Shown piece after piece: positions 1-39,108 of a DNA stretch of 39,108 nucleotides. Position 1 is the first letter of the stretch. Each line of letters opens with the position of its first letter. The notes below the pieces were generated by a model that was not told the DNA's origin, did not search any database, and was given only the letters and a program-made list of their open reading frames with translations. This stretch comes from Deltaproteobacteria bacterium (GTDB lineage: Bacteria; Desulfobacterota; Desulfobacteria; Desulfobacterales; C00003060): positions 1 through 39,108 of the forward strand of contig QMMN01000021.1 of assembly GCA_003647275.1 (NCBI GenBank), written 5' to 3'. The translations under genes were made by a program, and so were the position numbers.

Positions 1-2
1 CA

Positions 3-62
3 AGACGATCAGCCATAGAGCCCGAGGATACAGAAGTGAAAAGACCTTCTCTCTGGCTATAA
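3..62 (+). CDS. Possible 3' end of an upstream gene (ABC ATPase tail?)
   Basis: The window opens inside sequence upstream of an ABC-2 permease, where a partner ATPase gene would be expected. One frame is open from base 3 to a TAA at 60-62 and gives a short basic/acidic tail beginning RRSAIEPED. Two other frames are possible: frame 1 stops at 16-18, and frame 2 stops at 113-115, overlapping the ATG at 112 as ATGA. No diagnostic ATPase motif lies inside the window, so this is only a guess from context. Confidence 0.22.
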   Translation, partial: RRSAIEPEDTEVKRPSLWL

Positions 63-93
63 TCCATGGCCTCGGTAAACTCCAACTGCCACA

Positions 94-861
94 ATGTCAG
101 CACAGATTCTCATGAGGAGCCAAATGATAAGGGGTTGGTTTGCCATATATTACAGGGAGCTGTTGATCCTGAAGCGGAAATTTTTCAGGCAGGCCGCATC
201 CATGTCGGTCGCTCCACTCCTCTATTTTATAGCTTTTGGCTTTGGTATGGGGCGCAATGTTACTATAGGTGGTCATTCTTACCTGGAATTTCTGGTTCCA
301 GGTCTTGTGGCAATGAGTAGCATGACGCAGGCATTTGCAATTGGGGTGGAAATTAACGTGGCCCGATTTTACTGGCATATCTTTGATGAGTTTCAATCAG
401 CCCCTATCCACAATCTGGCCTATGTCATGGGTGAAGTACTGGCAGGCATCACAAGAGCAGTGCTTTCTTCCGCTATTATCCTGATTATTGGGGGTATGTC
501 CGGAATAATTCTTTCTTATAATATACTATTCTGGTTAGGTGTAATTTTTAACGCCTTTGTATTTTCCTCCGCTGCTGTCTGCTCAGCAATGCTCGTTAAG
601 TCTCATGGAGATCAGGCTTTACTTACCAATTTTATTATTACCCCCATGGCGTTTCTTGGAGGTACCTTTTTCCCGGTTGAACACCTACCCTTTTGGGCTC
701 AGAAACTATTGAATCTTTTACCGCTTACACATGCATCTCACGCAATAAGAGATGCTTCTTATGGTAAGATTCCAGGGGCATTTTCTTATGTGCTTCTTCC
801 AGGGCTGGGAATAATTTTTTTTATAGCGGCGATTTATTGTGTTAGGAAAGCCAAGAACTAA
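94..861 (+). CDS. ABC-2 type transporter permease
   Basis: Inner-membrane permease subunit of an ABC-2 exporter, 255 residues with about six hydrophobic segments. A short cytoplasmic N-terminus carries a basic patch (LKRKFFRQ). The C-terminal part has the typical ABC-2 signature GGTFFPVEHLPFWAQ followed by LLPLTHASHAIRD, which lies before the last membrane segment in this family. The length is normal for the family. The ATG at 94 has no ribosome site. ATG 124 is preceded by GAGGAG (114-119), and ATG 112 could be coupled to an upstream stop, so the real start may be one of these. The ATPase partner should lie just left of the window. The substrate cannot be read from sequence. Chelatase genes begin 230 bases downstream, but two hairpins separate them, so co-transcription is uncertain. 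Confidence 0.85.
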   Translation: MSAQILMRSQMIRGWFAIYYRELLILKRKFFRQAASMSVAPLLYFIAFGFGMGRNVTIGGHSYLEFLVPGLVAMSSMTQAFAIGVEINVARFYWHIFDEFQSAPIHNLAYVMGEVLAGITRAVLSSAIILIIGGMSGIILSYNILFWLGVIFNAFVFSSAAVCSAMLVKSHGDQALLTNFIITPMAFLGGTFFPVEHLPFWAQKLLNLLPLTHASHAIRDASYGKIPGAFSYVLLPGLGIIFFIAAIYCVRKAKN

Positions 862-963
862 GTTGTGACGGATTCGTATAAAATCCACCTGCAGTGGTGC
901 TTCATTCTGAATGTTCAATTTACTTTCGATATGTCAGCTCAAAACTGACGACTTGAACCGAAA

Positions 964-1006
964 TAGCGAGCGTATTCCCCGCAGCTTGCTGCGGGGTTAG
1001 CGAGCG
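964..1006. repeat. REP-like hairpin flanked by a 9-bp direct repeat
   Basis: CCCCGCAGC (977-985) pairs perfectly with GCTGCGGGG (988-996) around TT. The hairpin is bracketed by two copies of TAGCGAGCG (964-972 and 998-1006). A sister hairpin with a related CTGCAGC core lies 48 bases downstream. Paired short GC-rich palindromes between genes are typical of REP/BIME elements. A terminator role is unlikely because no T-run follows. Confidence 0.55.
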
Positions 1007-1043
1007 AATGTTAATAAAACAGAACTCCTTAACGGTGGAAGAT

Positions 1044-1065
1044 TCCCTGCAGCTCGCTGCAGGGA
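1044..1065. repeat. Second REP-like hairpin
   Basis: TCCCTGCAGC (1044-1053) pairs with GCTGCAGGGA (1056-1065) around TC, a 10-bp perfect stem. It resembles the hairpin at 977-996 (shared core GCAGCTNGCTGC) and ends 15 bases before the ribosome site of the chelatase I gene. It could therefore also affect translation or mRNA stability of that gene. Confidence 0.5.
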
Positions 1066-1090
1066 GCTTCAATAGATTTTAGGAGGGGAC

Positions 1091-2185
1091 ATGGAAGATA
1101 AAAGATTAATATTTCCTTTTGCTGCCATCGTAGGCCAGGAAAAGATGAAAAATGCTCTAATCTTAAATGCGATTAACCCGAAACTGGGAGGGGTCCTGAT
1201 ACGTGGTGAGAAAGGAACTGCAAAGTCAACTGCGGTGCGGTCCCTAGCCGCCCTTTTGCCGGAGATTAAGGTAGTTGCCGATTGTAAGGTCGGGTGTAAT
1301 CCTAACCAAAAACAGGAGATGTGTCAGCAATGCATAAGTCGTCTTGAAAGTGGAGAAGAGCTTCCCATCAAAAAGAGAAAAACACGGGTAGTTGAACTTC
1401 CTGTAGGTTCTACGGAAGACAGGGTTATAGGTACCCTCGACATAGAACAGGCCATTAAAAAAGGCGAAAAACGCTTTGAATCCGGTATCCTCGCGGAAGC
1501 AAACAGGGGCATTCTTTATGTGGATGAGATCAACCTCCTTGATGACCATATCGTGGATGTGCTGCTTGATTCTGCGGCAATGGGCGTAAATATCGTGGAA
1601 AGAGAAGGGGTCTCGTACTCACATCCTGCTGAATTTATCCTGATCGGGACAATGAATCCCGAGGAAGGAGAACTTCGCCCCCAGCTCCTTGATAGATTCG
1701 GGTTGTGCGTAAACATCGAGGGGATAGCAGATCTTGATGAGAGAGTGGAGGTAGTGAAAAGATGGGCTTCCTATGAAGAGGACCCTGCGGGATTTCATCA
1801 ACTGTGGAGGAGCGAAGAGGAAAGTTTAAGGGACAGAATTGTAAAAGCAAAGGAGATCCTGGACGAGGTTACCATATCCGATGAGATGCTGTATTTGATA
1901 GCAAATATCGCAATTGACATGAACGTGGATGGGCACAGGGCCGATATCATGATGATGAAGGCATCTAAGACCTTAGCGGCATTCAATGGAAGAAAAGAAG
2001 TTTTGAAAGAAGATGTGCAGAGCGCAGCGGATATGGCTCTTCAGCACAGGATGCGAAGAAAACCATTCCAGAAGCCGGGTGTGCAAGCAGAGAAGTTAGA
2101 AGGCATTATTTCTCATGCGCATATGCATAAGCATGAGTATGTGCATACGCACACACATGAACATTTAAAAGTGCCTAAAGTTTAA
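1091..2185 (+). CDS. Mg/Co-chelatase-type AAA+ ATPase, I subunit, with His-rich tail
   Basis: A 364-residue AAA+ motor of the BchI/ChlI family. These proteins form rings that drive metal insertion into tetrapyrroles by a large H/CobN-type subunit. Walker [10 protein letters not shown] is at 39-47, Walker B ILYVDEIN at 141-148, sensor-1 GTMNPEEG at 186-193 and the arginine finger LLDRFG at 199-204. A four-Cys cluster (C65, C69, C78, C81) sits in the N-terminal insertion and could bind Zn or Fe-S. The tail at 342-358 holds eight histidines, mostly in alternating HxH spacing, suggesting storage or delivery of a metal such as Co or Ni. AGGAGGGG at 1081-1088 sets the start. The last six residues and the stop lie inside the terminal repeat of the inserted S23 element. 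No H/CobN subunit is in the window, so the tetrapyrrole and metal are unknown. Confidence 0.88.
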
Positions 2186-2605
2186 AGTGCCTAAAGTTGT
2201 AAAGTTTAAGAGATGAAGAATAAGGAATTCGCGGAAGAACTGGAGAAACGGACGCGGAAATTTGCGGTAAAAATTATATATTTATCTTCACGGTTGCCGA
2301 ATACCCCTGAAGGGAAGGTGATACGGAAGCAGATCACTAAATCAGGCACTTCTATAGGTGCCAACTATCGAGAGGCGAATCGTGCCAGGAGCAATGCAGA
2401 CTTCAAAAACAAAATCAAGATTTGTGAAAGTGAAGCCAGCGAAACCCAGTATTGGCTTGAAGTAATTGTAGAATCCAAAATGTTGTTATGGGACCAGGTA
2501 AAAGAAACCCACAAGGAATGTAGTCAGCTATTGGCTATTTTTACCTCCATTGCAAATAAACTTTAGACACTTTACGGACTTTAGTTCACTTTAGGCACTT
2601 TTAAA
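2164..2605 (+). mobile_element. IVS/S23-type insertion element between chelatase genes
   Basis: The four-helix-bundle gene is bracketed by an 18-bp perfect inverted repeat: TTTAAAAGTGCCTAAAGT at 2164-2181 and its reverse complement at 2588-2605. The left arm continues with a second AAAGTGCCTAAAGT unit (2184-2197, offset 16 from the first). The right arm continues with ACTTTA-spaced units from about 2564. The pairing therefore extends imperfectly to about 45 nt. The left arm overlaps the 3' end of the chelatase I gene, and the right arm touches the ribosome site of the next gene. 23S rRNA intervening sequences of spirochaetes and others carry an S23 gene inside a terminal stem. This looks like the same architecture in an mRNA. 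Confidence 0.7.
2213..2566 (+). CDS. Four-helix-bundle protein (23S rRNA IVS / S23 family)
   Basis: A 117-residue, all-helical, basic protein matching the S23 / IVP four-helix-bundle family known from intervening sequences in 23S rRNA genes and related to Avd proteins of diversity-generating retroelements. Recognisable parts are the N-terminal helix with FAVKIIYLSSRLP, then the conserved stretch KQITKSGTSIGANYREANRARS at about 40-61, and the third-helix segment SEASETQYWLEV. The length is typical of the family. The ATG is preceded by TTTAAGAG. The TAG stop (2564-2566) lies in the right repeat region. Function is not established for the free-standing form; nucleic-acid binding is usually assumed. 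It has no evident link to chelatase chemistry and is best read as the cargo of an inserted element. Confidence 0.85.
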   Translation: MKNKEFAEELEKRTRKFAVKIIYLSSRLPNTPEGKVIRKQITKSGTSIGANYREANRARSNADFKNKIKICESEASETQYWLEVIVESKMLLWDQVKETHKECSQLLAIFTSIANKL

Positions 2606-2617
2606 GAGGTAACACCC

Positions 2618-4639
2618 TTGGATTGGACAAATAGGGAACTTTATCCGTTTTCGGCCATTGTGGGTCAAGAAAAAATGACCAAGGCACTCATCTTAAATGC
2701 GATCTGTCCCTCTATCGGCGGGTTGTTGATCAGGGGGGAAAAGGGAACAGCGAAGTCAACGTCTGTTCGGGCACTAGCCGCCGTTTTACCTGAGATTGAT
2801 GTTGTTTCAGGATGTCCGTTTAACTGTGACCCTCATAAATATGAACATTTGTGCCCCGAATGTAAGGCAAGGGTGAAACAGAGTATTGATCTTCCTATAC
2901 TAAAACGAAAGATAAAGGTTATCGATCTTCCCCTTGGGGCCACCGAGGACAGGGTATTGGGGAGCCTGGATCTGGAGTATGCTGTAAAAGAGGGGAAAAG
3001 ACGTTTTACCCCCGGTTTGCTTGCCTCAGCCCACAGGGGGATTCTGTATATAGATGAAGTCAACCTGTTGAATGACCATATTGTGGATGTCATTCTTGAT
3101 GCCGCTGCCATGGGGATGAATATCGTTGAGCGGGAAGGGGTTTCCTATATGCATCGGGCCGAATTTATCTTGATCGGCACTATGAACCCTGAAGAGGGGG
3201 AATTACGGCCCCAACTGCTTGATCGATTCGGGATGTGTATACAGATTGAAGGAATAAAAGACCTGGATGAAAGGGTTCGGCTGATCAAACTCAGAGAACA
3301 TTTTGATACAAACAGGACTGATTTTATCATAGCGTATCAAGCCCATCAGAATAATCTTTCACAAAAGATTGTCCGTTCAAAGGAGCGACTTCCACGCGTC
3401 AAGATTTCAGATGAAATGGTTCAACTTTGTTCAAAACTCGCATTAGATGTATTTGTGGCCGGGCACCGTGCAGATATTATTATGCGAAAGACGGCCCTCA
3501 GCATTGCATGTTATGAGGGAAGAGAAGAGGTAACCGAGGAGGACGTCGATGAAGCGGTCGATCTTGTACTCCTTCACCGTGCAAGAATGCCTCCTTCCCC
3601 ACATTATCAAAACGAAAAAAATGCAGAACATCCACCATCTCCCCCGGAGGAGGGAGAAAAGCCTGAAAAAGGAGAGAAAAAACTAGAGGCCCAAAACCAG
3701 CAAAAGAGTAAAGCAAGGGAGGGAGAAGAAGAAAAGGGAGGAGAAAAGGATAAAGAGGAATCGGAAAAGAGTATCTCCGGGATTCCGATCCTTGAGACTG
3801 TTTTCCCCGTTGGAGAGACCTTTAAGGTAAGAAGAATTCAAATGGAAAGAGACCGGGTATTGCGGAAAGGATCTGGAAGAAGAAGCCGAACAAAGACATC
3901 CTCAAAGGCAGGCAGATATATCATGAGTACCATCGAGAGAAAGACCAATGACCTGGCCCTGGATGCTACCCTGAGAGCAGCTGCCCCTTATCAACAACGG
4001 AGGAGAAGACAAGCTGTAGCCATTGCTATTGAGGAAAGCGATATCCGGGAGAAGATCAGAGAAAAAAAGATTGGAAATTTTATTGTTTTTGTGGTGGATG
4101 CCAGCGGTTCTATGGGAGCGGGAAAACGCATGATTGAAACAAAGGGGGCTATCCTTTCTCTTCTCCTGGATGCTTATCAGAAAAGGGATAAAGTCGCCAT
4201 GGTGGCCTTTAAGGAAAACCGTGCCGAGGTCCTTCTCCCCCCAACCAACAGCATAGAGCTTACCTATAAACTTTTAGAAGAGCTTCCCACTGGAGGGAAG
4301 ACTCCGCTCTGCCACGGGATATCTCTCGGCTACCAGATCATTCAAAGCTATTTCCGGAAAGATCCTAATATATATCCATTGCTGGTACTTATCTCTGATG
4401 GAAAGGCTAATGTGAGTCAATATGGTGGGGAACCTCTCTCCGAGGCTATGGAAGTGGCGGAGGAGATAAAGGATGACCCGCGGGTCAATAAAGTCGTCAT
4501 TGATGTCGAAAAACCGGGATTGATCTCCTTCGGGCTGGCTCATCAATTATCTGTCCGAATGGGGGCCAAATACTTTAGGATCGAGGATCTCAAGGCAGAT
4601 ACATTAGTAGAGGTTCTCCGAAAGGATCTATTAGTATAA
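2618..4639 (+). CDS. Mg/Co-chelatase-type I-D fusion (AAA+ plus VWA) subunit
   Basis: A 673-residue protein. Residues 1-320 repeat the whole AAA+ I domain and are closely similar to the upstream gene: Walker [10 protein letters not shown] 40-48, Walker B ILYIDEVN 142-149, GTMNPEEG 187-194, LLDRFG 200-205 and the same C66/C70/C79/C82 cluster. A charged, Pro/Glu/Lys-rich linker spans about 325-385. The C-terminal VWA (integrin-I-like) domain has an intact MIDAS: DASGSMG at 494-500, GKTPL around T562 and ISDGKA at 592. In chelatases this subunit couples the ATPase ring to the H/CobN subunit. The start is TTG 2618, with AAAGAGGT at 2603-2610, directly after the inserted element. Unlike many BchD proteins, the ATPase motifs are not degenerate. 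Confidence 0.88.
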   Translation: MDWTNRELYPFSAIVGQEKMTKALILNAICPSIGGLLIRGEKGTAKSTSVRALAAVLPEIDVVSGCPFNCDPHKYEHLCPECKARVKQSIDLPILKRKIKVIDLPLGATEDRVLGSLDLEYAVKEGKRRFTPGLLASAHRGILYIDEVNLLNDHIVDVILDAAAMGMNIVEREGVSYMHRAEFILIGTMNPEEGELRPQLLDRFGMCIQIEGIKDLDERVRLIKLREHFDTNRTDFIIAYQAHQNNLSQKIVRSKERLPRVKISDEMVQLCSKLALDVFVAGHRADIIMRKTALSIACYEGREEVTEEDVDEAVDLVLLHRARMPPSPHYQNEKNAEHPPSPPEEGEKPEKGEKKLEAQNQQKSKAREGEEEKGGEKDKEESEKSISGIPILETVFPVGETFKVRRIQMERDRVLRKGSGRRSRTKTSSKAGRYIMSTIERKTNDLALDATLRAAAPYQQRRRRQAVAIAIEESDIREKIREKKIGNFIVFVVDASGSMGAGKRMIETKGAILSLLLDAYQKRDKVAMVAFKENRAEVLLPPTNSIELTYKLLEELPTGGKTPLCHGISLGYQIIQSYFRKDPNIYPLLVLISDGKANVSQYGGEPLSEAMEVAEEIKDDPRVNKVVIDVEKPGLISFGLAHQLSVRMGAKYFRIEDLKADTLVEVLRKDLLV

Positions 4640-4641
4640 GT

Positions 4642-4720
4642 AAAGGTGCCTAAGTTTCGCACCCCAAACTTAGAAGGACCTGTACCCTTTCAGGATCTTT
4701 GGAACTTTTTGGGGTGGGCG
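4642..4720 (+). terminator. Degenerate GTGCCTAA repeat and long imperfect hairpin after the chelatase D gene
   Basis: Immediately after the stop codon, AAAGGTGCCTAAGTTT resembles the arm unit of the S23 element. CGCACCCCAAA (4658-4668) then pairs with TTTGGGGTGGGCG (4708-4720), and inside it AAGGACCTG roughly pairs with CAGGATCTT. No T-run follows the stem. It may end the operon transcript or be scar sequence of a lost element. Confidence 0.35.
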
Positions 4721-4733
4721 GGGCGGAGAATCT

Positions 4734-4916
4734 GAAGAAAGATTAAAGTGGAACATCAATACCTATCCGAATCTTGCAACTCGTAATGATGTGAAGATTA
4801 CAGAGCTTGCTCTTCAGAAGGAGATTGAAAGGCTCGGCTCCAGCGTTAAACAGGTGGCTGATCTTTTTGTAGTTCAGACAAGGGTGTTGGTCACTGCTAT
4901 TGCTTTACTTAGATAG
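4734..4916 (+). pseudogene. Remnant of a small helical protein gene
   Basis: A frame is open from 4674 to a TAG at 4914-4916 but has no ATG; the only in-frame start-like codons are a CTG and a late GTG at 4791. The translated end (NDVKITELALQKEIERLG, then VKQVADLFVVQTRVLVTAIALLR) looks like an amphipathic coiled coil followed by a hydrophobic tail. That resembles the C-terminus of small coiled-coil membrane proteins of the DUF1640 type. It is probably the 3' remnant of a decayed gene. A very short expressed peptide cannot be excluded. Confidence 0.35.
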
Positions 4917-5023
4917 GTGTTTTTTTTGTTGACAATCTTTCTTTAGCTGTTTAATGATGAACATCACAGGAATACATTGTAGCAAGAAGCTATACTCTTA
5001 CTAGCAAATCTAAATTTAAAAGT

Positions 5024-5075
5024 AAAGCCAGGAAGGTGAGGATGGGTTTGAAGACCTGTCAGTCTTTCTGGCTTT
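5024..5075 (+). promoter_or_regulatory. Leader hairpin upstream of the FmdE gene
   Basis: AAAGCCAGGAAG (5024-5035) pairs with CTTTCTGGCTTT (5064-5075) with one or two G-T wobbles, around a GA-rich interior that can form a smaller GGGTTT/GACC-type stem. It is followed by TTTTGTTTTT, so as RNA it looks like an intrinsic terminator 30 bases before the start codon. It could act as an attenuator or riboswitch expression platform. It does not match a riboswitch consensus that I recognise, including the Moco/Tuco element. Confidence 0.4.
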
Positions 5076-5105
5076 TTGTTTTTGGAAAGGAATAAGGTTT
5101 TGAGC

Positions 5106-6071
5106 ATGGATATCGTAGATGTATTGAGATCTATTAGGCATGATTTACTTGAATATATCCAAGAAAAGGTATTGGTGGATTTTGATAATGTCAGCAAAGT
5201 ACCTGTTAGTTTTACCCATAGAGGAAACAGGTGCATCATTCGGGAGATTCTCGGTTTTTTCAGGACACAATCAAAGCGGCACATAAATGGTTATTTGGTA
5301 CGAGATGATGGTGGGGAGACATATTTTCTGTACTTTCATTTCCTGAATAGTAATCCTGAATGTCCATTTAATGCCGGCTGTTGGGTTTTGAGTTTTAGGG
5401 TTTTAAATGATGGAGAATTGATGGTTTTATACAGGGAGGATAGGAGAATGTTACTCAATACGACGCTCAAGAGAGTCGTTGATTTCCATGGCCACCTGTG
5501 CCCTGACCTGGTGATCGGCTGTAAGGCCTGTGAATACGCGCAAAAAATACTCTATGAAAACGGGGAACCAGAAGGGGGGATTTCGGTCATTGCGGAAAAT
5601 TGTACCTCTGCTCTGGATGCCGTTCAAATTCTTGTAGGGACAACAGTTGGGAATCAACGCCTCAGGGTGTTTGATTTCGGCAAACATAACTATATATTTT
5701 CACTTAAAAATGGACAAAATGGCATCAGACTGTCGTTGAAGAAGCTCTATTATGGTGATGAGAATGAACACCAGATGCTTGAGGAAAAGATTATGAAAGA
5801 TCAGTCGTCTCTGGATGAGGTGGTGCATTTTCAGGGGCTTTTAGACGGTCGGATAAAAAGATTGCTTGCTTCTCCTGCTGAAGATCTCTTTTTTGTAGAG
5901 CCGGTCAGGCCGATGCGGCCAACGAATGAGATGCCGACAACCTATCATTGCTGTTCGGAGTGCGGGCAACAGGTCTTAAAAAGCCGGGCCATCGAATTTC
6001 AGGGCAAGATTTATTGTATTCCATGTTTTCAGGGGCTTGACGGCTGTGGCCCGGAACAAGGCCTGCATTGA
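5106..6071 (+). CDS. FmdE-family protein with N-terminal extension and C-terminal zinc ribbon
   Basis: A 321-residue cytoplasmic protein of three parts. Residues 1-115 form an unrecognised alpha/beta domain with two Cys (ECPFNAGC). Residues about 118-230 are an FmdE-type domain with DFHGHLCPDLVIG at 126-138 and ENCTSALDAVQ near 165, then FGKHNYIF. The end carries a zinc ribbon with C283/C286 and C304/C307. FmdE proteins are named after formylmethanofuran dehydrogenase subunit E. They are common in anaerobes near molybdenum or tungsten enzymes and bind metals through the HGHxCP-type motif. Their exact role is not settled. Start 5106 is preferred over the upstream ATG 5076 because TAAGG (5093-5097) lies 8 bases before it and 5076 is inside the leader hairpin region. 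No formylmethanofuran dehydrogenase genes are nearby. Confidence 0.82.
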   Translation: MDIVDVLRSIRHDLLEYIQEKVLVDFDNVSKVPVSFTHRGNRCIIREILGFFRTQSKRHINGYLVRDDGGETYFLYFHFLNSNPECPFNAGCWVLSFRVLNDGELMVLYREDRRMLLNTTLKRVVDFHGHLCPDLVIGCKACEYAQKILYENGEPEGGISVIAENCTSALDAVQILVGTTVGNQRLRVFDFGKHNYIFSLKNGQNGIRLSLKKLYYGDENEHQMLEEKIMKDQSSLDEVVHFQGLLDGRIKRLLASPAEDLFFVEPVRPMRPTNEMPTTYHCCSECGQQVLKSRAIEFQGKIYCIPCFQGLDGCGPEQGLH

Positions 6072-6206
6072 AAGCAAAAGCGGAGGTTACCCCTTGTTGA
6101 CCGGCCTGCTCCCCGGACGCGAAGCGCTGCCGAAAGGCAGAACACCCACCCAGGAGGGCGGGGAGGCTTCACATACAGGATTTTAGGGATACAAAGATAT
6201 TGAAAT

Positions 6207-6275
6207 TTGGGCTCAAGCCCAACAATACCACCCAAAAATTAGATTCCTTTTATTATCAGGCCACGAAGGCCTGAT
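6207..6275. other. Two palindromic hairpins downstream of the FmdE gene
   Basis: TTGGGCT (6207-6213) pairs with AGCCCAA (6216-6222), and ATCAGGCC (6255-6262) pairs with GGCCTGAT (6268-6275) around ACGAA. The second hairpin contains GGCCACGAAGGC, the same 12 bases that open the 73-nt repeat at 6320, so it may be a partial relative of it. The stretch from 6072 to 6468 has no convincing gene. Confidence 0.4.
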
Positions 6276-6319
6276 AGAAATACCTGTTAGTCCAAAAAGT
6301 AATTTCCATAAATAAAATA

Positions 6320-6392
6320 GGGCCACGAAGGCTCAAAGGAGTTGGCATGCCCCCCTTGACCGCGTGGCCTTTTCGTTTGGAGCCACAAGGGT
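6320..6392 (+). repeat. 73-nt structured repeat, copy 1
   Basis: These 73 bases recur at 20694-20766 with only two substitutions. The similarity weakly continues upstream (CAAAAAGTAATTTC). CCACGAAGGC near the 5' end can pair with GCCTTTTCGTTTGG, leaving two TT bulges. Inside, TCAAAGG pairs with CCCTTGA around a GGCATGCC palindrome. GGCTC and GAGCC offer an alternative pairing. Of the two differences, C to T in GGCC keeps a G-U pair in the outer stem. Both copies lie upstream of the same small-gene start (MNEQAKRQ). Candidate structured RNA or small mobile repeat. Confidence 0.6.
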
Positions 6393-6468
6393 TGCAAAAG
6401 GCAGATAGTATGGGTTGCAAAAGTCTTTAAGGAATCCGGGGCAAAATCCTAAGTTAAGGGACTAAACA

Positions 6469-6657
6469 ATGCGCAAACAACAGGACAGAGACAATTGTCC
6501 TTATTTCGATAAACCCATGAAAGATTGTTATTGTGCTGTTTTCAATTCCTTCACCATTCCGCTAATTGTCCGCTACTGTTTCAACGATTACGAGGAATGT
6601 CCTCATTACAAACAAGTGGTTTTGATGAGTTCAAAGCAAAAAGTTCCCAAAGAATAG
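6469..6657 (+). CDS. Small Cys-rich protein
   Basis: A 62-residue hypothetical protein with Cys at 10, 20, 22, 37 and 44 in the pattern CPYF...DCYC...YCFNDYEECPHY, which suggests a small metal-binding fold. There is no signal peptide or membrane segment. AAGGGA lies before the ATG. I do not recognise a named family. It sits between the 73-nt repeat and a zinc-ribbon gene, in the same direction, and is probably part of the same set of small metal-binding proteins. The spacing of 125 bases to the next gene and a hairpin between them argue against tight coupling. Confidence 0.55.
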   Translation: MRKQQDRDNCPYFDKPMKDCYCAVFNSFTIPLIVRYCFNDYEECPHYKQVVLMSSKQKVPKE

Positions 6658-6689
6658 CAATAGTTTCAATAACGCATTGAGCAGCTTGC

Positions 6690-6728
6690 TTCCCGGAAGC
6701 CCTGTCCTTTAGGACGGGCATCAAGGAA
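6690..6728 (+). mobile_element. Possible IS200/IS605-type right-end hairpin relic
   Basis: GCCCTGTCC and GGACGGGC (6699-6719) form a stem with one bulged T and a TTTA loop, preceded by CCCGGAA and followed by ATCAAGG. The arrangement GGAAGCCC...CCTTTAGG...GGGC is typical of the right-end or omega-RNA hairpin of IS605-family TnpB elements. No tnpA or tnpB remains nearby. It now lies in the leader of the zinc-ribbon gene. Confidence 0.3.
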
Positions 6729-6762
6729 AGCTAAGATCTATATCTTCTCGGTCTTCAGACAC

Positions 6763-6807
6763 AAGAAAATCAGGGGGGGAAAATGAACGAACAGGCAAAA
6801 AGACAAT
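6763..6807 (+). repeat. Leader and start of MNEQAKRQ gene, copy 1 of a 45-bp repeat
   Basis: The segment from AAGAAAATCAGGGGG through the first eight codons (MNEQAKRQ) recurs almost unchanged at 20939-20982. Together with the 73-nt repeat, this shows that parts of this locus were copied to a second place. The DNA between the two repeat blocks differs in sequence and length (about 370 against 172 bases). Confidence 0.7.
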
Positions 6808-6983
6808 GTCCGAACTGCAAGACGGAAATTCTAGTGGTGTTCAAGGGTGGAGCGTTGGGATGTGGTGAAATCAAAAAATGCCCCAGTTGCAAGTCACCGA
6901 TCTTGTTTTGTCCTGATGGATATATCTGTCATTCCGTGGCTCCGTTAATGAAGCGTCATGACTTACGCCGAAAAATCTTATAG
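6783..6983 (+). CDS. Small double-CxxC zinc-ribbon protein
   Basis: A 66-residue protein with CPNC at 9-12 and CPSC at 33-36, plus C27, C43 and C49. The spacing fits a zinc ribbon or rubredoxin-like knuckle. A polypurine run (GGGGGGGAAA) precedes the ATG and works as a strong ribosome site. The gene overlaps the start of the next one by 26 bases. The same eight N-terminal codons occur at 20958, where the rest of the gene is missing. The cellular role is unknown; the sequence suggests metal binding in the cytoplasm. Confidence 0.6.
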   Translation: MNEQAKRQCPNCKTEILVVFKGGALGCGEIKKCPSCKSPILFCPDGYICHSVAPLMKRHDLRRKIL

Positions 6984-7266
6984 AAAGCACGAAGCGAGAG
7001 GTTTGTGCCTAAAAATGATGGATGAAAAGAAGGATTTCATCGTGAAGCAGGGAAAAGAGCGACTGATTATTTTGATCGATCACTGGATCAGGCATAATCG
7101 CGAACACATGGCCGAATATCTAAGGCTGGCAGAGAGGCTCGAACCTGAGGGGTTATTTGAGATAGCCAGCAGGATCAAAGAAGCCTCTGGGCTTATATTG
7201 AAGGCCAATGACAGCCTTTCTGGAGCAAAAGATATGCTGACACGGGGTCAAAATGAGTCTGATTAG
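6958..7266 (+). CDS. Small helical protein, DUF8180-like
   Basis: 102 residues, mostly helical. The core LIDHWIRHNREHMAEYLRLAERL followed by a second helix resembles a short domain often annotated DUF8180 in anaerobes and archaea (recognised from memory, not searched). Its HWIxHNxxH histidines could bind a metal. The annotated ATG overlaps the zinc-ribbon gene by 26 bases and lacks a clear ribosome site. ATG 7015 or 7018 would give an 83- or 82-residue protein starting MMDEKKDFIVKQG, which contains the whole conserved core. I favour the later start but cannot prove it. Tight packing with the upstream gene suggests joint expression. Confidence 0.55.
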   Translation: MTYAEKSYRKHEARGLCLKMMDEKKDFIVKQGKERLIILIDHWIRHNREHMAEYLRLAERLEPEGLFEIASRIKEASGLILKANDSLSGAKDMLTRGQNESD

Positions 7267-7377
7267 TCCGAAGAATTGGAGTAGTTTACTCAAGCTTTGG
7301 ACTCAGGTGGATTAACCATGCGATCAGATACGTCAGGAAGGTAAATGAAATCTGTGTCTAATATTGAATTTAGCTCC

Positions 7378-7403
7378 GCTTCGCCACACAATTTGGGCGA
7401 AGC
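7378..7403. other. Hairpin upstream of the NtrC-type regulator
   Basis: GCTTCGCC (7378-7385) pairs with GGGCGAAGC (7395-7403) around ACACAATTT. No T-run follows, so a mRNA or DNA cruciform role is as likely as termination. The 196 bases between 7266 and 7463 contain no gene. Confidence 0.35.
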
Positions 7404-7462
7404 TCCTAAGTCCCATCAGATGATATATAACCCAAATCCGAAATCCGAAATGGAAGGAATCT

Positions 7463-8818
7463 ATGGAGACGAGTTACAACATCCTGGTGATCGATGATGA
7501 CGCGTACATGCGGGACGCCTGTCACCAGACCCTGACTAAACATGGTCATAGCGTTAGCCTGGCGAACAGTGGTCGTGAAGGCCTTTTCCTCCTTGAAAAA
7601 TGGTCATTTGACCTTATCCTCCTTGACTTGAAGATGCCCGGCGAAGACGGGCTGTTTGTTCTGGCCAAGATCAAGGATCTGGACCCTGAGACCATTGTCG
7701 TCATGATCACGGGATACGGCTCTATCGAAACCGCTGTTCAGGCCATCAAGCATGGGGCCTTTGACTTTATTGCCAAGCCCTTCACCCCAGAGGAACTGCT
7801 CAAACTGGTTGACCGGGTGCTGAGAAACCGCCAGTTAACCATCGAAAACTTGTATCTTAAGCAGAGCCTTGAGCAAGAAACCCCGCGCACCGAAATCATC
7901 AGTAAAAGCCCTGCCATGGAAAAGGTCAAGGAGATGATCGCCATGGTAGCCCCCACAGACAGCACGGTATTGCTTCAGGGTGAAACTGGCACAGGCAAGG
8001 GGGTTGTAGCCCGAAAGATCCACGAGATGAGCAAGCGGCGTGGGCATTCCTTTATATCCGTTGATTGCGGCTCCTTGGTGAGCACCATATTTGAAAGTGA
8101 ACTTTTTGGTTATGTGAAAGGGGCCTTTACGGGCGCAGATAAAACCCAATACGGAAAATTTGAGATGGCCCACGGGGGGACCTTATTCTTTGATGAGATA
8201 TCCAACATAGGTTTGGAAATTCAGGCCAAGCTCCTCAAGGCAGTGGAGGAAAAGTGCATTTCTAAGGTAGGAGATCACAAGGTCGTCAAAGTCGATGTCC
8301 GCGTTATATCAGCCACAAACCGGAATCTTCAGAAGGCCATCGCTGAGGGACTCTTTCGTGAAGACCTGTTCTTTCGACTTAACGTGGTCTCCATGCACCT
8401 GCCGCCTCTGCGGGAGCGTAAAGAGGATATCCCGCTGCTGGTGAATCACTTCTTAAACAGGTTTAGTATGAGACAGGGAAAAGCGGTTAAGGGCCTTTCC
8501 CCAAATGCTATGAAGACACTCACAGAATACCATTGGCCCGGCAACGTCCGGGAACTGGAGAATACTGTGGAGCGGCTGGTGGTCTTTGCACGAGACAAGA
8601 CCATTACTACACAGGACCTTGTCTATTCCAATACAGTGCTATCGAGTGTGCTTATGAGGGAACCGCTTCGCTTGGAGGAAATGGAGCGCCTGCACATTAT
8701 GAAGATCCTCCATCGCACGGAGGGGAATAAGACCCATGCTGCCCGATTGCTCGGTATTGACCGCAAGACACTTAGAGTCAAGATGAAAAAATATCAAATT
8801 CCAACGGCCTCTCCATAG
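7463..8818 (+). CDS. NtrC-family sigma-54 activator / response regulator
   Basis: A 451-residue three-domain regulator. The receiver domain (about 6-118) has the acidic pair D11-D12, phospho-acceptor D55 ([10 protein letters not shown]) and K104. The AAA+ sigma-54 interaction domain (about 145-380) has Walker A GETGTGKG 172-179, the intact sigma-54 contact loop GAFTGA 219-224 and Walker [10 protein letters not shown] around 237-245. The C-terminal Fis-type helix-turn-helix contains [27 protein letters not shown] just before ATG 7463 decides the start. No cognate histidine kinase is adjacent, so the gene is an orphan here. A perfect -24/-12 promoter lies 2.1 kb downstream before acs, making acs a plausible but unproven target. 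Confidence 0.93.
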
Positions 8819-8963
8819 GGGGATACCAGGGCACTTCCTTACACTTTCAGTTGATCATGTGTACTCAAGCTGTTGCCCAAACGCCGCAATCCTTAAAGCC
8901 TCAAATCTCTTTAATGTAATCTTAACGATGTCGAGTTTGCAAGAAAGTGAAGGAGCTTCAAAA

Positions 8964-9515
8964 ATGAATCCATCCATTGCACCATTAGCGAACAGAAAAA
9001 ATTGTGTATTAGTCATAATTGATGTCCAACAAAAATTGGTTCCTGTCATTGAAGAGGCTAGAAAAATTATCGAAAACATTGTCAAGCTTATCAAGTTTTC
9101 TAAAATCCTTGGTTTTCCTGTTGTCCTCACTGAGCAGCAAAAGCTCGGAGAAACCGTGACAGAAATACGAGGAGAAATACCGGACTTTCAGCCTATCTCA
9201 AAAATAACATTCAGTTGTTTCGGGTCTGAGGAATTCAGGAAACATATACGCCAGCTCAATAGAAATACCCTGATTATCACCGGTGTTGAGGCGCACATCT
9301 GTGTGGCACAAACAGCTTTACCTGCAATATCTGACTACACAGTCCATGTTGTAAGCGACGCGATAGGTTCTCGTTCCATTCATGATTGGGAGATTGCCTT
9401 AGACAGAATGCGGCATAACGGTATTACAATTACATCAACCGAGATGCTTATCTACGAATTGCTTGTAAGGGCCGGGACCCCTGAATTTAAAGAAGCGCTG
9501 CGACTGATAAAATGA
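8964..9515 (+). CDS. Isochorismatase-family cysteine hydrolase
   Basis: A 183-residue cytoplasmic hydrolase with the isochorismatase/YcaC fold. The catalytic triad is readable: D20 (VLVIIDVQQ), K80 (ISKITFSCF) and C113 (TGVEAHICVAQTAL, including the conserved cis-peptide VEA region). The family cleaves amides or vinyl ethers; the substrate cannot be assigned. The longer frame begins at 8859, but ATG 8964 has AAGGAG 8 bases upstream and gives the normal family length, so it is preferred. It is followed by HldD after 109 bases in the same direction, with no evident functional link. Confidence 0.88.
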   Translation: MNPSIAPLANRKNCVLVIIDVQQKLVPVIEEARKIIENIVKLIKFSKILGFPVVLTEQQKLGETVTEIRGEIPDFQPISKITFSCFGSEEFRKHIRQLNRNTLIITGVEAHICVAQTALPAISDYTVHVVSDAIGSRSIHDWEIALDRMRHNGITITSTEMLIYELLVRAGTPEFKEALRLIK

Positions 9516-9624
9516 ACAGCTCCGTTGTCTGCAACCATATTTCTACCGGTTCGTCCGCATGGAATCGCTCACGACCTTTGGTGGAAGGGGGATTGGGGCG
9601 GTTTTTGGCAGATGAAGGACTGAT

Positions 9625-10605
9625 ATGATTATTGTAACAGGTGGTGCAGGTTTTATCGGCAGCAATATTGTCAAAGCGCTTAATGAGCGCGGTCGCTCGG
9701 ATATTTTGCTTATTGACAACCTGTCGCACGGGGCTAAATTCAGGAATATCGCCGACTGCAAAATCCAGGATTATCTAGATAAGGAAGATTTCCTGGAGAG
9801 GGTCAAGGCCGGGAGTGACTTCAGCCCGCCTATCGAAGCGGTCTTCCACCAGGGGGCCTGTTCGGCCACCACGGAGTGGGACGGCCGTTACATGATGCGC
9901 AACAATTACGGATACTCCAAGGAACTTCTCCATTATTGTTTGGAACGGCGTATCCCCTATATGTATGCCTCCAGCGCCTCGGTCTATGGAGCGGGCAAGG
10001 TGTTTAAAGAAGCCCGCGAACACGAGAAACCCCTGAACGTCTACGGTTATTCCAAGTTTCTGTTCGACCAATACGTACGCCGGCTGCTGCCTGATGCTGA
10101 GAGCCAGATCGCCGGGTTTCGCTATTTCAATGTTTACGGCCCCAACGAACAACACAAGGGTTCCATGGCCAGTGTGGCCTTCCACTTCAACAACCAGGTT
10201 CTTGCCGAGGGCAAAGTGAAGTTGTTCGAAGGGAGCGATGGATATGCGGATGGCGAGCAGCGCCGCGATTTTATCTATGTGGGTGATGTGGTGGACGTGA
10301 ACCTGTGGTTCATGGACCACCCTGATAAATCCGGTATCTTCAATGTGGGTACCGGCCGTAGCCAGAGTTTTAACGACGTGGCCCGGGCCGTTATTGACTA
10401 CCACGGTCGTGGTGAGATCGAATACATTCCATTCCCCGAACACCTGAAGGGACGATACCAAAGCTTCACCGAGGCGGATATTAGCGCGTTGCGCGAGACA
10501 GGTTATACGGCGCCCTTCAGGACTGTGGAGGAAGGCGTGCGGCTCTATATGAAGTGGTTACAAGCGCCAAGCAGAGTGATAACAAGTAGAGATTTATCCG
10601 AGTAA
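9625..10605 (+). CDS. hldD: ADP-L-glycero-D-manno-heptose-6-epimerase
   Basis: Extended SDR epimerase of 326 residues that converts ADP-D-glycero- to ADP-L-glycero-beta-D-manno-heptose for the LPS inner core. It has the NADP-binding [10 protein letters not shown] at 5-14, the family-specific [14 protein letters not shown] near 74-87, the SSASVYG serine around 117, the active-site YxxxK (Y140, K144) and [11 protein letters not shown]. The C-terminal [13 protein letters not shown] is also typical of HldD. GAAGGA precedes ATG 9625. A GT9 heptosyltransferase lies 27 kb away in the same window, which supports a heptose-containing LPS. By eye its codon use is richer in G and C than that of neighbouring genes. 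Confidence 0.95.
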
Positions 10606-10631
10606 GCTTTATGGTTTTTTTGAATAAAGCT
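10605..10631 (+). terminator. Hairpin directly after hldD
   Basis: AGCTTTAT (10605-10612) pairs with ATAAAGCT (10624-10631), with a T-rich 11-base loop. The stem is AU-rich and starts at the stop codon. It may be a weak terminator. The T-run is in the loop rather than after the stem, which is unusual. Confidence 0.3.
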
Positions 10632-10968
10632 ATCCTTCCCACAGTCGGTGAAGGGATCTTGCCACCAAAGCCGGAAATACAAGGGTTTGAAAAGACACTT
10701 GCGGGATTCGGGTTAATTTCGACAGGATGATTTTTGGCCGGGATTGGATTTTTGAACCTGAAATCCCCGTCATTGTTGCATAGCATTTTTTGAAAATGAG
10801 GTTTTTGCAAGCGGGGTGAGTTGCACTATTTCCGGGGAACATCACCCCGCTCTTTCATGTCGTCGTCTATGTCTTTCTTACTTTTCCTCAGCTGCAATAG
10901 CCTACTTTATCCTGTCAATACAATTAGATAGTCATCAGTTGTCCATGACGACACGGGCTTAACCGTGC
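10606..10968. other. Long intergenic region with a GC hairpin, no gene
   Basis: I see no convincing coding sequence between hldD and acs. AGCGGGGTGA (10810-10819) pairs perfectly with TCACCCCGCT (10842-10851), closing a 22-base loop. The segment before it (about 10740-10810, T/A-rich with GCATTTTTTGAAAATGAGG) has the look of a dispersed intergenic repeat, but no second copy was found in this window. Two short palindromes lie just upstream of the acs promoter: GTCAT-N9-ATGAC (10931-10949) and CACGG-N6-CCGTG (10952-10967). Confidence 0.45.
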
Positions 10969-10984
10969 TGGCACAGATGTTGCT
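10969..10984 (+). promoter_or_regulatory. Sigma-54 (-24/-12) promoter of the acs operon
   Basis: TGGCAC (10969-10974), a 5-base spacer and TTGCT (10980-10984) match the sigma-54 consensus TGGCAC-N5-TTGCW at every fixed position. The GG and GC dinucleotides are separated by the required 10 bases. The expected start site is about 10995, giving a leader of about 120 nt before the acs ATG. Short inverted repeats upstream (10931-10949, 10952-10967) may be activator sites, although they are closer to the promoter than usual enhancers. Confidence 0.75.
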
Positions 10985-11117
10985 GTTAGTTGTTGTTAGG
11001 GGAAACTCGCCGATCATTTGTAAACAGTTGAGGGGACAAGAGAAGCGGTTCTCCTTGCCCCGAACGGTGGACTATTACAATCACCTATCTCACTAAAACA
11101 AAGAAGGGAGGAAATCC

Positions 11118-13073
11118 ATGGAAGTTGTAGCGAAGGAACCCAACAAGGAAGAAGTTCACCCAGAAAGAGAAGAGACCACCGAGGCCTTGATGAATGAAAA
11201 GCGTCTCTTTCGCCCGCTACCTGAACTAGTGGTTAACGCGAACATCAATCCGAACGACTATGAAAATGCGGTAAGGAAGGGAAAAACAGACCTTGAGGGC
11301 TTTTGGGAAGAAGCGGCTATGGAATTGGACTGGTTCAGGAAGTGGGACAAAGTACTTGATCGCTCCGACGCCCCATTCTACAAATGGTTTGTCAACGGCA
11401 AAACGAATATCGCTTACAATGCCCTGGATCGGCACGTCAAAACCCACCGCAAAAACAAGGTGGCCATCATATTTGAGAGCGAGGCCGGACAACGGACGCG
11501 CATGACCTATTACGACCTGTACCGGGCCTCCAATATGGTCGCCAATGCACTCACATCGCTTGGGGTGAGAAAAGGTGATCGGGTGGCCATCTATCTTCCC
11601 AATATACCACATATCGCTATTTGTATGCTGGCCTGTGCCAAGCTAGGAGCTGTCCATAGCGTAGTTTATGCGGGTTTCAGCGCCATCGCCCTGCGAGACC
11701 GGGTTAATGACGCCCAGGCAAAGGTTATCATTACGGTAGATGGTTTCCACCGAAATGGGAAGGTCATCAAGCTGAAGGAAGTAGTAGACGAGGCCATGCT
11801 CGATTGTCCCACCGTTGAAACAGTAATAGTGGCAAAATGGGCTGACATACCTGTCGACATGAGTGACGGACGTTACGTTTGGTACGAAGATTTGATGGAA
11901 GGTGAGAGCAAAAGTTTTGAAACCGTTTCTATGGATGCCGAAGATCCGCTCTTTATCCTTTATACTTCAGGTACCACCGGTAAGCCCAAGGGCATTCTCC
12001 ATACCCACGGCGGCTATCAGGTGGGAATCAACCGCACTTTAAAATGGGTTTTTGACATAAAAGAGACCGACATCTTCTGGTGTTCGGCCGATCCCGGCTG
12101 GATAACGGGTCACAGCTATATTGTTTACGGTCCCCTTATTGCTGGAACGACTACGGTGATGTACGAGGGACATCCCCTTTATCCAACCCCAGACCGGATG
12201 TGGCAAATCATCGCCAAATACGGGGTCACCATTCTTTACACTGCGCCCACCACCATCAGGATGCTGATGCGATTTGGCGCCCATTATCCTAAAAAATACG
12301 ATCTTTCTACTCTACGCCTCCTCGGGTCAGTCGGAGAACCTATCAACCCAGAGGCCTGGATATGGTACTACGAAAATGTCGGAAACCACAACTGCCCAAT
12401 TATGGACACCTGGTGGCAAACAGAAACCGGTATGTTTATGATAACCCCTGTCCCGTCTAATGTTCTTAAACCTGGTTCAGCTTACAAGCCGTTCCCGGGA
12501 GTTCAAGCCGACGTTGTGGATGCCAAGGGAAACCCAGTTCCTACAGGCAAAGGAGGGTTTTTAGTAATTAAGGAGCCGTGGCCAGCCATGGCCAGGAATA
12601 TATACAAAGAACCTGAAAGATATAAAGAGGTCTACTGGTCTAAAATGCCCGGGGTCTATCTGACGGGTGACATGGCTACCAAGGATGAAGACGGTTATTT
12701 CTGGCTTCAGGGCCGCTCTGATGACGTCCTCAATATCGCTGGTCATCGTATTGGTACGGCAGAGATTGAAAGCGCTCTGGTAAGCCACAAGTGGGTGGCC
12801 GAGGCCGCATGCATTGGCGTTCCCGATAAGATTCGCGGGGAGATAGCCAAAATTTTCGTTATCTTAAAGGAGGGTGTTGAAGAGGATGAAGACATCTTAG
12901 TAAACGAGCTGAAGGCCCATATTCGGAAGAAAATGGGACCGCTGGTAATTGTCAAAAGCATTTCATTTCAAGACAAGCTTCCCAAGACGAGAAGCGGCAA
13001 GATTATGCGCCGGGTGCTTAAAGCTGAAGAACTCGGGTTAAAAGTAGGAGATCTGTCAACACTGGACAATTGA
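11118..13073 (+). CDS. acs: Acetyl-CoA synthetase (AMP-forming)
   Basis: A 651-residue adenylate-forming enzyme that makes acetyl-CoA from acetate, ATP and CoA in the cytoplasm. The A3 phosphate loop YTSGTTGKPKG is at 282-292. The A5 motif DTWWQTETG is at 430-438, where the Trp pair shapes a small acetate pocket. YLTGDMA is at 514-520 and GRSDDVLNIAGHRI at 532-545. The C-terminal catalytic Lys is K628 in PKTRSGK, the usual target of inhibitory acetylation. The length is normal. GGGAGG precedes the ATG. It is the first gene after a sigma-54 promoter and is followed at 64 bases by a DUF294 protein, then exonuclease, DUF4212 and symporter genes. The cluster reads as regulated acetate uptake and activation. 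Confidence 0.95.
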   Translation: MEVVAKEPNKEEVHPEREETTEALMNEKRLFRPLPELVVNANINPNDYENAVRKGKTDLEGFWEEAAMELDWFRKWDKVLDRSDAPFYKWFVNGKTNIAYNALDRHVKTHRKNKVAIIFESEAGQRTRMTYYDLYRASNMVANALTSLGVRKGDRVAIYLPNIPHIAICMLACAKLGAVHSVVYAGFSAIALRDRVNDAQAKVIITVDGFHRNGKVIKLKEVVDEAMLDCPTVETVIVAKWADIPVDMSDGRYVWYEDLMEGESKSFETVSMDAEDPLFILYTSGTTGKPKGILHTHGGYQVGINRTLKWVFDIKETDIFWCSADPGWITGHSYIVYGPLIAGTTTVMYEGHPLYPTPDRMWQIIAKYGVTILYTAPTTIRMLMRFGAHYPKKYDLSTLRLLGSVGEPINPEAWIWYYENVGNHNCPIMDTWWQTETGMFMITPVPSNVLKPGSAYKPFPGVQADVVDAKGNPVPTGKGGFLVIKEPWPAMARNIYKEPERYKEVYWSKMPGVYLTGDMATKDEDGYFWLQGRSDDVLNIAGHRIGTAEIESALVSHKWVAEAACIGVPDKIRGEIAKIFVILKEGVEEDEDILVNELKAHIRKKMGPLVIVKSISFQDKLPKTRSGKIMRRVLKAEELGLKVGDLSTLDN

Positions 13074-13137
13074 TAGGCTCGCAATACCCCCGAGGGAGTT
13101 TTACTAAGGCGATCAAAATCAAGGACCAGGAGTATCT

Positions 13138-15024
13138 GTGACAGAACTTCCTCTAGATAAGGTTCTGGATTTTTTGGAAAGGGTACGCCCCTTTTCAGAA
13201 CTCCCTGAACAGGTTTTGAGGGATGTGGTTAAGACCCTTTTGATTGATTATTTTCCTGAGGGAGAAGTTATATTGTCCCCTGGTCCCACGGATAGCCCAT
13301 TTTTGTATCTAGTGAATTCGGGGGTAGCACACTGTTTCACAAGGGACGGGACAACCACCGTCACCCTCAGGTATATCTCAGAAAAAGACCACTTCGGAAG
13401 CGAGACCATATTGACAGGAAGATGCGCATATACAGTTGAGGTAGTTGAGGACACCATCTGTTATCTGTTGAAGCCTGAGGTGTTCAAATATCTTGAAGAC
13501 CGATTTGAAGGCTTCAAGCGATACTTTAAGACAATAAAGGGCCCTTTGGCTATGCAGATAGCAGAACATATGGCCTTCAAAGAGGACGTATCTCTCCCAC
13601 GGCTGCCGGGAGAGAGAAATATAACCTCCTCGCAGTTTAAGACATCAATTGGTTTTCTCATAGACAGAGAGCCTGTTTGCTGTGAACGAAAAACCACGGC
13701 ATCCGAGATTGCGCGGATCATGGAGTTTAGAGGTGTTGGTTCTGTGATCGTTTTGGATGGGAAAAGACCTATTGGGATTGTAACCAAAAACGATCTTATA
13801 AGAAAGATACTGGCAAGGGGAAGAAGGGGTGATGTTCCTGCCGCTGAGATCATGAGCAAAAATCTACTTAGTCTCGATTGTAATGACTCGTGCTTTGAAG
13901 CGTCCCTGCGTATGGTGGAAAACCATTGTCATCACATGGTAGTCACGAAAGGTGACAAACTCTACGGTGTGATTTCCCAGCACGACCTTATACTCTTGCA
14001 GGGCGCAAATCCTGTAGCTGTTGTAGGAAGCATTTACAAGCAAAAAGACCTTACCGGAATAAAAAAATGCGTGCGGGATATGTCCATTGTGCAGGAAGTG
14101 CTCCTGAGAGAAGGTGGCCGGATGTCCCAAATTTGCCTGCTCATGAGCACCTTCAGGGACACCCTTACAAAAAGGCTTATGGTTCTAGCAATTGAAAAAA
14201 TGAGAAAACAGAAAAGGGAACTTCCCGTACTGGATTTTTGCTGGGTTACCTTTGGAACTCCAGGCCGCAAAGAAACGCTGCTCGGGGAGAATTATCTCGA
14301 GGGATTTATATATAAAGACCCGAAAGATGGATTGAAAGATGAGACAGAGGCCTACGTCAAAGCACTCGCCGCGATGGTTAAGAATGGTCTGGTGGAATGC
14401 GGTTTATTGCACCGGGAACACGGACAGGTATTGTGTCTTCCTGAATCAAAGTGGAAAGAATGGTTTATGGAATTGGTGGGGGGTAAAATCCCCCTCGACT
14501 CCAATGGCCTCCGGATGTTTGATCTCAGGGGTATTTGCGAGGAACATGAAACTGTCGACGAATTCAGGGGATACGTATTTGAGCTTGCAAGGCGCGAGCC
14601 CGAGTTTTTAGGCCGGTTGAGGATGAAGAATAATGCAACCGCCATCCCCATATGTTTTTACCGTGACAGGGTAGTCCTTTCAGATGTGCACAGGGAAACA
14701 CTCGGCCTTAAGAATGATGTGCTAACCCTTCTTGTTGATACTGTGCGCTTTATGGCCATTGAAAAGGGAATCATGGCATTCAGCACCATCGACCGCATAA
14801 AGGCCCTTTGTGATGTAGGAGTAATCACCAGAGAAAAAGCCAGCGATCTTGAAACAGTATATGAATGGTTTGTGAGACTATGCTTGCAAAAGGCATTGGA
14901 GGAGAAAAAGACTTTGGACTGGATGCTTGAGCCTGGTGAACTTTCCCCTGATGAAAGGAGACTCTTTGCCGAAAGCTTTAGATTCATAAGGGACTTTATA
15001 CTAACAGCATCAGTACAAAATTAA
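13138..15024 (+). CDS. cNMP-binding/CBS/DUF294 protein with degenerate nucleotidyltransferase site
   Basis: A 628-residue protein: cyclic-nucleotide-binding-like domain (about 15-130), a CBS pair (about 178-292), a GlnD-type nucleotidyltransferase domain DUF294 (about 315-450) and its C-terminal partner domain (about 480-628). In the nucleotidyltransferase motif, GTPGRKETLLGENYLEG (373-389) aligns without gaps to GSEGRKEQTFSTDQDNA of the paralogue at 18619-20550. The two metal-binding aspartates of DQD become N385 and L387, so transferase activity is unlikely. The cNMP pocket lacks the canonical Arg (RCAYTV instead of PRSATV). It starts with GTG 13138. Relatives sit beside acetate synthetase/symporter genes in many proteobacteria and are presumed regulators. 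I infer a pseudoenzyme sensing adenylates through the CBS pair. Confidence 0.85.
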   Translation: MTELPLDKVLDFLERVRPFSELPEQVLRDVVKTLLIDYFPEGEVILSPGPTDSPFLYLVNSGVAHCFTRDGTTTVTLRYISEKDHFGSETILTGRCAYTVEVVEDTICYLLKPEVFKYLEDRFEGFKRYFKTIKGPLAMQIAEHMAFKEDVSLPRLPGERNITSSQFKTSIGFLIDREPVCCERKTTASEIARIMEFRGVGSVIVLDGKRPIGIVTKNDLIRKILARGRRGDVPAAEIMSKNLLSLDCNDSCFEASLRMVENHCHHMVVTKGDKLYGVISQHDLILLQGANPVAVVGSIYKQKDLTGIKKCVRDMSIVQEVLLREGGRMSQICLLMSTFRDTLTKRLMVLAIEKMRKQKRELPVLDFCWVTFGTPGRKETLLGENYLEGFIYKDPKDGLKDETEAYVKALAAMVKNGLVECGLLHREHGQVLCLPESKWKEWFMELVGGKIPLDSNGLRMFDLRGICEEHETVDEFRGYVFELARREPEFLGRLRMKNNATAIPICFYRDRVVLSDVHRETLGLKNDVLTLLVDTVRFMAIEKGIMAFSTIDRIKALCDVGVITREKASDLETVYEWFVRLCLQKALEEKKTLDWMLEPGELSPDERRLFAESFRFIRDFILTASVQN

Positions 15025-15027
15025 TAC

Positions 15028-15747
15028 ATGCTTTTTACGTACCTTAAACAGAAGGCCTATGAAAAAAAACTTCGATCTGTGGATATTCCAGATGTGTTCA
15101 GGCACTGCTTTGAGCAGGTAAAGAATCTGGACCTGAAAAAGTCTATCAAAGATGTGGAATTCATTGTTTTTGACACAGAGGCCACTGGACTTAGACCGAA
15201 GGAAGGGGACGTGCTCCTTTCAATAGGGGCGATCGGTGTCAGCAATGGGCGCGTTGATCTTTCAAAGAGTTTCTATGAATTGGTAAAACCGGAACGTAAC
15301 ATCCCTCACCACTCGGTGGTAGTTCACAACCTCACACCAAGTAAGTTGAAGGGTTTGCCTCCAGTATCTGATGTTCTTGCCCGGTTCTTTGAGTTTTGCA
15401 AAGGAGACATCTTGGTAGGACATCACACATTCTTTGATATAAGATTTTTAGACTTGGCGTTAAAGGAAAACTTCGGAATAACCCTTGCAAACAGAGTCCT
15501 CGATACAGCCATGATAGCAAGGTGTATCCAGAGGATAGAAGACCCAGGCAAGGTCGCAATGGAAGAGACAAGGACTGTTCATTTAGATGGCCTGGCCAAA
15601 AGATTCAATATAAAGATGCCTGACAGGCACGATGCGTATGGCGACGCGTTTGCCACCGCACTTATATTCCAGAGACAAATAAGTTTGCTCTATAAGGAGG
15701 GAATTAGTCTGCTTAAAGACCTTCTGAGAATAGGGGGGGTAAGATAG
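15028..15747 (+). CDS. DnaQ-like DEDDh 3'-5' exonuclease
   Basis: A 239-residue exonuclease of the DNA polymerase III epsilon family. The two-metal site is complete: D49 and E51 (FDTEATGL), D137 (HTFFDIRFLDL), H201 and D206 (DRHDAYGDAFATA). The first 40 residues form a helical extension absent from minimal epsilon domains. The ATG lies 3 bases after the DUF294 stop and has no ribosome site of its own, so translation is probably coupled. Exonucleases of this type regularly accompany DUF294 genes next to DUF4212/symporter pairs. Their nucleic-acid or nucleotide substrate there is not known. It is unlikely to be the replicative proofreading subunit because of this context. Confidence 0.88.
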   Translation: MLFTYLKQKAYEKKLRSVDIPDVFRHCFEQVKNLDLKKSIKDVEFIVFDTEATGLRPKEGDVLLSIGAIGVSNGRVDLSKSFYELVKPERNIPHHSVVVHNLTPSKLKGLPPVSDVLARFFEFCKGDILVGHHTFFDIRFLDLALKENFGITLANRVLDTAMIARCIQRIEDPGKVAMEETRTVHLDGLAKRFNIKMPDRHDAYGDAFATALIFQRQISLLYKEGISLLKDLLRIGGVR

Positions 15748-15799
15748 AACCAATTATTTGTAGTCCTTTTTGGAAGAAAAATAACAAAGGGAGGAAAGT

Positions 15800-16054
15800 A
15801 TGGATAAAAGGAAAATGGCGGAATACTGGAGAAAGAATCTCTCTATGATGACAGTTCTGTTGAGCGTCTGGGCGATAGTTTCGTATGTGTTTGGAATCCT
15901 CCTCGCCAACCAGCTCAACCAGATAAAACTCGGCGGATTCCCCTTAGGTTTCTGGTTTGCACAGCAGGGCTCCATTTATGTGTTTGTAGTACTTATTTTT
16001 GTCTATTGCATCTTCATGGCAAAGCTGGACAGGAAATACGATGTTTATGAATAG
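15800..16054 (+). CDS. DUF4212 small subunit of sodium/solute symporter
   Basis: An 84-residue membrane protein with two hydrophobic segments (about 16-38 and 52-73) separated by the conserved NQLNQIKLGGFPLGFWFAQQG. This is the signature of the DUF4212 family. These proteins are encoded just before VC_2705-type SSS symporters and are considered their small subunit. GGGAGG lies before the ATG. The symporter gene follows after 91 bases. Confidence 0.9.
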   Translation: MDKRKMAEYWRKNLSMMTVLLSVWAIVSYVFGILLANQLNQIKLGGFPLGFWFAQQGSIYVFVVLIFVYCIFMAKLDRKYDVYE

Positions 16055-16145
16055 AGATATCTTGCGTCAGGGTTTTGCAGATAACACGTTCTACAAAACT
16101 CCCCTTTGCTTTCACTATTTCTAAATAGAAAGGAGAAACAGAAAA

Positions 16146-17927
16146 GTGTCTATTCTTGCATGGACTTATATAATGGTCGGAATCACCTTTAGCCTCTATA
16201 TAGGCATTGCGTGGGCATCAAGGGTCAGGGATACCAAAGGCTTTTATGTGGCAGGAGGTGGCATACCAGCCTTGGCCAATGGTATGGCTACAGGGGCAGA
16301 CTGGATGAGCGCCGCATCTTTTATCTCCATGGCAGGTCTTATTTCGTTTATGGGATATACTGGCTGTATTTATCTTATGGGCTGGACAGGAGGATATGTT
16401 CTCCTGGCCCTTCTTCTTGCCCCTTACCTCAGGAAGTTTGGGAAATATACGGTGCCCGATTTTGTGGGTGACCGCTACTATTCCAACACGGCAAGGGCCG
16501 TTGCCCTTATCTGTGCCATCTTTGTCTCCTTTACATATGTTGCAGGCCAGATGCGCGGTGTGGGGATCGTGTTTAGCCGTTTCTTGCAGGTTGACGTCAA
16601 CACTGGTGTCTTAATCGGCATGGCAATAGTCTTCCTGTATGCAGTCCTCGGAGGAATGAAAGGTATTACCTGGACACAGGTTGCGCAATACTGCGTGCTT
16701 ATTATTGCCTATTTGATCCCTGCCATTGCCATCTCCATCAAGACAACAGGGCATTTTATCCCACAGATAGGATTGGGCAGTCCCGTGGCCCACGGGACAA
16801 ATGCAGGGGTATTCCTTCTCGATGTGCTTGATAACCTGAACAGAGACCTTGGTTTTGCGGAATACACCTCCGCCTTTGGCCCGGGCAACAAGTCGATGAT
16901 CGATGTCTTTTGCATCACCTTTGCCCTCATGGTAGGAACGGCCGGCCTTCCACATGTGATCGTTCGTTTTTATACGGTTCCCAATGTCAAGTCCGCAAGG
17001 CTGAGTGCCGGCTTTGCCCTGATGTTCATCGCCATCTTGTACACCACCGCCCCGTCTGTGGCGGGGTTTGCCCGTTACAATATGATCGACACCTTAAACG
17101 GTAAAGAATACAAGGCAGCTCCCACATGGCTTAAGAATTGGGAAGAGACAGGGCTCGTCGCATGGATAGACAAAAACAATGACGGGATCATACAATACAG
17201 GGCAGGCAAGCCATTTGCGGGAAAACCCAAGTTCACAGAGGAGTTTGGTAATTTTGGACAAAGCCTCGTTTCAAACAGGCCGACTACCAATCCCAACGAG
17301 CTTTATATTGACCGCGACATCATGGTGCTGGCAAACCCTGAGATTGCCAATCTTCCGGCATGGGTTGTTGCGCTGGTCGCCGCTGGCGGACTTGCCGCAG
17401 CTCTATCAACAGCATCAGGCCTGCTCCTGGTGATAGCCTCCTCTGTTTCCCATGACCTGTATTACAGATTGATAAACCCAAATGCCACTGAAAAACAACG
17501 ACTCCTCTTGGGCCGCCTTATGATCGGTGTGGCTGTTTGTGTTGCAGGGTACTTTGGCATACACCCCCCAGGGTTCGTTGCCCAGGTGGTGGCCTTTGCC
17601 TTTGGCCTTGCAGCGTCCAGCTTTTTTCCCATTCTTGTCCTTGGCATATTCAACAAGAGGACGACGAAGGAAGGGGCCATTGTGGGGATGGCATCCGGCA
17701 TCATCTTCACTGCATTCTATATCATTCAGATCAAATTCCTTGGCGTGAAACCGTGGCTCTTTGGAATAAGCGCTGAGGGGATAGGGACTGTCGGTATGCT
17801 CATCAACCTTGTGCTGACCCTTATCGTTTCAAAGTTCACCCCAGAGCCCCCACAGGAAATCCAGGATATGGTCGAAAATATCCGTTATCCAAGGGGCAAA
17901 GGAAAAGCGACAGCGATTAGTACCTGA
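16146..17927 (+). CDS. Sodium/solute symporter, VC_2705-type (probable acetate permease)
   Basis: A 593-residue SSS-family transporter of the inner membrane with about 13 hydrophobic segments. The N-terminal core GMATGADWMSAASFISMAG (46-64) is the sodium/substrate signature. GGLAAALSTASGLLLVIASS near 415-434 is the second SSS signature. A hydrophilic insert of roughly 90 residues (about 315-405, rich in Asn, Gly and Lys) interrupts the membrane part and is typical of this subfamily, which differs from classical ActP. The start is GTG 16146 with AAGGAG 10 bases upstream. Position directly after DUF4212 and in line with acs points to acetate or a similar short carboxylate as substrate, which is inferred rather than shown. 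Confidence 0.92.
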   Translation: MSILAWTYIMVGITFSLYIGIAWASRVRDTKGFYVAGGGIPALANGMATGADWMSAASFISMAGLISFMGYTGCIYLMGWTGGYVLLALLLAPYLRKFGKYTVPDFVGDRYYSNTARAVALICAIFVSFTYVAGQMRGVGIVFSRFLQVDVNTGVLIGMAIVFLYAVLGGMKGITWTQVAQYCVLIIAYLIPAIAISIKTTGHFIPQIGLGSPVAHGTNAGVFLLDVLDNLNRDLGFAEYTSAFGPGNKSMIDVFCITFALMVGTAGLPHVIVRFYTVPNVKSARLSAGFALMFIAILYTTAPSVAGFARYNMIDTLNGKEYKAAPTWLKNWEETGLVAWIDKNNDGIIQYRAGKPFAGKPKFTEEFGNFGQSLVSNRPTTNPNELYIDRDIMVLANPEIANLPAWVVALVAAGGLAAALSTASGLLLVIASSVSHDLYYRLINPNATEKQRLLLGRLMIGVAVCVAGYFGIHPPGFVAQVVAFAFGLAASSFFPILVLGIFNKRTTKEGAIVGMASGIIFTAFYIIQIKFLGVKPWLFGISAEGIGTVGMLINLVLTLIVSKFTPEPPQEIQDMVENIRYPRGKGKATAIST

Positions 17928-17946
17928 TCCATAATTTGCATGTTAG

Positions 17947-18034
17947 ATTCAGGGATTCAGGGATTAAAATCAATAGAATACCTTTAATTCCTGAATTCCT
18001 GAATTCAAAATTCCTGAATTATCTGCCTTTTTTG
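17947..18034. terminator. 22-bp inverted repeat made of tandem octamers, between convergent operons
   Basis: A 22-base arm (17947-17968, two ATTCAGGG units) pairs with 17983-18004 (two ATTCCTGA-type units). The only imperfections are G-T wobbles, and the loop is 14 bases. A further AATTCCTGAATT follows, then a run of seven T at about 18027-18034. It lies between the convergent symporter and membrane-protein genes, so a bidirectional terminator is likely. The tandem-octamer design resembles the arms of the S23 element at 2164. Confidence 0.55.
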
Positions 18035-18091
18035 TACTCGTGGGCGGGCAAACAGGTCTGTTTGATGGGCGTATGTTGCGTTGCTTTTAGT

Positions 18092-18613
18092 TCAGTAATC
18101 CTTTCCACCCTTTGGGAAGAGCTTGAGGTAAAGAAAGCCTGATAGTACGATCAGAGGAATAGTCTGGACAAGGCCAATAAGTGAACGGTTTTCAGGTCGA
18201 AGGAGGGAAAGGGCACTCAAAATGAACAAAAACATGTAACCCAAACGATTGAACCTGTATATCAGCCAAATAAGGTAAATGTTTACCCCAGGCACCACAA
18301 AACTCCAGAGAGCAATAATCAGGTTGTTAATTCCTGTGTCTGCAATGGATGCGACTATTTCCCCCAGCCCGTAAAAGGTAACGGCCGCAAGGGTTGCCAG
18401 AAGCAAAAGGTTCCATCCGTAGTACGAGTCCTTCCTGGAAAGCTCCGCACAATTGCGCAGGTACCTTTCAAACTCGTCCTCATCCATTTTAGCTGACAGT
18501 ATGTCGTATATCTCTTTCTTTGTCTTTCCCTGTGCGATAAGAGTCTCTATTCTTTTTTCGATTTCCTTTGCCATGGACCATCCGTATATTTGCCGCGTGT
18601 CGCGATAGGGCAT
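18092..18613 (-). CDS. Small membrane protein of unknown function
   Basis: A 173-residue protein on the minus strand. A soluble N-terminal part with charged helices (KEIEKRIETLIAQGKTKKEI, resembling a SHOCT-like short helical pair) is followed by four hydrophobic segments. I do not recognise a named family. The start at 18613 is five bases after the stop of the upstream DUF294 gene and has GAGGTGA in front. ATG 18574 is an alternative and would give a 160-residue protein. The close spacing indicates one transcript with the DUF294 protein, and the two genes converge on the symporter operon. Confidence 0.7.
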   Translation of the reverse strand: MPYRDTRQIYGWSMAKEIEKRIETLIAQGKTKKEIYDILSAKMDEDEFERYLRNCAELSRKDSYYGWNLLLLATLAAVTFYGLGEIVASIADTGINNLIIALWSFVVPGVNIYLIWLIYRFNRLGYMFLFILSALSLLRPENRSLIGLVQTIPLIVLSGFLYLKLFPKGGKDY

Positions 18614-18618
18614 TCACC

Positions 18619-20550
18619 TCATCCCAGGTTCAGGTGAAAATAATCCCCTATAAAAACTTGTATCTCGCCAATGAGTAAAAATGCTTTCTTGAGGGTATGT
18701 TTTTCAATATCTGTAAGTTCAGAAGGGTTTATGTAGTTGTCGGGGTCCTTACCATTTTCTGCCATATTGAGTTGATGCACGAGGCGGAGTTGCATCTGAA
18801 ATTCGTACAACTCCCTTATCCTTGCGGCAAGGTCTTTGGATATGAAATTTTGCTCCTTAAGGGACTCTATTCTCTCAAGGGTATTTGTAGCTGTAATCCC
18901 ATTGTCAAGTGACATGAGACGGGCGAAATCAACAAACGGCACAAGTCCCTTTGTCTTCAGATCAATATGCCCCTTATGTTTGCCGTCCTTATCCACCATG
19001 AAATTCTTAAACAGGGAAGAAAGGGGCGGCCTTGCAGCCATGCAGTCCCTTGCCAGATGGTGGATAAAGATCTTTTCATGGAGACCTCTTTTGACCAAAT
19101 GGTTTCGCAGCCTGTGAGCCAACTCCATCTTGCCAAAAGCAGGTCTGAAGTCAAAAAATATGGTTGAGTGGAGAACCTGTTGGGGGTCAGGAGAAAATAT
19201 CCAGTGGTCAAAGAGCTTCTGCCACTCTGAGAAAGGCTGGTTCCACTTGGGATTTGAAGCCATTATGTCTCCCTTGCATAGAGAATAACCGCATGCAGCA
19301 AGGTGGCCTACGGCCTTTTGGGCGAATTTCACGAAATATTCCCGGGCCTCCTTTTCCTGGTCGGGGCCATCAGGGTCTTCGTATATAATGGCATTGTCCT
19401 GATCGGTCGAAAAAGTCTGCTCCTTTCTCCCCTCACTTCCCAAGACCATCCAGCAAAATGGCACGGGTGGGGATCCCATTTCCTCTATCAGGAGGGTCAG
19501 GATGCGGTCCAATATCTGGTCATTGAGCACCGTAATCATGCGCGTAATATTGTTGGCCTTTGCACCGTCCTGAACAAGGGCCCTTGCAACATCCCGATTT
19601 TTTTTGGAAAGGGGATAAAGCCCTTCGATTTCTGTCTGGGCAGCTATTTCCCTGAACAGCACTATAGGAGAATTTCCCTGCAACAACAGTATGTCATGAG
19701 CTGTGACAACACCTATGATATCTCCCTGTCGTTCAACAGCAAGGTGATGGATACGGTTTTTCAGCATGGAAAGGAGGGCATCAAAGCAGACCGCCTGCGC
19801 TGGTTCAGTCTTTACAGGGAATGACATGATGGACTTGGCGGGGTCGTCATAGCTGATTCCTTTTGCAACGACCTTTCTCCTGAGATCCTTATCCGTAATG
19901 ATTCCCTTTAACTCCCCGTTTCTGTCTTTTACGAGGAGTGAACCTATGTGGTATTTGGCCATTTTTTGGGATGCTGTCTGAACTGTCTCATCAGGCAGGC
20001 AGGTGTGGAGAGTTCCTTTTATGATACCGCCTATATTCTGGCTGAAAAGGCAAAGGGTGGTTTCGGCTTTGGGGCTAACCCTTTTTTTGCGTAGCTCGTA
20101 GTAGGCTGCATGAATGTATTTTTCGCAAAAACTCTTTAAATAAAAGGCTGAAAACCCTGGATTCGCATTGAGGAAATCTTGGAAATTTTTTTTGGGGACA
20201 AGAACACAATACGTATCCTCAACGGCCTCCACATTTAAATAAGCCTTTGTTTCCATGATGATGCCGAGTGCCCCGAAATAATCACCAGGCCCTCTGTACG
20301 CCTTAAGTATTTCCATATTCTCTTCATCTTTAAGATATAACTTAACGCCGCCACTCTTGATCAAGTAGAGGGCGTCAATGTCGGTCCTGTCCTGGCTGAA
20401 TATAAGGGTCCCTTTGGGATAGAATCCCTCGCTTAAACTTTCCGACAGCCTTCTGAGGTCTTGGTCCTTGAGACCGCTAAAAGGGGGGACCGTTTTTAAA
20501 AAGGTGACCGCTGCTTTCAACTCGTTTTCTTTGATGTGATTTTTCCTCAT
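18619..20550 (-). CDS. cNMP-binding/CBS/DUF294 protein with intact nucleotidyltransferase site
   Basis: A 643-residue paralogue of the plus-strand gene at 13138, with the same domain order: cNMP-binding-like (about 25-125), CBS pair (about 180-293), DUF294 nucleotidyltransferase (about 320-450) and C-terminal domain (about 480-640). The motif GSEGRKEQTFSTDQDN (371-386) keeps the Gly-Ser and both aspartates (D383, D385), as in GlnD-type enzymes, so it may be active. The cNMP pocket lacks the phosphate-binding Arg (FGALGIIMETKAYL), so cAMP binding is doubtful. ATG 20550 is preferred to an upstream TTG at 20586, although neither has a good ribosome site. Facing the acetate cluster, it may modify a partner protein, but the target is unknown. 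Confidence 0.85.
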   Translation of the reverse strand: MRKNHIKENELKAAVTFLKTVPPFSGLKDQDLRRLSESLSEGFYPKGTLIFSQDRTDIDALYLIKSGGVKLYLKDEENMEILKAYRGPGDYFGALGIIMETKAYLNVEAVEDTYCVLVPKKNFQDFLNANPGFSAFYLKSFCEKYIHAAYYELRKKRVSPKAETTLCLFSQNIGGIIKGTLHTCLPDETVQTASQKMAKYHIGSLLVKDRNGELKGIITDKDLRRKVVAKGISYDDPAKSIMSFPVKTEPAQAVCFDALLSMLKNRIHHLAVERQGDIIGVVTAHDILLLQGNSPIVLFREIAAQTEIEGLYPLSKKNRDVARALVQDGAKANNITRMITVLNDQILDRILTLLIEEMGSPPVPFCWMVLGSEGRKEQTFSTDQDNAIIYEDPDGPDQEKEAREYFVKFAQKAVGHLAACGYSLCKGDIMASNPKWNQPFSEWQKLFDHWIFSPDPQQVLHSTIFFDFRPAFGKMELAHRLRNHLVKRGLHEKIFIHHLARDCMAARPPLSSLFKNFMVDKDGKHKGHIDLKTKGLVPFVDFARLMSLDNGITATNTLERIESLKEQNFISKDLAARIRELYEFQMQLRLVHQLNMAENGKDPDNYINPSELTDIEKHTLKKAFLLIGEIQVFIGDYFHLNLG

Positions 20551-20693
20551 TTTAAAATCATAGCAATAAAATGATTTTTTTTGCAACTCGAATCTTGGCG
20601 TCTTCTTGGAGCCGTAGCCCGAGTTTTCAACGCCCTTAGGTTATTCCGCCTTAAGTTCAAAAAAGTAAATTTCTAGATTAATAACTTAAAACA
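20551..20693. other. Upstream region of the minus-strand DUF294 gene
   Basis: No gene is seen. The AT-rich stretch before the 73-nt repeat (about 20657-20690) is weakly similar to the stretch before copy 1 (CAAAAAAGTAAATTTC against CAAAAAGTAATTTC), so the duplicated block may once have been longer. Confidence 0.3.
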
Positions 20694-20766
20694 GGGCCAC
20701 GAAGGCTCAAAGGAGTTGGCATGCCCCCCTTGACCGCATGGCTTTTTCGTTTGGAGCCACAAGGGT
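20694..20766 (+). repeat. 73-nt structured repeat, copy 2
   Basis: Identical to 6320-6392 except CGCATGGCTTTTT for CGCGTGGCCTTTT. It lies between the divergent DUF294 gene and the broken small gene at 20958, and in the same orientation relative to that gene as copy 1. It has the same folding potential: an outer stem with two TT bulges and an inner TCAAAGG/CCCTTGA stem around GGCATGCC. Confidence 0.6.
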
Positions 20767-20938
20767 GACCAACGCAGCTGGTAGGTTCAGGAGCCTTTGC
20801 GGCTTTTGTTTTTCAAAAAGAAAACGGGTTATAATGACAATCTGTCCATAGCAAAGGAGATGAGCCTGAAGCCTTGGGCCAGCCTGCCAGGGACATAAGC
20901 CTTGACGCGAATCCCTGTATGGGGGCGGCAGAGGTTTG

Positions 20939-21020
20939 AAGAAAATCAGGGGGAAAAATGAACGAACAGGCAAAAAGACAATATTGGTACTGGAGATTCA
21001 TCCAGGGTCATCGCAAGTGA
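20939..21020 (+). pseudogene. Broken second copy of the MNEQAKRQ zinc-ribbon gene
   Basis: Bases 20939-20982 repeat the leader and first eight codons of the gene at 6783. After MNEQAKRQ the frame diverges completely (YWYWRFIQGHRK) and stops at 21018-21020. None of the CxxC motifs is present. It is best read as a truncated duplicate joined to unrelated sequence. The following bases to about 21154 remain open in another frame but show no recognisable protein. Confidence 0.6.
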
Positions 21021-21279
21021 GCAGCACGGGGCCACCCTTGATGCTCCTGGGTCTGCTGGCCTTTTATAGAGCTTTTTTGTATATGGGCGAAACAGACCGT
21101 GGTCAAAGGAAAATCGGCTTGGCAGGGGTGTTGAGCAAGGGCATGTCGACGTGAAGCATGGGGCTTTCCAAACTGAAAAATCCTGGTCTTTTTAAATCAT
21201 TTGTAATATGCTTCAAAAATTAGTAGATGACGGAATCCGTGTCAATACTGAGTAAAAATAGAAGAACCCACGAAAAGCC
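21021..21279. other. Intergenic DNA without a supported gene
   Basis: An open frame of about 72 codons crosses 20936-21154 but overlaps the repeat, has no family resemblance and no good ribosome site. I see no RNA gene or clear terminator here. Confidence 0.3.
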
Positions 21280-21477
21280 ATGATGCGTGCTATCGTTTGG
21301 CTACAAATTCTTATCATATTTTGTTGTATAGCGTATTCTACCTATGCGTTTTTTAAGGGTAATTTTCAACAAGCGTTTTTGCCTTATCCCATACTGATTA
21401 TATATTATCTCTTGTTCGCGCGAATCAGGACCAAAATCACTTCATCTGCACAAGGACAAGACCACATCAGATATTGA
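21280..21477 (+). CDS. Possible small two-helix membrane protein
   Basis: 65 residues with two hydrophobic stretches (about 5-25 and 32-48) separated by YAFFKGNFQQAF, then a short polar tail. No family is recognised and no clear ribosome site is visible, but the hydrophobic pattern is unlikely for random sequence. It is followed after about 95 bases by the GNAT gene. It could be a small membrane protein or a chance frame. Confidence 0.4.
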   Translation: MMRAIVWLQILIIFCCIAYSTYAFFKGNFQQAFLPYPILIIYYLLFARIRTKITSSAQGQDHIRY

Positions 21478-21572
21478 CAGGCTGTTGCTAAAGCGCGCTC
21501 CAATGCAGATGTCGTTGTTTTTTTTACTGCTTTCAAGCCGTCAAGGGGAATCTTTTTGCGGACTTAGGAGCT

Positions 21573-22037
21573 ATGATACGCAAAGCCACTATAAGAGACG
21601 TGAAGGAGATTCACCATCTCCTGAAAAAATATGCCGACCGTGGGGAACTACTGCCCCGAGCCTTGAGTAACCTCTATGACGACGTGAGAGACTTTAGCGT
21701 CTTTGAGGAGGAAAGCACCGGTTCTATTCTCGGTATTTGCGCCCTTCATGTCTGTTGGGAAGATCTGGCAGAGATACGCTCCCTGGCTGTTTGCGAGAAA
21801 CACCAAAGAGAGGGGATCGGCTCTGCACTGGTCACTGCCGCCCTGGCCGAAGCTGATGACCTTGGAATCAGGCGTGTGTTCACCCTGACCTATCGGCCCG
21901 ATTTTTTCAACAGGCATGGATTCCAGATCATAGATAAGGCCATGCTTCCGCAAAAAGTTTGGGCAGAGTGTATTAAGTGTGTGAAGTTCCCAGACTGTGA
22001 TGAAATTGCCATGCTAAAATTTCTGAGTGAAGGGTAG
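21573..22037 (+). CDS. GNAT N-acetyltransferase, short N-acetylglutamate synthase type
   Basis: A 154-residue single-domain GNAT enzyme. The acetyl-CoA pyrophosphate loop QREGIG is at 78-83 and the beta-5 segment VFTLTYRPDFFNRHGF at 102-117. The C-terminal CIKCVKFPDCDEIAM (133-147) is characteristic of the short, kinase-domain-free N-acetylglutamate synthases used for arginine synthesis in several bacteria. The sequence therefore suggests acetyl-CoA + glutamate to N-acetylglutamate in the cytoplasm. ArgJ, encoded 6 kb downstream on the same strand, recycles the acetyl group, so this enzyme would have an anaplerotic role. The assignment to arginine synthesis is inferred. The gene ends 5 bases before the pmbA start, suggesting co-translation. 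Confidence 0.8.
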   Translation: MIRKATIRDVKEIHHLLKKYADRGELLPRALSNLYDDVRDFSVFEEESTGSILGICALHVCWEDLAEIRSLAVCEKHQREGIGSALVTAALAEADDLGIRRVFTLTYRPDFFNRHGFQIIDKAMLPQKVWAECIKCVKFPDCDEIAMLKFLSEG

Positions 22038-22042
22038 CCCGG

Positions 22043-23392
22043 ATGACTGATATCTCGTCGATTGCCGACTCAATCATGGCCCGACTCTCTCATAAAGGCC
22101 TGGATGGTTACGAGGCCTTTATGACCTGCTCCAGGGGCCTTACCATTGAAATCAAAGACGGCGTTATAGATGTGTTTGTCACATCTGAAAACGCTGGTCT
22201 TAGTCTGAGAGTATTAAAGGGTCAAAGGCCGGGGTTTGCTTTCTCGACAGACCTATCGCCAGAAATTGTTTCCGATCTGATTGAGCAGGTCGTTCAGGGG
22301 GCCAGTGTTACAGACCCGGACCCCTTTGTTGGATTTCCTCTTCCCTCCTCCAGCCCGCCACCTCAACTCGACCAATTCGATCATGATCTTCAAAGGATAC
22401 CTGTTGAGGAGAAGATTGACAGGACGCGCAGCCTTGAAGCTGCAGCCAGATCAAGCGACCCACGCATCAAGAAGGTTCGCAAGGCGGCTTATCACGAAAC
22501 AGCGGGCAGCATAACCATCTGTAACCATACCGGCCTCAAGCTCTCTTATGAGAAAACGCTCGTGTCCGGGAGTATCTTGGTCGTGGCAGAGGATGGGGGA
22601 AACGCAGAAATCGGCTGGGATTATGGCTTCTCCTCTTTTTTCGACCAAATCGACATGGCTTCAATCGGTGCCACCGCAGCTAGAAGAGCCGTCACGATGC
22701 TCGGTGCCCGCTCTGTGAAGAGTCGACAGGCCCCTGCCGTATTGCCCCCCTGGGTCGCGTCAGACATCCTAAAGGTTCTCTCCGCGTCTTTTACGGCCGA
22801 CAATGTTCAAAAAGGAAAATCTTTACTCATTGGACGAATGGGAAAGCAAGTTTTTTCGCCTCATATAACGATCGTGGACGATGGACTGTATCCGGGCGGC
22901 CTTGCCTCCAGCCCATTCGATGATGAGGGCTCGCCTCATGAACGAAGCGTGTTGGTTTCAGAAGGGGTTTTACAGGGCTTCCTCTACGACCAGTACACAG
23001 CCAACAAAGAGAGCCGATGTTCAACGGGTAACGCTGGACGGCACGGAATTAAGGCCCCTCCCTCGGTTCAGGCGACTAATTTCTACATCCAGAATGGCTC
23101 GCTTGCCCCAGATGAGCTTTTGTCTTCTTTGCCCGAAGGTCTTATGGTAACAGATATTATAGGGCTCCACACCGCTGACCCCATCTCAGGAGATTTCTCT
23201 GTTGGGGCAGCAGGGTTATGGATCAAAGATGGTGAAACCGTGTTCCCTGTGAAGGGGATTGCCATCTCTGGCAATCTGATTGAGCTGTTTCGCAACGTGG
23301 ATGGCGTTGGCACAGACCTGAAATTTTACGGGCCATTCGGGTCCCCCAGCCTAAGAATTTCGACCCTCAATATCGCTGGTCCTGGTGTTTGA
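22043..23392 (+). CDS. pmbA: PmbA/TldE metalloprotease-family protein
   Basis: 449 residues of the TldD/PmbA family. TldD and TldE form a heterodimeric protease acting on peptides such as microcin B17 precursor and the CcdA antitoxin. This protein lacks the HExxxH zinc site of TldD, as expected for the TldE/PmbA partner. The C-terminal half shows the family pattern GLYPGGLASSPFDDEGSPHERSVLVSEG (positions about 287-314), STGNAGR and the end segment PVKGIAISGNLIELF with DLKFYGPFGSPSLRI. A tldD gene is not in the window. The start codon is 5 bases after the GNAT stop, with no strong ribosome site. Confidence 0.9.
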   Translation: MTDISSIADSIMARLSHKGLDGYEAFMTCSRGLTIEIKDGVIDVFVTSENAGLSLRVLKGQRPGFAFSTDLSPEIVSDLIEQVVQGASVTDPDPFVGFPLPSSSPPPQLDQFDHDLQRIPVEEKIDRTRSLEAAARSSDPRIKKVRKAAYHETAGSITICNHTGLKLSYEKTLVSGSILVVAEDGGNAEIGWDYGFSSFFDQIDMASIGATAARRAVTMLGARSVKSRQAPAVLPPWVASDILKVLSASFTADNVQKGKSLLIGRMGKQVFSPHITIVDDGLYPGGLASSPFDDEGSPHERSVLVSEGVLQGFLYDQYTANKESRCSTGNAGRHGIKAPPSVQATNFYIQNGSLAPDELLSSLPEGLMVTDIIGLHTADPISGDFSVGAAGLWIKDGETVFPVKGIAISGNLIELFRNVDGVGTDLKFYGPFGSPSLRISTLNIAGPGV

Positions 23393-23426
23393 GGCTGATG
23401 TGAAGATGAAAAAGTTGTTCCTTGGT

Positions 23427-23453
23427 CAACAGCTTCTTAATAAGAAGCTGTTG
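23427..23453. terminator. Perfect hairpin after pmbA
   Basis: CAACAGCTTCTT pairs with AAGAAGCTGTTG around AAT, a 12-bp perfect stem 35 bases after the pmbA stop. Only a weak T-rich tail follows (TTGGCG), so it is at best a partial terminator or a processing/stability element. Confidence 0.5.
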
Positions 23454-23595
23454 TTGGCGTAGTATTTGCATATCAAAAATACAAAAGGGGTTGCCGGACA
23501 AAATCCTTGACAGGCCAATGTGGCTATGATAAATGGTTGTAAATTTTGCCATTACTATCCATTTGTTCCATTATCTCCATTTGGAGGTGAATGAT

Positions 23596-24504
23596 TTGGC
23601 AAAGCGGCAGATAACATTTCTTATCGTCCCAGAAGACACCTCCAAGGTAAAGCAGTTTAAGTTTTCAAGGGCCTTTGTTTCATTTGCGACGTGCTTTATT
23701 GTCTTGAGCCTCATCGCAATCTCTCTCATAGTCCATGAGTATTGCAAGCTAAAGAAGGCCCTACCTTCCGTTGGAGCCCTCGAGCGCGAAGTCACAAACC
23801 AGCGGGCTCAGATTCAAGCCTTTGCCAAAAAAATCAGCACCCTCAGATCAGACATGATTGCCATGCAAGAGTTTGAGAAAAAAATACGGGTGATTGCCAA
23901 TATTGAGCGGCCTACCGACCAGGACGCCGTCTTTGGCATGGGCGGCTCCATGCCCGAGGATTTGGATAGCAGCGTATCGCTTACTGACAACCATGACGGT
24001 TTGCTTCGGGAAATGCACGCCCAGGTGGAATATCTCAGTGAGGCTTCAGCGGTCCAGAAACAGGCTTTTGATCAACTTCATAAGTATTTGCAGGGTCAAA
24101 AATCTCTGCTTGCTTCAACACCTGCTATCCGGCCAACCACAGGATGGGTCTCTTCCGGTTTTGGATATCGGATATCTCCTTTTACTGGCCTAAAGGAATT
24201 TCACCAGGGCATCGATATTGCCACGCGCGAGGGGACCCCGGTTATTGCGCCTGCCGACGGTGTGATCACATTTGTGGGTGTTAAGGGGGCACTGGGCAAG
24301 ACCATGGTGATTGACCATGGATACGGGATGGTGACGCGCTATGGTCATCTGAAAAAATATCTGGTGAAAGCAGGCACTCGTGTCAAGCGTGGAGATAAAA
24401 TCGCCCTGGTAGGAAATACCGGACGAAGCACAGCACCACACCTGCATTACGAAGTTCATCTAAACGGCATCCCTACGAACCCTGCAAAGTATATCCTCAA
24501 CTGA
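23596..24504 (+). CDS. M23 family metallopeptidase, membrane-anchored
   Basis: A LytM-type peptidoglycan endopeptidase, 302 residues from TTG 23596. A short cytoplasmic N-terminus (MAKRQITFLIVPEDTSKVKQF) is followed by one membrane anchor (about 27-47), a coiled-coil region (about 60-100 and 135-170) and the C-terminal M23 domain. Zinc ligands are H203 and D207 (HQGID) and H284 of HLH (282-284), with H251 as general base. All are present, so the enzyme should be active or self-activating at the cell wall. TTG is chosen because GGAGGTGA lies 8 bases upstream and the resulting N-terminus is typical of this group. An in-frame ATG at 23533 would add 21 untypical residues. secA follows 142 bases later. 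Confidence 0.88.
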   Translation: MAKRQITFLIVPEDTSKVKQFKFSRAFVSFATCFIVLSLIAISLIVHEYCKLKKALPSVGALEREVTNQRAQIQAFAKKISTLRSDMIAMQEFEKKIRVIANIERPTDQDAVFGMGGSMPEDLDSSVSLTDNHDGLLREMHAQVEYLSEASAVQKQAFDQLHKYLQGQKSLLASTPAIRPTTGWVSSGFGYRISPFTGLKEFHQGIDIATREGTPVIAPADGVITFVGVKGALGKTMVIDHGYGMVTRYGHLKKYLVKAGTRVKRGDKIALVGNTGRSTAPHLHYEVHLNGIPTNPAKYILN

Positions 24505-24539
24505 ATCTATCAGGCTCAGCCTCGCCATTTGAAATCCCG

Positions 24540-24568
24540 TTGTTCGTATCTGGTTTCTTTGGTATACT
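24540..24568 (+). promoter_or_regulatory. Candidate sigma-70 promoter of secA
   Basis: TTGTTC (24540-24545), a 17-base spacer and TATACT (24563-24568) fit a housekeeping promoter. It lies between the M23 stop and the secA ATG, giving a leader of about 70 nt. The -10 matches 5 of 6 consensus bases and the -35 is weaker. Confidence 0.45.
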
Positions 24569-24646
24569 CCTAAACTGAGCTTGGTCGACCCAATTTGGAA
24601 CAAAACTTGTCACCTCGCCAGACCATAATGGAAAGATTTTCGTATC

Positions 24647-27487
24647 ATGATTGGAAATGTATTAAAAAAGATATTCGGGAGCAAAAACGAGCGAGAGCTT
24701 AACAAGCTCAGGCCGATTGTTGAGCAAATCAATGCCTTAGAGCCGGAAATGCAGGCCCTGAGCGATGATCAATTAAGAGCTAAGACTCAAATTTTTAAGG
24801 AACAGATTGACCAAGGCGCCACGTTGGATGAACTTCTTCCAGAGGCTTTTGCCGTAGTCCGGGAGGCATCGGTGCGTACACTAAAGATGCGCCATTTTGA
24901 CGTCCAGCTGATTGGCGGCATTGTGCTGCACCAGGGCAAAATTGCTGAAATGAAAACCGGTGAAGGAAAGACCTTGGCTGCCACGCTCCCCGCCTATCTG
25001 AACGCCTTGACCGGCCGAGGCGTGCACGTGGTGACTGTAAACGATTATTTAGCCCGGCGGGACACTGAATGGATGGGAAGCATTTACCGTTTTCTCGGCC
25101 TATCGGTTGGGACCGTTGTTCATGGATTGGACGACCCCCAACGACAGGCAGCGTACAACGCTGACATTACTTATGGAACCAACAACGAATTCGGATTTGA
25201 TTACCTGCGTGATAACATGAAGTTCTCCTTGGAGTCGATGGTGCAAAGGGATCTCCATTATGCCATTGTGGATGAGGTGGACAGCATCCTTGTTGATGAG
25301 GCACGGACGCCACTGATTATTTCAGGCCCGGTTGAATATGCTGGCGAAAAACTGTACGAAGAAGTGAAGCCGCAGGTCATCAAGCTGAAACGACACCAGG
25401 ACCGCCTCATACACACCATCCTGGATGAGGCCGTGAAAAGGATTGAGGAGGAGGGTGAAGGAGATGGCGTCCTTGAGCTTCTGCTAAAAGTCAAACGGGG
25501 AGACCCCAAGAATTTGCGATTTCTCGATTTGATTGCGAAGCGGCCCGGCATAAAGAAAAAATTGGAAAAACTTGAGGGTCAGCTTTCCACTCAGAAATTG
25601 CTACCCCAAATCGATCAGGACCTTTTTTGCACTATTGAGGAAAACCAAAACCTGGTAGAACTCACCGAGAAAGGGCTCAAACTCATCTACGGGGGCCACG
25701 CTGATGACTATATCGTACCTGATCTCGACGAAGAGTTACGAAAGATCGATGAAAACGACCAGTTGACCAGCATGGAGAAAAGAGTACAGCGCCGTAAGGC
25801 CGAAGCTTTCTATCGTGAAGCTTCTGAGCGGTTTCACGTAACGCGGCAGTTAATCAAGGCTTACTGGTTATTCGATAAAGACGTTCACTACGTCGTCAAG
25901 GACGGACAGGTGATTATCGTAGACGAGTTCACGGGTCGGATGATGCCCGGCAGACGCTGGAGTGATGGGTTGCATCAAGCCGTTGAGGCTAAAGAGGGAG
26001 TGACCGTAGCTGGGGAGAACCAGACCCTGGCCACGATCACCTTCCAGAATTACTTCAGGATGTATCAAAAATTGGCTGGCATGACTGGTACTGCTGACAC
26101 CGAGGCTGCGGAATTCAAGAAGATCTATGACCTGGATGTCCTCGTCATCCCGACCAATGAACCGATGATTCGAATCGACTATCCAGATGTTATCTACAAA
26201 ACAGAAGCTGAAAAATTCAAGGCTGTGGTTGAGGAAATCAAACAACTTCATAAAAAAGGGCAGCCCGTGCTGGTGGGTACCATATCCATTGAAAAATCGG
26301 AAAAGCTGAGCCACATGCTCACAAAGAAGAAGATCAAGCATGAGGTCCTGAACGCCAAAAATCATGAAAGGGAGGCCGAAATCGTGGCCCTGGCCGGACA
26401 AAAAGGGCATGTGACAATATCCACCAACATGGCTGGCCGCGGCACGGACATTGTCCTTGGAGAAGGGGTCAAAGAACTCGGGGGTCTTCACATCATCGGG
26501 ACCGAGCGGCATGAAAGCCGTCGCATCGACAATCAGTTGCGAGGCCGTTCTGGCCGGCAGGGCGACCCCGGCTCATCACGGTTTTATCTCGCCATGGAAG
26601 ATGACCTGCTACGTATATTCGGGGGCGAGCGTATGTCCTCGATCATGGAGCGGCTCGGTATGCAAGAAGGTGAGCCGATTGAACACAGCATGATCAGCAA
26701 GGCCATAGAGAATGCCCAGCGAAAGGTAGAAGGCCATAACTTTGAAATACGCAAACAGCTTCTGAAGTATGATGATGTAATGAATCAGCAACGTGAGGTG
26801 ATCTACAAACAACGCCGTGAGGCGTTGAGCGGCGAAAGCCTCAGACCCGCCATTGAGGAGATGATACACACGTTATCTGAAAAGATTGCTGATACCTTTG
26901 GTGATGAAAAAGTACTCCCGGAAGAATGGGATATGAAAGGTCTCAGGGAAGCTGTTTACCAACAGTTTGGCTTCCGGCTCGCTATGGACCGAGATACCAT
27001 GGATGGCCTCACCCGGGATGGGCTTTCTGAGTTGATCTTTGAATCGGCTATGAAAATATATGACGAGAGGGAGAAGACTTTCGGGGTCGAGGAGTTTCGA
27101 CAGCTGGAACAGATGATCATGCTTCAAGTTGTGGACAACCTTTGGAAGGAACATCTCCTTGCCATGGATCACCTGAAAGAAGGTATCGGGCTACGGGGCT
27201 ACGCGCAGCAGGATCCACTGGTAGTTTACAAGCAGGAAGGCTTCGAGATGTTCATGGACATGATTGAACGCATCAAGGAAGAAACCGTGAAATTTCTGTT
27301 TCGCGTCCAAATCTCTCGACCTGAGGAGATAGCTGCAAAGGAAAAGACCAAGCAGGATCGGCTTGTTTATTCACACGGAGGCGAGAGTGCCAAGCAGCCA
27401 GTGCGGCGCTCCGAAAAGAAAGTAGGCCGCAATCAACCTTGCCCTTGCGGCAGCGGGAAGAAGTATAAGAAGTGTTGTGGAAAATAG
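24647..27487 (+). CDS. secA: Preprotein translocase ATPase SecA
   Basis: The 946-residue motor of the Sec pathway drives unfolded preproteins through SecYEG. Walker A MKTGEGKT is at 102-109. Walker B is [20 protein letters not shown] after residue 200. The second helicase motif set includes [19 protein letters not shown] and [19 protein letters not shown]. The C-terminus ends in a SEC-C zinc motif ([13 protein letters not shown]) that binds SecB or ribosomes. Compared with the E. coli protein there is an insertion of about 60-70 residues between the LIISGP segment and LTEKGLKLI, in the preprotein cross-linking domain. Longer SecA forms of this kind occur in some phyla. The gene is complete, with its own promoter candidate and a weak ribosome site. 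Confidence 0.97.
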
Positions 27488-27492
27488 GCAAA

Positions 27493-27548
27493 GCGCCTTC
27501 GGCGCATAAGGGTTCTCTCGCCCGCGCCTTTTAGGCGCTCAAGCACGC
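27493..27548. terminator. Two GCGCC hairpins after secA
   Basis: GCGCC-TTC-GGCGC (27493-27505) and GCGCC-TTTTA-GGCGC (27534-27548) are two small hairpins with identical arms starting 6 bases after the secA stop. No long T-run follows either. They may act together as a terminator or be short palindromic repeats. From here to 27706 there is no gene. Confidence 0.45.
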
Positions 27549-27706
27549 AGAGATCACGGAGATAATTTCTTGGCAAGAATTCCTGCGTAAGCAGAATCAC
27601 AGTTTGAGGTGGATCCTCCTCTCAAGAATTCACTTCAAGAACTCTAAGGTTCTAGGCGCTCTGTGAGAAAAAAAATATTTTATGATCATTTAAGAAAGAT
27701 TTTGCC

Positions 27707-28888
27707 ATGCTTTTGCAAGTTCCAGGATTTGTTGCTGGTAGCGCCAGTGCCGGTCTAAAAAAGGGCGGAAACAAGGACCTGGGCATGATCTTCTCTGAGG
27801 TACCTGCCTGTGCAGCCGGCGTCTTCACGACCAATCAGGTACAGGCAGCTCCTGTGCTCCTTGACAAAAAGCGGATCAAATCCGGGCGTTGCCAGGCCAT
27901 TGTGGCAAACAGTGGTAACGCCAATGCGTGTACGGGCAAACAAGGAATTGAAGATGCCAAGGCCGTAGCACGGGCAGCCGCCGCAGCCCTCAAGATACCT
28001 GAAGAGATGGTCCTGGTGGGATCCACGGGGGTGATTGGTCAGCGCCTGAATATTTCTGCGATTGAAGCTGCCGTGCCTAAACTTGCCGACCAGCTCAGCC
28101 CTTCAGGACTTTATGACGTCGCCCAGGCGATCATGACGACTGACTCATTTCCTAAGACCGCTTCAAGGCAGGGAAGTGTCGGTGACAAGACCTTTACCGT
28201 GGCTGCTGTGGCGAAAGGGGCGGGTATGATTCGACCGGATTTGGCAACCATGCTTTGCTTTATTTGTACAGACATCGGCGCACGGCCAGACCTCCTGGGT
28301 CAGGCCCTAAAGGATGCAGTAGCAGGATCGTTTAATACAATCACGGTCGACGGGGACACCAGCACCAACGACACAGTCCTTCTTCTTGCCAACGGCCTGT
28401 CCGGTTTAAACCTGCAAGATGCTGCGTGCGCCACAGCATTTCAGGAAGTCTTAAATGACGTTCTCTTCACACTGGCCCTACAGATCGTCCGGGATGGGGA
28501 GGGGGCGACCAAACTGGTGACCATCGAGGTGCGAGGAGCATCAAGCAAGGCGGATGCCACAAGGGTGGCTTATGCAGTTGCCAATTCCCTTCTGGTAAAA
28601 ACGGCCCTTTTTGGAGAGGATGCCAACTGGGGCCGCATCATGGCTGCTGTAGGCCGGTCTGGTGTGCCGATTAATCTGGACAGGATCGATATCTACTTTG
28701 ACGATGTACGCGTGGTCAAACATGGGTTGGGCTGTGGCAAAGAGGCCGAAGCAGCAGCGACCAAGGTCTTAAAGGCCGATCACTTCAGCATGGTTGTTGA
28801 TCTAAAGCTTGGCAGCAAAAGCGCAATGGTGCACACCTGCGATCTTTCCACTGATTACGTTCGGATCAACGCGGATTACCGGTCATAG
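27707..28888 (+). CDS. argJ: Glutamate N-acetyltransferase / amino-acid N-acetyltransferase ArgJ
   Basis: A 393-residue ornithine acetyltransferase that moves the acetyl group from N-acetylornithine to glutamate in the cyclic arginine pathway. It is made as a precursor that cleaves itself. The conserved site KGAGMIRPDLATML (170-183) places the cleavage between A180 and T181, with T181 becoming the nucleophile of the beta chain. Other family blocks are SGNANACTG at 69-77, GSTGVIGQ at 105-112, TTDSFPK at 144-150 and the C-terminal FGEDANWGRI. The oxyanion-hole TG (107-108) is present. Whether it also uses acetyl-CoA (bifunctional) cannot be read from sequence. No other arg genes except the short synthase-like GNAT are in the window. 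Confidence 0.95.
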   Translation: MLLQVPGFVAGSASAGLKKGGNKDLGMIFSEVPACAAGVFTTNQVQAAPVLLDKKRIKSGRCQAIVANSGNANACTGKQGIEDAKAVARAAAAALKIPEEMVLVGSTGVIGQRLNISAIEAAVPKLADQLSPSGLYDVAQAIMTTDSFPKTASRQGSVGDKTFTVAAVAKGAGMIRPDLATMLCFICTDIGARPDLLGQALKDAVAGSFNTITVDGDTSTNDTVLLLANGLSGLNLQDAACATAFQEVLNDVLFTLALQIVRDGEGATKLVTIEVRGASSKADATRVAYAVANSLLVKTALFGEDANWGRIMAAVGRSGVPINLDRIDIYFDDVRVVKHGLGCGKEAEAAATKVLKADHFSMVVDLKLGSKSAMVHTCDLSTDYVRINADYRS

Positions 28889-28926
28889 GAGGCGTGGCCA
28901 TTGTCAACAGGCTAAGGCGTCACCCA

Positions 28927-30177
28927 TCAGGCCCTTTCCTTCCCCTTTTCATCCCAAACTTGAATGAGGTAATCCTTATAGTCTTCAAAGACCTGTGCCT
29001 GCTCCTCAACCACTTCTTCGGCTTGGCTTGAGCTCATCTTTCGGGTCTGGTTGATGAAGGATGCTACGCGGCCAAGATAAAGGGGCGTGACCAGGTTGAC
29101 CAATTGGGTCCGGTTGAGGGTCCAATGGTGGAAAGTGGCTGCGATCTCGTAAAGGACCATGACCCATGTCTTGACGGGCATGATAAACTTGGTCTTGGCC
29201 TTGGCAGTGCATCTTTTGAGTTCTTCGAAACATTCCGGGCTGAATATATCCCGATAGAGGCCCTTGAACTGCCGGAAGCCAGCCTTGTACTCCGTGACCA
29301 GCCGACCGAGATCAACCGGGATGGACTCAGGCTCCATAAATTCCTGATGCCCAAACATGGGTACGGTCCGGCTCCCCTTGATCGCTTTCCACACGCTTTC
29401 GTGCTGCTCCATGAGCACAAAGAGGGTGTGGAACACTTGGCGAAACATCGGTCCCAGAGACTCTGCAGGGTCCTTGGCGTCATGGATCTTAACCCCCAAG
29501 TTGGACTGGCAGATTCTGAAGTTGGTGGTGATGGCGTTGGTGGTCATCCAGACATCAATGCCATAGCGGGCAACGTCCGTGTCCCAGACATCCTGCTCCA
29601 TGTAGTAGGCTGCCAACTCGCCGACAAAGGCAAAATCCCCGCCGATGGGCTGGCGGATACGCAAACCGTAAAGGGCCCGGGTCAGATTATAGACGATGTT
29701 ATTGGTGATCGTGCCATCATACTTATAGCGCGAATAAACAGGACAAACAAACTGGTAATCCTTTTCCAGAATTGGCTCCAGGAGATATTTAACCCAATCG
29801 CTGGAAATAGAACGCAGGTCCGAGTCAACGACCATACAGGCTTTCACCTTGAGGCGCTTTGCCGCCTCAAACACGGACCGAAAGGCTGAGCCCTTCCCTG
29901 CAGGCCCCCGGTAGATTGAGACGACCTTCTCCTGCCAGGGCTTGATCTGGAACTCCTTGGCCACCTCCCGAGTGTCGTCAGTAGAGCCCCCGTCAGCGAT
30001 CATGATGACAGACCGCAAATCCTTGTAATGCCGGAAAAGGCCATGGCTGACCATCTGGATAACATGGGCAATGGTTCCTTGATTATTATAACAGGGAATC
30101 CCTACGAGAATGTCCGCACGTTCTATTTCCTCAATCCTCTTTGAGGTATAGGCCCTGAGCCCTGTATCATAACGCAT
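28927..30177 (-). CDS. GT2/GT81-like glycosyltransferase
   Basis: A 416-residue GT-A fold transferase. Nucleotide-sugar binding elements are readable: IPCYNN 27-32, ADGGSTDDT 61-69, PAGKG 92-96 and the DxD-type metal motif VVDSDLRSI 116-124, followed by QPIGGDFAF 176-184. A helical C-terminal third (about 290-416) has an end rich in Glu and Gln. The pattern DSDxRxIxxxWV and the acceptor segment resemble glucosyl-3-phosphoglycerate or glucosyl/mannosylglycerate synthases (GT81), enzymes of compatible-solute synthesis. A generic polysaccharide transferase is also possible. There is no phosphatase partner next to it. Its ATG overlaps the end of the CorC-type gene upstream by 11 bases, so the two are translated together. 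Confidence 0.75.
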   Translation of the reverse strand: MRYDTGLRAYTSKRIEEIERADILVGIPCYNNQGTIAHVIQMVSHGLFRHYKDLRSVIMIADGGSTDDTREVAKEFQIKPWQEKVVSIYRGPAGKGSAFRSVFEAAKRLKVKACMVVDSDLRSISSDWVKYLLEPILEKDYQFVCPVYSRYKYDGTITNNIVYNLTRALYGLRIRQPIGGDFAFVGELAAYYMEQDVWDTDVARYGIDVWMTTNAITTNFRICQSNLGVKIHDAKDPAESLGPMFRQVFHTLFVLMEQHESVWKAIKGSRTVPMFGHQEFMEPESIPVDLGRLVTEYKAGFRQFKGLYRDIFSPECFEELKRCTAKAKTKFIMPVKTWVMVLYEIAATFHHWTLNRTQLVNLVTPLYLGRVASFINQTRKMSSSQAEEVVEEQAQVFEDYKDYLIQVWDEKGKERA

Positions 30178-31435
30178 GGTTTCTCTTTTCCTTTTCAGGC
30201 GGACTTTCAGGTTCCCTCCAGATCAGCTCCACTGTCTTGATACCGTAGCGATCTGCTTCAACGATGTGCACGGCGAGATTCCCGTCATGAAAGGTCTCTC
30301 CCTTCCGAGGAATCCGGCCCAGATGGTGGAGGACATATCCCCCCACCGTCTCGAAACCCTTCTTTGGAATGGCAAGCCCGGTCTCACCATTCAAGTCGTC
30401 GATATCGGTTCTGGCGCTGACTCGAAAGTGCCCTGGGGCCTTCTCTTGAATCTCGGGTGTGGCATCTTCGTGTTCGTCAGAAAGCTCACCAAAGATTTCC
30501 TCAATAATATCCTCAAGCGTTACAATTCCAATGCACGCCCCGAACTCGTTTACGACCACAGCCAGGCTTTCGCGTGCCCGTTGCATCTCAAGGAAGAGCG
30601 CATCGATACGCTTTGTGTCGGGGACCAAGCGCGCCAGTCGCATATAGGGCCGGATGAAAGTCTTCATCTGCTTGTCGTAGAGCAAGTCGAATACGTTCAC
30701 CTGCCCAACGATCTGATCGACCCGGTCCCGGTAGACCGGAATGCGTGTATGGCCCCGCTCACGCGCAAGCGCGATTAACTCCGTACTCCGCGCGGTCTCC
30801 GATAAAAGGGCGACTTCCGAGATGGGCACCATGACCTCGCGAACAATCGTGGTGGCATAGTCGAGCGCGGACTCCAGCATCTCCTGCTCATGTCGCCCGA
30901 GCCCCCCCCGCTCAGCCGATTCCTCGAGGACGAGCTTAATCTCCTCACGGGTCGTGTAAAAGCTCTTGGGACGGCTCCGGAAAAGGCGAAAGATCAAGTT
31001 GGTGAAAAGCTGGACAGGGAAGGTGATGGGCGCCAGAATATACGACAAAATCCTCCAGACTGCCGCAGCCTTGACCAGCATCCCATCAGCATGGTGTCTG
31101 AAATAGGCCTTTGGAACGATTTCGCCGATCAATAGCAAAACACACGTCATGACCACTGTAGCCACGATGGCACCCAGCGAGCCAATCCAGCGCTGGAAAC
31201 TGACTGTAGCAATAGCGCTACCCGCGATATTAAAGACGTTTGTGACGATGAGCGTGGCCGTCAGGATTCGCTCCCTTTGGTTCAGGATTTCAAGGGCGAG
31301 CCTTGCGCCCCGCAGGCCTTCAGAGGCCATATGCTGGAGGCGGGTTCGACTCGCCGACACAAGAGCGGTCTCTGAACCCGAGCCAAAACCTGAGCCAAGA
31401 ATACAAAAAAGGAGTATGACAAACTCAAGCGTCAT
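30167..31435 (-). CDS. CNNM/CorC-HlyC family CBS protein (second of a tandem pair)
   Basis: A 422-residue membrane protein: N-terminal CNNM (DUF21) domain with about four hydrophobic segments (to about 155), a CBS pair (about 200-320) and a C-terminal CorC/HlyC FAD-like domain (about 335-410). Family marks include SGSETALVSASRTRL, the IPVYRDRVDQIVGQVNV CBS loop and VVNEFGACIGIVTLEDIIEEI. Such proteins are linked to magnesium or cobalt efflux, and older annotation calls them hemolysins. The start at 31435 (MTLEF) has GGGGAGG 9 bases upstream and lies inside the upstream gene's last codons. The longer frame from 31453 is less likely. It overlaps both neighbours, forming a tight three-gene unit. 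Confidence 0.9.
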   Translation of the reverse strand: MTLEFVILLFCILGSGFGSGSETALVSASRTRLQHMASEGLRGARLALEILNQRERILTATLIVTNVFNIAGSAIATVSFQRWIGSLGAIVATVVMTCVLLLIGEIVPKAYFRHHADGMLVKAAAVWRILSYILAPITFPVQLFTNLIFRLFRSRPKSFYTTREEIKLVLEESAERGGLGRHEQEMLESALDYATTIVREVMVPISEVALLSETARSTELIALARERGHTRIPVYRDRVDQIVGQVNVFDLLYDKQMKTFIRPYMRLARLVPDTKRIDALFLEMQRARESLAVVVNEFGACIGIVTLEDIIEEIFGELSDEHEDATPEIQEKAPGHFRVSARTDIDDLNGETGLAIPKKGFETVGGYVLHHLGRIPRKGETFHDGNLAVHIVEADRYGIKTVELIWREPESPPEKEKRNHAL

Positions 31436-32693
31436 CCGCTGCTGCCTCCCCATGAAGCCGTTTGACCCGACAACTCACGATTCGTCTCCGCATAGACTCC
31501 ACGATAGTGAAACGTGCGCCTTTTCGCTCAATGGTCCGTCCTGGGGCAGGAATCTCTCCGAACTCGTCACAGAGATATCCGTTCAGCGTGACTGATTCGT
31601 CCTCGGGAAGGGTAAGGCCACATGTCTCATTAACGTCTTCGATGGGAGCCCGGCAAAGCACGAGCCACTCATCCGGGCCAATGGGCCGAATGAGTTCTTC
31701 TGCCCTCTCGTACTCGTCATAGATTTCGCCGACAATTTCCTCGACGAGATCCTCCATGGTTACAATCCCTGAAGTCACGCCATACTCGTTCACGATCACG
31801 GCCATATTGAGAAGATTCTTTTGCATGTGACGAAAAACTCGGTGAATTCTTGCACCTTCCGGAAAAATGGCAACCGGTTTGAGGAGTTCGCGGATTTCAC
31901 GATCTGGATTCAGGAAAAATTCTTTGGTGCTTACAAAGCCAACGATGTAATCAACGCTCTCCTCGTAGATCGGGATCCGGGAATGGCGTGCTTCAATCAT
32001 CACCTGCTTCAATGCCTCATGGGAAATGTCCAGGGGGGCGGCGACAATATCCACACGAGGCGTCATGATCTCCTCAGCTGTCGTCTCCGAGAAACGCATA
32101 ATGTTGCGTGCGATGCGCCGCTCCTCTGCCGTAATTGTCTCCCTTCGACCGGCCTCCTCAAACAGCACCTCTATCTCCGACGGACTGAGACCACCGCCTG
32201 CTTCCTCGGGAACTTTTAACATCCGTAAAATCCCGTGGGCCAAGCAGTCAAATATGCCCACCACCGGACCTGAAACTCTTGCAAAAAAGTGGAGCGGCTT
32301 AATGGCGGCACGTGAAAAAGGCATCGCCTGGTTTACTGCAATTGTCTTGGGAATAATATCGCCAATGAAAAGCACCAAAAGCGAGTCTGCGACAATGGCT
32401 GCCGTGAGGCTGTGCACACGAAGGAGTCCCTGGAAGAGAAGCGTCGCTGTTGCCGCTGTGGCCACATTGATCAGTGTATTCCCAAAGAGGATTGTTGAAA
32501 GCAACTCGCGGGGCCGCTGCAACACCCTTGCAATGAGCTGCGAGCGGATCGATTTGTCCTCCTTGAGGCGACGGCGTTCAATGCGGTTCAAAGAAAAGAG
32601 CGCTGTCTCTGTTGCAGAGAAGCAACCTGAACAGATGAGTAGGACAATCAGAAGAGCTAGCAGAAGTATCTCTGTCGACGAGGGGTCGTCCAA
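31425..32693 (-). CDS. CNNM/CorC-HlyC family CBS protein (first of a tandem pair)
   Basis: 422 residues with the same architecture as the next gene: signal-like first helix with SGCFSATETALFSLNRIERRRL, a four-helix CNNM domain, the CBS pair (SRIPIYEESVDYIVGFVS and VIVNEYGVTSGIVTMEDLVEEIVGEI) and the C-terminal HlyC domain ending in a basic tail. Probable divalent cation (Mg or Co) transport or sensing at the inner membrane, inferred from the family. The tandem arrangement with overlapping ends suggests the two paralogues form a hetero-oligomer. It is the first gene of the operon, with about 130 bases to the upstream stress-protein gene. Confidence 0.9.
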   Translation of the reverse strand: MDDPSSTEILLLALLIVLLICSGCFSATETALFSLNRIERRRLKEDKSIRSQLIARVLQRPRELLSTILFGNTLINVATAATATLLFQGLLRVHSLTAAIVADSLLVLFIGDIIPKTIAVNQAMPFSRAAIKPLHFFARVSGPVVGIFDCLAHGILRMLKVPEEAGGGLSPSEIEVLFEEAGRRETITAEERRIARNIMRFSETTAEEIMTPRVDIVAAPLDISHEALKQVMIEARHSRIPIYEESVDYIVGFVSTKEFFLNPDREIRELLKPVAIFPEGARIHRVFRHMQKNLLNMAVIVNEYGVTSGIVTMEDLVEEIVGEIYDEYERAEELIRPIGPDEWLVLCRAPIEDVNETCGLTLPEDESVTLNGYLCDEFGEIPAPGRTIERKGARFTIVESMRRRIVSCRVKRLHGEAAADDA

Positions 32694-32824
32694 ACAAGAC
32701 CTCCAGGTTATGGTGAGTGAAGCCTCTGCCTTGCGGCAGCGCTTCGCGTGCAGGGCGCCGAAAAAAAAGTCTCCAGGAGGATAACTATTCTGGGGAGACC
32801 TTTAGGATAAACATAGCCTTGTAC

Positions 32825-33298
32825 TCAGTCCACCACTATAACAGATACGTTTTTTGCAAGTTGTACTACTTTATTGGAAACACTTCCAAACAAAAACTCC
32901 TTGATACCCGACAAGCCCCTTCTGCCAATAACAAGGGTGTCGTACTTGCCCTGCCGGGCTTCTTTTAGGATATCTCTTGCAATACCAGATTTCTTTTTCC
33001 GCATCTTAATCGTCACATTCTTGGAAGGAAAACCGGCTTTCACCAGGACCCCCTTGGCCTTCTCCATAAACCCTTTCACTTTATCTTTCTTTGTGTCCTC
33101 TATGGAACAAAATGTTTGTCTATTTGCTTTAAATAGAGGCGTAAGAGAAGGGCTGTCCAAGCCGCATGCCGAGGTAGGATCCGGTATAACGCTAAATAAC
33201 GCAACCGTCGCAGTAGGCTGCATGGCTTTTGCCACGTAGTTGACCGCCTTCATAGAGTTCTTTGATTCGTCTACGGCTACCAAGATCTTTTTTGCCAT
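32825..33298 (-). CDS. Universal stress protein (UspA family), ATP-binding type
   Basis: A 157-residue single USP domain. It starts with KKILVAVDESKNSMKAV and carries the ATP-binding motif G125-x2-G128-x9-G138-S139 near the C-terminus, so it belongs to the ATP-binding subgroup. The basic stretch MRKKKSG (99-105) is distinctive. AGGAGG lies 6 bases before the ATG. USPs are cytoplasmic dimers induced by growth arrest and stress; the exact role is unknown. It is likely monocistronic: a hairpin lies upstream at 33418-33450 after manC and a 130-base gap follows. Confidence 0.93.
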   Translation of the reverse strand: MAKKILVAVDESKNSMKAVNYVAKAMQPTATVALFSVIPDPTSACGLDSPSLTPLFKANRQTFCSIEDTKKDKVKGFMEKAKGVLVKAGFPSKNVTIKMRKKKSGIARDILKEARQGKYDTLVIGRRGLSGIKEFLFGSVSNKVVQLAKNVSVIVVD

Positions 33299-33417
33299 TT
33301 GTCTCCTCCTTTCATCAAGCCATTCTCAACAAAAATTTCTGATGCCTTTTTTCAAGTAACATTATCAGACTCATGTTGAATATGTCAAGTATGTGCTAGC
33401 TGTCGCGCGCTGGCAAT

Positions 33418-33450
33418 AGGTGTGATCAGCACACACATGTGTTGACACCT
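33418..33450 (-). terminator. Hairpin downstream of manC
   Basis: AGGTGT (33418-33423) pairs with ACACCT (33445-33450), and an inner ACACATGTGT palindrome extends the structure. It lies a few bases after the end of the minus-strand manC gene, where termination would be expected. The T-run is weak. Confidence 0.4.
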
Positions 33451-33453
33451 TCC

Positions 33454-34533
33454 CTATTTGTCTTCCATGGCCTGAACAAGCTTTTTTATATCCTCAGTGC
33501 GACCCTTATGAGTAATTAGGGTCCTCGATCCTGCCCGCACGATCACGAGGTCCTTGACCCCGATCAAAGCCATGGTCTCATTGGAATCTTCACAGAAGAC
33601 CAGATTATCTGTTGCATCAAGCGTCATAGCCTTCCCTCTACAGCAGTTTCCCGCTTCATCCTTAGGCAGGTAGCTCTTCAGTGCCAACCAGCCGCCTACA
33701 TCATTCCAGGAAAACCTGGATGCCACGCAACACACGTTTTGCGCCTTCTCCATCACGCCAAAGTCGATGGAGATCGTATGAAGCGACTCGAATGCCGCCT
33801 TGAGGGCTTGATCCCATTGAGGTGCCTGATCAAAGGTAGCTGCATGGGAAAGGGCTTTAGCATGGCCTGGCAGGTGTATCTCGATCTGTTTCAAGATAGC
33901 ATCTGCGGTCCACACAAACATGCCGGAGTTCCAGTAAAATCTGCCTGACGCTACGTACTGGCGGGCTGTTTCTAAGTCCGGCTTCTCCTTGAAGCCCAAG
34001 AGCTGGAAGTGTTCAATCCCCTCATCATCGACAATTTGCATGCCACGTTCCAGGTACCCGTAACCCGTGGCCGGGTAGGTCGGCTCAATGCCGAAGGTGT
34101 AGAGGACATTATTATCGGCCGCCCTGTACACCGCTGAAAGCAGGGTCTTCTGGAATAGGGCAACAGGTTCAATTAGGTGATCCGCGGTCAGCGTTGCTAT
34201 GACCGGGTTGCCAAAACGTCTGCGGCACAGCACTGCAGCAAGACCCACGGCAGCAGCCGTATCGCGCCTTATGGGTTCCCCGATAATATTTTCGACCGGA
34301 ATCTGGGGAAGCTGCTCTCGTACCATTGCAACAAATGTCTCATTCGTTAAAACCAGTATCCGCTCAGGAGGCACAAGATTCGAAACGCGATCAAAGCTCT
34401 TTTGCAATAAGGTGCGGTCGCCGAACAGTTTAAGAAACTGCTTTGGTGTTTCTTCCGTACTCAACGGCCAGAATCTTGTGCCTGCCCCTCCAGCCATGAT
34501 AACCACGACCAAGTCCAATTTTTGCTCCTCCAT
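33454..34533 (-). CDS. manC: Mannose-1-phosphate guanylyltransferase
   Basis: A 359-residue nucleotidyltransferase making GDP-mannose from GTP and mannose-1-phosphate. The signature AGGAGTRFWPLS is at 14-25 with PKQFL at 30-34. The sugar-binding FKEKPD and ASGRFYWNSGMFVW segments are present, as is WNDVGGW. The protein has only the guanylyltransferase part. The phosphomannose isomerase cupin, which is fused in type II enzymes, is encoded by the separate gene just upstream (14 bases apart). Together they supply GDP-mannose for glycans or for a solute pathway. Phosphomannomutase is not in the window. The ATG is preceded by a weak AGGAAG-type site. Confidence 0.94.
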   Translation of the reverse strand: MEEQKLDLVVVIMAGGAGTRFWPLSTEETPKQFLKLFGDRTLLQKSFDRVSNLVPPERILVLTNETFVAMVREQLPQIPVENIIGEPIRRDTAAAVGLAAVLCRRRFGNPVIATLTADHLIEPVALFQKTLLSAVYRAADNNVLYTFGIEPTYPATGYGYLERGMQIVDDEGIEHFQLLGFKEKPDLETARQYVASGRFYWNSGMFVWTADAILKQIEIHLPGHAKALSHAATFDQAPQWDQALKAAFESLHTISIDFGVMEKAQNVCCVASRFSWNDVGGWLALKSYLPKDEAGNCCRGKAMTLDATDNLVFCEDSNETMALIGVKDLVIVRAGSRTLITHKGRTEDIKKLVQAMEDK

Positions 34534-34547
34534 GTTTAAACTTCCTG

Positions 34548-34901
34548 TTATGTTCGCCCGTAATCATCCTCCAGCCGTTCAATGTCATCTTCGCCGAAAT
34601 AATCACCGGTCTGCACCTCAATAAAGGCCATATCTTTTGTGCCAGGATTCATAACGCGGTGAACGGCACCCCGGGGAATATCAACCGATTGACCAGCCTT
34701 GAGGTGTCGTTCTTCATCATCCCGTGTCACAATTGCTTCTCCGTACAGGACGTACCAGTGTTCAGCCCGACGGCGGTGTCGCTGGAGACTCAACCGTTTG
34801 CCAGGGTAAACAACGATGCGCTTGACCTTATGATCCGGCTCATCGGCAAGGACCTGGTAATAGCCCCATGGACGATGGTCTTCTCTGTCGTTTGTGGTCA
34901 T
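34548..34901 (-). CDS. Cupin, mannose-6-phosphate isomerase type II-like
   Basis: A 117-residue single cupin. RPWGYYQVL at 10-18, the metal-ligand motif HRRRAEHWYVLYGE around 41-54, the second His in PRGAVHRV, and the closing FIEVQTGDYFGEDDIERLEDDYGR match the C-terminal isomerase domain of bifunctional ManC/ManA enzymes. It likely interconverts fructose-6-phosphate and mannose-6-phosphate, or serves as the accessory cupin of ManC. It starts the manC operon, with GAGGTGA 6 bases before the ATG and a candidate promoter at 34923-34950. Confidence 0.88.
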   Translation of the reverse strand: MTTNDREDHRPWGYYQVLADEPDHKVKRIVVYPGKRLSLQRHRRRAEHWYVLYGEAIVTRDDEERHLKAGQSVDIPRGAVHRVMNPGTKDMAFIEVQTGDYFGEDDIERLEDDYGRT

Positions 34902-34922
34902 AAAAAATCACCTCACAGAATT

Positions 34923-34950
34923 TTTATACGCTATTCAGACTGTCGCCCAA
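34923..34950 (-). promoter_or_regulatory. Candidate sigma-70 promoter of the cupin-manC operon
   Basis: On the minus strand TTGGGC (34950-34945), a 16-base spacer and TATAAA (34928-34923) lie just upstream of the cupin ribosome site. The -10 is good and the -35 weak. The implied leader is very short (about 15-20 nt). Confidence 0.35.
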
Positions 34951-35389
34951 ACCGCTTTGGACCCAGCCCTGTTTGAATTTAATAGGGCCACCAAAAGTGG
35001 ATTTTTGGCAACGAAGATCTCCATCTCGGGTTCACAAATGCGTCAATGGGCATAATCTGCCCTTCAGTCAGTGATCCCGCATAACGTTCTCCATATCGAT
35101 GTTGTTAAAGACAATGCCTTGAAGAGCAAGGAGTAACCAAGGCGCATAATTAATATTATATCAGGTTGTCCAATTTATTCCAATCCATAAACCTGGCTTC
35201 GGTGTGAGATATCTCAGAAACCTATCTATCAGATTGAAGCGAACAAAATAGCAAAACGACATTCATCAACGTGTTTATTCTCATGTTAACATTGTATTCT
35301 TTTGCCAAAAGCGCAGGCCCATCTCTAGCCAGGGGTCTGCAGAGGAGAAAATGATTGCCTGTCAGCATAACAGCTCTCCTTTATCTCAT
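34951..35389. other. Intergenic DNA, no gene seen
   Basis: No frame here resembles a protein and no RNA gene is recognised. A short AATAGGGCCAC at about 34980 recalls the opening of the 73-nt repeat, but the similarity ends there. The region lies upstream of the cupin gene and downstream of the RND fragment, and may contain decayed sequence. Confidence 0.35.
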
Positions 35390-35824
35390 TTAGGGTGAGA
35401 AATCTGATTCAGCGGGCTTTTTGAAGACTCTGGTAGCAAGGCCTGAAAAATCTGCTACGATCATGTACAATGTGGGAACCAACACCAGGGTCAACACAGT
35501 GGCCAAGAACAGTCCAAAGGTAATACTCACCGCCATAGGAATAAGGAACTGGGCCTGAAAGCTTCGCTCAAGCATCAAAGGCATCAGCCCGACAATAGTG
35601 GTCACGGAAGTCAGAATCACAGGCCTAAGGCGTGCCTTGCCTGAGGGTGCTACAGCCTCTTCAAGGGGCCCTCCACTTGTTGCGGCCCGGTTAGTAAAGT
35701 AAATGAGAATGAGGGCGTCGTTCACGACAATCCCGGATAGTGCAACCATTCCAAAAAGGCTCAAGAGGGTCACATCAAGACCCGTAATGAGATGTCCAAG
35801 GACTGCTCCCACGTGGAGAGGCAT
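35390..35824 (-). pseudogene. 5'-truncated RND efflux transporter (AcrB-type C-terminus)
   Basis: 144 residues corresponding to the last membrane portion of an RND pump of roughly 1000 residues: GMVALSGIVVNDALILIYFTNRA, then a loop, then RLRPVILTSVTTIVGLMPLMLE and two final hydrophobic segments. Everything before this, including the porter domains and the proton-relay Asp residues, is missing. A TGA codon sits directly before the first ATG in frame, and the ADP-ribosylglycohydrolase gene ends only 36 bases upstream. The gene was therefore cut by a deletion or rearrangement and is not expected to function. Confidence 0.85.
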
Positions 35825-35860
35825 TCAGAGCTTAGAAGCTGTTTGTCCCCCCAAAAAAAC

Positions 35861-36853
35861 TTATGCAAGTTGTTTGCTCTGGGCTTGCAATAAGGATGAC
35901 ACAATATGCTTCACACAGTGGATGATATAGTCCCGTCCCTTGGCCTCATTTTCTAGGACATTCAGCCATTCTTGGGGTATCTGGGCATACCCGTAATAGG
36001 CGCCTGCTATGGCGCCTGCCATGGCGCCAATGGTGTCAGTATCCCCCCCTAAGTTGACCGCTAAGACAACTGCTTCCTGGAAGGTATCGGTCAATACAAA
36101 GGCCCCAATAGCTGCTGGTACCGACTCGATGGCACGCAAACTCAAACGATATTGGCCCGCAATAGCCTCAATCATCTCAAGCATGGAGCCTCCGCCGTCA
36201 AGGTGTAACCCTGCGCTCATTGATTTGATCCGATCAAGGTACTCGGCGAATCTATTGTCTATATCAATCACCTGGGCTGTGATCCTGTCCAAAAATATTT
36301 CTGGCTCAATCGGTTCATTGGACAGACTGTGTTGAAACGCAAGCCCTACTGCCGTAGCCTGTGCTACCGCACCAGCCAGTCCCTCTGGGTGGTAGTGCGT
36401 GATGCGGGCACTCAAGATGGCATTCTCCTTGAGGGCTTGCAGATCATTGTAATAAAAGCAACCGATGGGAGCTATTCGCATGGCTCCGCCATTACCAAAA
36501 CTGTCTGTGCCTACCCGGTCCCAGGAAGTCCCCTGCCTGATCCTTTCCACAACGCCGAAGATGCGTCGGCCGTAGCCACGACTCGGATCAAAGTTTTCCT
36601 GAAATTTCGTAGCACATACTGCAGGGTCGAACCCTCCTTTTTCAACAAGGGTTTCCAGGATGCCTATCATCATCTGCGTGTCATCCGTGTAGCGTCCTTT
36701 TTCACGGAGCATGGTATCAAGGAGCCCGAACCGACTGGAAATCGCCCTGTGGGGCCAACCTTCCACAGGCTCACCTAGGGCATCCCCCACAAAGGTTCCC
36801 AGAGCCGACCCCAAGAATCTATCCAGAAACGGGTCCTTATTTGAATCTTTCAT
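35861..36853 (-). CDS. ADP-ribosylglycohydrolase (DraG/ARH family)
   Basis: A 330-residue all-helical hydrolase that removes ADP-ribose from proteins or nucleic acids using two Mg or Mn ions. Metal ligands are in GDALGEPVEG (23-32), YTDDTQMM (55-62) and GGDTDTIGAMAG (269-280), all intact. GNGGAMRIAPIG in the middle is also conserved. Start 36853 is chosen because GGAGG ends 5 bases upstream and the longer frame (to 36973) overlaps the heptosyltransferase gene by about 100 bases. No dinitrogenase or DraT-like gene is nearby, so the target is unknown. It follows the heptosyltransferase gene by 16 bases and is probably co-transcribed. Confidence 0.92.
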   Translation of the reverse strand: MKDSNKDPFLDRFLGSALGTFVGDALGEPVEGWPHRAISSRFGLLDTMLREKGRYTDDTQMMIGILETLVEKGGFDPAVCATKFQENFDPSRGYGRRIFGVVERIRQGTSWDRVGTDSFGNGGAMRIAPIGCFYYNDLQALKENAILSARITHYHPEGLAGAVAQATAVGLAFQHSLSNEPIEPEIFLDRITAQVIDIDNRFAEYLDRIKSMSAGLHLDGGGSMLEMIEAIAGQYRLSLRAIESVPAAIGAFVLTDTFQEAVVLAVNLGGDTDTIGAMAGAIAGAYYGYAQIPQEWLNVLENEAKGRDYIIHCVKHIVSSLLQAQSKQLA

Positions 36854-36869
36854 CATAGCCTCCGTCACA

Positions 36870-37952
36870 TCATACCAGCTCTCTGACAGCATCGAGAACC
36901 ATGTCCACCGACACCCCGTATAGGCACTGAGGGTCTTTACAATTGACCGCGGCGATTTCAAAACAAGGGACACAGTCTGCCCTGCCTCTAAGTACCTTTG
37001 TTACACGACCCACCGGTGACCATCTCTTGGGATTGGAAGGGCCAAAGATGGCCACCGTTGGAGTCCCTATAAAAGCGGCAAGATGGGTCACGCCAGAATC
37101 ATTTCCAATAAAACACCGCGCTTGCCGCACCAAGGCCACGACGGAGGACAGATCATCAACTTCATATACCCTGAAGCCTCCTTTGGATCTGGTTTTGATA
37201 AGCGGTGCAAGGTCTGATTCTGCTGGCCCCAATATAAAGGCCACTTCTCCGATATTCGCCTCCTGTATCGTAGCAGCGACACGAATAAAATACTCGAGGG
37301 GCCATTGTTTTCTTTGACTCCCAGCGCCAGGGTGTATGACCCATAAGCCCTTTCCTCGGTGACTTTGCATCTGCTCAACAAGCCGGTCACTAGACAATAA
37401 CACCTCTTCTTCGGTTTTGAATTTGGGATTTTTGATTACGTGCTTACGGATTGAAAAGAAGTCAGGTGTCCGTATCTTGCAACCTGCATCCCCCACACCA
37501 CATCCTTCGGAAAGGCATGAAAGGAGGGCGCTATCACTGGTATTTTTCAACAAGCCCTTAGCCTCGAACTGCCTGACCATGTATAAGGCCACATGGGTTT
37601 CCATCTCTACCGGCGGGCGAGGGGTTATTTTGTAGATTTGTCCGTTATGATTTTGCCTCAAGTGATCCTCGATGAACGTTGCAAAAGAAATCAGGAGGAT
37701 GGTATCATAATGACTTATGAAGTGTTTGACACCCTTTGTCATCTCTTCCGAAAACAGGGAGCAGAAATGGGCGCTTTCAAGGGGAAAATGGGCGTCTACG
37801 ATATTCAACTCGTGTGCGATCTTTCCCACACCATTTGAGCACAAAATGGCCACAGAGGCCTGCTCTTCCTGCTTCAAAAATAACAGGGCTGGAAAGCTGA
37901 GGACCAGATCCCCTAAGGCCCCTTGATGAATGACTAGTATCTTTTCTCTCAT
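36870..37952 (-). CDS. Glycosyltransferase family 9 (heptosyltransferase)
   Basis: About 360 residues from ATG 37952 (MREKILVIHQGALGDLVLSFPAL), the classical GT9 start with the ADP-heptose-type GxxGDxxxxxP motif. The C-terminal half has VIHPGAGSQRKQWPLEYF and FIGNDSGVTHLAAFIGTPTVAIFGPSNPKRWSP, the nucleotide-sugar binding site. A Cys-rich end CVPCFEIAAVNCKDPQCL is common in this family. It transfers heptose in LPS core synthesis at the inner membrane's cytoplasmic face. HldD in the same window would supply the donor. The upstream ATG 37988 is less likely, since it adds 12 residues before the conserved start. Confidence 0.9.
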   Translation of the reverse strand: MREKILVIHQGALGDLVLSFPALLFLKQEEQASVAILCSNGVGKIAHELNIVDAHFPLESAHFCSLFSEEMTKGVKHFISHYDTILLISFATFIEDHLRQNHNGQIYKITPRPPVEMETHVALYMVRQFEAKGLLKNTSDSALLSCLSEGCGVGDAGCKIRTPDFFSIRKHVIKNPKFKTEEEVLLSSDRLVEQMQSHRGKGLWVIHPGAGSQRKQWPLEYFIRVAATIQEANIGEVAFILGPAESDLAPLIKTRSKGGFRVYEVDDLSSVVALVRQARCFIGNDSGVTHLAAFIGTPTVAIFGPSNPKRWSPVGRVTKVLRGRADCVPCFEIAAVNCKDPQCLYGVSVDMVLDAVRELV

Positions 37953-38144
37953 GCCATAAGAGCTTCTTGATCGAAGAACCTGGTGCAACGATCGGTCAAA
38001 TTTTTAACGATCATGTAAGGTGCAGGAATAAATAAAATAGAAGGGTCAAGATCGGTGACCACCAAGCGTCAAAGCGTGATACTCACTCTCACGGAAGTAC
38101 GGTAGGGGATTTGCTTTTAAATCGCGTGGCGTGGCACAGGCCGG

Positions 38145-39108
38145 TCAAGGTTCTTTTGTCTCAAGGAGCTTTCTTATCCCCTGTGACAGCTGTCTTATGC
38201 TAAAAGGCTTCTGAATAAACCCGTCACAACCACGTTCCAGTATTTCGGTCGCCTGGCCATCTAGACTGTATCCGCTCGAAAGGAGTACCTTGACATCGGG
38301 GTTGATCTCCTTCAGTGTGTCATAGACCTCACCGCCACTCATATCCGGCATGATCATGTCCAGAATGATTAAGGCAACCTTGTCCTTGTTCTTTTGATAG
38401 ACCTCTATGGCTTCTTTACCGCTTCTGGCCAGCAGGACCTCGTAGCCCATTGCCCTGAGCATCTCTTGGCCAACGTCCACGATCATATCCTCATCATCTA
38501 TAAGCAAAACCGTCTCGTGTCCCTGTTGAATCTCTTTCTCCCTGACCTCAGGTCTCGGCGCACGGCTCGGTCTCAGCGCTTTTGTTGCAGGCAGGTAAAT
38601 ATTAAAAGTGGTTGCCTCACCCTTTTTACTGAAAACGTTGATGATGCCCCCATGATTTTTGATGATCCCATAAGCAGAGGCAAGACCCAGACCCGTTCCC
38701 CTGCCCATCTCCTTGGTCGTAAAAAAGGGCTCAAATATCCGCCGTTGGGTCTGTTCGTCCATCCCTATGCCCGTATCGGTCACTGATACTTTAACGTAAT
38801 GGCCAGGCTGCACCCTGAATAGCTTGGCATAGTCCTCATCAAGCGTGACATTCTCTGTTTCAAGGTATAGGTCTCCACCCCGGGGCATGGCCTGCCAGGC
38901 ATTGACATAAAGGTTTAACAACACCTGTTCGATTTGCGCCCGGTCAACTGCTACCGTCCAGAGGTCTTTCTGAAATCTTCTGTGGATCCTGATCTCCTTT
39001 TTGGTGCGACCAAACATCTCAGAACCCTTTTCGATGAGCGCATTTAGATCCGTGGGCCTGACCTCGTATTTGCCGCCCCTGGCAAAACCTAAAAGTTGCT
39101 TGGTCAGA
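38145..39108 (-). CDS. Hybrid sensor histidine kinase / response regulator, C-terminal part
   Basis: The frame is open to the right edge of the window, so the gene is incomplete: the sensor domains and the phospho-accepting His lie outside. Visible from the edge inward are the end of the HisKA region ([16 protein letters not shown]), the ATPase domain with N box [11 protein letters not shown]1 box DTGIGMDE and G2 box [18 protein letters not shown]. Next come a linker with basic residues and a receiver domain with [14 protein letters not shown], phospho-acceptor Asp in [13 protein letters not shown] and the conserved Lys in GFIQKPFS. The ORF beginning with ATG 39017 is only an internal methionine. 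Its target regulator is unknown; the orphan NtrC-type protein at 7463 is too far away for a link. Confidence 0.92.

Follow-up and report, generated by a model that had tools for sequence, protein, structure and literature searches.

The near-identical repeat that a first-pass annotation had marked at two places in the 39,108-nt stretch of DNA analysed here (contig QMMN01000021.1 of a Deltaproteobacteria bacterium; hereafter the window) is, judging from comparative analysis, part of a predicted RNA on-off switch that precedes genes for nickel uptake in many sulfate reducers and related bacteria, the majority of which lack NikR, the customary nickel-responsive repressor. The repeat itself is the 3' half, that is, the terminator hairpin, of a leader RNA in which a promoter is followed by a hairpin with an NGAA or NNGAA loop (P1), a linker of about 46 nt, and the terminator. 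The 5' arm of this terminator, GCC-ANGAA-GGC, is nearly invariant and can fold alone as a second, P1-like hairpin (P2). We are confident that a leader RNA tied to nickel/cobalt uptake genes is real and conserved, and we lean, with distinctly less assurance, towards the full mechanism of a nickel-regulon attenuator in which P1 and P2 would compete with the terminator.

Two such leaders lie on the forward strand of the window. Leader A (4929-5079), which precedes an FmdE-like gene, is canonical and complete: a predicted sigma70 promoter, read directly from the sequence and of the class that is enriched before leaders (TTGACA-N17-TAATGA; 4929-4958), precedes a P1 hairpin, GTAGC[AAGAA]GCTAT (4977-4994), and a terminator hairpin, H2, with embedded P2, GCC[AGGAA]GGT, and a U-tract (5023-5079; matched by both covariance models described below, with E=2.6e-9 for R2). 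The segment 4977-5076 folds with a z-score of -3.1. The gene that follows on the same strand (5106-6071) encodes an FmdE-domain/zinc-finger protein (Pfam FmdE, E=1.7e-25) and would be under the control of leader A; its homologues are found 3' of the RNA in other genera (loci L082, L125, L174, and L183).

Leader B (6168-6378), which stands before a 62-aa gene, diverges from this form. Its weak promoter (TTCACA-N17-TACAAA; 6168-6196, direct reading) reads TTGACA-N17-TACAAT in the homologous locus L008, an extra 5' hairpin (TTGGGCT-CA-AGCCCAA; 6207-6222, direct reading) is present also in L003 and L008, and its P1 hairpin, TATCAGGCC[ACGAA]GGCCTGATA (6254-6276), shows compensatory changes in L003 (TATCAAGCC/GGCTTGATA) and L004 (CTTAGCC/GGCTAAG). 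Copy 1 of the repeat forms the divergent terminator hairpin H2a (6320-6378) with embedded P2, GGGCC[ACGAA]GGCTC (6320-6334), and a U-rich tract; its model scores are weak (R2 E=0.0041 at 6318-6375, R1 E=0.0064), and homologues of it are found at L003, L006, L007, and L008. Directly downstream, a second tandem unit is represented by its start only (GGAGCCACAAGGG; 6379-6391), being complete in copies 2 and 3 and lost beyond this point in copy 1. The genes after leader B, both on the forward strand, encode a cysteine-containing 62-aa protein (6469-6657), for which a Pfam search gave no match and whose gene follows the RNA also in three same-genus genomes (G018, G005, and G007), and a 66-aa zinc-ribbon-like protein (6783-6983; Pfam matches below cut-off), of which a near-identical gene lies 3' of the RNA on contig C112 of the same genome.

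The two copies of the repeat (6320-6392 and 20694-20766) are indeed 97% identical over 73 nt, and 96% identical over 80 nt (6313-6392 and 20687-20766). They had been presented as a structured element in their own right; the isolated 73 nt fold no better than shuffles (z -0.15 and -1.15), whereas leader B from 6250 to 6376, with the upstream hairpin included, reaches z -3.5. The limits first given for the element are wrong, and the P1 hairpin at 6254-6276 also belongs to it. Of the two differences between the copies, one gives a G-U pair, as the first-pass annotation had noted, and the other (CGCGTGG to CGCATGG) costs copy 2 a C-G pair of the outer stem. Both copies were said to precede the same small-gene start, and a shared stretch of 44 nt (6774-6817 and 20949-20992) does follow each of them, but the different 62-aa gene precedes the zinc-ribbon gene at copy 1, and at copy 2 the truncated zinc-ribbon gene start (20949-20992, forward strand) is a stub of only about 25 nt. 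The GGCTC/GAGCC pairing put forward as the competing fold is unconserved, with GAAGCC in L003 and no such pair in L006, L007, and L008; the conserved alternative is GCC-ANGAA-GGC (P2) versus GCCACG/CGTGGC (terminator).

A third copy (95% identity) lies on contig C112 at 3561-3633, and this contig shares with the copy 1 region 522 bp that hold the zinc-ribbon gene and the gene after it as well as a 263-bp leader stretch. Copy 2 and C112 share only 297 bp that end about 25 nt into the zinc-ribbon gene, which marks copy 2 as a decayed partial duplicate. It comprises a duplicate of H2a with one broken pair (20694-20746) and a second hairpin, H2b (20754-20812), within 20687-20812 of the forward strand, has an R2 match at 20692 (E=0.0034) with no P1 seen upstream, and looks like a passive, decayed duplicate. 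A more divergent copy on contig C74 is found before a paralogue of the sigma-54 response regulator of the window.

Several other features of these contigs are recorded here in their own right. Positions 1-4000 of C74 (L226) carry a second set of genes like those at 7463-10605 of the window (response regulator, hydrolase, and sugar epimerase) in a different order and about 87% identical where compared, which represents a duplication or a mixed-strain contig. Next to the third copy, L003 carries a gene for a GxxExxY-family-like protein (305-673) that lies near sequence of the cacggatttcacgg type. A 34-nt inverted repeat pair, GCTCCCCGGACGCGAAGCGCTGCCGAAAGGCAGA, at 6108-6141 and 32725-32758 of the window, with 88% identity and 26.6 kb between its members, resembles a dispersed REP-type repeat. 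Finally, two related genes with cyclic-nucleotide-binding-like and CBS-like regions (13138-15024 and 18619-20586) flank acetyl-CoA-synthetase-like and sodium/solute-symporter-like genes.

Searches of related genomes place the repeat in a large family. A same-genus pattern for the conserved ends (CCACGAAGG...TGGCYTTT) finds 48 sites, spread over 17 of the 22 genomes of the genus and mostly located just before start codons, and its reversed control finds 0. Covariance model R1 matches 21 of these 22 genomes, including 5023-5079 of the window, and R2 matches 163 of 241 genomes of the class in 80 of 110 genera (E of 1e-4 or better), though some of these may be plain terminators because R2 was run on genomes of this class only. 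The family terminator signature that both models match is GCCANGAAGG...NTGGC-UUUU. One exact pattern occurs in at least 115 stretches from named genomes in a collection of 85,000 species, with about 3 expected by chance according to our estimate; the matches listed belong mostly to Desulfobacterota and Nitrospirota and in part to Bacillota and Actinomycetota, and some of those in odd phyla (e.g., records of Nitrosomonadales and Segetibacter) may be among the roughly 3 chance ones. Rfam 15 gave no relevant match, the NiCo riboswitch included, for the window at gathering thresholds or for 22 loci at E values up to 2-5; matches to MIR173, MIR2670, and sR1 scored far below gathering and were dismissed as chance. 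We found no description of the element in the open-access literature on nickel, cobalt, and Desulfobacterales leader RNAs, and an earlier description elsewhere is possible.

Across 42 aligned sites, all six inner-helix pairs of the terminator hairpin have changed on both sides (49 cells; 0 of 500 shuffles), and the inner helix is 94% paired compared to 31-60% in slid controls. Since the structure guided this alignment, the result is biased in its favour, yet most sites folded singly also show inner helices. The outer stem has covariants as well (GCCAGG/CCTGGC and GCCAAG/CTTGGC). Common to the sites are a GCCACGAAGGC 5' arm, an inner hairpin that varies in sequence with its pairing kept, and a U-tract; a GAA loop closes 66 of 123 inner hairpins across the family, and in the window leader A has such a loop (TTTGAAGA) and leader B does not. 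Of 147 distinct leaders, 81 have a P1-type hairpin (5 bp or more, loop NGAA or NNGAA) before the terminator, compared to 1.7 in dinucleotide shuffles (maximum 4) and to 4 leaders for the next loop type; P1 had played no part in finding the sites. Outside the genus, 15 of the 17 best loci have a P1 whose stem measures 4 bp or more. The loops seen are AGAA, UGAA, CGAA, AAGAA, AUGAA, and ACGAA, and the distance from the end of the P1 loop to the start of P2 has a median of 46 nt (quartiles 40-66 nt). Sigma70-like promoters stand before 48 of 144 leaders versus 4 in shuffles, with the -35 element about 100 nt before the terminator; since the promoter precedes P1, the transcript is predicted to begin close to this hairpin.

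Much of the terminator's 5' arm was fixed by the search pattern, so only positions outside this pattern count as evidence for P2. Of 144 sites, 140 have a G-C or G-U third pair in P2, covariation is seen for the flanking -1/+1 pair (0 of 2000 shuffles) with little or no such signal at slid positions, and the -2/+2 pair is weak (80 of 2000 shuffles). P2 and the terminator stem are mutually exclusive because they use the same strand. At L102, arm (ACC-ACGAA-GGT) and terminator (ACCACGA/TCGTGGT) have changed together, so both folds survive, and a strand that has to serve two folds would account for a 5' arm that is near-fixed next to a 3' arm that drifts via G-U pairs. A conserved antiterminator strand in the linker that pairs with the terminator's 5' arm was also considered, showed a weak excess (11% vs 5% with at least 7 pairs), and was dropped for P2.

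The mechanism that we propose from these comparisons would have the intrinsic terminator GCCACG...CGTGGC-UUUU as the default fold, capped by the inner hairpin, whose loop is often NGAA. Under nickel shortage, a sensor would bind the two like hairpins, P1 with its NGAA or NNGAA loop and P2 (GCC-ANGAA-GGC). Because P2 takes the 5' strand of the terminator, holding it would block termination and let transcription enter the genes, with P2 acting as the putative antiterminator.

The genes behind the leaders are enriched in functions of nickel/cobalt uptake, comprising CbiM, DUF4198, TonB receptors, NikA-like proteins, LarE, and NicO. Among 105 non-redundant downstream proteins, Pfam families include TonB-receptor plug (17), CbiM, FmdE, and methyltransferase (7 each), DUF4198 (5), ExbB, TonB, and DUF3842 (3 each), and SBP_bac_5 and Peripla_BP_2 (2 each), and by reading we recognized LarE-like (nickel-pincer cofactor) and NicO-type proteins. 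CbiM and NikK-like DUF4198 proteins serve nickel/cobalt uptake. The leading families among 90 proteins upstream of the same sites are TonB_C (4), DUF3842 (3), and CbiK (3), and plug, CbiM, FmdE, and DUF4198 are absent from the 25 families listed for them. A secreted DTNxDGxxD-repeat family (DUF6802-like) is often found 3' of the RNA, or of nikR in genome G016 (L092, L103, L104, L120, L188, L224, and L229), and is probably nickel-linked. DUF3842-type genes recur 3' of the RNA at L146, L150, L157, L160, and L176, and this repeated placement suggests a metal-linked role. The window also has two ChlI/ChlD-type chelatase genes (1091-2185 and 2618-4639) with a four-helix-bundle-like small gene in between (2213-2566); no RNA unit was found before these two chelatase genes, and at L055 a ChlI homologue lies 3' of two tandem RNA units.

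A strong pointer to nickel comes from the distribution of NikR (PF08753), present in 7 of the 241 class genomes compared to 163 with the RNA. Within the genus it occurs in 1 of 22 genomes, G016, the sole one there without the RNA. In G016, nikR is the first gene of a row that continues with a DTNxDG-repeat protein, ExbB-, ExbD-, and TonB-like proteins, and a TonB receptor, and its promoter carries GTGTTAC-N13-GTAACAC, which matches the published delta-proteobacterial NikR signal (PMC545781). In G014, a receptor with 91% identity to this one is encoded behind two tandem RNA units, and the window's own genome encodes, 3' of an RNA unit, a protein with 56% identity to the DTN protein. It looks as if one nickel regulator has been replaced by another within the genus: NikR, a DNA-binding repressor protein, and its operator would serve in G016 the corresponding TonB/ExbBD nickel operon. 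The swap was seen once, and in genus g76 NikR and the RNA occur together in four genomes, so it falls short of proof.

As the sensor we favour an RNA-binding protein over the RNA itself, given the variable linker and the otherwise limited conservation. The alternative is a new riboswitch class in Desulfobacterota and parts of other phyla that would control nickel uptake in place of NikR and would sense nickel or a nickel complex directly, with the NGAA loops of P1 and P2 as the binding site. The strongly conserved loops on hairpins with changing stem sequence and the broad phylum spread speak for such direct sensing, which we regard as possible on a tentative footing; the variable P1-P2 distance and the scant conservation beyond the loops and the P2 arm fit better with independent protein sites. 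The guanidine-II riboswitch, with its ACGR tetraloops, is alike in having two stem-loops with the same conserved small loop, but its genes are guanidine-related and the nickel-leader family is without Rfam match. This mini-ykkC element, a riboswitch made of two identical stem-loops (PMC7266159), nevertheless provides a precedent for direct sensing. The NiCo (czcD) riboswitch, which switches on exporters at high Ni/Co (PMC7266159), is likewise a leader RNA linked to nickel/cobalt genes, but the RNA described here precedes uptake genes, has a different fold, and is without match to it in Rfam. The same attenuator might also answer to cobalt, a corrinoid or tetrapyrrole, or a metallophore. CbiM is used for both cobalt and nickel, TonB/CbiM genes could also indicate cobalt or a corrinoid, and FecB-like binding proteins, methyltransferases, and a ChlI-like chelatase gene are found downstream alongside the TonB receptors; with NikR and a NikR box at the corresponding operon of G016 and with LarE, NikA-like, and NicO genes behind the RNA, we nonetheless judge a signal other than nickel unlikely.

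The architecture of the leader recalls the targets of ANTAR-domain antiterminator proteins (EutV/NasR/AmiR), in which two like small hairpins lie in the 5' leader of the controlled genes and the second is embedded in the intrinsic terminator (PMC8934654, PMC3369931), and an ANTAR protein is present in 16 of 22 same-genus genomes. Yet ANTAR targets carry a hexaloop on each hairpin, with A as its first and G as its fourth base (PMC8934654, PMC3369931), whereas the loops here are NGAA/ANGAA and the genes are of nickel type, and the linker is 5-12 nt in Enterococcus faecalis eut leaders but long and variable with a median of 46 nt in this family. Moreover, no ANTAR protein was found in the window's own genome (G000, 96% complete), and those examined in the genus are GAF-ANTAR proteins beside a glutamate-synthase-like gene or REC-ANTAR proteins. 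Because loops, linker, and ANTAR protein distribution all disagree, we did not file the RNA as an ANTAR target and consider that assignment very improbable. We give equally little credence to the view that the element is just a short passive repeat or a plain, non-regulatory terminator. Copy 2, as a decayed duplicate without P1, and the poor folding of the isolated 73 nt speak for such a reading, but the sense orientation just before start codons and behind promoters, the covariation, the conserved P1, and the coherent gene set over many genera already contradict it for the family. The first-pass annotation had wavered between a small mobile repeat and a new cis-RNA with alternative folds. Orientation and downstream genes that are consistent across many genera leave the former unsupported as the main reading, and the lack of Rfam matches, the covariation, the promoter-leader-gene layout, and the consistent downstream genes support the latter.

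For the preferred reading, a nickel-regulon attenuator, the question raised is whether the metal is sensed by RNA or by protein. If confirmed, the leader RNA would supply the missing nickel control, and its regulon would include several poorly understood genes, namely those for DUF4198, FmdE-domain, and DUF3842 proteins and for the 62-aa protein.
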